Shown here: positions 1-61,068 of the stretch, piece after piece
How positions within the stretch are numbered: the first letter of the stretch is position 1
Layout: each line of letters starts with the position of its first letter
Origin: Crocinitomicaceae bacterium
Lineage (GTDB): Bacteria; Bacteroidota; Bacteroidia; Flavobacteriales_D; Crocinitomicaceae
Assembly (NCBI GenBank): GCA_029252405.1
Contig: JAQXBM010000088.1
Coordinates: 1-61,068 of the forward strand
Reading direction: 5' to 3'
DNA length: 61,068 bases
Notes under the pieces: generated by a model
What the model was told of the DNA's origin: nothing
Database searches by the model: none
What the model saw: the letters and a program-made list of their open reading frames with translations, nothing else
Position numbers and translations under genes: made by a program

Positions 1-752
1 ATTTTTTCGTGCGGTAAAATGAAGCCAACACTTCTTTTATTCTTTACATCCAGCGCTACTTTCACGAAGAACTTTGGGATCGACACTTTATTTACCCCTC
101 TTTCTATTTTTGAGAGATCATCATTCAGAACTGGTGCAGTAACAACGATCAGACTAGTGTTGTACTTGATGACGTAATCACGCATCCAACTTTCGAGCTC
201 CGCCCATTTCAAACGATTAAAATCTCCCAATTGGGGAGACATGTTTGAGTAAAAATAACTCTCTGAAAGTGCTTTTTTACTCCAACGAAAATCTGCAGAA
301 GGAGCCAAGTGACCGCGGTCATATCCGAAACCATCGTACTTATACTTTCCGTTTTCTTTTTTCTCTTTTAAAAAATAATCCTCCTCAAAAGAAGTGCCTG
401 TAGTAACCAGAGGATCTTGTCTGAAATCATTTGATCGTGAGGCGTTTCCATTAGCTATTTCGGGAAGAATAATGTGCATTACCCAATTTGCCTGCTCGTG
501 CTTTTCATTGTAACTCAAACGATATGCTGAGTGCGATATTACTTGTTCCGTCGATCCTGAAGTCGGAACTCCAACTCTTTCAATTTCATCTTGAATCCAA
601 TCTAGCTTTAACACTTCTAGTTCCTCCAAAAGAGTCTGCTTTTCTTGGTCAAGAGCGCTAATTCGCTGATTGATTGTATTAATCTTGGGAGTTTCGACTT
701 GTCCAAAACAAAGACTAGTCAGAAATAATATGAAGAGAGTACCTAATTTCAT
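1..752 (-). CDS. Secreted DNA/RNA non-specific endonuclease (3' end off the left edge)
   Basis: Reading from ATG at 752 toward the left edge gives 250 residues without a stop. The product begins with a Sec signal peptide (about residues 1-17, ending CFG-Q), followed by a short charged helical stretch (25-60). The core shows the NUC1/Serratia-nuclease signature DRGH at 145-148, where His148 is the general base, and the metal-site region NMSPQ (170-174) with Asn179 downstream. Members of this family cut DNA and RNA without sequence preference using one Mg ion. The signal peptide puts this one in the periplasm or outside the cell, probably for nutrient scavenging. The C-terminal part of the beta-beta-alpha fold lies outside the window. 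Its start is divergent from the gene at 1059. The family call is firm; the physiological role is inferred. Confidence 0.9.
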   Translation of the reverse strand, partial: MKLGTLFILFLTSLCFGQVETPKINTINQRISALDQEKQTLLEELEVLKLDWIQDEIERVGVPTSGSTEQVISHSAYRLSYNEKHEQANWVMHIILPEIANGNASRSNDFRQDPLVTTGTSFEEDYFLKEKKENGKYKYDGFGYDRGHLAPSADFRWSKKALSESYFYSNMSPQLGDFNRLKWAELESWMRDYVIKYNTSLIVVTAPVLNDDLSKIERGVNKVSIPKFFVKVALDVKNKRSVGFILPHEK

Positions 753-1058
753 GTGAGAATATTATTCTAGTCCTTAAAGTTACGGCGTTTTTAGCGAGAG
801 CCCAATAGAAAACTGTTAATTGATTATTATATTTTCACACAAAACAACTCCTAAGCGATAATTCCCAGATTTATGGCGTGATTATCATCTATTTTAAGGA
901 ATACTCTCGATTTTAAAGGGTAGTGATCTTTCTTTTCCCTTTGAGTTGGTCGTAAAGTTTTTTACATTACAGTGCTAAAGGTTTAATATTCACTGTTTCA
1001 AACAACTGCAAAACACGAATTTGTGAGGTAATTTGTTTGAATTTTAACCACTACAATT
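753..1058. other. Divergent intergenic region
   Basis: This AT-rich spacer lies between two outward-facing genes and must hold both promoters. The closest match to the Bacteroidota -7 box is TAATTTG at 1029-1035, about 24 bases before the ATG at 1059, but it lacks a clear -33 TTG at the right distance. I see no RNA gene or long inverted repeat. Confidence 0.4.
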
Positions 1059-2492
1059 ATGAAAACTTCTACCACCCCTGGCCGATTTTTATCCGCTTCT
1101 AAATTTTCTTTCCTACTTCTTTTCGCCTTCTCCGCGTTTATTCTCGTTGGATTTGTTTCCTGCGAAGATGCGGAAGAATCAACCGTTGATGAGAATGAAG
1201 ACACGGAATCCGCTAGTTACTATGCTTTTCGAAACTCTGTTAACGCCCCGCCCAGTGATTGGGATGGTCCAGTATTCGAATTAAGCGACAATTACCCTAC
1301 AACCTTACCTGACGGTGGCGACGACATGCCCTGGATGAAAATTAATGTAGATTTCAATGATAAAAACCCGGATTGGACAACAGGTGCATGGAAGGAATAT
1401 ATCAACGCCATCATCGAATATGCATTCGAGGGGCAAGATCCTAATCTCTCGAACGAATCGGGATGGAAAAGTAATGTTGGAGGAAAAGATATGTGGTTCC
1501 ATGTTCCATGGATGGCATACAGCACAAATGCTGGTCGTGAATTTATTCATGGGTGTACAAGTGAACGCATTGCTTCAATTGGAGACTTTGATGGCCCTTT
1601 GGCCTCAGGAATTGGAATGCTTCAACACTCGAACGACGATGCGTCCGTAATTCATTTTGAGACATGGGCGGTTGGAATGTACAACGAATACGCGGGATAC
1701 GCTTTCAGTGAGCTGTTTCCAGAAAGTGGAGTGCCGGCTTTAGGCTCAGATGGTTTACCAAAAGGATTACCCTTTCCAAACGGATCGTGCGTAATTAAAA
1801 CCTTGTTTACCACAGCAACGCAAAATGAGGTTCCTTTCTTGAAAAATGCTCCTACATGGACGGTAAATAGACATGTTATGGAGGGTGATACAACATACAC
1901 ATGCGAGCGCAAACCTCAAGCTGTTCACCTCGTTCAGGTAGATGTTGCGGTAGTAGATCCTAGATCACCTTCAAACTGGGTATTTGGAACCTTTGCTTAC
2001 AACGGGACGCTTGATGGTGAGACGGCTTTGGAACGTTTAGATCCTGTTGGAATTCAATTTGCAAACGACCCAACTACATTCCCAGCTGTTCCTATGGACG
2101 AGTCTGTTGCAGCTTACCAATCAGTATTGAATAATACAATGGATATTTATGAACACTTTGGATGTCACGGTCGCCTTTGTGGACCTGTAGATAACCCACA
2201 AGCTTCATGTATGTCATGTCATGGTGGAAGTTACACAGCGCCTATGGATCAGATGGACGAAATGGGAACAAATATTCCTGCAATCTTTGGTTTCGATGGT
2301 ATGTGTGACACGAACAGTCTTCAAAACATTGCCTTCTTCAGTAACAGAAAGTACCCTGAACCATACTATCCAGGTATGTATCCAGATGCTATTCCTCTTG
2401 ATTTTTCACTACAAGTTCAAGTGGCATTTACGCAGTACAAAATCTTTAAAATTCAGGGATATCCGAGTGCTTGTAAGCCAACGACCCCTTAA
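1059..2492 (+). CDS. Lipoprotein with a single c-type haem motif
   Basis: The 477-residue product has a hydrophobic N-terminus (residues 15-34) ending in a lipobox with Cys35, so it is probably an outer-membrane-anchored lipoprotein. An acidic linker (36-50) follows. The long middle part matches no family I recognise. Near the C-terminus there is one CxxCH haem-attachment motif (Cys384, Cys387, His388), preceded by a CHGRLC cluster that could form a disulfide or ligate metal. A single haem in a large periplasm-facing lipoprotein suggests electron transfer or a redox enzyme, but no catalytic domain can be named. A hairpin terminator follows directly, so it looks monocistronic. Confidence 0.8.
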   Translation: MKTSTTPGRFLSASKFSFLLLFAFSAFILVGFVSCEDAEESTVDENEDTESASYYAFRNSVNAPPSDWDGPVFELSDNYPTTLPDGGDDMPWMKINVDFNDKNPDWTTGAWKEYINAIIEYAFEGQDPNLSNESGWKSNVGGKDMWFHVPWMAYSTNAGREFIHGCTSERIASIGDFDGPLASGIGMLQHSNDDASVIHFETWAVGMYNEYAGYAFSELFPESGVPALGSDGLPKGLPFPNGSCVIKTLFTTATQNEVPFLKNAPTWTVNRHVMEGDTTYTCERKPQAVHLVQVDVAVVDPRSPSNWVFGTFAYNGTLDGETALERLDPVGIQFANDPTTFPAVPMDESVAAYQSVLNNTMDIYEHFGCHGRLCGPVDNPQASCMSCHGGSYTAPMDQMDEMGTNIPAIFGFDGMCDTNSLQNIAFFSNRKYPEPYYPGMYPDAIPLDFSLQVQVAFTQYKIFKIQGYPSACKPTTP

Positions 2493-2518
2493 AGGTTAAC
2501 CACATAATAACAACTTTG

Positions 2519-2546
2519 AAAAGCCAGTCGAGAGATTGGCTTTTTT
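2519..2546 (+). terminator. Intrinsic terminator after the haem lipoprotein gene
   Basis: The arms 2521-2529 and 2534-2542 form a 9-bp stem with one G-T pair and a GAGA loop, flanked by A and T runs. It ends the 1059-2492 transcript and could also work on the opposite strand. Confidence 0.8.
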
Positions 2547-2760
2547 AGTATGCATTAACAAAGCCTTGGATACTATCTAGAATAGGTTGTTCTCCCCAAT
2601 CAGTGTGTCCATTTGGGTGAAAAATGAAAGAACCTCCTGAAATGCAGCTTCCGCAGCTTTGATAGTTGAGTTCCATTTGGACTGCCATATCTTGGAAGGT
2701 TGTTGTGTCCGTTGCTCCAGCGATAACCATAAAAGGTGTTTGAAAATACAATAAATCAGA
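2545..2760 (-). pseudogene. Alpha/beta-hydrolase remnant (C-terminal piece only)
   Basis: An open frame on the minus strand encodes only about 70 residues. It reads like the last third of an alpha/beta hydrolase: a beta strand with PFMVIAGATD, where a catalytic acid could sit, then a GHTDW segment with the candidate catalytic His, then a closing helix. The frame has no ATG; the ORF begins at TTG 2751, and a TAA at 2761-2763 closes it upstream. The nucleophile-elbow half is absent, and the space up to the gene at 2831 is too short to hold it. I read it as the 3' stump of a deleted gene. The stop codon abuts the neighbouring terminator. Confidence 0.6.
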
Positions 2761-2830
2761 TTAATCCACTTTGGTGTAATTCTTGCTGAATTCTGGTTAA
2801 TTATTCATTCTTAGCCCCTAAAGTATCACT

Positions 2831-3313
2831 ATGAAATTCATTCTACTTCGAAAAAAGTATCTGTACACATTTTCCTTACTCGCCCTTCTAATTCTCAGTT
2901 ATGGCTGTCAAAAATATGACTATGCTCCTCCTGGAAAATTAAGTGTGAATTCAATTTTTATTGTCGACGCGCAACACACTCCTTATCTTGACGATTCTCA
3001 ACCAATCATACTTCTCAACCACCCAAATTTTGATCCTAGCAACCCGTCAACATGGACAGGAGACGCAGCGCAATACGTTATCCATCGCTACACCTACACG
3101 ATTCAATTCCACGTTACAAATTCAGGAAAAGGAACAGCTTATGACGCTGAACTTGATATTGGCTACTTCTTTGATGACGGGTCAGATAGGTTCGAAACGT
3201 TTCACATTGGTGACATTTCCTCATACGGCGAAAAAATGAAAACAGTTGAAATTGTTGTTGAAAATAAGGAACTGGAAGAAAGTGCTGCGGAGGTTTATTG
3301 GTATGATTATTAA
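2831..3313 (+). CDS. Lipoprotein of unknown function
   Basis: The product has 160 residues with a lipoprotein signal peptide (LSYG-C, Cys26). The mature part alternates beta-type stretches and includes a segment (about 85-150) of the kind seen in CARDB/FxLyD beta-sandwich domains: a strand with VTNSGKGTAYD, then a strand ending GDISSYGEK. That suggests a small Ig-like domain exposed in the periplasm or on the outer membrane. No enzyme motif is present. It converges with the gene ending at 3318, with only 4 bases between the stops and no visible terminator. Confidence 0.7.
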   Translation: MKFILLRKKYLYTFSLLALLILSYGCQKYDYAPPGKLSVNSIFIVDAQHTPYLDDSQPIILLNHPNFDPSNPSTWTGDAAQYVIHRYTYTIQFHVTNSGKGTAYDAELDIGYFFDDGSDRFETFHIGDISSYGEKMKTVEIVVENKELEESAAEVYWYDY

Positions 3314-3317
3314 TTAT

Positions 3318-3716
3318 TCAACTTCCGTAGTTAAGCTTCAGCCAAATGGTAGTAATCACTCCCATAAAAACAAAGTATCCTAAAAGAATCAATATAAAGA
3401 TGCTATAATCTCTTAAAGTTACAGTGCGCTGGCGCTTCTTTGGATATTGTTTTCTATCCTGAACAATCATCTTTCTGATAAAAAAAAGATAAGTAAGGAG
3501 CGTAACAATGATTACTGCAATTGCAAAGTAAATGTCAACTATTCGGCTGAATTCTGCATTTGGAGAAAGAAATTTTGTCGTTGCAAGAGACAGCATCGAG
3601 CCCACTACTATAATTAAAAAATTTATTTCAAGTGCCCTATGGTTGGCTCCTCCCGAAATACTATCGAAAGCAACGCAAAAGGATCTCCTTATACCTCTTT
3701 TAGAATAATCTTTCAT
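3318..3716 (-). CDS. Small three-helix membrane protein
   Basis: The product is 132 residues long and basic at both ends, with three predicted membrane helices at about 32-50, 60-80 and 106-126. A very basic cytoplasmic loop (about 81-101) lies between helices 2 and 3. The ATG overlaps the stop of the exonuclease gene (3713-4432) by four bases, so the two are translationally coupled. I do not recognise the family and see no catalytic residues. Its location downstream of a nuclease gene may be incidental. Confidence 0.7.
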   Translation of the reverse strand: MKDYSKRGIRRSFCVAFDSISGGANHRALEINFLIIVVGSMLSLATTKFLSPNAEFSRIVDIYFAIAVIIVTLLTYLFFIRKMIVQDRKQYPKKRQRTVTLRDYSIFILILLGYFVFMGVITTIWLKLNYGS

Positions 3717-4432
3717 GAATAATGCACTTCACTCTCACCAACTAACCCGTGACCCGTCATCTTCAAAAACAACTGAATTAGTGCCACAACATCTTTTTCA
3801 CAATATACTTTGATGCGCTCCAAGTCCTTATCCTCATAATAAACACGTGCTACATCTGCTCCCGAAATATCATCCTTCGGCGTCGGTATTTCAAATACAT
3901 GACATAACAACGCCAGTGAGGTATACGCTTTGAAATCCCCAAATTTCCAGAGTTCCATGGTGTCGAGGTGATTGATTTCCCACGGCTTTTTTCCCGCGAT
4001 ATTGAGGGCGGTAGGCAACTTCATTCCGTTAATCAACATTCTTCGACAGATATACGGGAAGTCAAATTCCTTTGCATTGTGTCCGCATAAAATGCTGTTT
4101 GGGCCACTGTAATGTTCATCCAACAATCCTTTAAATTGCTTGAGTAGTGTTTCCTCATCGTCATGGAAAAATGACTTCATGCGAATCTGCTTTCCCATCG
4201 AATTCGAGGTCACGAAACCAACCGAGATACACACAATTTTTCCAAACTCCGCAAAGATTCCTCCACGCTCATCGTACAACTGACCGAAGCTTTTTTCAGC
4301 ATTTTGCTGGAAGCGTGTTTTTGCTTCAAACAACTCGCGTGTTTTATCTTCTAGGTTATCAAACTGATAAGTCTGTGGTACGGTTTCAATGTCTAAAAAG
4401 AGAATTTTTTCTACGGGTATTCTGTCTAACAT
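3713..4432 (-). CDS. PolB-like 3'-5' exonuclease
   Basis: The 239-residue protein has the three DEDD exonuclease motifs: Exo I with Asp14 and Glu16 (LDIET), Exo II with Asn119 and Asp124 (GHNAKEFDF), and Exo III with Tyr210 and Asp214 (YCEKD). The pattern and length match the stand-alone exonuclease family related to the proofreading domain of family-B polymerases (Pfam DNA_pol_B_exo2). Such enzymes remove nucleotides from 3' ends using two metal ions and probably act in DNA repair in the cytoplasm. All acidic ligands are present, so activity is expected. It is the first gene of a two-gene unit with the membrane protein at 3318-3716. Confidence 0.88.
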   Translation of the reverse strand: MLDRIPVEKILFLDIETVPQTYQFDNLEDKTRELFEAKTRFQQNAEKSFGQLYDERGGIFAEFGKIVCISVGFVTSNSMGKQIRMKSFFHDDEETLLKQFKGLLDEHYSGPNSILCGHNAKEFDFPYICRRMLINGMKLPTALNIAGKKPWEINHLDTMELWKFGDFKAYTSLALLCHVFEIPTPKDDISGADVARVYYEDKDLERIKVYCEKDVVALIQLFLKMTGHGLVGESEVHYS

Positions 4433-4640
4433 TTCTTATAAAATTTTGATTTCCTTATTTAAGTTAGCGAAAAATTGGACTTTCCTAACAAAAGCTTTCA
4501 CAAAAAGTAATATGTAAGGAAAGAAGCAACAAAACGGATCCAATCATATCTAAAATTCAAGAAGTATCGAAGTCCAAACGAGTCATCAAGAACACTTTTG
4601 ACACTACCAATTAATTCCATTTTTTCCTTACGTTATTTCT

Positions 4641-4709
4641 GTCCCAAAAAGAAAGTCTTTCGTCCCATCCGAAATTCCCAAAATCACTTTTTTCGCCCCT
4701 TTTGTCCCA
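4641..4709 (+). repeat. Three direct GTCCCA elements at 21- and 42-base spacing
   Basis: GTCCCA occurs at 4641, 4662 and 4704, so the spacings are exactly two and four helical turns. Each copy is preceded by a T-rich stretch. They sit just upstream of the -33 element at 4729, where an activator or repressor would bind. Operator function is inferred. Confidence 0.35.
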
Positions 4710-4728
4710 AAACACTGGCCTCCTGTAA

Positions 4729-4756
4729 TTGGTCTGCAACAATGGGGATAGCTTTG
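4729..4756 (+). promoter_or_regulatory. Bacteroidota-type promoter of the 4786 gene
   Basis: A -33 TTG (4729-4731) is followed after 17 bases by a perfect -7 box TAGCTTTG (4749-4756). Transcription would begin near 4762, giving a leader of about 25 bases. Confidence 0.6.
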
Positions 4757-4785
4757 CAGAAACAATTTAAACTAAATCTTTATTC

Positions 4786-6615
4786 ATGAACAAAATCAAA
4801 TTATCGCTGCTCGCATTAGCAGCAATCGTATTTAGCATGAGCGCCTCAGCTCAAACCTTAACCTTCGACTTCTCCGTTTTGGATGCTACCTCCACGGTGC
4901 TCGGTTCGGGGTCGAATACAGTTACGCCAAGTCAAACTTATCCCTATGTTCCAACTGCAACAGAAATCACAATAGATTTAAGAAGTGCTGGGGTCTGTGC
5001 AGGAGATCAAGTATTTCTTGAAAACAACTCTTCAGGTTGGATTTACAGTAATATTCCGGCAAACACCCTTTCCTCATCGACTGGTTGGGCGTTGCATAGA
5101 GGAAATCACTCCGGCGGATTCAATTTTAATTTTTGCGGATCGTACATTTTTGGAGCTCCGCAGGGAGGGCCATTGCCATGGGTTGATCCTTGGAACCCCA
5201 ACCCAGTCGGCATTACTATTCCGGACGTCTCCGCTGCATGTAATGAAGACGTTAACACAACTAACGGACACCACACTGTATGTTATTTAGCATCTCCGGA
5301 TGTTTATTATTACGGTGCTATCTCCGAAGCCGCTTGCGAGAGTGTTATTGAAATCCGTCTTATTGTAAACTCTCGCCCCGAATGTTTATCGGACTTAGAA
5401 TTATGCCCGTCGATGAAAGAACCTTACATTCAAGATGCGATTGAAGACCATATACCTTCTAACTTAATCGCATACGATTGGACACCTTTCGATCCACGAA
5501 CTACTTCATTTGTAACGAACACTAACTTCACAGTATGGTTGGAGAATGCAAATGGAACGGGATGTGCTAGAGAGTGTAATTTCGACATAACTTGGGCTCA
5601 GCCAACACACCAGATTATTCAAAATGGAAGCATTTGTGAGGATCAAGCTCCTTATTTAGGAATAAGCGTAGATAATTTAGCTGTAAGCAACACAACTTTG
5701 TTGTTAATAAACGGAGTAGAAGTGTACCCTAACCCAACAAACTCATCCATTTTCGATGATTATTTTGGTACTTACGATCAACTAGCATTAACAGAACCTG
5801 GACTCTACACTATTCAACAAGAGTTTCTTATGGCAGACGGCTCAACTTGTTCAAAAGAGTATGAAGTAACCATCTATGAAGTTCCTGGTCATTTAAGTCA
5901 AACGTATTACGAATTCTGTGAAGGATATTATCAGGAAATCTGTGGATCCTCTCCTACAGCATCTGGACAAAACTACAATTACACATGGTCATACCACGAC
6001 GTTAATCAAGGAACAATGATTCTCGTGTCGAACGATCAGTGCTTCACTCCTTCACAACCTGGAACTTACACTTTATATACAACAAATGGTACTTGTAGTT
6101 CTTTTGAAACTATTACAGTGGTAGAAATTAATACACCTGTTATCTCTGTTCCAGATAAAGTTTGGTGTAAAAAAGTTCCTGTATTTGTAAGCCCTCAACA
6201 ATCGTTTAATGGATCAATTTCTCATTACTCTTGGACGTATAATGGTAATTCATTGAGTTACACAGGCTGGAATATTCCTTACCAAGGAGACGGAACGTAT
6301 TGCATTACTGTGCACTGGGAAAATGGCTGTCAATCAAGCGATTGCTTTCAGGTATACCGCGATTGCGCCCCTCTTCCTAAGTCAAACTTCTCTACTTCTC
6401 CGAACCCAACAAAAGGAACTGTTCAGATGAAGTTTAATTCTTCAGGACAAAAGGAAATTATCGTAAGAACGATTAATGGACAAGTCCTAATGACAAAAAA
6501 GACCGTTGATACTGACCGCACTAGTATTGATTTGAGTGCATATCCAAAAGGTATCTACTTCATAGAAGTAAGTGATTCTGAAGGTACCTCTGTTGAGAAG
6601 GTACGCGTTCAATAG
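4786..6615 (+). CDS. Secreted multi-domain T9SS cargo protein
   Basis: The product is 609 residues long with a Sec signal peptide (cleavage after SASA, about residue 22). The body is cysteine-rich and beta-rich, with repeated PKD/Ig-like units (for example around 370-455 and 455-530). The last 75 residues form a type-A T9SS sorting domain: an SPNPTKG start near 537, a central strand with INGQVLM, and the YPKGIYFIEV-VEKVRVQ ending. It should cross the outer membrane through T9SS and stay on the surface or be released. No catalytic domain is recognisable, so an adhesin or structural role is the guess. It has its own promoter and a strong terminator. Confidence 0.85.
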   Translation: MNKIKLSLLALAAIVFSMSASAQTLTFDFSVLDATSTVLGSGSNTVTPSQTYPYVPTATEITIDLRSAGVCAGDQVFLENNSSGWIYSNIPANTLSSSTGWALHRGNHSGGFNFNFCGSYIFGAPQGGPLPWVDPWNPNPVGITIPDVSAACNEDVNTTNGHHTVCYLASPDVYYYGAISEAACESVIEIRLIVNSRPECLSDLELCPSMKEPYIQDAIEDHIPSNLIAYDWTPFDPRTTSFVTNTNFTVWLENANGTGCARECNFDITWAQPTHQIIQNGSICEDQAPYLGISVDNLAVSNTTLLLINGVEVYPNPTNSSIFDDYFGTYDQLALTEPGLYTIQQEFLMADGSTCSKEYEVTIYEVPGHLSQTYYEFCEGYYQEICGSSPTASGQNYNYTWSYHDVNQGTMILVSNDQCFTPSQPGTYTLYTTNGTCSSFETITVVEINTPVISVPDKVWCKKVPVFVSPQQSFNGSISHYSWTYNGNSLSYTGWNIPYQGDGTYCITVHWENGCQSSDCFQVYRDCAPLPKSNFSTSPNPTKGTVQMKFNSSGQKEIIVRTINGQVLMTKKTVDTDRTSIDLSAYPKGIYFIEVSDSEGTSVEKVRVQ

Positions 6616-6639
6616 CCCTTTTTACACAACTGTTTTTAT

Positions 6640-6677
6640 ACGAGGTTGTCCATTTAGGATGACCTCGTGTTTTTTTA
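6640..6677 (+). terminator. Intrinsic terminator after the 4786 gene
   Basis: A 12-bp stem starting ACGAGGTTGTCC, with two wobble pairs and a small ATTTA loop, is followed by a T run at 6671-6676. Confidence 0.85.
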
Positions 6678-6726
6678 CACACATCAATTTCGCTAAATAC
6701 CTACACTTGTCTTCATCTCAAAAAAC

Positions 6727-6757
6727 TTGCACTTCACACCCAAAAATCAGACTTTTG
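6727..6757 (+). promoter_or_regulatory. Probable promoter of the msrC operon
   Basis: TTG at 6727-6729 is followed after 20 bases by GACTTTTG (6750-6757), one mismatch from TAnnTTTG, and the ATG lies 14 bases further on. It lies just after the preceding terminator. Confidence 0.45.
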
Positions 6758-6771
6758 TATAAAACGCAGTT

Positions 6772-7251
6772 ATGGCAGAGGATTTAGTGAAGATTGAAGG
6801 AGATAAATCAACCAAATATGAAGGTTTGTTCCCTCAAATTCAGGCCTTAATTGGCGATGAAAAAGACGCCGTTGCAAATCTCGCGAACGTTGCCGCTGCC
6901 CTCAAAGAGGCTTTTGGGTTTTTCTGGGTCGGTTTTTACCTCGTGAAACAAGACGAACTCGTTTTGGGTCCTTTCCAAGGTCCTGTTGCGTGTACACGTA
7001 TTCAAAAAGGGAGAGGCGTTTGTGGATCAAGCTGGGAAAAAGCGGAAACCATAGTTGTTGATGATGTTGAGCAATTCCCTGGACATATTTCTTGTAGTGC
7101 CTTATCGAAGAGTGAAATTGTAGTCCCACTCGTTAAAAATGGTGAAGTAATTGGTGTGCTAGACGTGGATAGTGACGAAATCGCTACTTTTGACAGTGTT
7201 GATGCTACGCATCTGAATCAATTGTGTTCATGGCTCGTTACAGTTATCTAA
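6772..7251 (+). CDS. msrC: Free methionine-(R)-sulfoxide reductase (GAF domain)
   Basis: This 159-residue single GAF-domain protein carries the hallmark segments of the fRMsr/YebR family: an FWVGFYL strand (51-57), CTRIQKGRGVCG (74-85) and the FPGHISCSALSKSEIVVP block (102-119). The three conserved cysteines are Cys74, Cys84 and Cys108, the last being the usual nucleophile. The enzyme reduces free L-methionine-(R)-sulfoxide with thioredoxin-type electrons in the cytoplasm. It is complete and should be active. It is the first gene of a tight operon; its 3' end overlaps the next gene by 22 bases. Confidence 0.92.
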   Translation: MAEDLVKIEGDKSTKYEGLFPQIQALIGDEKDAVANLANVAAALKEAFGFFWVGFYLVKQDELVLGPFQGPVACTRIQKGRGVCGSSWEKAETIVVDDVEQFPGHISCSALSKSEIVVPLVKNGEVIGVLDVDSDEIATFDSVDATHLNQLCSWLVTVI

Positions 7252-8792
7252 TTTTCTTTGCTTCTTTCATCCTCGCAAGTTGCGCTCAGGTTGGCTCCAT
7301 TACTGGTGGTGAGAAAGATACAAGCGCGCCAAAACCGATTCCCGAAAAGGTAGATCCGCCAAATGCGAGTGTGAATTTTTCAGGCAACAAAGTCGTCATC
7401 CCTTTTGACGAATATTTTACGCTTTCAAGTCCATCAACTTCAATTCAAATAGTGCCGCCTCATGCGACGATCAAAGCTACAGCGAAAAAGAAAACCTTGA
7501 CTTTGGAGTGGGAGGAGGAATTGCAACCAAATACAACGTACGCGATCTACCTCAACAATACCGTGAAGGATTTATCAGAAAAAAACGACTCTATCATGCA
7601 GTACGTTTTTTCAACGGGTAGCTCACTCGATTCAACGAATTTCTCAGTTCCAGTTGTCGATGCATACACGAACGCACCAATAACAGAATCAGTTGTGGCG
7701 CTGTACGACCAAAACACGAATACTTTGGTGAATTTTGCACAGACCAATCGTTCTGGAAATGCAATTTTGACCTATTTACGACCAGGAACGTATAAAATCA
7801 TCGCGTTCAAAGATGAAAACAACGACTTGCTCGCACAGGAAGGCGAAACGGTTGGTTTTTTAGAAGATTCATTGATTACAATTGATTCAACCGGATTTCT
7901 TGCAACACCCATTCGGATGTTCGATCCAGTTCCTGAGCCAGAAGTTAGTTCTGCCAAATTCGTCGCTCCAGCCACATTCGTCATTGAAACGAATACGGAA
8001 ATTGAAAATCCCATTGTTTCCATTGACGGAAATCCAATTGACTCAAGTCAATACTACTTTGAAGAAGAAACTAAATTGCTTGTCTTCATCGATCCTGCGG
8101 AGTTAAGTTCTGGTAAAATTTCACTTGCGACAAACTCGTTTGCTGATACCACGTCTTACCGTTTATTGGACTCTAAAAAGGAAGGTCTTATTCGCATCAC
8201 ACCGATGCAAAAAGCGAATTCGTTCGCGCCAAGTCAGGCGTTTTCCTTTAAGGTGAATGATGTAATACAGTCGATTGATACAAGCTTGATCAAACTTACG
8301 CGAGCCGAGGATTCTGCAGCGGTTTCTTTCAATGTCGATTTCAGTAAAAACGTTCTCTCTTTTGATATTCCACGCGGAGCAAGTCAAGAAATTCGGGTTG
8401 AGTTTCAAAAGGACGCCATCACCACAGTCACAGGGAACTCTTCTCCTTTTATTGGTCTGATGAAGTTGAATTCTCCGAAAAAGTACGGCATTCTTTCTTT
8501 GGATGTGAGTTCTTACACAAACACATTCATTCTTCAAGTATTCAAAGGACAGGAAATGGTTCGCGAACAATCGCTGGAACCAACTTCCGAGCGTGTGTTG
8601 ATCTCAGAATTAACGCCCGGCGATTATTCCTTCAAGATCGTTCGCGATGAAAACCAAAACGGAAAATGGGACACCGGCGATCTGAAATCTCGAACGCTTC
8701 CAGAACAAATCGATCAATATTCACAAACGACGAAGGTTCGCGCAAATTGGGAGGTTGAAGTTGAACTCGTCCCAATTGATTTGAAAGAATGA
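7230..8792 (+). CDS. Ig-like domain lipoprotein
   Basis: I prefer ATG 7230 over the in-frame GTG 7224 because it starts the signal peptide cleanly. The lipobox is ILAS-C with Cys18, giving 520 residues. After a TGGEKD spacer comes a bacterial Ig-like (Big_5/SbsA-type) domain at about 35-130, whose PPNASVNFSG-VVIPFDEYF and LQPNTTYAIYL segments are typical. Further beta-sandwich regions follow, including a carboxypeptidase-regulatory-like stretch near 165-205 and a GDYSFKIVRDENQNGKWD segment near 472-490. It is a widespread Bacteroidota outer-membrane lipoprotein type of unknown function. It overlaps both neighbours, so it is co-translated with msrC and the membrane protein downstream. Confidence 0.85.
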   Translation: MARYSYLIFFASFILASCAQVGSITGGEKDTSAPKPIPEKVDPPNASVNFSGNKVVIPFDEYFTLSSPSTSIQIVPPHATIKATAKKKTLTLEWEEELQPNTTYAIYLNNTVKDLSEKNDSIMQYVFSTGSSLDSTNFSVPVVDAYTNAPITESVVALYDQNTNTLVNFAQTNRSGNAILTYLRPGTYKIIAFKDENNDLLAQEGETVGFLEDSLITIDSTGFLATPIRMFDPVPEPEVSSAKFVAPATFVIETNTEIENPIVSIDGNPIDSSQYYFEEETKLLVFIDPAELSSGKISLATNSFADTTSYRLLDSKKEGLIRITPMQKANSFAPSQAFSFKVNDVIQSIDTSLIKLTRAEDSAAVSFNVDFSKNVLSFDIPRGASQEIRVEFQKDAITTVTGNSSPFIGLMKLNSPKKYGILSLDVSSYTNTFILQVFKGQEMVREQSLEPTSERVLISELTPGDYSFKIVRDENQNGKWDTGDLKSRTLPEQIDQYSQTTKVRANWEVEVELVPIDLKE

Positions 8793-9949
8793 AGTCCCCG
8801 TTGAAATCAGCATTTAGCGGTTGGAAAATTGCTCTGGCAATTGGAATTGGCTTGTTGATTTCTGGTTGGATGTTATATCGAGCAGTTTCTCAAGTAAATT
8901 TTGTCGAAGTTGAAGAAGGTCAAGGAACACATGTCTGGATAGACGCAAACGAAAACTCTGAGGTAGACATCCATGATGAAGCCGATTTCAACGTCTCTCC
9001 GAATGGAAACTACGCTCAACAAACTGTTTCTGATGCATTGAGTCAGATTGAATTTACCAACTCAACATGGTGGTGGCTCGTTGGGGCATTGCTGTTTATG
9101 GTCGGGCGCGATTTCTTTTACATGCTTCGCATTCGCCTATTGACTAAAAACAAACTCACTTGGAAAGCAACGTTTTACGTCATCATGATTTGGGAATTTG
9201 CTTCTGCACTATCTCCTGGAGTAGTTGGTGGAGCTGCTGTCGCAATGTTTATTCTGAATAGAGAAACGATTCCATTCGGAAAAGCCACGGCGATTGTCAT
9301 CATTACCGCATTTATGGACAACCTGTTCTACGTTTTGATGATTCCTTTTGTGTTTTTGTTCATTCATCACAATGAACTATTCCCTGCTGATGGATCTGAA
9401 GCACTCGTTTGGTGGTTTTGGGGTGGATATGCGGTCATTTTAACCGTAACGCTTCTTCTTTATCTGACTATTTTCTGGTATCCAAAACTCGCCACACGTT
9501 TCCTATTGTTCATTTTCAGACTTCCTTTTTTGAAGCGTTGGAGTTTCATCGCGAAGGAATGGGGAAAGGATATCGAGTTGGCGTCCGAAGAATTCAAAGA
9601 AGAGAAGCGATCGCATTGGATCAAGATCTTCCTTACCACTTTCGGGAGCTGGATTTCTCGTTACTTAGTGATCAATGCCATTTTGAATGCGTTCCTTGAT
9701 CTTGGGTTTATTGAAAACATTAGAATTCTTGGCAAACAATTCGTTCTGTGGTTGTTTATGCTCGTGAGCCCAACTCCTGGTGGAAGCGGTGTCGCAGAGT
9801 ACGCTTTCGGTGAATTGTTGGGGGATTTTGGTGCAACGGCTATCCTACTGGCAGGAATGGCTATCCTTTGGAGATTGATCTCGTACTTCCCTTACTTGTT
9901 CGTCGGAGCTATTGTTTTGCCTGCTTGGATTCGTAGAACAAGGAGATAA
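8789..9949 (+). CDS. LPG-synthase-type (YbhN/UPF0104) integral membrane protein
   Basis: The 386-residue protein starts with a transmembrane helix (13-33), then a polar loop exposed to the periplasm (40-90), then about seven more helices. The family signature is visible: a GRDFFYMLRIRLL segment near 106-118, PGVVGGAAVAMFIL near 147-160, and the SPTPGGSGVAEYAFG loop near 328-342. This is the transmembrane module of lysylphosphatidylglycerol synthases (Pfam LPG_synthase_TM), here without the soluble aminoacyl-transferase domain. Stand-alone members probably move or modify lipids, but the substrate is unknown. The ATG overlaps the upstream stop by four bases. Confidence 0.85.
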   Translation: MKSPLKSAFSGWKIALAIGIGLLISGWMLYRAVSQVNFVEVEEGQGTHVWIDANENSEVDIHDEADFNVSPNGNYAQQTVSDALSQIEFTNSTWWWLVGALLFMVGRDFFYMLRIRLLTKNKLTWKATFYVIMIWEFASALSPGVVGGAAVAMFILNRETIPFGKATAIVIITAFMDNLFYVLMIPFVFLFIHHNELFPADGSEALVWWFWGGYAVILTVTLLLYLTIFWYPKLATRFLLFIFRLPFLKRWSFIAKEWGKDIELASEEFKEEKRSHWIKIFLTTFGSWISRYLVINAILNAFLDLGFIENIRILGKQFVLWLFMLVSPTPGGSGVAEYAFGELLGDFGATAILLAGMAILWRLISYFPYLFVGAIVLPAWIRRTRR

Positions 9950-10046
9950 GTGAATTTCCATTTCGGCCTTGCCAATGTTAAAATGGGTATAAATACCCTC
10001 TATTTTCTAACTATATCTCATTAGTTTTACATAAAATTCACACATT

Positions 10047-11813
10047 ATGAAAACAAATCCACGTAAATGGGGTCTAGGTTCCCTTAAAACCTTAACGATT
10101 ATAGCGATGATGGTGGCTACATCAAGCGCTTTCTCCCAATGTCCTACTACTATTACTGTCGATGACACTTCAACGTGTTTCGGAGATACATTAGGGGCGC
10201 TTTCTATTGTTCCTGTTTCTGCAGGTCCACCTATCATGATTACGGAAGCAGACCGAAACAGTCCTGACTTGATCGAAATTCAAAATGTTACGGGCGCAGC
10301 TTTCGACGTAACTGGTTACTATGTAGCATGCAGCGATAATTACACAGACATCAATGTTGCAAATTCATTGACCTGGCAACTGACTGGAGTTCAACCATCT
10401 GGATGGATTGACTATAGAATTGACAATACAGGAACCAATTATTGGGGAAACAACTTATTTTTCAGTGGTAGTTCTCCTGGTTGGGTAGCAATCTGTGATG
10501 CTTCTCACAACGTTGTAGACATCTTCTTCTGGGAATGGACAGCTGCGGACATTGCAACTTTTGCTCCTGTAGTTGCAGGAAATACTTTGGTTCTTGACCC
10601 TACTCAATGGACTGGAGATGGTTTAACAGGTGGGTGCTCAACGGGTTCAATGTCGCGTTCTACAAACGTAGAAAATAACGACGCGTCTGATTGGACATGT
10701 GGTTCTGGAGCTACAGCTGGAATTTCAAACATTACAATTACACCTGTTACTGGTGACCCTATTACCTCTGTTTTATGGAGCACAACTGAAACGAGCATGT
10801 CAATCACAGGACTTACTGCTGGGACTTACAGTATTGTAGTTAACTACCAGAGCGGATGTGTTGGAACTGATAGCGTTACGCTTGTGGCTCCTGCTCAATT
10901 AACGGGAACTCCAACAACTACGGACATTTTATGTTTTGGTGATGCTAATGGAACAGCTTCTGTTGTTGCATCAGGAGGAACTGGAACTATCGCAGTAGAT
11001 TGGGGAGCAAATAACCCAATGATGCTTGGACAAGGTTACTCTGCTTACACAATGACAGATAGCCTTGGGTGTTCTGAAATGGATAGTGTTTTAATTAACG
11101 AGCCTACTGCTGTTGACGTTAGTTTGACAGGGTTAGATGTTTCTTGTTTTGGTGACTCTACTGGAGGTTCTGCGGATGCTGTAGTTACTGGAGGAACTCC
11201 TGGATACACATACGCATGGTCTAACGGAGATTCTACAAGTGCCGTTTCTGGTTTATCAATTGGTTGGTATAGCGTAACTATCGCAGATTCAAATGGATGT
11301 TCAGTTCAAGACTCTGTTGAGATTATGGAACCAACAGCGTTGACGATAAGCGGAACAACTACTGATGAAATTTCTGGTACTGATGGTGCTATCGATTTAA
11401 CTGTTGGTGGTGGAACGCCTCCTTATACTTATGCTTGGACAAATGGAGCTCCTGCAATTGAAGACCCAACAGGTTTAGCTGGAGGATCATATGACGTTAC
11501 AGTAACAGATGCTAATGGATGTACCATTACTGATACGTATGTAGTAAATTCTCAAGTTGGAATTGACGAGCTGGATGCACTACAATTCAATGTAACGCCA
11601 AACCCAAATAACGGTGATTTCAAATTAGCAATTGATCCGAGTGTTGGGTCTGCGAATGTTGAAATTTTGAATAGCCTTGGTCAAATTATTTATACTGATG
11701 AAGTCAACACTTCTGAGAAAAACATCTCTCTTGAATCAGTTAGAGTAGGAGTATACTTCGTTCGTGTCTTTAACTCAACATCGAGTAAAGTAATGCGTAT
11801 CGTGATTAAATAA
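10047..11813 (+). CDS. T9SS cargo with lamin-tail and SprB-type repeats
   Basis: This 588-residue secreted protein has an N-terminal signal (hydrophobic 15-30, cleavage after AFS). A lamin-tail-like domain follows (about 63-215; motif LIEIQNVTGAAFDVTGYYV). Then come at least three SprB-type repeats between about 275 and 500, each with the pattern CFGD-G-A-V-GG-PYTYAWS-G. The C-terminal 75 residues are a type-A T9SS sorting domain (TPNPNNGDF ... GVYFVRV). SprB repeats occur in gliding adhesins and other long surface proteins, so surface adhesion is the best inference. It has its own terminator and is probably transcribed alone. Confidence 0.87.
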   Translation: MKTNPRKWGLGSLKTLTIIAMMVATSSAFSQCPTTITVDDTSTCFGDTLGALSIVPVSAGPPIMITEADRNSPDLIEIQNVTGAAFDVTGYYVACSDNYTDINVANSLTWQLTGVQPSGWIDYRIDNTGTNYWGNNLFFSGSSPGWVAICDASHNVVDIFFWEWTAADIATFAPVVAGNTLVLDPTQWTGDGLTGGCSTGSMSRSTNVENNDASDWTCGSGATAGISNITITPVTGDPITSVLWSTTETSMSITGLTAGTYSIVVNYQSGCVGTDSVTLVAPAQLTGTPTTTDILCFGDANGTASVVASGGTGTIAVDWGANNPMMLGQGYSAYTMTDSLGCSEMDSVLINEPTAVDVSLTGLDVSCFGDSTGGSADAVVTGGTPGYTYAWSNGDSTSAVSGLSIGWYSVTIADSNGCSVQDSVEIMEPTALTISGTTTDEISGTDGAIDLTVGGGTPPYTYAWTNGAPAIEDPTGLAGGSYDVTVTDANGCTITDTYVVNSQVGIDELDALQFNVTPNPNNGDFKLAIDPSVGSANVEILNSLGQIIYTDEVNTSEKNISLESVRVGVYFVRVFNSTSSKVMRIVIK

Positions 11814-11831
11814 CTTCAGATTAACTTTTTG

Positions 11832-11869
11832 AAAGAGGCCTGGTTCAATTGGATCAGGTCTTTTTTTTA
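11832..11869 (+). terminator. Intrinsic terminator after the SprB-repeat gene
   Basis: The hairpin pairs AGGCCTGGT with ATCAGGTCT (two wobbles), flanked by an A-rich 5' side and an eight-T run at 11861-11868. Confidence 0.8.
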
Positions 11870-11947
11870 GTTTTGGGTTGTCAGATAAATGGAGGTTATT
11901 TCTGTCGGAAGATCGGAAGCGAAGTGTTTAGGAAAATCAAAAAATCG

Positions 11948-12661
11948 TTATTCAGCTTTAAATTCCGAAAACGGATCAAACTGATGCATCGTGTTGATTT
12001 CACGAACGGTTCCTTCCTCTACTCTGAGAATTCTACCTGGGAATTTTTCAACCATAGACATGTCATGCGTAGCCATTAAAACGGTTGCCCCTTCTTCTTT
12101 TGCTACAGCTATTAACAGTTCCATTACTTCACCTGAAGTTTCAGGGTCGAGGTTTCCTGTTGGCTCATCTGCAAGAATGAGTTTTGGTTTATTGATCAAA
12201 GCTCTAGCTATTGAAACACGTTGTTGTTCTCCTCCTGAAAGCGCAAATGGCATTGAGCCACCCTTTCCTTTAAGCCCAACCATGGCGAGCACTTCTTCGG
12301 CACGAGCATTCATGAGTTTTTTATCTTTCCACCCTGAGGCACCCATCACGAAGAGTAAGTTTTTAAGAACTGTACGATCGGTGAGCAATTGAAAATCTTG
12401 AAAGACAATTCCCAAGCTTCTTCGTAATTCCGGAATTTGTTTTCGCTTTAAAGTAACGAGATCAAATCCAGCAACAGAGCCAGTTCCTTCATCCAAACCC
12501 AACTCGCCATAAAGCGTTTTGAGCAGACTACTTTTTCCGCTTCCTGTTTTACCAATTAGGTAGACAAATTCATCATCACGAATCTCAACATTCACGTCTT
12601 GCAGAACAGCTATTCCCTTCTGTAAAATCTTCCCTTCGCGTATTTCGATTATATTGCCCAT
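11948..12661 (-). CDS. ftsE: Cell-division ABC ATPase FtsE
   Basis: I chose ATG 12661 (237 residues); the longer frame adds nine unrelated residues. Walker A is GKTGSGKSS (37-45), the signature LSGGEQQR (141-148), Walker B LILADEP (161-167) and the H-loop ATHD is near 203. The Q-loop stretch VFQDFQLLTDRTV and the length match FtsE rather than LolD. FtsE with its membrane partner FtsX links ATP hydrolysis to activation of peptidoglycan hydrolases at the division site. No ftsX lies nearby. The gene is divergent from the large TPR gene at 12812, with 150 bases between the starts. Confidence 0.88.
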   Translation of the reverse strand: MGNIIEIREGKILQKGIAVLQDVNVEIRDDEFVYLIGKTGSGKSSLLKTLYGELGLDEGTGSVAGFDLVTLKRKQIPELRRSLGIVFQDFQLLTDRTVLKNLLFVMGASGWKDKKLMNARAEEVLAMVGLKGKGGSMPFALSGGEQQRVSIARALINKPKLILADEPTGNLDPETSGEVMELLIAVAKEEGATVLMATHDMSMVEKFPGRILRVEEGTVREINTMHQFDPFSEFKAE

Positions 12662-12811
12662 AGTTGCTTGTCTTGTAAAGGTGAACAATTCCTTGGCATC
12701 ATTTGTGGTTTAATCTGAAATAATCTTAACAGATTCGCGTTTAAAACTTTAGTATCGCTCGGCTCTTTCCCCAAATAAGAGGTCTAATTTTATATTATTA
12801 AATGCAGCACT

Positions 12812-15800
12812 ATGAGTAGATACATTCTTTTCATCGTTTTAGCTCTGAGTACCACGGTATATGGGCAAACTTCGGAAAAATACAACAGTGATTACGCTGA
12901 TTTTTACCGTGGCGAAGAATTGTTTCAGAAGGAACAATATGGAGCTGCGCGCAAAACTTTTCGCACTTTTCTGGACAATTTAGACAAGAAAAACGACCCT
13001 TTTTACGTCGAAGCATCTTATTATGAGGCAATTTCTGCACTGGAATTGTACAACAACGATGCAATCACTTTGCTCGAAGCGTTCAACAAAAACTATCCTG
13101 AAAGCATTTACAAAATGGACATCTACTTCCGTCTTGGGAAGTTTCATTTCTACAAAAAGAAATATGAAGATGCCATTACTTGGTTCAACAAGTTAAGTGC
13201 TAGCGATATCGAAGAAGAAGATGTCGAAGAGTTCTATTTCAAATTGGGATACTCATACTTCAAGGAAGAACAGTTGGACAACGCTCGTGATGCTTTTTAC
13301 GAGGCGAAAGATGGAACAACGCAGTACGCGAAACCTTCATTGTACTACTATTCCCACATCGCGTATCAATACCGCCAGTATGAAACGGCGCTCGAAGGCT
13401 TCCTAAAATTGGAGGAAGATCCAAAATTCGGAAAAGTAGTCGTGTACTACATCGCTCAGATTTACTACCTCGAAGGTCAGTACGAGAAGGTGACAGAATA
13501 CGCTTCTCGATTGTCAAACAACAACAACGTTGTCAACGAGCAAGATTTGAATCACTTAATTGGTGATGCATACTACAGAATTGGCGAGTACAGCAAAGCC
13601 GTTCCTTACTTGGAAGATTACAATCGAACAGCACAAACAACGCGCGACGAAGATTATACCTTGGGTTACGCATATTACAAAAGCGGTAGATGTGAGAAAT
13701 CGATCCGTTTGTTTGATCGCGTAACGAAAGTTCCAGATTCACTCGGTCAAGTTGCTTTCTATCACATTGCCGAGTGTATGTTGAAGGCCGATGAAAAAGA
13801 ATCAGCGCGATCTGCATTTATGAAGGCAGCGTTCATTGATGAAAACGAAGTTATTCAGGAAGATGCCTTGTTCAACTACGCGATTTTATCGTATCAATTG
13901 GACATCAACCCATACGGTGAAGCCGTGGAAGCCTTTGAAATGTATTTGAATAAATACCCGAACTCTGATCGACGTGATGATGTTTACCAATATTTGGTGA
14001 ATGTGTACACAAGCACGAACAACTACGAGAAGGCACTCATCTCACTTGATAAGATTCCTAACAAAGATGTGAAGCTGAAAATGGCGTATCAATTGGTTGC
14101 ATTCAATCAAGGGGTCGATCGTTATCAGAAAAACAACTACAACGGAGCCATTCAATCGTTTGGTTTGGTGAAGCGCTATCCTGTGGATACACAAATCTCT
14201 GGAAAAGCCGCTTATTGGACAGCTGATTCGAAGTACCGAATGAGTAAGTACGATGAAGCCATTCAAGGTTACAGAGCATTCATTGCGATGCCAGCAACGA
14301 TGTCACCAAGACTCAAGCAAGAAGCTGAATACAATATCGGTTACTGCTACGTGAAGAAGTCTGAAAAAAAGGCTGACAACGATCAAGACAGCCGAGTAGA
14401 GGCGACCAAAGCAATTGAGTCCTTCAGAAGTTACTTGCAATCAAATCCTCCGAATGATCAGAAGAAGTCGGATGCGTACATGCGTATTGCAGATGCTAAC
14501 TACATCATGAAAAAGAACGAGGACGCCGCCAAAAATTACAAGGAGGTCATCAACTTGAAAGCAGGTTACGAAGATCAAGCTTTGTATTTCCTCTCGAGAA
14601 CGTACCTTTTCATGGGGAGACGAAATGATCAAATTTCAAAGCTTCAAGAACTCATCAAGAACTACAAGCAGTCGGACTATACCTTGCGTGCAATTTTTGA
14701 TCTCGCAGAAAGCTATAAATCGGATAACCGTTTCGATAAATCGAAAGAATACTATGAGAAAATCGTAAACGAATACCCGTCATCTAATTTGGTATTAGAC
14801 GCGAAAATCAACATTGCAGATATCGATGCCAAGCAAGGAAATTACGCCAAGTCTGAGCAGGAGTATAAAGCTGTAATGACACAATACGGAAGCAATCAAA
14901 AAGTGTGTGTCCGTGTTGCTGAAGGTTTGAAAGAGTTATACTTGTTGATGAACGAGCCAGAACGAATTGAAACGCTCGCTCAGACATACCCTTGTTTCAA
15001 ACTTGATCCAAGTGAGCAGGAGAACTTATACTACATTCCAGCAATGCAGGCGTACTCTGATAGCACGGTTTCAGAAAACCAACGTTACACGAACTCAATT
15101 CCAAAGTTTGAAAAATACCTTTCGAAATTCCCGAATGGTAGATATGTGAACGAAGTGAAAAACTACTTGGCACAAAGTCATTACAACTTGGATAATGTAG
15201 ATGTAGCGATTCCAATATTCAGAGAAACACTGGAAGATCCAGACAATCAGTTCACGGAAAACGCAGCGATTCTCGTTTCGAAGTACTTGTTCAACAATGG
15301 GAATTACGCTGATGCTATTCCATACTACGACCGTGTGGAAACAGTTACCTCAAGTCCTGAAATAAAATACAACGCTCGTGTTGGATTGATGCGAAGCTAC
15401 TTCCTCACAGAGAAGTGGGCAGATGCCAGTCAATATGCAGACAAGGTACTAGCGAGTTCTTCAGTCAGTCAACAGATCAAAGTTGAAGCGTACTACTCGA
15501 AAGGGATGTCGAACTATCACTTGAACAGAGTCAATGATGCGAAACCTGCCTTGGAGTGGATTATTCAAAACACTTCAACGGAGCGTGCATCACAGGCTCG
15601 CCACTCACTGGCAGAATTGTACTTTAAAAAAGGAGATTATGCTGAAGCGGATGCTGAGGTAACGAAACTCTTGAAAATGAAACCTGCTTTCAATTTCTGG
15701 ATTGCCAAATCATTGATTCTTCGAACACGGGTGTACATGGCACAAGACAAACTCTTCGATGCCGAGCAAACATTGAAATCCGTCATTGATCATTACACCA

Positions 15801-15925
15801 TTCAAGACGATGGCGTGCTCGACGAAGCAAATTTACTATGGGACGAATTGATGCAGTTGAAAAATCAACCTAAAAACATCAACCCAGGGACAAACCCAAT
15901 CATTGATATTAACGACGGACAATAA
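12812..15925 (+). CDS. Giant periplasmic TPR-repeat protein
   Basis: The product has 1037 residues with a Sec signal peptide (cleavage after VYG, residue 18). Almost the whole chain is helical repeats of the TPR type (A--LY-G--Y---+Y--AI--Y), at roughly 30 to 1000; the repeated YPSS/YPNS turns and YYEKIV helices are typical of the TolA-binding-like (YbgF/CpoB) and outer-membrane assembly TPR classes. It ends in a short low-complexity tail (Pro, Asn, Asp). It probably acts as a periplasmic scaffold. The barrel gene follows after eight bases, so the two products very likely work together at the outer membrane. Confidence 0.87.
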   Translation: MSRYILFIVLALSTTVYGQTSEKYNSDYADFYRGEELFQKEQYGAARKTFRTFLDNLDKKNDPFYVEASYYEAISALELYNNDAITLLEAFNKNYPESIYKMDIYFRLGKFHFYKKKYEDAITWFNKLSASDIEEEDVEEFYFKLGYSYFKEEQLDNARDAFYEAKDGTTQYAKPSLYYYSHIAYQYRQYETALEGFLKLEEDPKFGKVVVYYIAQIYYLEGQYEKVTEYASRLSNNNNVVNEQDLNHLIGDAYYRIGEYSKAVPYLEDYNRTAQTTRDEDYTLGYAYYKSGRCEKSIRLFDRVTKVPDSLGQVAFYHIAECMLKADEKESARSAFMKAAFIDENEVIQEDALFNYAILSYQLDINPYGEAVEAFEMYLNKYPNSDRRDDVYQYLVNVYTSTNNYEKALISLDKIPNKDVKLKMAYQLVAFNQGVDRYQKNNYNGAIQSFGLVKRYPVDTQISGKAAYWTADSKYRMSKYDEAIQGYRAFIAMPATMSPRLKQEAEYNIGYCYVKKSEKKADNDQDSRVEATKAIESFRSYLQSNPPNDQKKSDAYMRIADANYIMKKNEDAAKNYKEVINLKAGYEDQALYFLSRTYLFMGRRNDQISKLQELIKNYKQSDYTLRAIFDLAESYKSDNRFDKSKEYYEKIVNEYPSSNLVLDAKINIADIDAKQGNYAKSEQEYKAVMTQYGSNQKVCVRVAEGLKELYLLMNEPERIETLAQTYPCFKLDPSEQENLYYIPAMQAYSDSTVSENQRYTNSIPKFEKYLSKFPNGRYVNEVKNYLAQSHYNLDNVDVAIPIFRETLEDPDNQFTENAAILVSKYLFNNGNYADAIPYYDRVETVTSSPEIKYNARVGLMRSYFLTEKWADASQYADKVLASSSVSQQIKVEAYYSKGMSNYHLNRVNDAKPALEWIIQNTSTERASQARHSLAELYFKKGDYAEADAEVTKLLKMKPAFNFWIAKSLILRTRVYMAQDKLFDAEQTLKSVIDHYTIQDDGVLDEANLLWDELMQLKNQPKNINPGTNPIIDINDGQ

Positions 15926-15933
15926 GAACGACC

Positions 15934-17664
15934 ATGAAACAGTTAGCACTTACATTCTTAGCAATCTTGGCCGTTATGACTTCTTCGGTACAAGCACAAA
16001 ACGAACACACAATTGAAGGTTACGCATCGCGAAAAATCGATCCCGCATATAGAATTGCGCCGAGCCCTCAAATTATTGACACGACAATTCCAATGGCTGT
16101 GGTGAAATACCCTCTCTTGCCTTTGAAGTTTCAAACAGACGCAGAAGTGAATCAAATTAGTCCGGTTTCCATCCGAACAATTGATAAACTGAAGGAATTG
16201 TACAACACATATGTGAAACTTGGTGTTGGAACCGACTTCGCAACGGGCGGAATCATGCCTTTGGGAGAAATCTACTTTGATGCGACACGATCGCGCAAGT
16301 TCTTGTACGGAGCGCATGTGAAACACCTAAGCAATTGGGGAGACTTCCAAGGATTGCAAAATTCAACTTTTGATCGCACCAAGGTAAATCTCTACGGTGG
16401 AATCAACGAAAGACGCTATACGTTGAGAAGTAATATTCACTACAACAATCAAGGTTTACATTACTACGGACTTTCCGATACGATTGCCATTGCTGGTGAC
16501 AGTTTGAACCAACGTTTCCACGACACAGGCTTCGATTTCTCATACGCTTCTCACAAAAAAGACAGCGCGACCTTGAATTTCGGTGTTGGAATCATGTACA
16601 ACAATTTCCAAGGGAAGAAGCCACCAAGAGAAGACTTCTCAGATTGGAGAGCTCGCGAAAACGCCTTTGATTTCAATTCCAATGCATGGTATAAACTAGG
16701 ACGTGAAATCTATGCACTAGACTTCAATGTTCGTTGGAACGGATACAAATATGGCGTCCTCGACACTTCGTATGCTAACTTGCTGGATACAGGGTTTGTT
16801 CAAAAGAACACGATCGTTAATTTGAAACCAACCATCACGACGCAGTTCATGGATGATCGTTTCAGAGCAGTCGTTGGATTGGATCTCGTATTTGACGCTC
16901 GAGAAAAAACGCGCGCTCACATCTATCCAGTTTTAGAAGCAAAATACAGCATTTTCAATGACTTATTTATTCCTTACGTTGGACTTCGTGGAGGATTAAC
17001 GCAGACAACGTTTAAATCTTTGGCAGGAGAAAATGAATTCATCCGCTCAAACGTCGAATTGCGAAATGAGCACAAAGCCATTGATTTCTACGGAGGAATT
17101 AAAGGAACCTTGAGCAAACGAATGAGCTTCAATGTTGGGGCAAGCTTCGCGAATGTGAAAGATATTGCGATGTTCACAACTGATACTTTGTTCTCGCTTG
17201 GAAACAAATTCGGAGTGATTTACGATACGGCAAACGTTGCAACTATTGAAGGAAGTCTTTCTTACCAATTGAAGGAGAAAATCAAAGCGGACGCGATTGT
17301 ACGCTATACTTCGTATAATTTGGTGAATAACAGCTATGCGTGGAACCGACCGAATTTGGAAGTGATCTTGCGCGGAACGTACAATTTGTTTGATAAATTC
17401 ATCTTCAATTTGGATTTGAACTTGGAGCAAGGACGACGCGCGTTGGTGTATGGACCAGGAGATGGAATTACGCAGGAAAACGGTCAATACATTCAACAAT
17501 TAGGCTTCTTGGCTGATGCGAACGTAGGCGTTGAATACAGATACAATCCGCGTATTTCAGCATTCATTCAGGCAAACAACGTCGCTTCACAGCGCTACAA
17601 CCGTTGGTTTGATTACCCAGTGCAAAGTTTCCAAGTATTGGGAGGTGTGACGTTTAGATTGTAA
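15934..17664 (+). CDS. Outer-membrane beta-barrel protein (receptor-like, no plug)
   Basis: This 576-residue protein has a signal peptide (cleavage after VQA, residue 21), a short extended N-terminal region (25-80), then alternating amphipathic strands to a C-terminal aromatic/leucine end (GGVTFRL) typical of barrels inserted by the BAM complex. Strand pairs such as FYGGIKGTLSKRMSFNVGASF and NLEVILRGTYNLFDKFIFNLDL resemble the barrel half of TonB-dependent receptors. No TonB box or plug domain is visible, so uptake by the TonB mechanism is doubtful. It is encoded directly behind the giant TPR gene, and a complex between the two is the simplest inference. Confidence 0.8.
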   Translation: MKQLALTFLAILAVMTSSVQAQNEHTIEGYASRKIDPAYRIAPSPQIIDTTIPMAVVKYPLLPLKFQTDAEVNQISPVSIRTIDKLKELYNTYVKLGVGTDFATGGIMPLGEIYFDATRSRKFLYGAHVKHLSNWGDFQGLQNSTFDRTKVNLYGGINERRYTLRSNIHYNNQGLHYYGLSDTIAIAGDSLNQRFHDTGFDFSYASHKKDSATLNFGVGIMYNNFQGKKPPREDFSDWRARENAFDFNSNAWYKLGREIYALDFNVRWNGYKYGVLDTSYANLLDTGFVQKNTIVNLKPTITTQFMDDRFRAVVGLDLVFDAREKTRAHIYPVLEAKYSIFNDLFIPYVGLRGGLTQTTFKSLAGENEFIRSNVELRNEHKAIDFYGGIKGTLSKRMSFNVGASFANVKDIAMFTTDTLFSLGNKFGVIYDTANVATIEGSLSYQLKEKIKADAIVRYTSYNLVNNSYAWNRPNLEVILRGTYNLFDKFIFNLDLNLEQGRRALVYGPGDGITQENGQYIQQLGFLADANVGVEYRYNPRISAFIQANNVASQRYNRWFDYPVQSFQVLGGVTFRL

Positions 17665-17679
17665 AAATAAACATGTGGC

Positions 17680-18342
17680 ATGGGGATAGGCAGAAGAAAG
17701 TTCTTGAAACTAACGTCACTCGCACTTGCTGGAGCAAGCGTTTCTCCCGTATCAGCTGTCGCTACAAATGACAATTATTACATCAACAAAAGGTTAGGTG
17801 TTCTGTTTCAAAAGCCAAAAAACTGGGGCTATGTCGCCTTGGCAGATTTCGGAGAATTGAAAGACAAACAAATCATTAGTAATGTTTCAGAAGAAGATCA
17901 AGACGAGCTGTACGAACTAATGGGTGGCCCTGCGTGCATAATCACGAAGTACTATCAAGACAAACCTGAGTAAAAAGGCATCTTTTCCCCAACTATCCAA
18001 TTCTTTGTCAATCATAAGAGCGAAATGGATGATGTGGACTACAAGAATTTCGAGGATCTTATTCGGCAATCGAGAATAGGAATCTCCTATATTTTGAAAA
18101 ATTTTCAGGTTATTGAAGAAAAAGCTCCGTATGAAGTGGAGGGTTGTCAGTTCTATGAGTACTTCGCTACTTACACCTTTGAGCACGTAGAGCTATCCGA
18201 ACCAGTTGCAGTAAATTTGAACGTAGTTATAGTTGAGCACAACAATTATTTCTACTACATAAACCTTCACGACTGCCCTGCTCAAAATCAAACAGCTGTT
18301 GCAGAGTTTGACCAATTTAAGCGTTCCCTTCGAATGATTTAA
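17680..18342 (+). pseudogene. Tat-exported PsbP-like protein interrupted by an in-frame TAA
   Basis: The first 97 codons encode a twin-arginine signal (RRKFLK, residues 5-10, then a hydrophobic stretch) and a domain start with LGVLFQKPKNWGYV. A TAA at 17971-17973 stops it after DKPE. The same frame then continues without another stop for 122 codons to 18340, and the continuation (KGIFSPTIQFFV... and FDQFKRSLRMI at the end) reads as the missing second half of a Mog1/PsbP-like domain. So one 219-codon gene is split by a single nonsense codon. A base substitution, a sequencing error or readthrough are all possible; the first two are likelier. It follows the barrel gene by 15 bases. Confidence 0.7.
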
Positions 18343-18379
18343 TAACGGTCCATCCTCATATTTTGTAACTTTATCCAAC

Positions 18380-19015
18380 ATGAATTACCTCAACGCTTCC
18401 TATTTTTTTGATTTTGAAAACGATCTGGTTCAAAACCTCGTCGCCGAATTCGATAATGAGTCACTTTCTGACAAAGACAAAGCGATCGCCTTGTACACCA
18501 AAGTTCGTGATGATTGGAAATACGACCCTTACAGCATCAGTCTTTCAAAAGAAACGTATAAGGCAAGTGATATTGCCAATAAGCGAATGGGAAATTGTGT
18601 TGAGAAGTCGATTATTTTGATTGCCTGTCTTCGCGCGGTGGGAATTCCTTCCAGACTGCATTTGGGGAAAGTGAAAAACCACATTGCGGTGGAGCGATTA
18701 ACTGAAAAGTTTGGCTCAAACGAACTAACGCCGCACGGAATGGTGAACGTGTTCCTTGATAATAAATGGTTGAAGATTTCACCCGCTTTTAATGCATCAC
18801 TGTGTGAATTGTTGAATGTGCAGCCTGTTGATTTTGACGGAGAAACGGATTCCTTTTTGCAGCAATTTGATAGTAAGGGCAGCAAGTTCATGGAATATAC
18901 AGATGACTATGGTCATTTCGAAGATGTTCCTGTGGAATTTATGATTCAGAATGTGAAAGAGCATTATCCGCATATTTTCGATCGAGGTGATGGAAATACG
19001 GAGTTTAAGTTGTAG
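18380..19015 (+). CDS. Transglutaminase-like cysteine protease-fold protein
   Basis: The 211-residue protein has the transglutaminase-core pattern: Cys73 in GNCVEKS at the start of a helix, then AVGIPSRLHLG (86-96), and His119 in TPHGMVNVFLDNKW. The third catalytic position, usually Asp, appears to be Asn138 or lies elsewhere. No signal peptide or membrane helix is present, so it is cytoplasmic. Bacterial members act as peptidases or amidases on peptides or peptidoglycan fragments rather than as cross-linkers. I cannot name the substrate. It seems to be a single gene with a 37-base upstream gap. Confidence 0.82.
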   Translation: MNYLNASYFFDFENDLVQNLVAEFDNESLSDKDKAIALYTKVRDDWKYDPYSISLSKETYKASDIANKRMGNCVEKSIILIACLRAVGIPSRLHLGKVKNHIAVERLTEKFGSNELTPHGMVNVFLDNKWLKISPAFNASLCELLNVQPVDFDGETDSFLQQFDSKGSKFMEYTDDYGHFEDVPVEFMIQNVKEHYPHIFDRGDGNTEFKL

Positions 19016-19041
19016 CTATAATCAGAAATCTAACACGAACC

Positions 19042-19494
19042 ATGAATAAAATTCTCATAACACTATTCGCACTAATTGTATTACTATTAATGAGTTGTTC
19101 AAATAGTGGTGAGCCATTAAATGCAATTACAGATCTTAAAAATCTCACCCATTCTGCCGCTCATTCTAAATATCAAAAAGTTACTTCAATAAATAAGGAA
19201 GACTTATATGGAGAGTGGACGATAATTAGTTCTTTCTTCACTAATAATGGTGGTCAGGCGGCATCAACATTTGGGCTTGAGGGAAGAAAATATAAAATCA
19301 AAAAGGACGGCAGCTACATACTAGACAACTCAGCGTTGGGTTTTGACACAAAAAAGGGAACTTGGAAGTTAGAATCGAACAATACTGTTTTTAATGATGG
19401 CGTGGAGTCTAATCATATTCGAATCAACGGAGACACAATGGAATGGATTGAACAGATCGATGACGATTATTCTTATTTTGTATTAGTAAAATGA
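19042..19494 (+). CDS. Lipocalin-like lipoprotein
   Basis: The product has 150 residues with a lipoprotein signal (LLMS-C, Cys19). The mature part follows the small lipocalin-like plan common in Bacteroidota: a start strand LYGEWTIISSF (55-65), then YKIKKDGSYIL, then GTWKLESNNTVF and a final IDDDYSYFVLVK strand. Such proteins sit on the inner leaflet of the outer membrane and may bind small hydrophobic ligands, but this one has no known ligand. Its 3' end overlaps the next gene by four bases, so the two are co-translated. Confidence 0.75.
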   Translation: MNKILITLFALIVLLLMSCSNSGEPLNAITDLKNLTHSAAHSKYQKVTSINKEDLYGEWTIISSFFTNNGGQAASTFGLEGRKYKIKKDGSYILDNSALGFDTKKGTWKLESNNTVFNDGVESNHIRINGDTMEWIEQIDDDYSYFVLVK

Positions 19495-20396
19495 AATTTG
19501 CTATGACTCGGATACTGCTTGCATTTGCACTTCTGTTCACATCTACTTGTCTTGCTCAAGAAGTTGAGTGTCAATATGCACCTTCTGCGAATTTCACAGG
19601 TACGTGCGAATCCTTCTATTCTAATGGAAACATTCGTTCACAAACTGATTTTTCCGATGGATTGAGGGATGGTAGTCATAAAGAATATTATATGAATGGC
19701 CAGGTTGCTGCTTCCGCGACCTTCGATCAAGAAACGTACATTGGAGAAATCTATCGTTACTCTCCAAAAGGCACCGTGATTTTTGAAATGGAATTGGATT
19801 CCAACGAAACTGGCACATTTATTTACTTCAATGACGACGGGAAATCAGTTCTAACAAGTGGGAGGTTCAAGAAAGGTTTTCGAGATGGTCATTGGAAATT
19901 CTACGATGAAAACGGTAAACTCATTCGCACAGAAACGTTCGATGGTGAACAAACGTGGGAAGAAGTTTATGGAGATGAAACAGCAAAAGAAATCTACATT
20001 CCCTACGCCGAAACCATCGATCAATGGTTCCTTGAGGAGTATGGATTACCTATTGAAATTAAAGCTAAGACAATTGTTGATTTTCCCGATGTACCCGCGG
20101 AATTCGATGGTGGAGCAGAAGAAATGAAAGCATTTATTCAAAAAAATGTAGACTATCCCAGAAGCGCCCTTGAAGATGGCGAGCATGGTAAAGTGTACGT
20201 TTCATTCGTGGTTGAACTAGATGGGAGCATTTCCAACATCAAAATTATGAAGGGGGTTTGTGAGTCTTTGGATCAAGAAGCGCTGCGATTAGTTAATCTA
20301 ATGTCCAACTGGAAGCCAGGGACCTATAATGGACAAAACGTCCGTTCAAAATGCTATCTTCCAATTACATTTACGTTAGAAATCCATGATGATTAA
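19491..20396 (+). CDS. MORN-repeat protein with a TonB C-terminal domain
   Basis: The 301-residue product has a cleavable-type signal (cleavage after CLA, about residue 22). Residues 38-160 hold MORN2/YwqK-type repeats (YSNGNIRSQTDFSDGLRDG, YYMNGQVAASATF, KKGFRDGHWKFYDENGKL). Residues about 200-298 form a TonB C-terminal domain (YPRSALEDGEHGKVYVSFVVE, LDQEALRLVNLMSNWKPG). In classical TonB this domain touches outer-membrane receptors and is tethered to the inner membrane; here there is no retained anchor and no proline-rich linker, so energy transduction is unlikely. It may bind envelope proteins instead. It overlaps the lipocalin-like gene. Confidence 0.83.
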   Translation: MKFAMTRILLAFALLFTSTCLAQEVECQYAPSANFTGTCESFYSNGNIRSQTDFSDGLRDGSHKEYYMNGQVAASATFDQETYIGEIYRYSPKGTVIFEMELDSNETGTFIYFNDDGKSVLTSGRFKKGFRDGHWKFYDENGKLIRTETFDGEQTWEEVYGDETAKEIYIPYAETIDQWFLEEYGLPIEIKAKTIVDFPDVPAEFDGGAEEMKAFIQKNVDYPRSALEDGEHGKVYVSFVVELDGSISNIKIMKGVCESLDQEALRLVNLMSNWKPGTYNGQNVRSKCYLPITFTLEIHDD

Positions 20397-20414
20397 CCTT
20401 TCTCGTTCTAATCC

Positions 20415-21053
20415 TCACTTCTTTCGCTTCGCCTGACGTTTCCTTTTCTTTCCTTTCTTCACATTGGATCGATATTCCTTCATCCCCTCTTTGTAGGCTT
20501 GCTTGTCGACGTCCTTCATTTCAAGATTGAATGAAACTGATCCTGCCTCTATTTCTTGAATGATCAATTCGGTCAGGTAATCATCTCCCTTTTTATCGTA
20601 CTCGCTTTCCAGGTTCTGACCGCCCAATCGAGCAAGAGCGCTGTACCATTTCCGCTTTGTCTTTCCTTCAAATACTTCAATGATTTCAGCAACAGTCATT
20701 CCCGTTTCTCTGTGGACAAGACGAATTAACAAAACGCCTTCGTGGATGTAAAGATCTTTGATATTGTATTCGAACTCTTCCTTCAGCGATTTATGAGCCT
20801 TCTTGCCCATTCTCTTTCGCTTACGTTTTCTGGAAATTCCATCGAGTTCTTGTTGATGTTCTTCGAGGACTTCCTTCGCATGCAGCGCAATTGGATACAC
20901 ACGACGCATAACTCGCAAACGGCTCTGGTATCTCCGTGCGAAGTTCTTCATCACTTTAACTTCTTCCACGTTTTGATTGATCGCCACACTATCTTCCTGA
21001 GCGAAACCGCTTCCGCAGGAAAAAAGAAGAAGGAAAATCAAAATTTGGCGCAT
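20415..21053 (-). CDS. DUF4294 family secreted protein
   Basis: I start at ATG 21053 because a clear signal peptide (QILIFLLLFSCGSGFA-Q) begins there; the longer frame adds 22 unlikely residues. The 212-residue product has the Bacteroidota DUF4294 core: RRVYPIALHAKEVLEE, KKAHKSLKEEFEYNIKDL and LIRLVHRETGMTVAEIIE, then a LARLGGQNLESEYD segment. It ends in a highly basic tail (KKGKKRKRQAKRKK). The function is unknown; the family is exported and mostly helical. It converges with the MORN-TonB gene, 18 bases away, with no hairpin between them. Confidence 0.78.
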   Translation of the reverse strand: MRQILIFLLLFSCGSGFAQEDSVAINQNVEEVKVMKNFARRYQSRLRVMRRVYPIALHAKEVLEEHQQELDGISRKRKRKRMGKKAHKSLKEEFEYNIKDLYIHEGVLLIRLVHRETGMTVAEIIEVFEGKTKRKWYSALARLGGQNLESEYDKKGDDYLTELIIQEIEAGSVSFNLEMKDVDKQAYKEGMKEYRSNVKKGKKRKRQAKRKK

Positions 21054-21129
21054 AAATATGTGATTGCTTATTATTTGTAGTAATAAGTTACAAATATTCT
21101 GCCGTTCTATCCAAAGCACTTTTTAACAC

Positions 21130-21166
21130 AAGAAAAAACGCGCAATAACAGAGTTACCGCGCGTTT
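21130..21166 (-). terminator. Intrinsic terminator of the 21186-21476 gene
   Basis: On the minus strand the arms AAACGCGC (21166-21159) and GCGCGTTT (21143-21136) form an 8-bp stem followed by more Ts. It lies 20 bases past the stop. Confidence 0.75.
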
Positions 21167-21185
21167 GGAATAAGTATGGTTCTAT

Positions 21186-21476
21186 TTACTTGAACATTCC
21201 CATTTCGTCAGCTTTTGCGTGAGCATCTGGACATTGTTCTTTCAATTCAGCACTGAATCCGTCTTTCGAGATTTTTCCTTCATATTCAGTCTGGAAATCT
21301 GTGATACACGTAGTCATTTTTTGAGCGCTTTCCATGATTTCAGTTAAGCTCGTCGCGTCTCCTGCATCATTCATTGTGTAACAGTCACAAAATGCTCCTG
21401 CTGCTTCTTTGTCTTGTGTCGAACTACATGAAGTTAAAAGTGCCCCAGCAGCGAATACGATCAATATTTTTTTCAT
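21186..21476 (-). CDS. Small cysteine-containing lipoprotein
   Basis: The product has 96 residues with a lipoprotein signal (LLTS-C, Cys17). The mature chain is about 80 residues, mostly helical and acidic, with a CDC pair (30-32) and two more cysteines (57 and 81) that could pair as disulfides. It ends KADEMGMFK. I do not recognise a family beyond small Bacteroidota lipoproteins. It has its own terminator and about 100 bases of upstream spacer, so it is probably transcribed alone. Confidence 0.75.
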   Translation of the reverse strand: MKKILIVFAAGALLTSCSSTQDKEAAGAFCDCYTMNDAGDATSLTEIMESAQKMTTCITDFQTEYEGKISKDGFSAELKEQCPDAHAKADEMGMFK

Positions 21477-21581
21477 AATGTAAATTAGTTTGGAGCTACA
21501 AAATACTGAAAATTAATCAGCCATAGTGGTAAAATCGCCCCGTTTTAGGTGCGGAAAATACTGCTTTTATAATAGATAGCG

Positions 21582-22172
21582 CTACTTAATAATGCGCCAA
21601 AGTTGGTAGGCAGAACTGATTATCACGATGGCCAAAACATACACAAGCTCATGAAATAGAACGAACTGTGAAATGCCAATTGCTAGTCCTGAAAAACCAA
21701 TCATGATCAACAGGGAGGTGAGGTGAGGTCGCCAAATTTCATCCAAAGAAATCGTTCGAAAACGCGCCGGCATCAAGAAGGTCATACGGTACAATTGGTA
21801 GGCTGAAAAGGCTATCAAAGGAATAAGGATGAAGCCTTGCGCGATACCCATTTCTTCGTACATGATGAAGTCGTAGAGTTGCTGCTTGAAATCGATTCCC
21901 GACTCAATGAAGAAGACCGCTAAATGGATCAATCCTAAGGTTAGGAGCAACAACAAAGCGCTCTTCAAAGCGTAATTTGACCACTGTTTTTTATCTATTC
22001 CGCGAAATTCAACTGTTTTTTTCGATTTCAGGTGTAAAATCACTTCAAGTGCGAACAAATCGATGCAATAGAAAATCAGAATAAAGTAGAGGCTCCAATC
22101 AAAGAAAAAGGCTCCTGCGAGTGGAATGATCGCATCACCAATTAGTTGAATATATTCCTGTTTGATCTTCAC
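21582..22172 (-). CDS. Polytopic membrane protein of unknown function
   Basis: The product has 196 residues with five or six predicted membrane helices (about 12-45, 68-90, 112-130, 150-168 and 172-193). The first part (GAFFFDWSLYFILIFYCIDLFALE) resembles DUF6498-type membrane proteins, but I am not certain. The ATG overlaps the stop of the upstream TPR lipoprotein by four bases, so both come from one transcript. There are no catalytic or transport motifs. Confidence 0.72.
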   Translation of the reverse strand: MKIKQEYIQLIGDAIIPLAGAFFFDWSLYFILIFYCIDLFALEVILHLKSKKTVEFRGIDKKQWSNYALKSALLLLLTLGLIHLAVFFIESGIDFKQQLYDFIMYEEMGIAQGFILIPLIAFSAYQLYRMTFLMPARFRTISLDEIWRPHLTSLLIMIGFSGLAIGISQFVLFHELVYVLAIVIISSAYQLWRIIK

Positions 22173-23167
22173 AGAAAACGAATGCTATCAGCATATTTTC
22201 GCGACAATTCAAAATCCGGATTGTGCTTCAACGCCTTACCAAATGAGCGGAGAGCATTTGTTTTATCTCCCTCGCGATCATAACAGATTCCCAAGTTGTG
22301 ATACGCCTCATAAAACTTTGGTTCAACCCTAACTGCTTCCGAATAGAAGTACTTTGCGCTATCGATATCGCCGAAGCGAAATTGCTTCATGTGGCCAAGT
22401 TGGAAAAACGCTTGAGACGAGTAATAATCCGAAGTGTCCTTTGACATCTCTCTGTAAAGTTGTGCCGCATCATCTTCTTTTCCGAAATGTTGTTTGGCAT
22501 AAGCGAGAGAGTATTTCGACTCAGCTTCATTCGGTCTCAATTGGGATGCTGTTGTGAAGTATTCGATGCACAATGGGCTATTCTCCTCTTGATAAATAGC
22601 GCCCAGCATTAAATAGCCTTCGTAGAAGCTTGGATCCTGCTGAACGGCCGTTTCATAGGATGACTTCATCAAATCCGTTTGGCCTAAAGCGCGGTAAATC
22701 GATCCTTTCAATTGGTAAGCCTGGCGATATCGCGGGTCTATTTTCAATGCCTTGTTGATGTTTTCAAAGGCTTTGTCGAAATCCTGTTGCATGCTATAAG
22801 TCGATGCCAAACTCACTAATAACTCTGTGTTTTTACCATCTGCCTTAAGAAGATCGGTGTAATGCCTTTGTGCTATATAAATTTCCTTGCTTGATCGAGT
22901 TGGTCGATTATTGAGAACGTCCGCATAGAAATGCTTTACTACTCGTTTGTTGCTATCCAGACGAAACGCTTTTGCTGCATCAGCCATGGCAAGCTTGAAC
23001 TCAAAGTTTTCCATGTATTGACGCCCTCGAACAACTAACAGTTCTACGCTGTCTTCGTATTTATCAATTGATTCGTCGAGTGTTAGATCTTCTGTGTCGT
23101 TTATTTCTTCCGTTTTGCACGAGAATAAAGCCAAGATCAACGCGATTCCAAATAGAGCTATTTTCAT
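22169..23167 (-). CDS. TPR-repeat lipoprotein
   Basis: This 332-residue lipoprotein (LFS-C, Cys17) has seven or eight TPR units from about residue 40 to 325, with textbook pairs such as DFDKAFENINKALKIDPRYRQAYQ and FYEAYHNLGICYDREGDKTNALRSFGKALKHNPD. It is probably anchored in the outer membrane facing the periplasm and serves as a protein-binding scaffold. It is the first gene of a two-gene operon with the membrane protein downstream. A TAAATTTG box lies four bases before its ATG, which predicts a leaderless mRNA. Confidence 0.85.
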   Translation of the reverse strand: MKIALFGIALILALFSCKTEEINDTEDLTLDESIDKYEDSVELLVVRGRQYMENFEFKLAMADAAKAFRLDSNKRVVKHFYADVLNNRPTRSSKEIYIAQRHYTDLLKADGKNTELLVSLASTYSMQQDFDKAFENINKALKIDPRYRQAYQLKGSIYRALGQTDLMKSSYETAVQQDPSFYEGYLMLGAIYQEENSPLCIEYFTTASQLRPNEAESKYSLAYAKQHFGKEDDAAQLYREMSKDTSDYYSSQAFFQLGHMKQFRFGDIDSAKYFYSEAVRVEPKFYEAYHNLGICYDREGDKTNALRSFGKALKHNPDFELSRKYADSIRFL

Positions 23168-23171
23168 GTCA

Positions 23172-23179
23172 CAAATTTA
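23172..23179 (-). promoter_or_regulatory. -7 box adjoining the TPR-lipoprotein ATG
   Basis: On the minus strand TAAATTTG is followed by four bases and the ATG at 23167. No TTG lies at the normal -33 distance. The start site would fall on or next to the ATG. Confidence 0.45.
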
Positions 23180-23239
23180 ACTGAATTTTTTAGGATGTTA
23201 ATGTTCTACAATTCGCAGAAGGAACTGTTTATTCGATGG

Positions 23240-23269
23240 TTTGTATATCTCACAAATTCAGTAAATTTG
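23240..23269 (+). promoter_or_regulatory. Consensus promoter of the 23274 gene, leaderless
   Basis: TTTG (23240-23243), an 18-base spacer and TAAATTTG (23262-23269) match the Bacteroidota consensus perfectly. Only four bases separate the -7 box from the ATG, so the transcript should begin at or near the start codon. Confidence 0.6.
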
Positions 23270-23273
23270 CAGT

Positions 23274-23510
23274 ATGAAACATTGGAAGATCATTTCTTTG
23301 GTTGTCGTTGCACTTTTAGTGACTGACGTTGCCTTGGGTCAAGGTTGCTCTCAGTGTAAATTACTTGCTGAGCAGGGTGCCGAACTCGACGAAAATGCTT
23401 TTGGAAGTAATATCAATTATGGAATAATGATCTTAATGACGATTCCATACATTCTTTTGTTTGCCTTGTTTCACAAGCGAATTTTTGCTTTTTTCCGTTC
23501 GAAAAAGTAA
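23274..23510 (+). CDS. Small CxxC membrane protein
   Basis: The product is 78 residues long. It has an N-terminal signal or membrane helix (5-22), a GCSQC motif (Cys25, Cys28) just after it, a short acidic loop, a second membrane helix (48-67) and a basic end (FRSKK). The layout of a CxxC facing the periplasm, then GSNINYGIMIL-PYILLFALF, recurs in small Bacteroidota proteins, although I cannot give a family name. The cysteine pair could be redox-active or bind metal. A consensus promoter directly precedes it, which supports the start. Confidence 0.72.
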   Translation: MKHWKIISLVVVALLVTDVALGQGCSQCKLLAEQGAELDENAFGSNINYGIMILMTIPYILLFALFHKRIFAFFRSKK

Positions 23511-23545
23511 TTCAACACTTTTTTTCTGGTCGAGAAGTAGACAAC

Positions 23546-23576
23546 AAAAAGCTGATAGTATCATTTGATACTATCA
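23546..23576 (-). terminator. Terminator of the PorP/SprF gene: 11-bp perfect palindrome
   Basis: TGATAGTATCA (23553-23563) and its exact reverse complement (23566-23576) are separated by two bases. On the minus strand a run of five Ts follows two bases after the stem, 24 bases past the stop at 23600. Confidence 0.65.
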
Positions 23577-23599
23577 TGCAACAATATACCATAAAGGTT

Positions 23600-24643
23600 T
23601 TACATTCTTCGCTTACGCGTCTTGAACAAGGCGTCATTTCTGTTGATGAATGACAACGAGAATTCCAATGATCCTCCGCGGTAAGCATTTCTCATTGCTG
23701 ATAAAGTTACGTCGTATGAAATTCCGAATTGGAAACCTCTCCAGTCAACCATTACAGAAGGAATAATTCCATCCTTGATTCGAGCGTAGCACCCAAGACC
23801 AATAAAGGCATCATGACTGTTTCCAGTAATCTTTGTCGCGTTTTCAAAACGGTAGCGAACCATCATTCCAAGAAGTGTCTCGTAATGACCTCCCTGCGCA
23901 AATTGAAGAACCGAACCGTCGATTGCAAAAACAGTATTAGGAATATCTGCTACAATTCCTGCGTTCGCCACAAATTTTCTGTGCAAACGATCAGTTGTTA
24001 CTCCGTTCGAGTATTTCAATTCTGGTCTGTTCAAATGATATGCTGCTACTCCAACTTGAATTTTGAAGTTTTCGTTTCTGGCAAATGTGCTTTGTCCTCC
24101 GTCGAATACATAGTAAAGTCCTGCTGAGGCATCCATGTATGCAAATGACGTAACTGTGTTTTGCTCACCACTGATGATGTCTGGATCAAATGCTTCACCG
24201 TTCCATTGATTCATGAAAGAAACATTTGACAAATCTGCTTTGCGCTGTCCGAATCCTCCTTGGACTCCTGCCGACAATACGTGTCCAGATCTGCCCATTG
24301 GAAGAATCCCGCTCAAGGTCAGCGAACCCGTTTGCGATCCAAATCTCGAATCACCACCGATATCGTTGTAGAACATAACTCCTACTCCAACGTGCGCTCG
24401 ATCATTGAAATCTGATTTCGCAATGTTTGCATCCGCCGCGATTGACGTCGTCATAAATTGTGTTCCTGCTCCCAACCACTGATTTCTGTGATTGATGTTT
24501 ACGCGCTCCCAGCCATCGAAAACCCCAGCTGCACCAGGATTAATCAACAAAGGCGTTTGGGCCGTTTGGGAGAAGTGTAAATCTTGTGCGCTCACCGATT
24601 GTAAGGCGAAAAACGCAAGTACTAATGTTAGTGCCTTTTTCAT
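23600..24643 (-). CDS. PorP/SprF-family T9SS outer-membrane protein
   Basis: The 347-residue protein has a signal peptide (cleavage after SVSA, residue 19) and the family start QDLHFSQTAQTPLLINPGAAG, followed by NHRNQW near 51 and amphipathic strands to the end. PorP/SprF barrels in gliding Bacteroidota help type-B sorting-domain cargo reach and stay at the cell surface. The gene starts one base after the stop of the CotH-type protein that carries exactly such a sorting domain, so the pair is almost certainly a cargo and its dedicated anchor. A palindromic terminator follows. Confidence 0.9.
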   Translation of the reverse strand: MKKALTLVLAFFALQSVSAQDLHFSQTAQTPLLINPGAAGVFDGWERVNINHRNQWLGAGTQFMTTSIAADANIAKSDFNDRAHVGVGVMFYNDIGGDSRFGSQTGSLTLSGILPMGRSGHVLSAGVQGGFGQRKADLSNVSFMNQWNGEAFDPDIISGEQNTVTSFAYMDASAGLYYVFDGGQSTFARNENFKIQVGVAAYHLNRPELKYSNGVTTDRLHRKFVANAGIVADIPNTVFAIDGSVLQFAQGGHYETLLGMMVRYRFENATKITGNSHDAFIGLGCYARIKDGIIPSVMVDWRGFQFGISYDVTLSAMRNAYRGGSLEFSLSFINRNDALFKTRKRRM

Positions 24644-24644
24644 C

Positions 24645-27152
24645 TTATCTTATTACAGTGATATTTCCTGAGTGCCACTCGGACGTTCCGTCAGTATAAG
24701 TTACTTCGTACATGTATGGATACACTCCTGAGTTCACAGCCTCACCATTGAATGTTCCGTCCCATGTAAATGCTGGGTCATTTTTCGCATGTACAATTCT
24801 GTTACCCCAACGATCATAAACGTAGAATGTAAATGACTCTACATCTGCTCCAACTAGGATAGAGAACACTTCGTTTTGTCCGTCACCATTTGGACTGAAT
24901 CCTGTTGGTACGTGAACACCGTCGCTTGAAGCTCCTGGAGGAGATCCAACTGCACGGAAGTGAGCAGTAATCGTTTCTGGTCCTGTGATCATGATTCCGT
25001 TTGTGTCTTCAATATCCGGGCTCAACATTGGGCCAGTGGTGTAGGACCAATAATCAAACTCGTAGCCTGTAAAGGGTCGTGCAATGGTATTGGTTTGTAT
25101 CTGACCGTAATAACTAGCTGTCCAAGGTAAATTGTCTTGCCAAATTGAATTCACTTTTATCTCTCCTGCTCCCGGAGGGTCCGAAACAAAGGTGATGTCA
25201 AACGGTCCAGTGAGGTCGTAACAATTCACAAGTCCTGTTTCCATAGCAATACAACGCTCGTCAATGAAGTCGCGCAGTGTTTGAACTGCTCCTTGCCAGT
25301 TGGCGTAAGTTCCACCCCAAGTTGCAATTTGATCTCCCATTTCAGGATCAATCTCGTTGATCATACTATCCAATAGGAAGTTCATGTATTCACATGAGAA
25401 TTCGTTGTTAATTAAATCGATGTAGCGCGTGATGTAGTATTGCTCAACAATTGCTGTATCCGCCATCAATTTCACCAAAATATCTGTGTGCCCTTGACCT
25501 CCTGGGTTTGGCAATCCTTCCACGTTACATGGATCAGCATTTGCCGATGGATCTGGAATTCCTGTGTAATTCACATAGTGACCGAACGATGCGTCCATAT
25601 CCCACAGGATATATCTCCATTTCTTCTTGGTTGCTGTTTGATCCATTCCACGCCACCAAGCTGTGTTCCAGTTCAACCAATCTTGAGAAACGATGTACGA
25701 GTTGAACATGAAGTAATCACACAGTGATCTCCAATTCAAGGTAGAATCTACATACTCGTAGTTTGCTGGAATCGAAATATCGTTAGCAAGGATGTAGGCA
25801 ACTAAGTCATCCCAATCTGTTTGAGCTTGCGCTCCTCCATATTCAGACCATGTTCCTCCCCATGTTTTCAAGAATTGTAAATCAAATTTACCTTGACCGT
25901 AGTAGTAATCCGTGTAATCATGGTCATCTACTTTCTCTCTCATTTCGTAAGCTCCCCAATACTGTCCATTCAAGTACAATACACAGGCTCTTGACGTTCG
26001 TTCGTCCAACTTCATATCAGCATGAATTGACAACATGTGAACAAACGCATCACGAATGTGTGCTCCATCCTCAAACGGATAGTTATCATTTGCAGCAGGC
26101 TTCATGATCAAACGTTGGAAGTCTGTTCTCGATTTTTCTGGGAAAATTTGGTGCTCAATGTCTCCATTGTATCCGAATTGATCACGCATAATAACATCAA
26201 ATCCTCTTTGGTCATATGCCCAAGAATCATTTCCGTGCTTGTTGAAATCTCCTTCACCCTCATCTATGAAGGTTCCGTCCATTTCCCACAATTCGAAAGA
26301 ACCAATTCTGTTTCCTCCCCAACCGTTTCCGTTGGCGATTAAGTCGTAGATTTCATCAGAACAAACCGAAACCACTGGAATCGGATGCGTTACATCAATG
26401 AAATACGTGTTCGTTTCATTAAAACTTGGTTGGTTCGCCCCATCGGCGAAGGCACGAACGACCGTTGTACTCGAAATAGTAATTGGTCCCGCATATACTG
26501 TTGATGAACCGTTTGGTGTTGAACCATCGAGTGTGTAGCGAATCGTCGCTCCCACTTCCGCACAAGTAATTGTCACGGTTTGGGTTCCCGTATAAAAACC
26601 TGGTGCAAGATCCATGACTGGCGTTGGCGTATAAAACGGTTGCGCTCCCATGTTCTGCCCATTAGGCGTCGGTGCTGTGAAAAGTTTCCAATCAGCTGCA
26701 CCATCCGTAGAACGACCAACCGAGTGATCTTCCTTGGTCATGTGGACAATTTTGATTGAATCCACCACGTTACCAAGATCATTCGCTAAAACGATCCATT
26801 CACCTTTCGTTTGAGTCCATGAGAAGCTTGGATGTAATTCTGCGCCAGAAACTTGATCGCGTTTCGACCCAAAAACCATCGTGTATCCACCCGCTGGGAC
26901 AGAAACTCCTGCTGGAACTTGCCATTTTGTAAGGTTTCCTGATTTATCTGAGAGATAATATCCTGAAATGTCGATTGCGCCTCCAGTGGCATTGTAGAGC
27001 TCAACCCAATCCTCTTGCTCTCCAAAAGCATCCGTAGGACCGTTTGAATTAGAGCAAGAATACTCGTTGATTACAATTTGCGAGAGTGCATTTCCTGAGA
27101 GAAACAAGCCTAGAGAGAGAGCTGTTATCTTTATGATTTTCTTTGAAAGCAT
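24645..27152 (-). CDS. CotH-kinase-like T9SS cargo with lamin-tail and type-B sorting domain
   Basis: This 835-residue secreted protein has the following order: signal peptide (1-24), lamin-tail domain (about 25-165; QEDWVELYNATGGAIDISGYYLS), a chitobiase/hexosaminidase C-terminal-like domain (about 195-250; GATIRYTLDGSTP), a CotH-kinase-like domain (about 255-600; LYLNGQYWGAYEMREKVDDHD, LWDMDASFGHY), and a gliding-motility-type B sorting domain (about 745-835; PTGFSPNGDGQNEVF, YDRWGNRI). CotH proteins can phosphorylate proteins on the surface, and the lamin-tail/CotH pairing is common in Bacteroidota. It lies in one unit with the PorP/SprF gene. Confidence 0.9.
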   Translation of the reverse strand: MLSKKIIKITALSLGLFLSGNALSQIVINEYSCSNSNGPTDAFGEQEDWVELYNATGGAIDISGYYLSDKSGNLTKWQVPAGVSVPAGGYTMVFGSKRDQVSGAELHPSFSWTQTKGEWIVLANDLGNVVDSIKIVHMTKEDHSVGRSTDGAADWKLFTAPTPNGQNMGAQPFYTPTPVMDLAPGFYTGTQTVTITCAEVGATIRYTLDGSTPNGSSTVYAGPITISSTTVVRAFADGANQPSFNETNTYFIDVTHPIPVVSVCSDEIYDLIANGNGWGGNRIGSFELWEMDGTFIDEGEGDFNKHGNDSWAYDQRGFDVIMRDQFGYNGDIEHQIFPEKSRTDFQRLIMKPAANDNYPFEDGAHIRDAFVHMLSIHADMKLDERTSRACVLYLNGQYWGAYEMREKVDDHDYTDYYYGQGKFDLQFLKTWGGTWSEYGGAQAQTDWDDLVAYILANDISIPANYEYVDSTLNWRSLCDYFMFNSYIVSQDWLNWNTAWWRGMDQTATKKKWRYILWDMDASFGHYVNYTGIPDPSANADPCNVEGLPNPGGQGHTDILVKLMADTAIVEQYYITRYIDLINNEFSCEYMNFLLDSMINEIDPEMGDQIATWGGTYANWQGAVQTLRDFIDERCIAMETGLVNCYDLTGPFDITFVSDPPGAGEIKVNSIWQDNLPWTASYYGQIQTNTIARPFTGYEFDYWSYTTGPMLSPDIEDTNGIMITGPETITAHFRAVGSPPGASSDGVHVPTGFSPNGDGQNEVFSILVGADVESFTFYVYDRWGNRIVHAKNDPAFTWDGTFNGEAVNSGVYPYMYEVTYTDGTSEWHSGNITVIR

Positions 27153-27306
27153 AGTCTAAATAAGTGTGTTGATAAAGCTGTATTAACGAATCGTTAAGAA
27201 ACAGTTTACCCAATATTACTGATTATATTGCTGTTTTACTATATTTAGAACGACAAAATGGGGCTGAAGGTTGCAACCCCAACCATCTTTTTAATTGAAC
27301 TAACTT

Positions 27307-27714
27307 ATGAAAATGATCAAACGCACTCTCCAATTCTCTCTTGCTTTTGCGGGAGTTTTATTCTTATTACAATCTTGTTCTAAGGTTGAGGGGCCCGGTG
27401 GATCTTCCACGATTTCGGGAAAAATTCACGTAGAGGTTTACGACGTTGCTGGAAACTTAATCAACGAGTATGATGCTCAGGATGAAGATGTATACTTAAT
27501 TTATGGGAACGAAGGAACGTTCTATGACGATGACGTAAAAACATCATTCGATGGAACTTTTGAATTCCGATATCTTCAAAAAGGAAACTATCAACTGTTT
27601 GTTTATCAAGACTGTAACAGCTGCGCAAGCGGTAAAGAAGCGGTTATTGTTAATGTAGAAATTACAGACAACAAAACAACGACAGACATAGGAACTATTA
27701 CCATCATCGATTAA
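27307..27714 (+). CDS. Lipoprotein with a Cna-B/SpaA-like domain
   Basis: The product has 135 residues with a lipoprotein signal (LLQS-C, Cys24). The rest is one beta-sandwich: a strand ISGKIHVEVYDVAGNLI (36-52), FDGTFEFRYLQKGNYQLFVYQDC (78-100) and a final strand DNKTTTDIGTITI. This is the plan of prealbumin/Cna-B-like repeats. A CNSC pair at 100-103 may be disulfide-bonded. It is followed after seven bases by a DUF2490 gene, so both probably form one transcript working at the outer membrane. Confidence 0.75.
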   Translation: MKMIKRTLQFSLAFAGVLFLLQSCSKVEGPGGSSTISGKIHVEVYDVAGNLINEYDAQDEDVYLIYGNEGTFYDDDVKTSFDGTFEFRYLQKGNYQLFVYQDCNSCASGKEAVIVNVEITDNKTTTDIGTITIID

Positions 27715-27721
27715 TTGGCTT

Positions 27722-28378
27722 ATGAAGCATTTAACCCTAATATTCGTCCTATTCTTAGGAGTTAACGCCTATTCTCAACACGAGACGATGGTTTGGACAG
27801 AAGTTGGTGTATCCGGTAAAGTCGTGAAAAAACTCGGCTGGGCTGTTGACATCAATTCGCGTTTCGGAGCTTCTGGTCTGGAAACGTTTTTCCCTCAAGT
27901 TGGATTCAAATACAAAGTAAAAAAATGGTTCCGCCCATCCATTGATTATCGTTTTATCTTGGATAAAGATCGCTATGGTAACCTGTTGAGTGGGCACCGT
28001 ATCAACTTTAATGCGAACTTCGAAAAGCCAGTTGAACGATTTGAAATCAATGCGCGGGTTCGTTATCAATACGCATTTAATCAGCTTGGTGGTTCAGGCG
28101 ATTTCGATCCTGATTTAGATCAAGCTTGGCGTTTAAAAGGTACTGTGAAATACGACATTGACAACAGTATTTTTACTCCGTTATTTTCTGCAGAGTTGTT
28201 TTACAATCCGCTGTTTGGACCTGATCAAGGGTTTTCAAAAATGCGTATTGCAGCAGGAACTTCTCTTGAGTTAGATGGACCGCACAAGGTTTCAGTCAAA
28301 TATCAATTGGATAAGCGTTTTGAATTCGGCCGTGATTTACGTCACGTGATTTCTCTTTCATACGGGTATAAGTTGTAG
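27722..28378 (+). CDS. DUF2490 outer-membrane barrel protein
   Basis: The 218-residue product has a short signal peptide (cleavage after AYS, residue 18) and then paired amphipathic strands: VWTEVGVSGKVVKKLGWAVD, FKYKVKKWFRPSIDYRF, GHRINFNANFEKPVERFEIN and a terminal LRHVISLSYGYKL. The spacing matches DUF2490, a family of small outer-membrane barrels with unknown cargo. It sits in an operon with the preceding lipoprotein; a lipoprotein-barrel pair suggests a joint complex, but no substrate can be read from the sequence. Confidence 0.78.
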   Translation: MKHLTLIFVLFLGVNAYSQHETMVWTEVGVSGKVVKKLGWAVDINSRFGASGLETFFPQVGFKYKVKKWFRPSIDYRFILDKDRYGNLLSGHRINFNANFEKPVERFEINARVRYQYAFNQLGGSGDFDPDLDQAWRLKGTVKYDIDNSIFTPLFSAELFYNPLFGPDQGFSKMRIAAGTSLELDGPHKVSVKYQLDKRFEFGRDLRHVISLSYGYKL

Positions 28379-28444
28379 AAATACATACTTTACTTCTGAC
28401 GTACTGCCTGTAACTTTTTAGGGCTAACACCTGTTTTAGCTAAT

Positions 28445-29311
28445 ATGAAGTATGCAACCTTAATTGTAACCATAATCTCATTCCAGTTTGGTTGGGCACA
28501 AAGCATATACGGTTCCGTTTCTGGAGGGTATCAAAGACTGCTTCAAAGTACGCAGCAAGCGTCCCACATTGTAAATACTTACCACCAAATTTCAACTCCT
28601 TCGTTCTGGAGAGAAGAAGATTTTGCGTTTAAAGATGCGCTGTGTATCGATCTCAGTTTTGGACATATGTTCGACAAATACATTGGCTATGAATTGACTG
28701 GTTCTTATTTTCGTCCCTTTGCAGTCCATGACAATGATGATTATACCACACGCGAATTTTCCGGGAAGTTCTTTAGGGGGAATGCCAATATTGTGCTCAA
28801 CATTCCACTAAAAAAAGTTGATCTGTACGCTAAAGTGGGGTTGAGTTTTGCTGCGGGCAAGTCCTACTATTATCAGCAATTCAACAACAATGGTTTCGCT
28901 CCTCTAAGTTATGAAGAAGCTACTTTAAAATATGAATATTCGAAAGGTTCGGCACTCGGCTATGGTTTTGCACTTGGAGCGGACTTCACAGTAAATGATC
29001 GTATTTCTCTCTTTACTGAAGTTTATTCAATTAATCAGCCGTTTAATCCGCGAATTGGGAAACGAACTGAACAAACATCTGACGGTGTTGATCTTATGGA
29101 GTACAATACCGACCCCTATTTTTCAGAAATCGAATTTGGTGATGAATCCGAGTGGCAGAATTACAATTCACAAGACAAAGAACAAGCCCAGAAACTATAC
29201 AAACGCTACTACTCTTTGGGAGGCGTGGGTATTAGATTGGGCGTTAAGTTTGTCCTTTGGGAAAAACAACAAGAGGAGTTTATGGAACAAGAAGTGATTG
29301 CTCCCGAATAA
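28445..29311 (+). CDS. Outer-membrane beta-barrel protein
   Basis: The product has 288 residues, with a signal peptide (cleavage after GWA, residue 18) and an eight-strand type barrel: IYGSVSGGYQRLL at the start, IGYELTGSYFRPF (80-92), GNANIVLNIPLKKVDLYAKVGLSF (111-134), ALGYGFALGADFTVNDRISLFTEVY (170-194) and a final GGVGIRLGVKFVLW strand. An acidic tail follows the last strand, which is unusual for BAM substrates. Function unknown. It may belong to the same transcript as the DUF2490 gene, 66 bases upstream. Confidence 0.78.
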   Translation: MKYATLIVTIISFQFGWAQSIYGSVSGGYQRLLQSTQQASHIVNTYHQISTPSFWREEDFAFKDALCIDLSFGHMFDKYIGYELTGSYFRPFAVHDNDDYTTREFSGKFFRGNANIVLNIPLKKVDLYAKVGLSFAAGKSYYYQQFNNNGFAPLSYEEATLKYEYSKGSALGYGFALGADFTVNDRISLFTEVYSINQPFNPRIGKRTEQTSDGVDLMEYNTDPYFSEIEFGDESEWQNYNSQDKEQAQKLYKRYYSLGGVGIRLGVKFVLWEKQQEEFMEQEVIAPE

Positions 29312-29322
29312 TATATGTCAAA

Positions 29323-30126
29323 TTAGAACGCCAACTTAGTAAGCTCTGAGCGCGCTCCTTTATTGATAATCATTTCATTGATGCCATCCCAAAGTTCAAT
29401 ACGCTTGACCAACGATTGCTTTGCAACATGTTCAACCTCTTTCCATTTTGATTTATCATTACCGCACAAATTTGAAACCATTTGAAGAGAAAGTGGTCCG
29501 TGTTCATCTCCATCCAGCTCAATGTGTCTTTCTAAATAGTATTTGAGCTTTAGGTATTCTTTTCCTTGAATTCTAGATTTTTCAACTATTTCAAGAAACA
29601 TGTCTGGAATCACATCCTCTCTTCCGAAGGTGAAAGAAGCTGCTATTATGTGCGGCTTTCGTGTTTCAACAATAGAAAAAGTGTAATTAACGAAATTCCT
29701 AACCGCACTTTCTAATGGAACATTGTTAAGAGAAAAACTAACTGGTGAACCAGCTTCAATCAACTCAATAAAGCGTTGAATATCCTTGGTGTCCGCCCCT
29801 ACTTCAATCATCGCCTCCAAGTACATCTCAAAATGACTCATAGGCTCTCCTAGTTCATTAATATCACTTTCTTCTCCATGCACTATTTCGTTAATGAACC
29901 TTGAAAGAACTGGTTGAGCGGATGGAGTCCAAGGTACTTGAACAGTCGTTAGTTCATTTTGAAGCGCTTTGAGAAGTGACATAAAGTCCCAGACGGCATA
30001 CACATGCTTCTCCATAAACAACTGTACGTCATCGATTTCCCTAATATTTTTGTACAGTGGGTGATTCCGAAGTGTCTCGCGTAATTCCTTTAAGCTGTCT
30101 TCAATCGTTTCGATATAGTTCATCAC
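29323..30126 (-). CDS. DUF3050 haem-oxygenase-fold protein
   Basis: The 267-residue helical protein carries the DUF3050 signature: HPLYKNI (22-28), [23 protein letters not shown] (32-54), VPWTP (58-62), [16 protein letters not shown] and [21 protein letters not shown]. The fold is that of haem oxygenase/TENA-type helical bundles, and the conserved His and Glu residues (His22, Glu34, His36 and the EE of GEESD) suggest a metal or cofactor site. No reaction is established. It is cytoplasmic. It lies downstream of the broken katG but probably has its own promoter (-7 box TAGTTTTG at 30141-30148). Confidence 0.85.
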
Positions 30127-30140
30127 ATCTAATTATTGCA

Positions 30141-30148
30141 CAAAACTA
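30141..30148 (-). promoter_or_regulatory. -7 box upstream of the DUF3050 gene
   Basis: TAGTTTTG on the minus strand matches TAnnTTTG exactly, 14 bases before the ATG. No good -33 element is visible. Confidence 0.4.
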
Positions 30149-30201
30149 CAACAAATGTGTTACTAGAACCACCGGATTTTCAATCATCTATATTCGATGC
30201 C

Positions 30202-32473
<2,272 letters not shown>

Positions 32474-32486
<13 letters not shown>

Positions 32487-32516
32487 AAGTACTGTATTAT
32501 GTTATTATTGAACTAT
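32474..32516. repeat. Direct repeat, copy A (katG start and upstream region)
   Basis: These 43 bases cover the first four katG codons and the 30 bases upstream. They match 35172-35215 with four mismatches and one gap, in the same orientation. Confidence 0.7.
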
Positions 32517-33021
32517 ATATGAGCGAAGTTACGAGTTGAGCCTTATCGACAAGATCAATTAGTACTATCTATCCATAGCTTTTATTTATACTAAAGGGCG
32601 GGCAGGTTCGAATCGCGAACGTGTTCTTCCAATCAATCCCAAATTTCGTGTTAACAAGGTTCCATTTTCTGTTCAGGCAGTTTATTCTACTCCTTCAAGA
32701 TTTTCTGTTTTTACTGAAAAAGCCACTTTTTTTGAGTCGAGAATTTATCCGTACAATTTTGCACGCGTTATAAGGTAACGATGAAATGAAATATGTAAAT
32801 GCTTGATAGGATTTGTAATAAGTCAAAATATTCCTGAAATGCTAGCATTCATTTTGAATTATCATTAAATGATATGATTAATAACCAAAAACCCATGTTT
32901 ATTCATCGGTAAACGTCGTTTGGAAATGTGCAATCGAAATTTAAGAAGGCTTTGAAAGCTTTTATATACATTTGGATTTCTCCCGAACTAACTGATTAAA
33001 TACTCTATAAATACTCTACAA
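32487..33021. other. 535-base intergenic region with two small palindromes
   Basis: This is the upstream region of katG on the left and of the 33022 gene on the right. I find no open frame of protein-like composition. It contains two palindromes: AATGCTAGCATT (32838-32849) and TATCATT-A-AATGATA (32860-32874), 10 bases apart, which look like operator sites for dimeric regulators. A GGTTCGAATC string near 32610 resembles a tRNA T-loop but has no paired stem. Confidence 0.5.
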
Positions 33022-33399
33022 ATGAACAACAGTATCACTATGCGATCATCAGCATTCGGCATTTTTGTAGTTCTTGCAATTTCTACGTCCACCGCTTATG
33101 CTCAAGCACACAAAACCAATCAACAAACAGTTAAATCGAATGAGTTTCCAGCAGCTCAAGTCGGCATTGTAAAAGCCACCTATGCTTCTACATATTCCTT
33201 TAGGATTATTCATGAAATCCCCGAATGGAAAGCCGAACGACTTGAGGAGAGAATGCTTTTGCGCTACCCAGATCTCAAGGGTATAGAAATAGACGCAAAT
33301 AGAAATGCCGTGATAATGAAAGTGCTAAACTCCACAGACGATAAAACATTAACTGAAATTTTCTCACACTTTAAATACAACGGATATGAAGAGTTATAA
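33022..33399 (+). CDS. Small secreted protein of unknown function
   Basis: The product has 125 residues and a signal peptide (cleavage after AYA, about residue 27; an internal ATG at codon 7 is an alternative start). The mature part is a small alpha/beta domain: VGIVKATYASTYSFRIIHEI, then a helix WKAERLEERMLLRYPDLKG, a strand GIEIDANRNAVIMKVL and a closing helix TLTEIFSHFKYNGYEEL. That order resembles a ferredoxin-like/HMA-type fold, but no metal-binding cysteines are present. Its last 14 bases overlap the start of the following T9SS cargo gene, so the two are co-translated. Confidence 0.7.
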   Translation: MNNSITMRSSAFGIFVVLAISTSTAYAQAHKTNQQTVKSNEFPAAQVGIVKATYASTYSFRIIHEIPEWKAERLEERMLLRYPDLKGIEIDANRNAVIMKVLNSTDDKTLTEIFSHFKYNGYEEL

Positions 33400-34660
33400 T
33401 ATCGCAGTCCTTGCTTTACAAATACTCCTCACATCATTTTTAGCTAATTCACAATGCAATACAAATACCTCCATTTGTAGCGCAGGTACCGCAGGTCCAT
33501 TTGCATTCAATACACCAGGAACTCCAGTCAGTACGTGCTTGGATTTTTTCGGTCCATCTGTATCCTATATCACATTACATATCACCACAGGTGGACCACT
33601 TGAAATGCTCATAGATGCCAATGCCACCAACGGTTTCATCGATGTAGCTGTTTTCAATGTTCCAACTGGAATAGACCCTTGTCTAGCGATTCAAAACAAC
33701 GCAAACGAAATTGGGTGTAATTACGCCAGCAACCCGAGCGGATGTAATCAATTCGGAACTGCTTTTCCTTGCCCATCATCCGTTCCCGCACCTCTGGTTA
33801 ATGCTGGAGATGAGCTGATGATCGTAGTTGAAAATTGGTCTGGAGCTTCGTTTACATTTAATTTACAACTCGGGACAGGAGCACAGACTGGGCAACCAAA
33901 CCCAACAATCTCTGGAGCTTCGTCAATGTTAACTTCTGACCCTCCGTTAGGATTACTTGCTGCAAATGGCGGAGGAACGTGGTCTTCTTCTTGCGGGGCT
34001 TGTATAGACCCAATCACCGGTCAATTCGACCCTTCGGTGGCAGGACCCGGCATACACAGTATTTGTTATGATATAGGGGTGACCCCGTGTGATACTCAAG
34101 ACTGTATTTTGTTGGATGTGAGCTCGTTATTAGGGGCAGAAGTGTCGTCAGTTGGTCTTTCTTGTGAGGATCATGCTGTGGCATTCGAATGGCAAACTAG
34201 TCAGGAAACGAATTGCAGTCATTTTCTCATTGAAAAATCAAGAGATGCAATGAATTTTGAAGTAACGGGAAGTGTCGAGGGAAATGGGAATTCAACAGGA
34301 ACCATTTCCTACACATATGAGGAACCTTACGATTTTGATAACAATTATTATCGACTAACCGAAGTTGACTTAAATGGCACATCGACGGTAATCGGTGTCT
34401 ATTATACGAATTGTGACAGCCCCGATATTAGTGTTTTTCCAAATCCTGGAGCGGACAAAATAAACCTGAGCTACAATAATTTCAATTTACATGAAACGCG
34501 TATTTCAATATTCGATTATTCGGGAAGACTTGTCTTCGAAACAGATGCGAACATTAGTGGCGAAGCTGAGATTGATATTTCCCATTTAAGTTCACAAGTG
34601 TACACCATTAGAATTGGGGATTCGAGTGAACATAAGTTCGTCCGATTCGCAAAAATATAG
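33386..34660 (+). CDS. T9SS cargo protein, cysteine-rich
   Basis: The product has 424 residues with a signal peptide (cleavage after ANS, residue 22). The first 160 residues, with many cysteines (Cys23, Cys31 and others) and VSYITLHITTGGPLEMLID, resemble the pre-peptidase/lectin-like beta domain often found at the start of such proteins. Around 235-340 there is a fibronectin-like segment (FEWQTSQETNCSHFLIEKS ... YYRLTEVDLNG) that usually precedes a type-A sorting domain, and the sorting domain itself follows (VFPNPGADKINLSY ... VYTIRIG). No enzymatic domain is visible; surface display is expected. Confidence 0.83.
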   Translation: MKSYNIAVLALQILLTSFLANSQCNTNTSICSAGTAGPFAFNTPGTPVSTCLDFFGPSVSYITLHITTGGPLEMLIDANATNGFIDVAVFNVPTGIDPCLAIQNNANEIGCNYASNPSGCNQFGTAFPCPSSVPAPLVNAGDELMIVVENWSGASFTFNLQLGTGAQTGQPNPTISGASSMLTSDPPLGLLAANGGGTWSSSCGACIDPITGQFDPSVAGPGIHSICYDIGVTPCDTQDCILLDVSSLLGAEVSSVGLSCEDHAVAFEWQTSQETNCSHFLIEKSRDAMNFEVTGSVEGNGNSTGTISYTYEEPYDFDNNYYRLTEVDLNGTSTVIGVYYTNCDSPDISVFPNPGADKINLSYNNFNLHETRISIFDYSGRLVFETDANISGEAEIDISHLSSQVYTIRIGDSSEHKFVRFAKI

Positions 34661-34781
34661 AGTCGTTTTAGTAGGTAATGAGCAGATTTGCAGATTGTTT
34701 CTCACATCGAGTTAATAACTCTCCGAATCCTGCTCTTACTTCAACAACGATTAAGTATAACCTCAAAGTCAAATTTAGAAT

Positions 34782-35139
34782 ATGCTTTTATACGCAAGCC
34801 CCGCTATTGGGCTTATCGGTGAATTTCTACTACAAATTATTCTTGTATTGATATCTGCTGGTGTTTTGCGTTCTTTGAATGCAAAAAGAAAGGCTCTTTT
34901 TGGCAGCTTAATTATTGGGGGTTCTTTTAACCATTATTTGCGCATGGTTATTCACAACCCTTGCTTATCCCAAAATAACCTATGTTGGAATTGTGATGGG
35001 GATTAGCGCAGTAGGTTTCATTCTAACGACAATCACAGAAGGCGGTTTACTCAATTACCTTGGTTATTCAATTTGTTGGATGACGATTCTAAGCTATTTA
35101 GTTTTTGTTATTCTCGTAATAACAATGATAGCCTCCTAA
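34782..35139 (+). pseudogene. Four-helix membrane protein gene with a +1 slip in a G tract
   Basis: Two overlapping frames together encode one hydrophobic protein. The first frame (from ATG 34782) runs LIGEFLLQIILVLISAGVL and KALFGSLIIG; after the five-G run at 34917-34921 the sense continues in the next frame as VLLTIICAWLFTTLAYPKITYVGIVMG to the stop at 35139. Removing one G restores a single frame of 118 codons with four membrane helices. After the slip the first frame loses hydrophobicity at once (HNPCLSQNN). A sequencing error in the homopolymer and a true mutation are both possible. The family is unknown. Confidence 0.65.
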
Positions 35140-35171
35140 TTAGCTTATCAGGCGTTTGAGGTGTTTCTTCT

Positions 35172-35215
35172 CTATTCTTTCCATAAGTGCTATAATTATG
35201 ATATTATTGAACTAT
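35172..35215. repeat. Direct repeat, copy B (orphan copy of the katG start)
   Basis: This copy matches 32474-32516 at about 89 percent. Read on the minus strand it keeps an ATG (35182-35184) and an AAAGAATAG context, but the frame stops after 14 codons at 35140. It looks like a stray copy of the katG upstream region. Confidence 0.65.
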
Positions 35216-35232
35216 CTCTTTAGTTTTCGTTT

Positions 35233-35640
35233 ATGTTAGAAAAGCACACATGCCCCAATTGTAAGCGCGCTCTTCGAAGCGCAAGCGCATGGCATTACTG
35301 CAAAGAGGTTGCGATTGATGACTTATTCCTGAATAAAACGGACGAAATTGTATTGGCTTTTGATCGTATTTATCAGAACTATCTGGACAATGAAGAAGTA
35401 GAAATTAGCGCAACCAAAAACTGTGTGGTTTTCCTTCGGAACAAGACTTTCTTAGTTGTAAAGCCCATGAAGAAATGGTTAGAGGTGAAATTTTACTCTG
35501 AAGGGGTTATTGATGATGACTCATTGCACAAGTGCGAATTGTGGGGAAAGAAATACCATTGTGTTGTTCGTTTTGAGAGCGAACACCAAATTAACCAACG
35601 CTTTTTTGAATATTTCGAAGGTTCTTATGGGATGTCCTAG
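35233..35640 (+). CDS. DUF5655 domain protein with a zinc-ribbon-like N-terminus
   Basis: The product has 135 residues. The N-terminus CPNCKRALRSASAWHYC (7-23) is a short Cys/His motif likely to bind zinc. The rest follows the DUF5655 plan: DLFLNKTDEIVLAFDRIY, then EVEISATKNCVVFLRNKTFLVVKPMKKWLEVKFY and a final VVRFESEHQINQRFFEYF. Proteins with this domain occur alone or with nucleotide-modifying domains; the function is not established. It is cytoplasmic. A near-consensus TAGTTTTC lies four bases before the ATG. Confidence 0.75.
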   Translation: MLEKHTCPNCKRALRSASAWHYCKEVAIDDLFLNKTDEIVLAFDRIYQNYLDNEEVEISATKNCVVFLRNKTFLVVKPMKKWLEVKFYSEGVIDDDSLHKCELWGKKYHCVVRFESEHQINQRFFEYFEGSYGMS

Positions 35641-35707
35641 CGGTATCAATTTTGTTTCTCAACGAGTTGCTTCCTTCATTCGTCTATATTCTAACCAAGC
35701 CTACTTT

Positions 35708-36613
35708 ATGAAAAAATTAACCTGTTTTTATCATTCGTTTGCTCTTTTTGTAACAGTGCTCATTTCTGTTAACGCGAAGGCACAATTGCCAGACTCTATT
35801 GCAATCACAACAGATGGATCGTGGATCATTGAACATTCTGAAACCGTGTATGGATTTAATCCTCAAACTGGAAACTATGAGTACATGACTACCTTATCGC
35901 ATGACTATTATCGAAGTGGTGACGACACACTAATAGGAGGACTTACGTATACACAGATGCTTAAGTTGCCAATAATTGCCTCTGGAGCAGCATTCACGAG
36001 TAATCCTCAGCAATCGGAAAGTTATGCCTTCGCTTATCGCAACGATATGAATAGAAGGGCATATAAGGTTGATTTTGGTTCAACAACAGAGGAACTTTGG
36101 TACGATTTTAATCCTGGTTTAGGCGATACACTCTGGAATCCTGTTGCAGTCGCATCTATTCCTTATTTTGTTGTTTCTGAGGTCGATAGCGCCGAGTTTT
36201 GCGGGACACAATACGAAAGGTTCGTTTATGAGAATTATCCTTATCCTAATATCCAGCGTGTTGGGCGCTATATCAACTTTATTCGATCATACAATGATCA
36301 ATTCATCGCTGACAAGATTCATTTCTTTTGTGAGGCTTCGGTTCCATTTGCTTCGGTAACAGGAGTTGAAGAAACCTTGAATGACGAATTACTTCGCCTG
36401 TTTCCGAACCCTGCAGAAGATGTTGTTGAACTGTCAATTACAAATGACACAGCACCTACTCAGGTTTTAATCCATGATATAATGGGAAATCTGGTTTTTT
36501 CCGACGAGTCCAGTTCTAATTCAATAGCGATTGGACATTTGTCCAGCGGAAGTTATTTCGTTTCTGTTGTTACGCAGAAAGGTGTTCTTACACAGAAGTT
36601 GATAAAGAAATAG
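35708..36613 (+). CDS. T9SS cargo protein, paralogue of the 50798 gene
   Basis: I start at ATG 35708, where a signal peptide begins (cleavage after AKA, residue 28); the longer frame overlaps the previous gene without sense. The 301-residue protein has a beta-rich core with GDDTLIGGLTYTQML (73-87), RRAYKVDFGSTTEELWYDFNPGLGDTLW and RVGRYINF segments, then a type-A sorting domain (LFPNPAEDVVELSI ... GSYFVSVVTQKGVL). The same DTxIG-Y-K-L / LYDF-L-GDT plan appears in the protein at 50798-51586. No catalytic residues are evident. Confidence 0.8.
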   Translation: MKKLTCFYHSFALFVTVLISVNAKAQLPDSIAITTDGSWIIEHSETVYGFNPQTGNYEYMTTLSHDYYRSGDDTLIGGLTYTQMLKLPIIASGAAFTSNPQQSESYAFAYRNDMNRRAYKVDFGSTTEELWYDFNPGLGDTLWNPVAVASIPYFVVSEVDSAEFCGTQYERFVYENYPYPNIQRVGRYINFIRSYNDQFIADKIHFFCEASVPFASVTGVEETLNDELLRLFPNPAEDVVELSITNDTAPTQVLIHDIMGNLVFSDESSSNSIAIGHLSSGSYFVSVVTQKGVLTQKLIKK

Positions 36614-36632
36614 GAGCCTTAAACCGCGGAAA

Positions 36633-37109
36633 CTATTGATTTTCTGGCTTACTCTCCTCCACCATAAAGGATAAATCGAGCACTTCATCTACCTTAGATT
36701 GAGTAATTCCCTGCTCAATAATGAACGAGTATTTTCCTGCTTTGGGTAGTTTTCGGCTTCGGAAATAAAGAGGTGTTGTAACAACTGAACCCGATTTTTC
36801 ACCAACCCATGAACCGTCATCATTGGTAATTACAATCTCAAATGGTTCACGTGCAATTGTACCATCCGGCGTAATCGTTTTCATGAAAATCCAAAGGTTG
36901 CTGTACTGATAATCCGTTGACGTACGAAGTGAAAGCGTGAAATCATATTCTTTCGAAACGTCTTTCACTTCAAAGGTATACTCCGGCTTAACATCCAACT
37001 TCCACTCTCTGTCATCAAACGCCACAACTTTTTCGTAAAACGATTGTTCACCGCACGAGAAAAGTACGACGCTTAGGAGTACAAGTAATATGCTATTTCT
37101 TATCTGCAT
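36633..37109 (-). CDS. gldH: Gliding-motility lipoprotein GldH
   Basis: I start at ATG 37109, which opens a lipoprotein signal (VVLFS-C, Cys19) and gives 158 residues; the longer frame is translated out of the ricT tail. The sequence has the GldH plan: SFYEKVVAFDDREW (22-35), a YDFTLSLRTSTDYQYSNLWIFMKT core (about 55-78) and a final KYSFIIEQGI--KVDEVLDL stretch. GldH is an outer-membrane lipoprotein needed for gliding in flavobacteria. Its start overlaps the end of the PSP1-family gene by 17 bases; gldH next to this gene and holB is the usual flavobacterial order as I recall it. Confidence 0.88.
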   Translation of the reverse strand: MQIRNSILLVLLSVVLFSCGEQSFYEKVVAFDDREWKLDVKPEYTFEVKDVSKEYDFTLSLRTSTDYQYSNLWIFMKTITPDGTIAREPFEIVITNDDGSWVGEKSGSVVTTPLYFRSRKLPKAGKYSFIIEQGITQSKVDEVLDLSFMVEESKPENQ

Positions 37110-38535
37110 TGTCACCGCTGTTATTCGGTTTTTTACGACGATTGTTTCTTCGTTTATTCTGGTTGTTCGGTTTTGTTCCTTGAGCTTTCGGAGCATTCGC
37201 ATTGGCATTGGCATTACCTCCTGGTTGATTTCCCCCTTGTTTTTTAGGCGGACGTCTGCGTTGTTGCTTCTTTTTCGCTGGAGCAGCTGTTCCTCCTCCC
37301 TCACCTTTCGGTTTTTGGTTCGGGTTGGCCTTTTTCGCTTGTTGATTTCCAGAATTATTTCCTTGCGGATTATTCTTGCGGTTCTTGTTTCGATTTCTGT
37401 TATTCGATTTCGATCTGCTTCCGCCTTTTTTCTTCTTTTTGAATAGGTGTTCGAAACGGTTCAAGCTGTCTTGACCCATCGAATTTTCGTATTCAGGCTC
37501 AATTTCAACCTCAATGATCTCCATGAAATCTTTCAGATCGGCAGGTTTCTTGCCCTCCTTATTCATGCGAAGAATTTCACGAACGCGATCCGGATGCAAC
37601 TGAATCAATCCACCTCCAAATTCTCCTTCGTAAGCGTACGACATTTGTTGCTTAAACACATCCGTTTTGATGTGAATAGCTGTTCCTTTTTCTGTACGCA
37701 ACTTCGTGTCTCCCTTAGGAAACGCTTTAATCGCATCTAGGTACATGTCGAGCTCGTAATTCAAACAACATTTCAGCTTACCACATTGTCCCGCCAATTT
37801 CTGAGGGTTCAATGATAACTGCTGATAACGCGCCGCTGATGTCGAAACTGATCGGAAATCTGTCAACCAAGTCGAACAGCAGAGCTCACGCCCACAAGAT
37901 CCAATTCCGCCCAAACGAGCAGCTTCCTGACGAGCACCAATTTGTCGCATTTCAATACGCACCTTGAATACATCCGCCATGTCTTTGATCAACTGACGAA
38001 AATCTACGCGTCCTTCTGCCGTATAATAGAAAACCGCTTTTGAGAGATCTCCTTGGTACTCAACATCAGAGATTTTCATCTCCAACTTTAAGTTGACCGC
38101 AAGTGTTCGAGCTTTGTAAATCGCTTCTTTTTCGAGCGATCGTGCCTGAATCCAACGATCAATATCTTCTTGCTCAGCGATTCCTAAAATACGCTTAGCC
38201 TCCATTGGTTTGAAGTTTGGAGCTTTCTTCCTGACTTGAATTCTGGCGAGTTCACCGACAACCGATACAACACCGATGTCTTTACCTGGACCTCCTTCTA
38301 CCATGATAATATCTCCAACTTGAAGGGAAATATTCTTGGTGTTTCTGAAAAATCCTTTTCGGCTATTTTTAAACCGAACCTCTACTATATCATAAGGTGT
38401 TTGTCCGTTTGGTTGCTCCATGTTGGACAACCAATCGTACACCTCTAATTTGTTACATCCGCCAGAACTACAAGTACCGTTATTCTTACATCCGCCTGGA
38501 GTTCCACCTCCACTGCCGCAACTGGTACAACCCAT
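37093..38535 (-). CDS. ricT: RicT/PSP1-family protein with Cys-rich head and basic tail
   Basis: The product has 480 residues. A glycine/cysteine-rich head (1-28) with six cysteines is followed by the PSP1 region (about 45-330). This includes the two conserved cysteine motifs GSCGRELCC (about 212-220) and GQCGKLKCC (about 249-257), which in the Bacillus homologue hold iron-sulfur clusters with RicA/RicF. Residues from about 370 on form a Lys/Arg/Asn/Gln-rich low-complexity tail with an NANANANAP run, suggesting RNA binding. In Firmicutes RicT affects RNA processing by RNase Y; in Bacteroidota the role is not settled. It sits between holB and gldH. Confidence 0.87.
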   Translation of the reverse strand: MGCTSCGSGGGTPGGCKNNGTCSSGGCNKLEVYDWLSNMEQPNGQTPYDIVEVRFKNSRKGFFRNTKNISLQVGDIIMVEGGPGKDIGVVSVVGELARIQVRKKAPNFKPMEAKRILGIAEQEDIDRWIQARSLEKEAIYKARTLAVNLKLEMKISDVEYQGDLSKAVFYYTAEGRVDFRQLIKDMADVFKVRIEMRQIGARQEAARLGGIGSCGRELCCSTWLTDFRSVSTSAARYQQLSLNPQKLAGQCGKLKCCLNYELDMYLDAIKAFPKGDTKLRTEKGTAIHIKTDVFKQQMSYAYEGEFGGGLIQLHPDRVREILRMNKEGKKPADLKDFMEIIEVEIEPEYENSMGQDSLNRFEHLFKKKKKGGSRSKSNNRNRNKNRKNNPQGNNSGNQQAKKANPNQKPKGEGGGTAAPAKKKQQRRRPPKKQGGNQPGGNANANANAPKAQGTKPNNQNKRRNNRRKKPNNSGDNADKK

Positions 38536-38728
38536 AGTTCTTTACTTTGCGATAAAGGTACTGATTTAATTCCTCTCTGTGACCTTCCATTTTTGGAAGA
38601 TTTGAATGCTCAATTGTGAATATTTCAAATTATCGAAGCGATTCAATTCTTGGAGGTTGGGATAAGCACAAACGTAAAATCTAGCGTCAAACTGCGTTCT
38701 TTCTAGCATTATTTAATACCTTAGGAAC

Positions 38729-39133
38729 ATGAATCCTTTGCTATTAGCACGCACTACCGAGACTCCCAGAGTAGATTTCAATGCAAAATCTGGTCTATTA
38801 AAACTAGAAGGGCGGTCGTGGCCAGAAGACGTTTCACCGTTTTACACTCCCCTCTTGGAGTGGTTTAAAGAATATGTCAGCACGGAGCCTGAACAGACAG
38901 ATTTTTATGTGACTTTGGAATACTTTAATTCTGCCACATCCAAGATGATCTACAAGCTGTTTATTACGTTGTGTGACTTGGCAAGAAAAGGTTCAAAGGT
39001 CAATATTCACTGGTGTTATCAAGCGGATGATGAAGAAATGGAAGAGGTTGGACAAGAGTACCGATCTGCCATTCATTGCTCTGCTGATTCTTACTCTTTT
39101 GAGCTTGTTTCTATTGATGATTACCCTTGGTAA
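38729..39133 (+). CDS. SiaC-type (DUF1987) regulatory phosphoprotein
   Basis: This 134-residue protein has the full DUF1987/SiaC pattern: TPRVDFNAKSGLLKLEGRSWPED (12-34), FYTPLLEWFKEYV (38-50), YFNSATSKMIYKLF (65-78; the phosphorylated residue in the family lies in this NSATSK stretch) and KVNIHWCYQADDEEMEEVGQEY. In Pseudomonas, SiaC is phosphorylated by a kinase, dephosphorylated by a PP2C phosphatase and controls a diguanylate cyclase. None of those partners is encoded nearby, so this is an orphan copy, transcribed against its neighbours between holB and ricT. Confidence 0.85.
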   Translation: MNPLLLARTTETPRVDFNAKSGLLKLEGRSWPEDVSPFYTPLLEWFKEYVSTEPEQTDFYVTLEYFNSATSKMIYKLFITLCDLARKGSKVNIHWCYQADDEEMEEVGQEYRSAIHCSADSYSFELVSIDDYPW

Positions 39134-39155
39134 AAAGAGGAAAAGGCGTTCTAAT

Positions 39156-40274
39156 TTATGCCTTGTGAATATACCTCATCACCTCAAAGCACAATTGTGT
39201 GAATAAGATTTTCGGGTTGGCATTTCGCTCAATGTGATAGTGCGCATCGCTAAAGGTTTCCAAAAAGCTTCCGATGTTATTTCCTGTGATGAATCGCGCG
39301 AATTTCTCCAAAAAGTCCATTTCTTCCTCTGAAACACGCGTCAATGTGTCTTCCGTGTAGTTTTTGAGCAAACTCTGACGGAACATGTGCAATGCATACT
39401 TCAAAAACACCTTCTGAAACTCACGGCTTTTGTTACTGATCCCTTCGGACCAATCCATCATTTCGAGGACGTTTTTCTTGTAACAAACGCGCATCAGTTG
39501 AATGAAATGTTCCCGATTTTCATCTTGCTCAGCATGATCTCCCAAAAACTCAAGTGCTTCAATTAAATCGCCATCAACCCTTGCAGCAATGCTATCCGCA
39601 TTTCCAGGTGATTGATTCTTGTTTTGACGCAAAAACAGGCTCAAATCCTCCATTCTGATTCGAGGCACACGCACTTTTTGCGTTCGAGACAAAATCGTTT
39701 GGAGCATCATTTCTTGTGACTCTGCCATCAAAATAAACAAGGTGTTCCCTGGAGGTTCCTCCAAAATCTTCAAGAGTTTATTCGCGCTTGATTGGTTCAT
39801 TTCCTCAGCCATCCAGATCATCATTACTTTGTAACCTCCCTCGAAGGAGCGCAGGTTCAGCTTTTTAATGATTTCTTGACTTTCGTCCTTCCCAATGATG
39901 GGTTTTCGCTCTTTAGGGTCGATGAACTTGATCCAATCGTTTAGGTCGAAATAGGGATTTTCGGTAATGATTTCGCGCCATTCAGAAATTAGCCCATCAG
40001 AAACTTTACTGATCGGCTGAATGGTTGGAAAGGAAAAATGCAAATCAGGATGCTGGAGCTTTGTAATTTTTTTACACGATTGGCATTCGCCGCAACTGTC
40101 TGTTTCTTGCTTGTTTTCACAGAATAAATACTGAACAAATGCGAGTGCGACCGGCAGAACTCCGTATCCTGCTTTTCCAAGAAATAACTGGGCATGACTG
40201 ATGTGATCTTGATTGATTTCATTGATCAATTTTTCCTTCAATTCTGCATGTCCAACAACCTCTGAAAAGCGCAT
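39156..40274 (-). CDS. holB: DNA polymerase III delta' subunit
   Basis: This 372-residue AAA+ clamp-loader subunit starts MRFSEVVGHAELKEKLI. Its Walker A region GKAGYGVLPVA (33-43) lacks the GKT/S, as expected for delta', which does not hydrolyse ATP. Zinc ligands are Cys52, Cys61, Cys64 and Cys67. HPDLHFSFP, MNQSSANKLLKILEEPP and the SRC-like QTILSRTQKVRVPRI follow. It helps load the sliding clamp during replication. A TACTTTTG box lies four bases before the ATG, which predicts a leaderless mRNA. The 3' end converges with the SiaC-type gene. Confidence 0.9.
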   Translation of the reverse strand: MRFSEVVGHAELKEKLINEINQDHISHAQLFLGKAGYGVLPVALAFVQYLFCENKQETDSCGECQSCKKITKLQHPDLHFSFPTIQPISKVSDGLISEWREIITENPYFDLNDWIKFIDPKERKPIIGKDESQEIIKKLNLRSFEGGYKVMMIWMAEEMNQSSANKLLKILEEPPGNTLFILMAESQEMMLQTILSRTQKVRVPRIRMEDLSLFLRQNKNQSPGNADSIAARVDGDLIEALEFLGDHAEQDENREHFIQLMRVCYKKNVLEMMDWSEGISNKSREFQKVFLKYALHMFRQSLLKNYTEDTLTRVSEEEMDFLEKFARFITGNNIGSFLETFSDAHYHIERNANPKILFTQLCFEVMRYIHKA

Positions 40275-40278
40275 GAGC

Positions 40279-40286
40279 CAAAAGTA
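40279..40286 (-). promoter_or_regulatory. -7 box adjoining the holB ATG
   Basis: On the minus strand TACTTTTG is followed by four bases and the ATG (40274), the same spacing as at 23167 and 23274. No TTG lies at the -33 distance. Confidence 0.45.
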
Positions 40287-40539
40287 GTGGAAAAATTGGA
40301 ATAATTTTTGGCTAGTAGGCTGCGAACCAACTCGGTTTTCCTTATTTTTAACCTCAGGTCGATCTTAGAGGAAGGTGTTTGAGAAACGGTGCTGTAGAAA
40401 TAACCCCTTTTTAAGGCGCTTTGACGAAAAAATTCGTTTTTTGCCCATAAATGTGTTGTTAGCTATTAACTTCAATCTTGAAAACCATGCTTTGATTTAA
40501 GATCGAACTGGGGTTTTAGAAACCGATAAACAAAAACAG

Positions 40540-41829
40540 ATGAAAAAAGTATACATGTTTGTTTCGTTGTTCATGGCTTCCTTTGGAAGTATGGCAGCAA
40601 CTGCAGAAGCAACTACAATTATTGAAAACGTGGAGATGGACGCCGTTTCTGTATCAATTACAGTAACGAGCGATGGAAAACCTGTTTCGGGAGCTCTCGT
40701 GAAAATCGTGAATGGAAAAACAGTTGTTGCTGCGGGAACAACGAACGAATCAGGAGTTGCTGCAATCAAATTGCCAACTTACAACGGTGAAGGTGTCACA
40801 ATCGAAGTGTATCACCGTCTATATAAAACAATGAAGAAACAGTCTGTCGTCCTATCAGATGGTGGTAATGTTCCTTTTGCGCTAAGAAGTAAATCTTCTG
40901 CTATCTCTGAAGTTGAAGCGGAAGCTCAAGCAAAAGAAGAGAAACTCAACGAGAAGATTCAAGGAAAAGAAGAATCGAAAGCGGAGTACGAAAAACGCAT
41001 GGCTGAAGCGAAAGAGCGTCAGGAAAAACTTCAACAAGAAACGGCTGAAGTTAAGACGGAGACGGAAGAGCGTGTGAAAGAAACGGAAGAAGCGCGAAAA
41101 GAGATTGAGGCGAAGGAGAAAGAAATGGAAGCTAAACGTCAAGAAATCGAAAAGATGAAGACGGAGAAGGAAGCGCAACTGAGTGAAGGTGCTGCTGATC
41201 GCGAAGCTGAAATGAGAAAGCGCAAGGAAGAGCAAGAAGCACGCATGAAAGCCATCGAAGAAGAGAAGGCGAAGAAAATGGAAGAGGTGGATGCCTCAGC
41301 AGCGGAACGCGAAGCGGCGAAAGCTCAAAAAGCCCAAAAAGAGGCGGCAAAAGATGCTGAGCAAGCAGCAAAAGACAAGGAAAAAGCCTTGAAAGAAGAA
41401 AAAGAGCGCGCTGAAGATGATTCAAAGGCTGCAAAAGAGAGCGTAAAGGCAGAAGAGAAAGCTGAAAAGGCTGAAAAGGAAGCCATGAAAGAGGCGGAAA
41501 AAACGCAGAAAGAAGCCGAAAAAGCACAGAAAGAGGCAGAAAAGGCTCAAAAAGAAGCGGAAAAAGAAGCAAAAGAGCTTCAAAAAGAAGCGAAGAAAGC
41601 CGAAGCTCTTCAGGGTAAAATTGATAAGTTGGACTCAGACCAAAAAGGCATCGACGAGGCTCGAAAGAAATTGGACGACAAGCAGAAGAAACTAGATAAG
41701 AAAATAGCAAAAGGTAAAAAGTTGGACAAGCTTGAAACTGAACAACAGAAGTTGGAGGTTGAACATTCAAAATTGGATGAAAAGCAAAACAAACTAGACT
41801 CTAAGCGTAAAAAATTGATGAAAAAATAA
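40540..41829 (+). CDS. Secreted Ig-like protein with a long charged coiled coil
   Basis: The product has 429 residues. A signal peptide (1-20) is followed by one Cna-B/Ig-like domain (about 34-117; VTSDGKPVSGALVKIVNGKTVVAAGTTNESG). From about 118 to the end the chain is an almost uninterrupted helix rich in Lys, Glu and Ala, with repeats such as EKAQKEAEK between about 315 and 345 and DEKQNKLDSKRKK near the end. That composition suits a coiled coil or a single alpha helix some tens of nanometres long, spanning or stiffening the periplasm. It resembles TolA-like or Pal-less linkers in composition only. A C-UUCG-G hairpin terminates the gene. Confidence 0.8.
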   Translation: MKKVYMFVSLFMASFGSMAATAEATTIIENVEMDAVSVSITVTSDGKPVSGALVKIVNGKTVVAAGTTNESGVAAIKLPTYNGEGVTIEVYHRLYKTMKKQSVVLSDGGNVPFALRSKSSAISEVEAEAQAKEEKLNEKIQGKEESKAEYEKRMAEAKERQEKLQQETAEVKTETEERVKETEEARKEIEAKEKEMEAKRQEIEKMKTEKEAQLSEGAADREAEMRKRKEEQEARMKAIEEEKAKKMEEVDASAAEREAAKAQKAQKEAAKDAEQAAKDKEKALKEEKERAEDDSKAAKESVKAEEKAEKAEKEAMKEAEKTQKEAEKAQKEAEKAQKEAEKEAKELQKEAKKAEALQGKIDKLDSDQKGIDEARKKLDDKQKKLDKKIAKGKKLDKLETEQQKLEVEHSKLDEKQNKLDSKRKKLMKK

Positions 41830-41850
41830 CATTCTTTCATCTAGAATTAT

Positions 41851-41886
41851 AACTCCCTTGAGCTTCGGTTTGAGGGAGTTTTTTTA
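41851..41886 (+). terminator. Intrinsic terminator with a UUCG tetraloop
   Basis: A 13-bp stem starting AACTCCCTTGAGC (four G-T pairs) is closed by C-UUCG-G and followed by seven Ts. Confidence 0.9.
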
Positions 41887-41919
41887 TTGTTCTACTTTCT
41901 CCAAGTAAAATTAATTTTG
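41887..41919 (+). promoter_or_regulatory. Promoter of the sigma/SUMF1 operon
   Basis: TTG (41887-41889), a 22-base spacer and TAATTTTG (41912-41919) match the Bacteroidota consensus, giving a leader of about 55 bases before the ATG at 41983. It starts inside the preceding terminator T run. Confidence 0.5.
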
Positions 41920-41982
41920 CCGAGAATGTCACTTTTTCGCGTTTCAATCTACTTACATATCAACTAACGAGTTTCAACCTCA

Positions 41983-42498
41983 ATGAGTCAATCAAAACAG
42001 GATATATTTCTTGAACTTTACGAACCTATTCATGATAAGTTCGAGCGCTTCTGCAGGGCGCGTGTGTATGGAAATATGGAGCATGGAGACTTGATCAATG
42101 AGACGCTTCTAGTTGCATTTGAAAAACTGGATACTTTAAAATCGAAAGACGCATTCCTTGGGTTTCTATTTGGAATTAGTGTTAAAATTCTCTCTAACAA
42201 TCATAAAAAGCTAACCGAGAGGCACCTTAACCCTGAAGACAAAAGTTCTTACAAAGCGCCTTCTGAAAACAATACGGAACTAGACGCTGAGATACATTTT
42301 TTGTACAAAGCTCTTTCTGAGTTATCGGAAGATCAGCGCGAATGTTTGATCTTATTTGAAATCACTGGATTTAAAATTAAAGAAATAGCCAACATTCAAA
42401 ACGCAAGTGAAGATGCCGTTAAGCAGCGGTTGAAACGAGGAAGAAAACGTTTGTCTGAAATCATGACATTCGAATCAGAATTAAAAACTGGAAGGTAA
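41983..42498 (+). CDS. ECF RNA polymerase sigma factor
   Basis: This 171-residue protein has sigma region 2 at about 8-75 (DLINETLLVAFEKLDTLKSKDAFLGFLFGISV) and region 4 at about 105-165 (LSELSEDQRECLILFEITGFKIKEIANIQNASEDAVKQRLKRGRKRLSE, a clear helix-turn-helix). No region 3 and no signal are present, as expected of the ECF group. It would direct RNA polymerase to a dedicated regulon. The next gene starts two bases later and encodes a membrane protein of anti-sigma layout, so the pair probably works as one sensor-switch. Confidence 0.88.
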   Translation: MSQSKQDIFLELYEPIHDKFERFCRARVYGNMEHGDLINETLLVAFEKLDTLKSKDAFLGFLFGISVKILSNNHKKLTERHLNPEDKSSYKAPSENNTELDAEIHFLYKALSELSEDQRECLILFEITGFKIKEIANIQNASEDAVKQRLKRGRKRLSEIMTFESELKTGR

Positions 42499-42500
42499 TT

Positions 42501-43910
42501 ATGGACAACCAACAAAACATAGATGCACTTTTTGCGAAGGCCAAGTTGACTCCAACGGCAATTCCTTTCAATGAATCAAAGGACCTTTTCATTAAAAATG
42601 TGCCGGGCGGAAGCTCAGCATCAAAAGGAAAAGGTCGATTTTTTAACTTGATAAACCTTCTAATTATGATTGGTATACTAGGGACATTGTCCTTTTTTAT
42701 AGTCTTTTCTGTTTCAACGGCAGGAAAAGAAACCTCAGGTGTAACACTTCAATACACGGAAAAACAAGGCCAAGTTACCAAAGCCGACGATGCAACTACA
42801 AACGAACCGCTTCAAACGGAGACAATCACCTCAGGAGCAACCGAAAATAAAAGAGTCTCTTGGGCTGATTTAATCAAAACTATCCCCCCAAGGGAGATCT
42901 ACTTAAAAAGAGTGTTGACATTACATGATAGAAGATACACCAAACCACTTCTTCAGGAACCCTCTTTGCAATATCCTGATCACACCCCATTTCCAAAATT
43001 GACGGATGCTGAAATCGCTGCCAATCACAGGCAAAAAAGAAAAATGGTCAAAGCTTTATCCAAGTTTGATCGAAAAAAATATTCCTATATCCCCTCGGGG
43101 TCATACTTATACAAGGGGGATACCGTTTCGGTTCAGTCATTTTTTATGCGGCGCGAAGAGGTGACAAACCTGGAGTATCGAACCTTCCTTTTTGACCTGC
43201 TTATTCAAGACAGAAAGAATGACTTTCTCAATGTTGCGCCGGATCAAACACTATGGACAACAGCTCTGGACGATTCGTTAATCAGCTTTCAAAAGGACTA
43301 TTTCTCAAATGTCCTTTACAACGGTCACCCTGTTGTGAATGTCTCGGAAAAAGGAGTGCAAATGTATTGCGATTGGTTAACAATTGAGACTAATAAGCTT
43401 CGAGATGATGACCCTATCAATGATGTAAGAATTCCTCAGTTATTTGAATGGACATACGCCGCTTCCAACTTAGGAAAACAAACAACTTATCCATGGGAAG
43501 GAAAATCGCTCACTACAAATGACGTCTTTAACGCCAACTTCAAACTAGACCAATACAAAGGTAGTTTAGATCAAATCAAGCCGAAAACCAAGAAAAAGAG
43601 GCATAAGGTGGCGCGAACAACTTTTGAACATACGGTAGGATTGATGATCGCCTGGACAAAAACCTATGAACCAAATGAGCTTGGGCTATACAACATGAGT
43701 GGAAATGTTGCCGAAATGGTGTCAACAACTACAGTCCCAAATTCATTTCAAATTGCAAAACCCAATGAAAAACAGCTAGTAACATGCGGTGGCAGCTGGA
43801 TGAGTTCTCCCGAAGACTTGAAAGTTTTTAATGAAAGCTTGACCGATTACATCGATGGGCACCCTTCTGTTGGTTTCAGAGTAGTTGTTACATATTTCAG
43901 CCAAAACTAG
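42501..43910 (+). CDS. Membrane-anchored SUMF1-domain protein, probable anti-sigma partner
   Basis: The product has 469 residues: a short cytoplasmic head (1-46), one transmembrane helix (about 48-71), a Ser/Thr-rich linker (72-115), a connector with basic helices (115-190), then a SUMF1/formylglycine-enzyme-like domain to the end (SYIPSGSYLYKGDTVSVQSFFMRREEVTNLEY near 194-225, NMSGNVAEMV near 400, CGGSWM near 427, GFRVVV at the end). The catalytic cysteines of formylglycine enzymes are absent between GGSW and GFR, as in GldJ/GldK, so it should bind rather than modify. Position, topology and the sigma gene two bases upstream suggest an anti-sigma factor with a SUMF1 sensor. Confidence 0.8.
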   Translation: MDNQQNIDALFAKAKLTPTAIPFNESKDLFIKNVPGGSSASKGKGRFFNLINLLIMIGILGTLSFFIVFSVSTAGKETSGVTLQYTEKQGQVTKADDATTNEPLQTETITSGATENKRVSWADLIKTIPPREIYLKRVLTLHDRRYTKPLLQEPSLQYPDHTPFPKLTDAEIAANHRQKRKMVKALSKFDRKKYSYIPSGSYLYKGDTVSVQSFFMRREEVTNLEYRTFLFDLLIQDRKNDFLNVAPDQTLWTTALDDSLISFQKDYFSNVLYNGHPVVNVSEKGVQMYCDWLTIETNKLRDDDPINDVRIPQLFEWTYAASNLGKQTTYPWEGKSLTTNDVFNANFKLDQYKGSLDQIKPKTKKKRHKVARTTFEHTVGLMIAWTKTYEPNELGLYNMSGNVAEMVSTTTVPNSFQIAKPNEKQLVTCGGSWMSSPEDLKVFNESLTDYIDGHPSVGFRVVVTYFSQN

Positions 43911-43929
43911 AATATAACTCTGAATCATT

Positions 43930-43967
43930 ACTCCCTTGTCCCCACAATCGGGATGTGGGAGTCCTTT
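43930..43967 (+). terminator. Hairpin between the SUMF1 gene and the convergent VTT gene
   Basis: Arms 43930-43942 and 43950-43962 form a 13-bp stem with one mismatch. The T run after it is poor (CCTTTC), so terminator strength is uncertain. Confidence 0.55.
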
Positions 43968-43979
43968 CATTCAACAGAG

Positions 43980-44555
43980 CTAACTCAGAAAATAATGGTA
44001 GCTCGAAAGATACACTGTAATCAATACCGCTTCCCCAATAAACAGTGCCAATAGATACTTCCAAAACATGATTCTCGTTCGTCCTGCGACGTAGCAAATA
44101 AGATCAGTTGGAACAACAGGGAAAAAGGACCAACCCAGCACGATCCAAAAACCGTACTTTCTTATCTTTTTATCTATTCTGTTGATCTTTTTGCCCTTTT
44201 TTTCTCCAAATTCAAAAAACTGGGCGGCATAATAGATGAAGGTTCCGGAGCCCAATATTCCAAGTATTGAAATAATGAAAACCATCCATAACTTATCAGG
44301 AAAAAACAGAGCTCCAGCCAGCACGAAGGGTGTGCTCGGAATCAAAAATAGTCCTCGAATTAGGCTAATGGAGAAATACACGCCAATTGCCAAACCACTA
44401 AACTCACTCACAAATTCTTGAATTCCTCTTGCGGTAAACTGTTTTGGAAACACGAAATAGAGAACTATTGCCGATACGATGAACAGAATCCAGATGGCTA
44501 AAACGACTTTTTTAGTTCGCGGTGCTTGTACAAAGGTGGAAATTCGTTTTATCAT
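43980..44555 (-). CDS. VTT/DedA-TVP38-family membrane protein
   Basis: The product has 191 residues with five or six membrane helices. The family core is visible: IPSTPFVLAGALFF (73-86), then GILGSGTFIYYAAQFF (98-113), and the second half YGFWIVLGWSFFPVVPTDLICYVAG (134-158) with the conserved proline and aspartate. Proteins of this type move or flip lipids and help maintain membrane potential; the substrate here is unknown. The gene is convergent with the SUMF1 gene and divergent from the EamA gene. Confidence 0.85.
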   Translation of the reverse strand: MIKRISTFVQAPRTKKVVLAIWILFIVSAIVLYFVFPKQFTARGIQEFVSEFSGLAIGVYFSISLIRGLFLIPSTPFVLAGALFFPDKLWMVFIISILGILGSGTFIYYAAQFFEFGEKKGKKINRIDKKIRKYGFWIVLGWSFFPVVPTDLICYVAGRTRIMFWKYLLALFIGEAVLITVYLSSYHYFLS

Positions 44556-44707
44556 GCGTTCTGAATACTCAGAGTGGTCCTGAAAGGTTAGTTAAGTCAA
44601 AAGTGATCGTTGGAAATCTTTCGATCAATTCTTTACACGCTGAAATTGGCTTTTTCTGTTTAAACAGGAATGATTCTTTATTCTACTCTTTTCGTACTTT
44701 CGCACCC

Positions 44708-45595
44708 ATGTTCGGGAAGTTCAAATACCATATTTTGCTTCACCTCATCATTTTGATGTGGGGATTTACGGGCATACTTGGTAAAATTATTCCACTTGAT
44801 CCAATACCGATTGTTTGGTACCGCGTTCTAATTGCTGTTGTTTCTCTAGGGTTGATTTTGCCCCTTTTGAAACGGTCCTTGAAATTGAATTCCTTTCGTG
44901 AGTTTATTTATCTCGGCCTTGTGGGGATAGTCGTTGCGCTGCATTGGGTCACGTTTTACATGGCCATCGATCTGTCCACAGCGTCGCTTGGAATCTTGTG
45001 TTTGTCTACAACGACCATTCATGTTGCCTGGCTCGAACCCATCGTAATGGGAAGAAAATTCTCTTGGATTGAAATGGCTTTGGGGTTAATCGTCATTTAC
45101 GGAATCTATTTTGTCTCTTCCGATTTCGATGCGAAAGAATTTGAAGCACTTGCCTACGGCTTGACCTCTGCTTTGCTCGCTGCTACATTTTCCGTGTTCA
45201 ATGGCAAGCTAGCGATGACGATGGCTCCATCAAAAATCACCTTTTACGAAATGTTGGTGGGTGGTGTCTTTCTAACTGTTCTTTTGATCTTTAGAGGAGA
45301 AATGAACGCTGGCCTATTGGACCTTGTTTGGGAAGACGTTCTTTGGTTGCTCTTTTTAGGATTGTTGTGCACTTCTTTTGCCTTCCTTGTGACCGTGGAA
45401 TTGTTGAAACGACTTGGAGCATTCACGGTGTCTTTGAGTATCAACATGGAGCCGGTTTATACCATCGTTCTCGCGATTGTACTTTTGGGTGAAAACAAAA
45501 TCGTGGGAACGCAATTTTACATTGGCTCTACGATTATCGTAGCGGTGGTAATTGCCAACCCAATACTGAAACGAGTGATGCGAAAATCAAGCTGA
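44708..45595 (+). CDS. EamA/DMT-family transporter
   Basis: I start at ATG 44708, giving 295 residues and ten membrane helices in two EamA repeats (about 8-135 and 155-285). The first repeat begins HLIILMWGFTGILGKII and includes IVVALHWVTFYMAIDLSTASLGILCL; the second ends SLSINMEPVYTIVLAIVLLGE. The longer frame upstream reads into the intergenic region. DMT proteins export or import small metabolites such as amino acids or their analogues; the substrate cannot be told. A near-consensus TACTTTCG lies five bases before the ATG. Confidence 0.87.
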   Translation: MFGKFKYHILLHLIILMWGFTGILGKIIPLDPIPIVWYRVLIAVVSLGLILPLLKRSLKLNSFREFIYLGLVGIVVALHWVTFYMAIDLSTASLGILCLSTTTIHVAWLEPIVMGRKFSWIEMALGLIVIYGIYFVSSDFDAKEFEALAYGLTSALLAATFSVFNGKLAMTMAPSKITFYEMLVGGVFLTVLLIFRGEMNAGLLDLVWEDVLWLLFLGLLCTSFAFLVTVELLKRLGAFTVSLSINMEPVYTIVLAIVLLGENKIVGTQFYIGSTIIVAVVIANPILKRVMRKSS

Positions 45596-45691
45596 TTTAA
45601 TTCCAGTAACCTTTCTATTACGCTAACGTAACCATACAAAGAAGTTTTAAAACAGATACTAATTTTTAAGCTCGAAGAAATTACGTATTAT

Positions 45692-45699
45692 TATATTTG
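45692..45699 (+). promoter_or_regulatory. -7 box of the universal stress protein gene
   Basis: TATATTTG is an exact TAnnTTTG match, 49 bases before the ATG. No TTG is seen at -33, so an alternative sigma factor or activator may be needed. Confidence 0.45.
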
Positions 45700-45748
45700 T
45701 AGCCAAATACTGCAACCAACGAAATCAAGTTAACTAGAACCTCAACTT

Positions 45749-46567
45749 ATGAAACCTAAAAACTTTATTGTTCCTCACGATTTTACCAATGTGGCAAACA
45801 TCGCCTTGGAACATGCAATCGCAACAGCTAAGCCACTTGGAGCGGAAATTTACCTTCTCCACGTAGTAGGAAAAAATAAGGAAATCAACGCTGCAGAAGC
45901 AAAATTAGAGGATATTGTCTCCAACTATCCATCTGATGTAAAAATCATCCCATCTGTACGTGTAGGAAATATTTTTGAAGATATCGGTGATTTCGCCGCT
46001 GAGCATCACGCTGAGTTGATCTTCATGGGTACACACGGAACACACGGGTGGCAACACTTAACAGGAATGAATGCCTTGAAGGTAATTACGCATTCATCGG
46101 TTCCTTTTGTGATTGTTCAAGATAAAACAGCCAAAGAAACGGGTTACGATAGCATCGTATTGCCGTTGGATTTGAACAAAGAAACAAAGCAAAAACTCGC
46201 GATTGTTGCGAACATTGCAAAGTACTTCAAATCGAAAGTGCACGTTATTACACCAGAAGAAAAAGACGAGTTCTTAAGTCACAAGGTGAGTGCAAACATC
46301 AAATTTGCGAAGAAGTATTTCTCTGAACGCGATATTGATGTGACGACGAAAATCGTTCCTAGTAGCGGTTTCGATAACGAAGTGGTGAAGCACGCTGTAA
46401 ACATTGACGCAGATTTGATCGCCATCATGAACTTGAATAAAAACAACGTTCTTGGAGTATTGACTGCAAGTCACGAGGAATACATCATCACAAACGATGC
46501 GAAGATTCCCGTATTGATTGTAAATCCAATTGAAGGATTGAATACACTAGCGGTAGATTTCAACTAG
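45749..46567 (+). CDS. Tandem universal stress protein
   Basis: The product has 272 residues with two Usp domains: 1-135 (IVPHDFTNVANIALEHAIATAKPLGAEIYLLHVV, then LIFMGTHGTHGWQHLTGMNA, a nucleotide-binding-loop-like stretch, and SSVPFVIV) and 140-265 (SIVLPLDLNKETKQKLAIVANIAKYFKSKVHVI ... ADLIAIMNLN ... KIPVLIV). The second domain lacks the GxxG loop, so only the first may bind ATP. Usp proteins support survival under stress by a largely unknown mechanism. It has its own promoter box and a strong terminator. Confidence 0.88.
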   Translation: MKPKNFIVPHDFTNVANIALEHAIATAKPLGAEIYLLHVVGKNKEINAAEAKLEDIVSNYPSDVKIIPSVRVGNIFEDIGDFAAEHHAELIFMGTHGTHGWQHLTGMNALKVITHSSVPFVIVQDKTAKETGYDSIVLPLDLNKETKQKLAIVANIAKYFKSKVHVITPEEKDEFLSHKVSANIKFAKKYFSERDIDVTTKIVPSSGFDNEVVKHAVNIDADLIAIMNLNKNNVLGVLTASHEEYIITNDAKIPVLIVNPIEGLNTLAVDFN

Positions 46568-46589
46568 AGCGTAAAGTCTGAACATATTT

Positions 46590-46630
46590 AACCCTGACAT
46601 CCATCCATCGGCGGATCGTCAGGGTTTTTT
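46590..46630 (+). terminator. Intrinsic terminator after the usp gene
   Basis: AACCCTGAC pairs with GTCAGGGTT across a partly paired loop, followed by six Ts (46625-46630). Confidence 0.85.
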
Positions 46631-46641
46631 CGTTCCTGAAA

Positions 46642-46669
46642 TTTGGTTGATTCCAACCACCTGCGTTTG
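46642..46669 (+). promoter_or_regulatory. Possible promoter of the SGNH hydrolase gene
   Basis: TTTG (46642-46645) and TGCGTTTG (46662-46669, one mismatch) are 16 bases apart and lie 25 bases before the ATG. Confidence 0.35.
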
Positions 46670-46694
46670 ATTTACGTTCACAAATACCTTATTT

Positions 46695-47876
46695 ATGAAA
46701 TCATTCCTGAACCTATTCGCCTTCGCAATCATTTTATTTGCGAATGGATCCACTTTCGCACAAGACACCTTAAAGACCTTTATTTTCGGTCACAGTTTAA
46801 TTAATCATGAAAACCAAGTAAATATTACTCCGAGTCAAGAGACCTCGGTTCCGCATTGGTTTCATTTTCTAGCAGAAGAAGCTGGATACAATTACGCGGT
46901 CAGCGGGCAATATGGGTTTATTCCCCAACATGCCAACCTTCCACCAATTGCACAGTGGGGTTTCGACTATGCTGCTCCAGCATGGGATTCTGATAACTAC
47001 CCCTTTTCTTACCCCAACTTCGATAATATCTTGATCACTCCTGGAAACTTCATTCAGTGGCAAGGTCCATCAGTGGATTATTACAACGACACGCAATCTC
47101 CCTTGGATTATACTTCTCAAATCTTTAATTGGGTCAATCAGCAGGAAGACTCGTTAACGCTTTATGTGTACGAAAACTGGCCAGATATGGCTTCTTACCT
47201 TTCGCAAGGTTTTCCTCCAACACAAACGGAATGGCAGAATTACAACACTTACTTAAATGCAGATTTTCACGATTGGTTCATTGAATATCATGATTCCTTG
47301 ATTCTCGCTCACCCGGATCATTGCGTAAGAATGATTCCTGTTGGACCCGTAATTAGTGATTTGTTAATGCAGCCTCCTTTCGATCAAATTGCTATTGATA
47401 CGCTTTATGAGGATGACGCACCACACGGAAGACCGAGCATTTATTTCCTTGCGGCACTGACGACATACATGGCGATGTACGAAGAGCCTGCTCCATCATC
47501 TTATCAAGTTCCCGCGATTATCGATCCAATTATCGCCAACAATTACCAACAAGCCGTTGATTTCATTTGGAATGAGTTACTCAATTTCAATACTCCAACG
47601 GGAGATAGCCGTGTATTTTGTCAGGACTTGACTGCAGCCCTCGATGATATTGAATCGGAAACCTTCAGCGTGTATCCTAATCCTGTTGAGTCAAGCTTGT
47701 CTATTGATGCTTCTGGGCCTGTTTCTACATTGGAGTTATTGGACCCTTTTGGTCGCGTTCTCTTAGTTTCTGAAGGAAATACCTTGGATGTTTCCACACT
47801 CACAAAAGGAACATACCTCGTTCGAGTAAAGCTGGAAAATGGTGCGATTCAAGTAGAAAAAGTGATGAAGAACTAA
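46695..47876 (+). CDS. SGNH-type hydrolase, T9SS cargo
   Basis: The product has 393 residues: a signal peptide (cleavage after TFA, residue 22), then an SGNH/GDSL-like fold. The nucleophile Ser34 lies in FIFGHSLI instead of GDS, LYVYENWPDMASYL and RMIPVGPVISDL hold the other blocks, and DDAPHGRPSIYFLA near 245-258 supplies the catalytic Asp-His pair. A type-A sorting domain closes it (VYPNPVESSLSI ... GTYLVRV). It probably removes acyl or acetyl groups from extracellular polysaccharides or esters. The catalytic set is complete, so it should be active. Confidence 0.85.
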   Translation: MKSFLNLFAFAIILFANGSTFAQDTLKTFIFGHSLINHENQVNITPSQETSVPHWFHFLAEEAGYNYAVSGQYGFIPQHANLPPIAQWGFDYAAPAWDSDNYPFSYPNFDNILITPGNFIQWQGPSVDYYNDTQSPLDYTSQIFNWVNQQEDSLTLYVYENWPDMASYLSQGFPPTQTEWQNYNTYLNADFHDWFIEYHDSLILAHPDHCVRMIPVGPVISDLLMQPPFDQIAIDTLYEDDAPHGRPSIYFLAALTTYMAMYEEPAPSSYQVPAIIDPIIANNYQQAVDFIWNELLNFNTPTGDSRVFCQDLTAALDDIESETFSVYPNPVESSLSIDASGPVSTLELLDPFGRVLLVSEGNTLDVSTLTKGTYLVRVKLENGAIQVEKVMKN

Positions 47877-47902
47877 TTCTTTTTTAGCAAGGCTCACTGT
47901 TG

Positions 47903-49807
47903 TTAATTCGATACTACGAACCTTTTTGTTCGTGTTTCTCCGTTGTTCAACTGAAGATGAAGAATGTACATTCCTTCCTTCAAATGGTTAACGGAAACCT
48001 TTTCATCTTGGTGAGAGAGCGGAGCTGAATGAACCAGAGATCCTGAAACACTATAAATGTCAACATGTGCTTTACCATTAAACTCGACACCGTTTAATTG
48101 AATGAACGAATTTGTTGGATTTGGAAAAATCTCTAGCGATTCTAACTCAGGGTTTTCTGCAACCATCAGTGGATTATTGACGCCAGTTGGCAGAATGATT
48201 TTAGAGGGGTGCGTAGCATTCAAAAATACCGTGTTAGTAGCAACGAGTGGGTTAACCAATGTATCATAGTTTCCATTTGGATGCATTTCTCCTCCGGTAT
48301 TCATGTTTCTATTGAATCGTGGATAATTTGAAGACGTGATGATGAGTCGAACTTGGTGACCCGCTTTAAATGTATTTGCAATGTCATCCAACTCGAGCTC
48401 GATATTGTAAATCGTGCCTGGAACCATTGATGCAGTGTCCGTTACTCTGTATCCGTCTCTGAACCTCATCCGTTGAATCGACTCTAACAAAAGCATTGAC
48501 TCGCCGGTTGGATATACTTCTGTCAATCGAACGGCAAAATCTGTATCCAAACGATCAGACGCAACAAATAAATCCACTTTAATCTTTCCTTTTACAATCA
48601 GGTCTTCTGTTAAAATTGGTGACGTAAAAATGAGGTTGTCATTTCTACTTTCCACCGAATCAGTTTGGTCATACGGCCCTTGAACCATGCTTAAGTTGAG
48701 CGTTTTTCCTCCATGTGTTGGAGAAGGATCAACAGGGTCATACATCAAACTTTGACTGTCTGTTGTCGACGTTGGTGCGGTCGTTTGAAGTGAATTATCT
48801 CCGTGTAAATAGTAATCTACAGACGCACTCCCCGTTGGAGGCCATGCTGATGAAGTGTTCCATTGGTCGTCTCCCATCTGAAAATAGGTGTAGCGATCCC
48901 TAGAATCCCATCCGTTATTGATACCTCGAAGGTGAAAATCAAAAAATTCAAGCGCAAAGATTTCATTCCATTTTTCCGCAGCTGGATAGTTCAATTCCCC
49001 CTGATTCGTTGACCCCACAATCGCTGTTCCTGTTCCTCCGTGAACCCAAGGGCCAATCAAGGTTTTGTGTTCGGCTGAAGCGGGAGAGTTCGAAATCAAT
49101 GTATCAGACATGTAAACAGCTTGATCGATATTCTTATCATACCACCCTCCTATTTGCAGCATGGGAACTTCAATACTATCTGGATACATGGTTGATGATT
49201 CGGCTATGTCCCAAATCAAGTTCATAAATGGGTTCGCGACAATCGGTCCTGATGTTGCAAATAGAATGTCGAGCGTTGCAATGGTCTCCACCGTCATACA
49301 ACCTCCTTCATAGTATTTCGAATAGGCAAAATGTGGTGCAGCAACTTCTGGAACACAACACACCAAACTGGGTGGTTGTTTCTTGGCCGTTTTGAATTGT
49401 ACTCCGCCCAGGGCGCTAGGGCCCCACATTCCGATTTTTCCATCCGACCAAGGTTGGCTAGCCGCCCATTCCACAACATCGTATCCATCTTCACCGTCAT
49501 CCGACCCAAAAGCACAGGCAGAGAGCGATCCAAATCTACACCTCCAATCAACAACTAAAAAAGCATACTCACTTTGAGCTAAATCCATTCCAACCCCGAG
49601 TGGCAGTCCGATGGTTTGATACCAGTTCTTGTTGTACGGCGTGAAGATAAAAATGGTCGGGAAAGTACCCGTGCTGTTAGGTAAATACAAATCTCCAGCT
49701 AGAACATTCCCATCAGTCATTGGAACATTTACTGCAGTTGGAGTCAGTTGAGCCTGAGTATTTAGGCTGAACAGGGCAATTAGGAGTAGTGTTAACGTTG
49801 ATTTAAT
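47903..49807 (-). CDS. CocE/NonD (S15) hydrolase, T9SS cargo, with a non-canonical ATT start
   Basis: The nearest ATG (49720) would leave the protein without export signal. The frame continues upstream as (I)KSTLTLLLIALFSLNTQAQL, a perfect signal peptide whose first codon is ATT at 49807; there is no ATG, GTG or TTG in reach. From there the product has 634 residues: the S15 hydrolase core with GMWGPSALGG (nucleophile Ser131), the catalytic-Asp region GGWYD, the catalytic-His region GPWVHGG, a jelly-roll C-domain (about 375-540) and a type-A sorting domain. It cleaves esters, amides or peptides outside the cell. Either ATT is the real start or the ATG has been lost. Confidence 0.8.
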   Translation of the reverse strand: MKSTLTLLLIALFSLNTQAQLTPTAVNVPMTDGNVLAGDLYLPNSTGTFPTIFIFTPYNKNWYQTIGLPLGVGMDLAQSEYAFLVVDWRCRFGSLSACAFGSDDGEDGYDVVEWAASQPWSDGKIGMWGPSALGGVQFKTAKKQPPSLVCCVPEVAAPHFAYSKYYEGGCMTVETIATLDILFATSGPIVANPFMNLIWDIAESSTMYPDSIEVPMLQIGGWYDKNIDQAVYMSDTLISNSPASAEHKTLIGPWVHGGTGTAIVGSTNQGELNYPAAEKWNEIFALEFFDFHLRGINNGWDSRDRYTYFQMGDDQWNTSSAWPPTGSASVDYYLHGDNSLQTTAPTSTTDSQSLMYDPVDPSPTHGGKTLNLSMVQGPYDQTDSVESRNDNLIFTSPILTEDLIVKGKIKVDLFVASDRLDTDFAVRLTEVYPTGESMLLLESIQRMRFRDGYRVTDTASMVPGTIYNIELELDDIANTFKAGHQVRLIITSSNYPRFNRNMNTGGEMHPNGNYDTLVNPLVATNTVFLNATHPSKIILPTGVNNPLMVAENPELESLEIFPNPTNSFIQLNGVEFNGKAHVDIYSVSGSLVHSAPLSHQDEKVSVNHLKEGMYILHLQLNNGETRTKRFVVSN

Positions 49808-49898
49808 TTGAGCCTCTTTTATTCCGACTCTAATTTAGGGAATTTTCGGGATGGCTAAAATTATAAGGTCAATTGCGAAAGCACCAAAACGCTCTTTT

Positions 49899-50678
49899 TT
49901 AGTTGATAACATACAAACAGAAAGGAAGAAGGTCTGTATAAAACCCAAAGTCAGTCATGGATGGATATCCCTGGTCAATCAGTAGTTTAGCATCTTCAGT
50001 GCTGAAGCCTGATCCACTGTAAAGATCAATGATGATTTGCCCTTCATTCGGGTCGTGCTGCCCATCGTTGGTAACAAAATTCTGAGTATACGACATTCTG
50101 ATCGGAGGCGATTGAATGGACACAAGGTTGCCAAGAACATCGTTTACATCGTCTAGATTCCCTGCTGCGTCTCCATGGTAAATTCCGATAATCCCAGGGT
50201 CACCACTTTGAGCCAATCTCCAACTAGCTATCGTTCCTCTGGAATGGCCACCAATGATAATCTTTGTGGTGTCGAGGTTGTAGGTTTCGGCGTTGTCTTT
50301 TACCCACTGAAACATCAAATCAGCATCATCCAAAATGTCTACATAATTTAAGTCATCCATTTGTTTTATTGATTCCCAACTGATAACGGAAATTTCATTG
50401 TCAAGCAAACTCGTTACAAAGGGCTCGTACTTTTCATGCGCGTCCATGTACGTATGCCCGTTTCCATGTGCCCAAATATATACGGGTGTTGCTTGAGATG
50501 AAGTTGCTTGATAAACGTTTAGCCACTGGCCATCATTACCCGAATAGTTTTGTTCGGTGCCATAGAGAATATTCAAATGGTAATTATTTGGAGAAACAGG
50601 GTTTTCTGGGTTCTCTTTTTTGCAGGCGCCTAAAAGCAGTAGGACTGCTAACAATGACAGGTTCAGTAGATATTTCAT
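49899..50678 (-). CDS. Alpha/beta-hydrolase lipoprotein
   Basis: The product has 259 residues with a lipoprotein signal (LLGA-C, Cys19). The fold shows an oxyanion strand TPVYIWAHGNGH (64-75), the nucleophile elbow GGHSRGT with Ser146, and a late SPPIRMSYTQ-GQHDPNEG stretch. The catalytic His is hard to place; GQHD near 212 is a candidate. It is probably an esterase on the outer membrane. It lies upstream of the CocE gene on the same strand, 91 bases away, but no shared promoter is evident. Confidence 0.8.
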   Translation of the reverse strand: MKYLLNLSLLAVLLLLGACKKENPENPVSPNNYHLNILYGTEQNYSGNDGQWLNVYQATSSQATPVYIWAHGNGHTYMDAHEKYEPFVTSLLDNEISVISWESIKQMDDLNYVDILDDADLMFQWVKDNAETYNLDTTKIIIGGHSRGTIASWRLAQSGDPGIIGIYHGDAAGNLDDVNDVLGNLVSIQSPPIRMSYTQNFVTNDGQHDPNEGQIIIDLYSGSGFSTEDAKLLIDQGYPSMTDFGFYTDLLPFCLYVIN

Positions 50679-50797
50679 ATTCCCTTTTTGTATTAGACCG
50701 GTTAGATAGAGAAACGTTTAACGGAAATCTGTAAGTGGCTTTTATAAAGTTAGTTATAAAAAACTACGAGCCACTTTGCTTTGTTGGTGACGGAGTC

Positions 50798-51586
50798 TTA
50801 TTTCACTTTGAACACTTTTTTTGAGGAGCCATCGCTATACAAGTAGATCATTAAGGTGTTCGGTGTTTCAGCTATTTCGCGTCCTGTTATATCCACAATT
50901 TTGATTAATTCCGCTGGTGAAGCGTCAATTGATAGGTCATCATCAACACCAAGATTCATGTCGCAATCATCATCGAAATGTTGAGGGGTGTCATACTCCG
51001 AATAGCACAAGAGGGCCGCGGAGCAAATCCCGAAGGAAGGATACAGTGGGTTAAAAAGTCCAGAAGAAGCGCCTATTCCTTCAATGACATATCTATCGAA
51101 TGATACCCAATATCTCTTTCTGTCTACTCCGTCGATCATGACTAAGTCGATAGAGTCTATGATCCGCCAATCGTCGTTACCAGCAATATTGATTGGGGAC
51201 GGAATCGTGTCTCCAACATTCAGGTTGAAATCGTAAGCTATGTATTCTGCGCCAAGCGAAGGCATAACAAATACCTGCTTCCCACTTTCTCTAATCGCCC
51301 CAAAGTAATAATTGTAAATGCTCGTTGACTCTGTGCACCACTGACTTTGATCGGCCCCTTGTTCGTACTCTTCTCGAACATATAATTTCGCGTATTGATA
51401 TTGACCAATCACGGTGTCACCTTCGATGGTGTATCTTTTCGTCCTTGTTTGATAACAACTCATGTCAGTGCAACTGAGCACGTCCATCCACGTATCTGAA
51501 GAATCGGTCGTGGATATAAATTCAACATATGGCTGAGCGAGCAATATATTTGGAAAAAGGAATAAGCAGATGATATATTTTCGCAT
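50798..51586 (-). CDS. Secreted protein with a short sorting-like end, paralogue of the 35708 gene
   Basis: The product has 262 residues and a signal peptide (cleavage after LLA, residue 17). The core has the same order as the 35708 protein: IEGDTVIGQYQYAKLYV (54-70), QVFVMPSL, AYDFNLNVGDTIPSP (117-131), then IIDSIDLVMIDGVDRKRYW. The C-terminus (ELIKIVDITGREIAETPNTLMIYLYSDGSSKKVFKV) keeps the late strands of a type-A sorting domain but lacks the usual PNP start, so export by T9SS is uncertain. Function unknown. Confidence 0.75.
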   Translation of the reverse strand: MRKYIICLFLFPNILLAQPYVEFISTTDSSDTWMDVLSCTDMSCYQTRTKRYTIEGDTVIGQYQYAKLYVREEYEQGADQSQWCTESTSIYNYYFGAIRESGKQVFVMPSLGAEYIAYDFNLNVGDTIPSPINIAGNDDWRIIDSIDLVMIDGVDRKRYWVSFDRYVIEGIGASSGLFNPLYPSFGICSAALLCYSEYDTPQHFDDDCDMNLGVDDDLSIDASPAELIKIVDITGREIAETPNTLMIYLYSDGSSKKVFKVK

Positions 51587-51682
51587 TTCGCAGGTGTTTA
51601 GAACTGTCTAAATAACGAATAAATTAACGGAGTAGTTGGAGATTAGGTGTTTTCACTCTTCCATCATGATGTAAAAAGAATT

Positions 51683-51820
51683 TTAATCCGCTAAAATATC
51701 TTCAAATGTGAGGTTCGCTTGGATTGATCTTTCGAAGAAATCACTCCGAATTGGAGCGTCCACAGGTAAGCGGAGGTTTTTCAACTTGATATGCCCTATT
51801 TTAATTTCATCTGTTCTCAA
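51683..51820 (-). CDS. Possible very small protein or gene remnant
   Basis: From TTG 51820 a 45-codon frame reads as plausible protein (IGHIKLKNLRLPVDAPIR, then SDFFERSIQANLTFEDILAD). It could be a short gene or the 3' stump of a lost one. No promoter or family is recognised, so confidence is low. Confidence 0.25.
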   Translation of the reverse strand: MRTDEIKIGHIKLKNLRLPVDAPIRSDFFERSIQANLTFEDILAD

Positions 51821-51843
51821 TAAAACACTTACTTTTACTCGGT

Positions 51844-52233
51844 ATGCTGATCGACAAACTTCAATTTGAAACCGATAATGCCAACCATGGGCTAACACAA
51901 GCACGTGGGTTTGCCTGGTTTACCAAGATTGGCCTGATGTTCGAATATCAAGTCTCGGATACTGTTTTTGAAGTGATGAAAACAGATCTTCAAGAGTTGT
52001 TCGTTCCGTTTGAACAAATAAAAGAGATCAAATGGAAGAAATCTTGGTTCACTGGAGGTATTGTTTACATCAAGCTGAACAGTTTAAAAGAACTGGATCA
52101 GGTTCCATTTCTCGAAGAAACAGAATTGTGTTTGGAGCTCGACCGAAAAGAGAAAACTGAGGGGAAGGAATTTGCCGTGAATGCCGCACTTCAACTTGCG
52201 CATTTTCGCCTCGAAGAATTGGATAAACTTTGA
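51844..52233 (+). CDS. PH-like cytoplasmic protein
   Basis: The product has 129 residues without signal or membrane helix. A run of strands (GFAWFTKIGLMFEYQVSDTVFEVMKTDLQELFVPFEQIKEIKWKK, about 23-65), a turn at FTGGIVYIKL and a closing helix (KEFAVNAALQLAHFRLEEL) match the pleckstrin-like plan of bacterial PH domains. The partner is unknown. It precedes a secreted-protein gene by eight bases and is probably co-transcribed with it. Confidence 0.65.
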   Translation: MLIDKLQFETDNANHGLTQARGFAWFTKIGLMFEYQVSDTVFEVMKTDLQELFVPFEQIKEIKWKKSWFTGGIVYIKLNSLKELDQVPFLEETELCLELDRKEKTEGKEFAVNAALQLAHFRLEELDKL

Positions 52234-52241
52234 ACTAAGAT

Positions 52242-52751
52242 ATGAAACATTACATTGCACTAACTTCTCTTCTTCTATTGCTGATAACGGGTTCGGCCCA
52301 CTCGCAAACTATTTCTTGGAGCACTACCACTGATTATGATCATAATTGTTCCATTCAATTTCCCGGTGTTCCAGCGAATGGCTTTAAAAACACCTCCGAA
52401 GGAACAAAGTATACAACCTTTGCAACGTATGGTCAAAGTAGCTACATCCTCAAGGTCTTGGATTTAAAGTCGGAACCTTCAGACAAAAAAGCAAAAGCTA
52501 AAAAAGTACTTAACTCCTTGGCTTCAAAAATGAAAGGGAAAGTGTCCGAAGAAAGCGATTGGGAAGAAGGAAATAATAAAGGAGTAAAGGGGAAAATTGA
52601 AATCGCAGAAACAGGAAAACCTGAGATGCTGATCTTTTGTAATGTCATTGTTATTGGCAAAACACAATACCAAGTAATGCTCATGACCCCCAAGGAAATA
52701 TATGATCCTGCCTTCGACGATCATTTCCTGGCCTCGTTCCAGTTTTTATAG
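52242..52751 (+). CDS. Small secreted PsbP/Mog1-like protein
   Basis: The product has 169 residues with a signal peptide (cleavage after AHS, residue 21). The mature chain has a CSIQFPGVP start (36-44), a long amphipathic helix (KAKAKKVLNSLASKMKGK), then strands ending YQVMLMTPKEIYDPAFDDHFLASFQF. The order resembles the Mog1/PsbP fold (DUF1795-like), and the same type appears in the broken gene at 17680. Lys-rich, function unknown. It converges with the remnant at 52765. Confidence 0.7.
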   Translation: MKHYIALTSLLLLLITGSAHSQTISWSTTTDYDHNCSIQFPGVPANGFKNTSEGTKYTTFATYGQSSYILKVLDLKSEPSDKKAKAKKVLNSLASKMKGKVSEESDWEEGNNKGVKGKIEIAETGKPEMLIFCNVIVIGKTQYQVMLMTPKEIYDPAFDDHFLASFQFL

Positions 52752-52764
52752 GAATTCAATCTCT

Positions 52765-53043
52765 TCATAAATCTTCAACTCGAACGAAAACGGATTCAGA
52801 AATCATTTTTTTTCCTGATGATGGATCCAAAATAATATCCAAGCTGGATGCTGTCAACCGTATGATTCGATAGGGATCCTTGGCGCCAAAGAGAACAATT
52901 GTGAGCAGATCATCCTCAAGAGAATACTCGCCTATAAACGGATCAATCCCTTCCATGTGTACTTCAAGGACTCCATTGTCTTTGAATACCCAAACATTCT
53001 TCCCAAAAGCTGCCGGGCGTTGTGGTGTCTCGGTGCGAATAAT
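52765..53043 (-). pseudogene. C-terminal fragment of a lipocalin-like protein
   Basis: The minus-strand frame is open from 53043 to 52765 and encodes about 92 residues: AAFGKNVWVFKDNG, then GEYSLEDDLLTIVLFG, DPYRIIRLTASSLDIIL and a short tail. This is the second half of a small lipocalin-like fold. The first half is missing; instead the frame runs into the SRPBCC fragment, which overlaps it in a different frame. It looks like the right side of a deletion junction. Confidence 0.5.
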
Positions 53044-53188
53044 CTATTCCCTCGAACTTTGCTTCACCTCCTGGTTTTGAGGTTTGGAAATTGCTCGACC
53101 ATAAATGAGCGTGACCAAATTGATTTCCCATTACCTCCCAAACTTCTGAAACTGGTTTGTTAATTGTTGTGTGTACCTTGATTTCCAT
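52964..53188 (-). pseudogene. N-terminal fragment of an SRPBCC-domain protein
   Basis: The first 45 or so residues (MEIKVHTTINKPVSEVWEVMGNQF, then HLWSSNFQTSKPGG) are a good SRPBCC/polyketide-cyclase start. After about residue 66 the resemblance ends and a TGA closes the frame at 74 residues, where the family normally needs about 140. The missing C-terminal helix and the lipocalin-like fragment directly behind it suggest that two genes were fused out of frame by a deletion. Confidence 0.55.
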
Positions 53189-53271
53189 ATCTAAAAAATT
53201 AATTGTTTAGTAGTTGGATACAGAAGCAAGGAAGGTGTGACAACTTTTTCAGAAAAAAAAGTGCTGTAAAA

Positions 53272-53298
53272 TGAAAAACCCTTTCATAGAAAGGGTTT
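53272..53298 (-). terminator. Intrinsic terminator of the second sigma gene
   Basis: AAACCCTTTC and its exact complement form a 10-bp stem with a three-base loop; on the minus strand extra Ts follow. It lies 25 bases past the stop at 53323. Confidence 0.85.
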
Positions 53299-53322
53299 CG
53301 AGGTAATTACTTTTTTGAATTT

Positions 53323-54180
53323 TTATTCATAGTGGAAGTGAAGATCGGGGTCATTCAAAATTTCGGTGACTACCGTATCGACCGTAAAGTCTTTTTTCGA
53401 AGGATGCTTTTGGAAGAATTCCACGTATTTTTTATCCACGATGTCAGCTACTTCGTCGCCATGTTTTTCGGCGTAGTCTGCGATGGTTGAATAGTACTTC
53501 GGATCAAAAAGTTTGGCGTTGGTCTGCATTCTTCCAGATGCTTCCATTGCCTTCCCTTTTTTAGAACATCGGCACGGATTATTTAAATTCACTAAACCAC
53601 ATTGCTTATTCAAAAAGGAATGAAAGTCCTTTCTCGTTCTCGAAAGCTTCTTGCGGTAGTTGTCTTTTGACAGACCAAATACTTCTGCCCCAGTTGTGTG
53701 ATCCACTTTAAACACTTCGCCGACTAGATAGAGTAAGCGCTGCTCTCTTGTGAGACATACAAGCATACCAGACATACATCGTGTTCGCGCTGTTTTTGTT
53801 CGAAGGATTTCTTCCTCCTCTTCTTCAGGACTTAGCTCTAAACTCGGAATGGCGTTCAGTTTTTCCGAAAAATCATCCAAATCCTTCCACATGTCCTCTA
53901 CAGGTCTTCGTTTAGTCTGCATAAACTCATTGAAGGCAATGCGATACAGCCACGTGCGAAATGCACTTTTGCCCTCAAAAGTAGATAGCTTGGTTACAAC
54001 TTTTATTAAGGCTTCCTGAGTGAGATCTTTTGCTTCTTCCTCGTTGTTTATGAACTTCCAAGCCACATTGTAAATAAACGGTTCATGCAATCGGACAAGG
54101 TCCTCCATCGCTTTTCGATCTCCATTCTTTGCCTTAGAAATCAATCCCTGACTTTTATCTTCAAGTTGTTCTGTAGTCAT
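53323..54180 (-). CDS. ECF-like sigma factor with a C-terminal extension
   Basis: The product has 285 residues. Region 2 spans about 25-92 (EPFIYNVAWKFINNEEEAKDLTQEALIKVVTKL) and region 4 about 135-190 (CLTREQRLLYLVGEVFKVDHTTGAEVFGLSKDNYRKKLSRTRKDF). An extension of about 90 residues follows, opening with CGLVNLNNPCRC (three cysteines, zinc-like) and ending in helices. Such extended ECF factors are known in Bacteroidota and may be controlled through the extension instead of an anti-sigma factor; none is encoded here. It is flanked by broken SRPBCC and SDR genes on the same strand, possibly its former targets. Confidence 0.85.
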   Translation of the reverse strand: MTTEQLEDKSQGLISKAKNGDRKAMEDLVRLHEPFIYNVAWKFINNEEEAKDLTQEALIKVVTKLSTFEGKSAFRTWLYRIAFNEFMQTKRRPVEDMWKDLDDFSEKLNAIPSLELSPEEEEEEILRTKTARTRCMSGMLVCLTREQRLLYLVGEVFKVDHTTGAEVFGLSKDNYRKKLSRTRKDFHSFLNKQCGLVNLNNPCRCSKKGKAMEASGRMQTNAKLFDPKYYSTIADYAEKHGDEVADIVDKKYVEFFQKHPSKKDFTVDTVVTEILNDPDLHFHYE

Positions 54181-54226
54181 GCTCTATCTGTTGTTCCGTT
54201 AAAGCTACGCAACCTGAGGCTCTTAA

Positions 54227-54424
54227 TCAAGAAATAAACTTATGCACTGCTTCGTAGGCATTGTCTTGGTAGCTTTCATTGGCCATCGTAGGAAAAATAT
54301 CAAACTGGTCTACAACTTCACCAACTACTTTGTTTTCGATGCTGGCATAGAATCCACCAGTTTTATAATTTGCGTTGTTCACCGCATCTACATATCTAGC
54401 TGCTGTTTTGTCCGTAAAAGTCAA
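54227..54424 (-). pseudogene. SDR oxidoreductase remnant (C-terminal piece only)
   Basis: The open frame has 65 codons, starting at TTG 54424 directly after an in-frame TAA. It reads like the last part of a short-chain dehydrogenase: a helix ARYVDAVNNANYKTGGFYAS, a strand, and the ending DIFPTMANESYQDNAYEAVHKF. The Rossmann part with GxxxGxG and YxxxK is absent, and the 108 bases up to the gene at 54533 cannot hold it. It is the 3' stump of a deleted gene. Confidence 0.65.
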
Positions 54425-54532
54425 TTAATGTGGAACTTAATAGCTTCTATCTTTGACTATTGCTTTATCTCACATAAGTAATTCGAGCAACATAAAAACG
54501 ATCTTTTCGTTAACCATATAAACTAAGCCTCA

Positions 54533-55501
54533 ATGAAATACTTCCTTCTAACCGCACTACTGATCGTGTCCGTTTCTTGCCGAAGAAAAAGTGTGAACTG
54601 TGGTCTTGATTGTGGTTCTCAATCTGAAGAGCTTCTTTTTCAGACGGGATTCAAAAATACGGTGCTGACGAACGGAGAGTACAGCAATGTTAATTTTTCA
54701 GGTACTGATCCGAACTATGCCAACCAAAGTAATTGGGGCGATTTCATTGATCATTCTAACATTGGCTTTGTTGAAATAGGCTACGAAGATGGCGAGGACA
54801 GTCAGCGAAAAGCGTCGATTGTGGAGGACCCAGGCAGTATTGGCAATGATGTCCTCAAGTTTGAACTTCTCGAACCACACATAAAGGAAGGGTCGAATTA
54901 CAAAGGACGAGTACAGCTCACTGTACACGACAATCAGTGCATGAAGGAGATTCACCAAACCGTGAAAATGAAATTGCACCCAGACCTTGCTTATTTTGAG
55001 GAAAGATCAGATCGCTTGTATTGGTTCACGTTGTTTGAGTTCTGGAATAATGCCGCCTGGACTAAAGAAAAAAAGACGTTTAGAGTATCTGTGAATTTAT
55101 ACAAAGAAGAAGGTGTTGGAAGCCCAATCAACTTCAGGGTGAAGTCTGACACACAAAAATGCCGAACCTGCAATTGGAAAGAAGTATGGGGCGAAACCGC
55201 TACTTCATTTCCGATAGTGTATGGGGAATGGATGGAGATTGAATTATACATCAAGGAAGGAGATGATGAAAACGGTCGTTTCTACATGGCTGTAACACCT
55301 GAAAATGGTGTGAAAACAGTTTTGTTTGATATCGAGAACACGACACAACATCCGAAGGAAAAATGTGCGGATGGATTCACCCATTTTGAAGCCATGAAAA
55401 TCTATACCTCCGAGGATGAGATAAACTACATGAAGGACGGAAACAAGGAACTCTCAATCTTCTGGGATGATTGGGAACTTTATGTCAACAAGCCTCTTTA
55501 A
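54533..55501 (+). CDS. Lipoprotein with a predicted jelly-roll (polysaccharide-lyase-like) fold
   Basis: The product has 322 residues with a lipoprotein signal (VSVS-C, Cys16). After a cysteine-bearing stretch (CGLDCG, 23-28) the chain is beta-rich. Segments such as YKGRVQLTVHDNQCMKEI, RLYWFTLFEFWNNAAWTKEKKTFRVSVNLYKE and GEWMEIELYIKEGDDENGRFYMAVTP follow the pattern of the heparin-lyase-I/PL-type beta jelly roll (about 90-315). Known catalytic His/Tyr sites cannot be assigned, so it may be a binding protein rather than a lyase. It is probably surface-exposed. Confidence 0.65.
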   Translation: MKYFLLTALLIVSVSCRRKSVNCGLDCGSQSEELLFQTGFKNTVLTNGEYSNVNFSGTDPNYANQSNWGDFIDHSNIGFVEIGYEDGEDSQRKASIVEDPGSIGNDVLKFELLEPHIKEGSNYKGRVQLTVHDNQCMKEIHQTVKMKLHPDLAYFEERSDRLYWFTLFEFWNNAAWTKEKKTFRVSVNLYKEEGVGSPINFRVKSDTQKCRTCNWKEVWGETATSFPIVYGEWMEIELYIKEGDDENGRFYMAVTPENGVKTVLFDIENTTQHPKEKCADGFTHFEAMKIYTSEDEINYMKDGNKELSIFWDDWELYVNKPL

Positions 55502-55527
55502 TTACTTCGGTTGAGCGCCAATCCTTT

Positions 55528-56499
55528 TTATTGCAAACTTATCTTTCGAGATGAATACCTATCAGCTGATTGCAGCACTAACGTGTAGTTTCCACGTGAA
55601 AAGCTCGCTACATTCATTTCAAAAGTATCTTTCCCATTGATATCAACAGATTTCTTTAGAACATTCCTACCATTCGCATCTATCAATGAAACGTGCACGA
55701 TGTCCTCATAACTTTCTCCCAAATTAATCTGTAACAACTCCGATGCTGGATTCGGATAAATCGTTAATGCTTCGAACGGTATTTCACTCACAGAAATTAT
55801 CTCTGAAGGTTGCACAGCAATGTCGTCTATATAGTAATACGCCCCTTGAAATGGGACTGGCCCGGTAATTATTTGCTGAATATCCGTTTGGCTATCTGGA
55901 AAGAAGTTTCCAATAGTTAGGTACTCATAGGCTGAATCCGCCTGAATGATAAATTTTAATTCTGTCCACTCGTCTACCCAAAAATTGGTGTCAACATAAG
56001 CCTGTGGAGTTCGGTCGATGTAGGTGTAATCCGTTTGACTGGGCAATTGCTCCACCGATAAATGAACACCTAGATTATCTGTTCCATACACATATCCATG
56101 AATGGAATCGCCATTGCTCACATGCAAAATAATCTCATAATTCTGACCAACAACCATAGGAGCACTCAACTGATTCATCAGATAGTCACGTGCATCAGTA
56201 GCAGATGCGTGGTACGTTAAAATACCCATAATTGCTTGACCACTGTACGGCTGAACATGAGCTGGCGGCACACTTGGTAACTGCACCGAACCCGAACCAT
56301 TTAAATGAAAGTAATCGGGATTACCGTAAAAGGGGTCATTGACCGACGCTGCCGGATTCCACCAGTCATTGCAGCGATCCCACTGCGAAGGGTTGTCTGG
56401 AAGCATGTTGTAGTCCTCAAAATCGTGGTTAACAACGAGGTTTTGGGCTTGAAGCGTGCTGCCACAAAGAACAAGCAGAACAGTTATAATCACTCTCAT
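55528..56499 (-). CDS. T9SS cargo with a carbohydrate-binding-like domain
   Basis: The product has 323 residues with a signal peptide (cleavage after LQA, residue 18). The mature part opens NLVVNHDFEDYNMLPDNPSQWDRCNDWWNP, the typical start of carbohydrate-binding/jelly-roll modules (about 20-230; YYYIDDIAV closes it). A type-A sorting domain follows (IYPNPASELLQINLG ... GNYTLVLQSADRYSSRKI). Export through T9SS and binding of glycans is the likely role. It is convergent with the lipoprotein gene at 54533, with 26 bases between. Confidence 0.82.
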   Translation of the reverse strand: MRVIITVLLVLCGSTLQAQNLVVNHDFEDYNMLPDNPSQWDRCNDWWNPAASVNDPFYGNPDYFHLNGSGSVQLPSVPPAHVQPYSGQAIMGILTYHASATDARDYLMNQLSAPMVVGQNYEIILHVSNGDSIHGYVYGTDNLGVHLSVEQLPSQTDYTYIDRTPQAYVDTNFWVDEWTELKFIIQADSAYEYLTIGNFFPDSQTDIQQIITGPVPFQGAYYYIDDIAVQPSEIISVSEIPFEALTIYPNPASELLQINLGESYEDIVHVSLIDANGRNVLKKSVDINGKDTFEMNVASFSRGNYTLVLQSADRYSSRKISLQ

Positions 56500-56734
56500 A
56501 ATGGGTTGGTTTTTAGGTCTAAAATTTATGGCTCCACTTGGACAAACATCCTAGTGAAAATTGTGTTGGCGTTATTAGTATGTACAACGGTTATCGATTA
56601 CGAAACGTGCGCATCCATGCTAAGGTTGGTTTTTCGAACGTAGGAATAGATTCTAATCCAAAAACGGTTATTTCTGATCGATGTTACTTTGGCTTGTAGG
56701 TCACATAGGTTTGATATCATTTGTGTGGCAGATC

Positions 56735-57784
56735 CTAATTGTCTTTTAAGCTCTTTTTTAGCAATGAGACAAAATTGCGAACGTCTTCTTCAGTCGTATC
56801 AAAGGAGCACATCCATCTTACCTCCAAAGATTGCTCATCCCATACGTAGAAGCTATATTTATCCTGTAGGTCCAGAATCGAATGTTCAGGAATAATTGCA
56901 AACACTCCATTGGCCTCAACATTCTGAGTGATTTTTACCTCTTCCATTTTTGAAACTTCCTCTGAAAGAATTCTCGCCATTTTATTCGCATGTCTGGCGT
57001 TTTTGATCCAAAGGTCATTAGAAAGTAGTGCCTCAAATTGTGCAGAAATAAATCGCATTTTTGATGCTAATTGCATTCCTTGCTTTCGAATGTAATCAAA
57101 GTTTGTTGTTAGGGATTTGTCTCTAAACACAATGGCTTCGCCAAACATTAATCCATTTTTTGTTCCTCCAAAAGACAAAACATCTACACCCAGATCAAAT
57201 GTTATTTCTTTGAAATTTTTATTGAAAGATGCTGCAGCATTCGAAAGTCGTGCACCATCAAGATGCAGGTACATGTTATTTTCGTGCGCATAATTCGAGA
57301 GAGTCTTTATTTCATCCTCTGTATACAATGTTCCCAACTCGGTAGGCTGGGTAATTGAAATCACTCTGGGTTGAGAATGATGCGGATCTCCAAACCCGTA
57401 AATATGTGGTTTAATAGTGTCAATCGTTATTTTTCCATTCGGCGAATGAACTGTAATCAGTTTGCATCCAGTGAAGCGTTCAGGAGCTCCACACTCATCT
57501 ACATTTATATGGGCAGTTTCAGCGCAGATAATCGAATCAAATGAGTTGGTTATTGACTGAAGCCCTAGAACATTTGCGGCAGTCCCATTATACACGAAAT
57601 ATGCCTCTGTATTGGCTCCAAAATGATGCTTGAATAACTCCTTGGCTGACTGTGTGTTTTGGTCATTTCCATAGGCTCCATCATGAGCATGGTTCACGTT
57701 CTGAATTGCTTCAATTATTTCCGAATGGGCACCAGCATAATTGTCACTGGCAAAACCTCTGTTTTTTTCTATTGCAGTATTCAT
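56735..57784 (-). CDS. Low-specificity L-threonine aldolase
   Basis: This 349-residue PLP-dependent fold-type-I enzyme of the threonine-aldolase/beta-eliminating-lyase group has FASDNYAGAHSEI (11-23), FVYNGTAANVLGLQSI (63-78), HLDGARL with Asp176 and the Schiff-base lysine Lys209 in LSFGGTKNGLM. The reaction is cleavage of L-threonine or L-allo-threonine to glycine and acetaldehyde. No signal is present, so it is cytoplasmic. The gene is divergent from an Lrp-type regulator, the usual arrangement for a regulator and its target. Sub-specificity (threonine versus phenylserine) cannot be told. Confidence 0.85.
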   Translation of the reverse strand: MNTAIEKNRGFASDNYAGAHSEIIEAIQNVNHAHDGAYGNDQNTQSAKELFKHHFGANTEAYFVYNGTAANVLGLQSITNSFDSIICAETAHINVDECGAPERFTGCKLITVHSPNGKITIDTIKPHIYGFGDPHHSQPRVISITQPTELGTLYTEDEIKTLSNYAHENNMYLHLDGARLSNAAASFNKNFKEITFDLGVDVLSFGGTKNGLMFGEAIVFRDKSLTTNFDYIRKQGMQLASKMRFISAQFEALLSNDLWIKNARHANKMARILSEEVSKMEEVKITQNVEANGVFAIIPEHSILDLQDKYSFYVWDEQSLEVRWMCSFDTTEEDVRNFVSLLKKSLKDN

Positions 57785-57853
57785 TCCTTTTAATAAATTG
57801 GTCGATACAAAGATGGTTGATTACTTACTTTGGACGAAATTAAATTAACGGTG

Positions 57854-57885
57854 TAACCCATCAGTTACAATCAAATTGATGGTTA
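57854..57885. promoter_or_regulatory. Inverted repeat in the aldolase/Lrp divergent region
   Basis: TAACCCATCA (57854-57863) and TGATGGTTA (57877-57885) face each other with a 13-base gap. It lies between the two start codons and may be the Lrp operator. Confidence 0.4.
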
Positions 57886-57908
57886 TTTCACGTAAAAAAG
57901 AAGAATCT

Positions 57909-58337
57909 ATGGTGGACGCTATTGATCTTAGAATTATAGACGTTTTGGAGGCTGATGCTCGACTTTCATTTGCTGAAATTGGCAGAAGGGTTAACCTGTC
58001 TACATCTGCTGCTCGTGAACGATTGATTAAACTTGAAGATGCTGGTGTAATTGAGTCTTACACTGCAAAGTTAAATCATTCATTGTTGGGCTTTGCTCTG
58101 GAGGCTATAGTGTTGTTGAAATCGCATGATGGTAAACTGCCTATTCTTTCAAAAATCATCTCGAGTTTTCCAGAAGTTAAAGAGGCACGAAGCATAACTG
58201 GCGATTATAACATTCATGTCAGAGCTGTATTTCGCGATATGGACCATCTGAAAGATTTCTTAGATGGACTGCTTCCGTATGGTGATACTGTAACCTACTT
58301 GTCGTCTAAAATTAAGGCAGACCGTATGCTTGAATAA
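57909..58337 (+). CDS. Lrp/AsnC-family transcriptional regulator
   Basis: I start at ATG 57909 rather than 57876, because the shorter form begins with the usual VDAIDLRIIDVLEADARLSF helix and the inverted repeat lies upstream. The 142-residue product has an N-terminal helix-turn-helix (LSFAEIGRRVNLSTSAARERLIKLEDAGVI, about 18-47) and a RAM-type effector domain (about 60-140; LEAIVLLKSHDGKLPILSKIISSFPEV, SITGDYNIHVRAV). These regulators respond to amino acids. The neighbour is a threonine aldolase, so glycine or threonine is a plausible effector. Confidence 0.87.
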   Translation: MVDAIDLRIIDVLEADARLSFAEIGRRVNLSTSAARERLIKLEDAGVIESYTAKLNHSLLGFALEAIVLLKSHDGKLPILSKIISSFPEVKEARSITGDYNIHVRAVFRDMDHLKDFLDGLLPYGDTVTYLSSKIKADRMLE

Positions 58338-58483
58338 GGTTGTGGATTTCTGATGCTCTTAATTGGGCTTTCCAGCGAAGGGATCTCACCTCATCCAATT
58401 CGGTTTCGTATTTTTGATCCATGAAAATAACCCCGTTGTTTAAGCAGAAAGGCCCAGTAATTACTTCAATTGGTTCCCCTATC

Positions 58484-60355
58484 ATGCGAAGTGTGAGTAA
58501 GCTATTCATCCTTTTCGCTTTTTTAGGATTGAGTACTTCCCTTTTCGGCCAAGATTTAACCACTGACGATTATGAGAAAGAGGAATTGTATATCGAAATG
58601 CGGGATGGTGTAAAATTGTTTACCACTATTTATTCACCCAAAGAACCCAAAGGAGATTACCCCGTTTTAATGATACGAACCTGCTATAGCGTCGCGCCAT
58701 ACGGGAAAGATACGATCCCTGAAAAAATCATGCACAACCCAGATTTGGTAGCATCTGGGTATATTTTTGTGAAGCAAGATGTACGCGGTCGTTGGATGAG
58801 TGAGGGCAACTTTGAAAATACCAAACCACCTTACTCGTGGAGCGATAAAAAGCGCACAGACGAAGTCACAGATTCATACGACACGTACGATTGGCTAACA
58901 AAAAACCTTAAGAATTTCAACGGGAATATCGGTCAATATGGTAACTCCTACCTTGGTTTTACTTCTTTAGTGGCGTCCGTAACGGATCACCCGAATTTGA
59001 AAGCTGTTTTGGCCATGGCGCCAGTAACCAACTTCTATTTTGAAGATTTTAATCGTTATGGGTTGTACGGGATGAATTACATGCCCGTGATGGATGTATT
59101 TGGAGTACAGAAAACAGAACCTACGACGAAAAGCTGGTACAATGTGACGGACAAACCCTTTATGGTGGACACCGCAAATGGGCTCACGGAAGATTATTAC
59201 GACTATTTCCTTAAGCACCGTGCATTGAGCGATGTCTCACATTTGATTGATTCAGCTAATTTTTTCTGGAAGAACATCATTGCCCATTCGAATTATGATG
59301 ATTACCGCCAAGAGCGAAATTGGATTCAATACTTGAACAAGAGTAAATGTCAAACCATGGTTGTGGGAGGCTGGAACGATGAGCAGAATCTGCATGGCAT
59401 CCTGAATTCATTTAAGAAAATGGCTGCGGATGCACCCGAGTCGAATGCTCAATTGGTATTAGGTCCTTGGTCTCATGGACACCCGAAACGAAGAGATACG
59501 TCCTACTATTTAGGGGATATCTTCTACGGTAATGATCTTTCAAAGAAATATCAAGAGGAAATTGAATACCGGTATTTCGAATTCCATCTAAAGGAAAAAG
59601 GAGCAGCTCTGGATTTTAGAGCGCGCGTATTTGATACAGGGAGTAAAGAATGGGTGAATTATCAAGACGATCCTTTTGATGATGACCTCGAGGAAATAAC
59701 GCTCTACTTGAACCCGAATGGAAGTCTCTCTGAGGAGAGTACCAGCAAAAGTAGCACCTATGTATCTGACCCGGACCATCCCGTTCCATTTTTGAAAGGG
59801 GACGACTTTCACATGCTGGCACCAAAACACTACATGACGGACGATCAGCGCTTTGTTTCAAGACGCGCAGACGTGCTCACCTTTGTTTCTGAACCACTGA
59901 AGGATTCCATTACCGTGCAGGGAGAGATAGAGGCCTTGATTCAGTTCGCTTCAGATCATGAAGATGCCGATTTGTATGTTAAAGTCATTGATGTGTTCCC
60001 AATGGATCGATCTCCTCAGGTTACAGACAAACCTGGCGTTAAAATGAATGGATTCCAACACTTGGTACGCTGTGGGTATATCCGCGGGCGTTATTATGAA
60101 TCGTTTGAAACACCAACACCATTGATTCCTGGAGAAAAAACAGCCATTCAAGTTCCACTACTCGAAGTGTTGCACACGTTTAAGCCAGGACACCGAATCA
60201 TGATCCAAATTCAAAGTTCGATGTTTCCGCTATTCGATCTAAATCCGCAGAAGTACGTCGAAAACATTTACGAGGCTGTCGATTCCGATTTCGAATCAGC
60301 TCGACACGAAATTTTTGGAGATAGCAAGGTGATACTGCCAATCGCGAAAGATTAA
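58484..60355 (+). CDS. CocE/NonD (S15) hydrolase, periplasmic
   Basis: I start at ATG 58484, which opens a signal peptide (cleavage after LFG, residue 22); the longer frame adds a charged leader. The 623-residue product has MRDGVKLFTTIYSP (39-52), the nucleophile in GQYGNSYLGF (Ser155), the Asp region VVGGWNDEQ and the His region LGPWSHGHPKRR, then a jelly-roll C-domain (about 410-620). There is no sorting domain, so unlike the paralogue at 47903 it stays in the periplasm or membrane. The substrate may be dipeptides, acyl-peptides or esters. The catalytic triad is complete. Confidence 0.88.
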   Translation: MRSVSKLFILFAFLGLSTSLFGQDLTTDDYEKEELYIEMRDGVKLFTTIYSPKEPKGDYPVLMIRTCYSVAPYGKDTIPEKIMHNPDLVASGYIFVKQDVRGRWMSEGNFENTKPPYSWSDKKRTDEVTDSYDTYDWLTKNLKNFNGNIGQYGNSYLGFTSLVASVTDHPNLKAVLAMAPVTNFYFEDFNRYGLYGMNYMPVMDVFGVQKTEPTTKSWYNVTDKPFMVDTANGLTEDYYDYFLKHRALSDVSHLIDSANFFWKNIIAHSNYDDYRQERNWIQYLNKSKCQTMVVGGWNDEQNLHGILNSFKKMAADAPESNAQLVLGPWSHGHPKRRDTSYYLGDIFYGNDLSKKYQEEIEYRYFEFHLKEKGAALDFRARVFDTGSKEWVNYQDDPFDDDLEEITLYLNPNGSLSEESTSKSSTYVSDPDHPVPFLKGDDFHMLAPKHYMTDDQRFVSRRADVLTFVSEPLKDSITVQGEIEALIQFASDHEDADLYVKVIDVFPMDRSPQVTDKPGVKMNGFQHLVRCGYIRGRYYESFETPTPLIPGEKTAIQVPLLEVLHTFKPGHRIMIQIQSSMFPLFDLNPQKYVENIYEAVDSDFESARHEIFGDSKVILPIAKD

Positions 60356-60407
60356 CAACTTGGCTAAACCGCATTAAAAATGCAATCTCGGTTTTGCTCG
60401 GTGATTT

Positions 60408-60743
60408 TTAATTTTTAATAAAACGTATCGTTGTCATTTCATTAGCGCCTTGTATCCCTAGGAAGTATACTCCTGGATCTAAGGAACTGAAATCAATGTC
60501 ACTTTAATGCACATCAACAGCAATTAATTGTCCTGATAAATTAATTATTCTGAAGGTTTCATTTCCTTCCAATCCTTCAATGGTTAAGTGATCATTTACC
60601 GGGTTCGGATACGCTTTAAAGCTTGGTTTTTCTTCCTCAAAACCAGTTGACATGGACAATAAGCACTGAGATAAAATTCGAACCAAAAATTCGTCGCCAT
60701 TCTCACCACCAGTATTGTCGAGTCCTTGATTTGTGTTTTTCAC
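60408..60743 (-). pseudogene. Remnant of a T9SS cargo gene with an in-frame TAA
   Basis: From 60743 the frame encodes a short lead, then the start of a type-A sorting domain (KAYPNPVNDHLTIEG), FRIINLSGQLIAVDV and TAA at 60504-60506. The same frame then continues SDIDFSSLDPGVYFLGIQGANEMTT-IRFIKN to TAA at 60408, the exact second half of a sorting domain. So a stop codon splits it, and the N-terminal functional domain is missing or shortened. It is the stump of a former cargo gene. Confidence 0.7.
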
Positions 60744-60905
60744 CAGTAGTTAAATTGGCTAATAATGTAAAACCCTTGATTAACAATTGATTTGGGCATC
60801 TCGGACATTAAGTACTCAAATCTTCTTTGTAGATACCGTTTAGTATAGAAGCAGTAGCGGATTAAATACTTCTGCTTTCAGACAACAAAATATTGAATTA
60901 AACTC

Positions 60906-60939
60906 AAAAACGGTTCAAGTTTTCACCCGAACCGTTTTT
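60906..60939 (-). terminator. Strong hairpin with U tracts on both strands
   Basis: AAAAACGGTTC (60906-60916) and GAACCGTTTTT (60929-60939) form an 11-bp perfect stem with a 12-base loop. It lies 18 bases past the stop of the partial minus-strand frame at 60958 and probably terminates it. Confidence 0.75.
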
Positions 60940-60957
60940 GCTTTTATACATCCTAAG

Positions 60958-61068
60958 TTAGCAATCAAGTATCTTATCTATTAAACAAGAAAGAACTAAA
61001 GAGTGGAATAAGGTTCTCTTAGGTGCAGTGTCCAAGAACACGTCAACATAGCAAGTCCCCACTCTTTT
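60958..61068 (-). CDS. Possible 3' end of a minus-strand gene cut by the right edge
   Basis: The frame is open from the right edge to TAA at 60958-60960 (36 codons: YVDVFLDTAPKRTLFHSLVL and a CLIDKILDC end). A strong terminator stands right behind it, as expected for a real gene. No family can be told from so short a piece. The same stretch contains AAAGAGTGG (60998-61006) and CCACTCTTT (61059-61067), which could also pair as an RNA stem. Confidence 0.35.
   Translation of the reverse strand, partial: KRVGTCYVDVFLDTAPKRTLFHSLVLSCLIDKILDC

Follow-up and report, generated by a model that had tools for sequence, protein, structure and literature searches.

A conserved gene pair in Crocinitomicaceae, encoding an ECF-type sigma factor and a membrane-spanning, GldK-related SUMF1 protein, is probably a sigma/anti-sigma module

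Introduction

What would an ECF sigma factor receive from a membrane protein whose periplasmic part has the fold of a formylglycine-generating enzyme (FGE)? A gene predicted to encode such a protein lies directly behind a sigma gene in the stretch of DNA analysed here, 61,068 nucleotides from a Crocinitomicaceae bacterium, which is referred to as the window in the following. The original prediction, made from the sequence, took the two genes to be a signalling pair with the layout of a sigma/anti-sigma operon and proposed that its SUMF1 domain, catalytically dead, may sense the T9SS. We assign a probability of roughly 0.7 to the reading that the two genes constitute a conserved ECF sigma/anti-sigma pair in which the short cytoplasmic head of the partner protein is inhibitory.

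Results

Architecture of the two gene products

The pair comprises the following features:

41983..42498, + strand: ECF-type sigma factor, 171 aa (Pfam and NCBIfam matches; kept with its partner in relatives)
42501..43910, + strand: membrane-spanning candidate anti-sigma factor, 469 aa (FGE-sulfatase match, AlphaFold2 model, gene order)
42501..42641, + strand: cytoplasmic head, residues 1-47, candidate minimal anti-sigma domain (AlphaFold2 helices, conservation)
42642..42713, + strand: transmembrane helix, residues 48-71 (AlphaFold2 helix; hydropathy maximum found in 92 of the 93 partners)
42714..42992, + strand: periplasmic tether, residues 72-164, disordered for the most part and conserved at its end (pLDDT, identity profile)
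42993..43907, + strand: GldK-like periplasmic domain of SUMF1/FGE fold, residues 165-469 (Foldseek, tree, alignment columns)

The open reading frames found at 41983-42498 and 42501-43910 show the predicted succession of an ECF sigma gene, a gap of two bases and the partner gene. The product of the first is matched above cut-off by the Pfam models Sigma70_r4_2 (5.9e-14) and Sigma70_ECF (9.7e-06) as well as by the NCBIfam model TIGR02937 (6.5e-17), and its match to the Pfam model of sigma region 2 amounts to 15.8 of 24 bits, i.e. stays below the cut-off of that model. With profile matches to sigma regions 2 and 4 and a length within the range of about 170 to 200 residues it is recognisable as an ECF sigma factor.

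The AlphaFold2 model of the 469-residue partner, calculated from a 57-sequence alignment (mean pLDDT 75.1, pTM 0.66), predicts an N-terminal head which consists of two helices (residues 2-16 and 23-33, block pLDDT about 70), a membrane helix at residues 48-71 and, from about residue 161 onwards, a SUMF1 fold with block means of 81 to 98, weaker blocks being present at residues 361-380 (53 and 47) and 411-430 (50 and 73). The pLDDT falls below 50 at residues 37-47 and 71-155, the latter corresponding to about 85 disordered residues behind the membrane helix. The Pfam model FGE-sulfatase matches the partner at 9.4e-26 (91.4 bits compared to a cut-off of 23.3), and both this profile and a Foldseek comparison of the fold assign the periplasmic domain to the SUMF1/FGE type. 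In prediction, the succession of N-terminal head, single membrane helix and periplasmic domain is the topology of an anti-sigma factor, and the model together with the FGE-sulfatase match bears out the short head, the single membrane helix and the SUMF1-like domain which had been proposed for this protein.

Conservation is concentrated in two places. Mean pairwise identity amounts to 41% at head residues 6-33 compared to 13% at the adjoining residues 34-47, and to 51% at residues 160-190 compared to 11% at tether residues 75-155. Within the head, Phe11 is invariant (n=57) while Leu10, Phe23 and Phe30 occur in at least 90% of the sequences; the pattern [LI]xx[hydrophobic]F is present in 87 of 93 partners, the other six having Met or Tyr in place of [LI]. 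By hydropathy, a candidate membrane helix is found in 92 of the 93 partner reading frames. None of the Pfam models, those of anti-sigma families included, matches the window protein's head or any of 33 heads, and the three matches of the head to PDB sequences at E-values up to 10 include no anti-sigma chain, CnrY being among those looked for. Comprising 47 residues, the head does not conform to a class I anti-sigma domain, i.e. a profile-recognised domain of about 100 residues. Neither Pfam nor NCBIfam reveals a FecR-type domain in the 469-residue window protein.

Modelling of sigma factor and head as a single chain with AlphaFold2 (sigma depth 11 sequences) resulted in a pTM of 0.50, a poor sigma4 and no readable arrangement. 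The underlying alignment comprised 54 rows, namely the read-through, five fusions, five of 93 sigma rows and 43 head rows, which were picked for correct head placement, and its low sigma depth may explain the poor sigma4. A Foldseek search with this model yielded weak matches, none of them at 0.001 or better. Co-variation between sigma factor and head in 93 pairs (effective number 58) does not exceed that of within-cluster shuffles. The confidence of head helix 2 is about 74 in the partner model and 87 in the sigma-plus-head model; these values stem from different proteins and alignments and do not therefore indicate a contact.

Conservation of the gene pair

Relatives of the partner were sought in one genome each from 84,980 species, and 80 of 99 were kept. 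A close sigma gene lies directly upstream in 25 of these 80 loci. Among the remaining 55 there are many which encode head-less SUMF1 proteins, short and secreted, three which begin at the end of a contig and five in which a divergent sigma-like gene overlaps the start. In 200 genomes of the family, the partner protein finds matches at 1e-10 or better in 113, head-less paralogues counted. From the species-wide scan and the family genomes together, 57 pairs with distinct sigma factors were gathered. A search based on the sigma factor and permitting any partner detects the sigma clade in 74 of the 200 family genomes; 40 further regions, a part of the matches from this search, were added, leading to a total of 98 distinct rows, 93 of which are unfused and five fused.

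With a partner reading frame defined as one of at least 60 aa whose start was sought from -40 to +80 nt relative to the sigma stop codon, all of the 93 unfused rows possess a partner directly downstream of the sigma gene, starting between -38 and +11 nt from the stop and overlapping the sigma gene in 82 cases (three of the 93, shorter than 200 aa, are cut or broken). The adjacency of the two genes in relatives, on which the original prediction had staked its claim, thus holds in these rows, and we reject the notion of chance adjacency on account of this pairing. In the five fused rows, which belong to two genera, sigma factor and head are encoded by one reading frame of 541 to 799 aa; a candidate membrane helix is present in four of these fusions, and their heads can be aligned with those of the unfused partners.

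As to its distribution, 57 of 299 genomes from the order contain the sigma clade at 1e-20. Among the relatives in which the pair occurs is the cultivable Brumimicrobium mesophilum (locus L023). In a phylum-wide sample of 395 genomes a SUMF1 partner at 1e-30 occurs in a single one, which is the window's own. Among 16 regions from outside the family which were read, SUMF1-type partners are present in two genomes of one other family (L292 and L293); the L292 partner scores 153.1 bits on the GldK model, and the sigma factor of L293 is the same as that of L026. The neighbourhoods of 41 loci, including copies with identical sigma factors (L026/L293 and L027/L122), were judged by eye, and no gene family other than those of the pair is common to more than nine of them. 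A larger conserved gene cluster around the pair is rejected on these grounds.

The same head with other periplasmic domains

Within the genome of the window the only other sigma factor of the clade is encoded on contig C99 and shows 61% identity, the next match being at 1e-9. The C99 pair carries the upstream element described below with one mismatch and a partner head of the same kind, while the periplasmic domain of this partner has no Pfam match at 0.1. A Pfam survey of 43 proteins, consisting of the window protein, 37 others and the five fusions, reveals DUF2807 as the commonest named sister domain (15 of 43), besides CHU_C and DUF4097 (two each) and WG repeats (one); FGE-sulfatase is found in two, one of which is the window protein. 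CHU_C, a T9SS signal domain, is matched at 1.6e-16 in the partner of L173, and a match to the Pfam model T9SS_plug in one fused protein remains below the cut-off. SUMF1 would be one among several sensors carried by a module made of sigma factor and head. The original prediction of a pair with a SUMF1 sensor was hence correct as far as conservation of the pair is concerned and had missed the variety of periplasmic domains among the sister pairs.

A divergent second set of loci (L020, L029, L037, L039, L043 and L128) likewise combines sigma-like genes with genes for membrane-bound SUMF1 proteins. The heads of these proteins are longer than those of the window type and different from them. Sigma region 2 is detected by Pfam in four of the five sigma-like proteins scanned, in two of them above the cut-off.

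Upstream elements

Two elements precede the sigma gene:

41851..41880, + strand: terminator-like hairpin (stem of 13 pairs with a T run behind it; consensus match), which would split the operon from an upstream coiled-coil gene
41927..41956, + strand: 30-nt element TGTCACTT-N16-ACTTAC, 26 nt upstream of the sigma start, candidate autoregulated ECF promoter

Judging from its occurrence ahead of sigma genes of the clade, the element at 41927-41956 presumably is an ECF promoter subject to autoregulation. In its exact form (TGT(A/C)ACTT-N16-ACTTAC plus two further semi-fixed positions) it occurs 36 times in 34 of the 200 family genomes, and all 36 copies sit 6 to 41 nt upstream of a match to the sigma clade; the reversed pattern, used as a control, is found seven times. 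With the pattern relaxed, the element is present in 48 of 57 SUMF1-type operons, in 15 of 36 other operons and in none of the five fusions. While the operon layout had been foreseen and is borne out by the gene order in relatives, this conserved promoter-like element had been overlooked.

Within the window genome, permitting one mismatch at most, 11 sites are found compared to 23 for the reversed control, and only those of the window operon and of its C99 sister operon make sense. A broad regulon is rejected on these grounds; no target promoter beyond the operons of the sigma clade emerged from this genome and the 200 family genomes. Sites of the type TGTAACTT...TCTTAC are located before the ECF gene L142 and before the genes of two secreted proteins (L136 and L138), and these look like promoters of a different sigma factor.

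Relation of the SUMF1 domain to FGE and GldK/PorK

We take the alignment columns GGSW+2 and GGSW+7 to be those of the FGE cysteines. In the window partner they are occupied by S435 and L440, and among 57 relatives a Cys is present in one at the former column and in none at the latter. The predicted absence of the catalytic cysteines is thereby confirmed, and an active formylglycine-generating enzyme is unlikely.

The NCBIfam model of GldK matches the window partner at 5.7e-33, yet its 114.8 of 350 bits lie below the equivalog cut-off and, on the sequence level, signify resemblance, not family assignment. All 57 partners are matched by this model at E-values up to 0.001, and all 57 are also matched by both GldJ models. 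A secreted, head-less SUMF1 paralogue of the window genome reaches 153.7 bits on GldK and thus surpasses the window partner; the second SUMF1 domain of L010 slightly favours GldK (138 bits) over GldJ (125.1). In a Foldseek search of the PDB the four best E-values (5.8e-16 to 5.6e-14) belong to PorK from PorKN rings of the T9SS, followed by FGE enzymes (1.3e-12), whereas by target-normalised TM-score the FGE enzymes (up to 0.66) rank above PorK (0.47 to 0.50).

A tree built quickly from 168 SUMF1 domains, midpoint-rooted and calculated without outside enzymes, contains a branch of support 98 with 101 rows on one side. These are 56 first domains of anti-sigma candidates, 30 GldK, seven members of the second set, seven unpaired or cut proteins and one second domain. 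On the opposite side are found the single GldJ together with seven of the eight tandem second domains (support 94 with GldJ), and 59 of the 66 unpaired SUMF1 proteins likewise fall off the GldK side. GldK forms a single clade on a long branch, and the tree gives no order of GldK relative to the anti-sigma domains. The domain of the window protein is GldK-related and may derive from GldK. The kinship with gliding-protein SUMF1 folds which had been noticed from the outset holds, PorK and GldK being the best-scoring named relatives.

Two structural traits of GldK and PorK can be followed in the alignment. PorK possesses a ring-forming insertion, InsH, and a docking hub (excerpts of PMC12421860). 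We take the interval of the large insertion in GldK, based on the same excerpts and on our alignment, to be this InsH; it spans 183 to 194 residues in 30 of 30 GldK and 16 residues in 56 of 56 anti-sigma domains, so that the window-type domain is devoid of the ring-forming insertion. The second trait is a cysteine, Cys356 in PorK and Cys343 in GldK, which is disulfide-bonded to PorG/SprF within a track for which GldJ and GldK have been modelled side by side (excerpts of PMC12635249). Its column corresponds to the following codon of the window partner:

43524..43526, + strand: codon of Val342, in the column of PorK Cys356 / GldK Cys343 (alignment column)

At this client column, Cys is present in 30 of 30 GldK, in 27 of 56 first domains of anti-sigma candidates and in six of seven members of the second set, as well as in 18 of 66 unpaired proteins, one of eight second domains and not in the single GldJ.

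T9SS genes in the window and beyond

Ten of the 47 window reading frames of at least 150 aa were scanned for T9SS features. Five type A tails, one type B tail and one member of the PorP/SprF family, the latter above cut-off, were found; none of the ring, motor and translocon models exceeds its cut-off in these ten, PorW/SprE attaining 84.7 of 250 bits. GldK and GldJ of this genome, both above their cut-offs, are encoded on other contigs. The claim that T9SS machinery is dense in the window is overstated. As GldK is present in 57 of 60 family genomes, its co-occurrence with the pair is uninformative.

Discussion

The gene order with its overlaps, the combination of one module with varied periplasmic domains, the natural fusions and the conserved head argue for a sigma/anti-sigma function of the pair, of which we are rather confident. 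The best reading of the partner is that of a very short, CnrY-like head combined with a GldK-related periplasmic sensor. The head would keep the sigma factor at the membrane in an inactive state, in the manner of the two CnrY helices. Upon a changed state or a changed binding partner of the periplasmic domain, which would act as the sensor, the head would release the sigma factor or be cut free, and the liberated sigma factor would then direct transcription of its own operon and of further targets. The likeliest single class of signal may be something which docks on a GldK-like hub, e.g. GldN or, from the outer membrane, a client of the gliding/T9SS track.

The likeness to GldK in NCBIfam and Foldseek would also suit a SUMF1 protein that is an inner-membrane-anchored accessory part of the T9SS or gliding machinery and merely happens to be encoded next to a sigma gene, but the tight pairing in 93 rows, the sigma-head fusions, the use of the same head with other periplasmic domains and the absence of the ring-forming insertion from 56 of 56 domains render this highly improbable. 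Somewhat less improbable is a partner which activates beyond inhibiting. FecR-type regulators have pro-sigma activity, and a FecR-like head would be needed for an active sigma factor once the periplasmic domain has obtained its signal. Topology and gene order suit either sign of control, and five sister proteins combine sigma factor and head in a single polypeptide; against this stand the lack of a FecR-type domain in the window protein according to Pfam and NCBIfam and the fact that no further gene, for instance one of a receptor, is common to more than nine of the 41 neighbourhoods.

With a sigma/anti-sigma pair as the preferred reading, the nature of the signal has to be weighed. The chances are close to even that the SUMF1 domain senses a small molecule, a glycan or an envelope protein unrelated to the T9SS in the former substrate groove, the likeness to GldK then reflecting shared ancestry of the SUMF1 family of Bacteroidota. 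FGE-fold proteins which bind varied ligands do exist, among them 2y3c from the Foldseek matches, to which we ascribe such a ligand-binding role. Sister proteins carrying DUF2807, DUF4097 or no named domain fit this reading, as do the abundance of secreted head-less SUMF1 paralogues, that of the window genome matching GldK better than the partner does, and the neighbourhoods without a further common gene. It is at odds with the position of the first anti-sigma domains on the GldK side of the tree, off which 59 of 66 unpaired proteins fall, and with the higher share of Cys at the client column (27 of 56 compared to 18 of 66).

That the sensor reads a T9SS or gliding signal is conceivable, though we remain doubtful. 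It is favoured by the kinship with GldK, the client cysteine in 27 of 56 domains, tandem domains which group with GldJ, two sister proteins with CHU_C and earlier cases of ECF control over the T9SS (excerpts of PMC7712824 and PMC9723704), and disfavoured by sister domains without relation to the T9SS (DUF2807 in 15 of 43), by the lack of conserved neighbours or target genes, by Val342 at the client column and by the occurrence of GldK likeness in secreted paralogues as well. We have marked it down because the secreted paralogue matches GldK better than the window partner. A more specific version, which we deem unlikely, regards the domain as a decoy subunit, i.e. a GldK-like hub without the ring-forming insertion, held by a long tether at the inner membrane, which would sample free GldN or track clients and report assembly or load of the track to the sigma factor. 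Sampling of clients would then proceed, in about half of the relatives, with SprF/PorG via the GldK cysteine, and in sister proteins the same task may fall to CHU_C or to a second SUMF1 domain, perhaps of GldJ type. Here, too, the higher GldK score of the secreted paralogue has lowered our estimate.

In the full-text literature, with the main ECF re-classification lying outside the scope of the search, we found no link of SUMF1, sulfatase-modifying factor or GldK with sigma or anti-sigma factors, and a query for ECF, anti-sigma factor and FGE-sulfatase returned nothing related.

Class I ECF anti-sigma factors such as RseA, RsiW and ChrR are characterised by their operon layout, a membrane anchor and an extracytoplasmic sensor. 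The window pair resembles them in its layout, its predicted anchor and its candidate sensor and differs in its head of 47 residues without a class I Pfam match, compared to an average of 101 residues for class I domains, which are linked to only 6% of the ECF sigma factors of Bacteroidetes (excerpts of PMC7406223). This share leaves the control of most of these sigma factors open, and a short two-helix head without a Pfam model could be one missing class of anti-sigma factors. The varied periplasmic domains on the same head make the signals amenable to domain swaps. Should the GldK-like domain indeed monitor the gliding/T9SS track, a machine of secretion and motility would be connected directly to transcription, and sensing would be added to the roles of the SUMF1 fold.

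Class II anti-sigma domains are characterised by two helices which clasp sigma2 and sigma4. The closest analogue of the head is found in the class II system CnrH-CnrY of Cupriavidus metallidurans, where the cytoplasmic part of CnrY forms two helices which embrace the sigma factor CnrH (excerpts of PMC7406223 and PMC4598750). The likeness consists in the two helices predicted ahead of the membrane helix (residues 2-16 and 23-33), whereas there is no detectable sequence relation between the heads and the periplasmic domain of CnrY is a different one. With GldK/PorK of the T9SS ring and gliding track the partner shares the best NCBIfam model, the best E-value for the fold and the lack of the FGE cysteines, while about half of the anti-sigma domains additionally share the track cysteine; in contrast to these lipoproteins, it carries a membrane head, possesses 16 instead of 183 to 194 residues at the insertion and stays below the GldK cut-off. 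SigP-PorXY of Porphyromonas gingivalis and the SM6 promoters of Flavobacterium psychrophilum, finally, offer examples of ECF control tied to T9SS genes. According to excerpts of PMC7712824 and PMC9723704, sigP is auto-regulated, as the window operon presumably is, while a two-component system acts on SigP, with no SUMF1 anti-sigma factor described there, and the -10 box of SM6 is CGT; the window sigma factor, in contrast, is accompanied by a SUMF1 partner, and the element preceding it ends in ACTTAC.

Relatives of the candidate sigma/anti-sigma pair

The pair formed by the ECF sigma gene and its SUMF1 membrane partner also occurs in L013, a locus of record CP034120.1, which is titled Glaciecola amylolytica. 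This title is probably wrong: the record probably corresponds to contig C1 of G096, whose genome is classified in the same Bacteroidota family as the window.

Within five further loci (L163, L164, L165, L166 and L167) sigma factor and anti-sigma head are encoded by a single open reading frame of 541 to 799 amino acids. Four of the five contain a membrane-helix candidate, and we consider these fusions candidate membrane-tethered sigma factors. A different domain arrangement is seen in two sister proteins:

L173, 2067-3542: candidate anti-sigma protein with a CHU_C type IX secretion signal domain
L177, 1207-2682: candidate anti-sigma protein, presumed CHU_C carrier

In L173 the CHU_C domain is internal and located past the membrane helix; L177, a near-copy of it, is taken to be the second carrier.

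Neighbouring genes and elements elsewhere in the genome

Window, 23603-27152, both minus strand: PorP/SprF-family protein adjoining a T9SS type B cargo protein
Window, 40540-41829: apparently secreted protein whose N-terminus resembles CarboxypepD_reg, with a score under the cut-off
L142 (own genome, C98): TGTAACTT-N16-TCTTAC element 5' of a different ECF sigma gene
L136 and L138 (own genome, C21 and C38): TGTAACTT-N16-TCTTAC elements 5' of two secreted proteins

The 40540-41829 product ends in a long, charged, coiled-coil-like tail, and a terminator-like hairpin lies between its gene and the sigma operon. The three elements possibly delineate a small regulon of another ECF sigma factor.

Secreted SUMF1 paralogues

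Own genome, C94 (L147, 8987-9886): secreted GldK-like SUMF1 paralogue, about 300 amino acids, without membrane head
L007, 4068-4973: likewise, on the opposite strand to the sigma pair and about 1 kb away from it

The C94 paralogue retains the cysteine which in GldK/PorK is disulfide-bonded to SprF/PorG, and it scores above the window protein with the GldK model.
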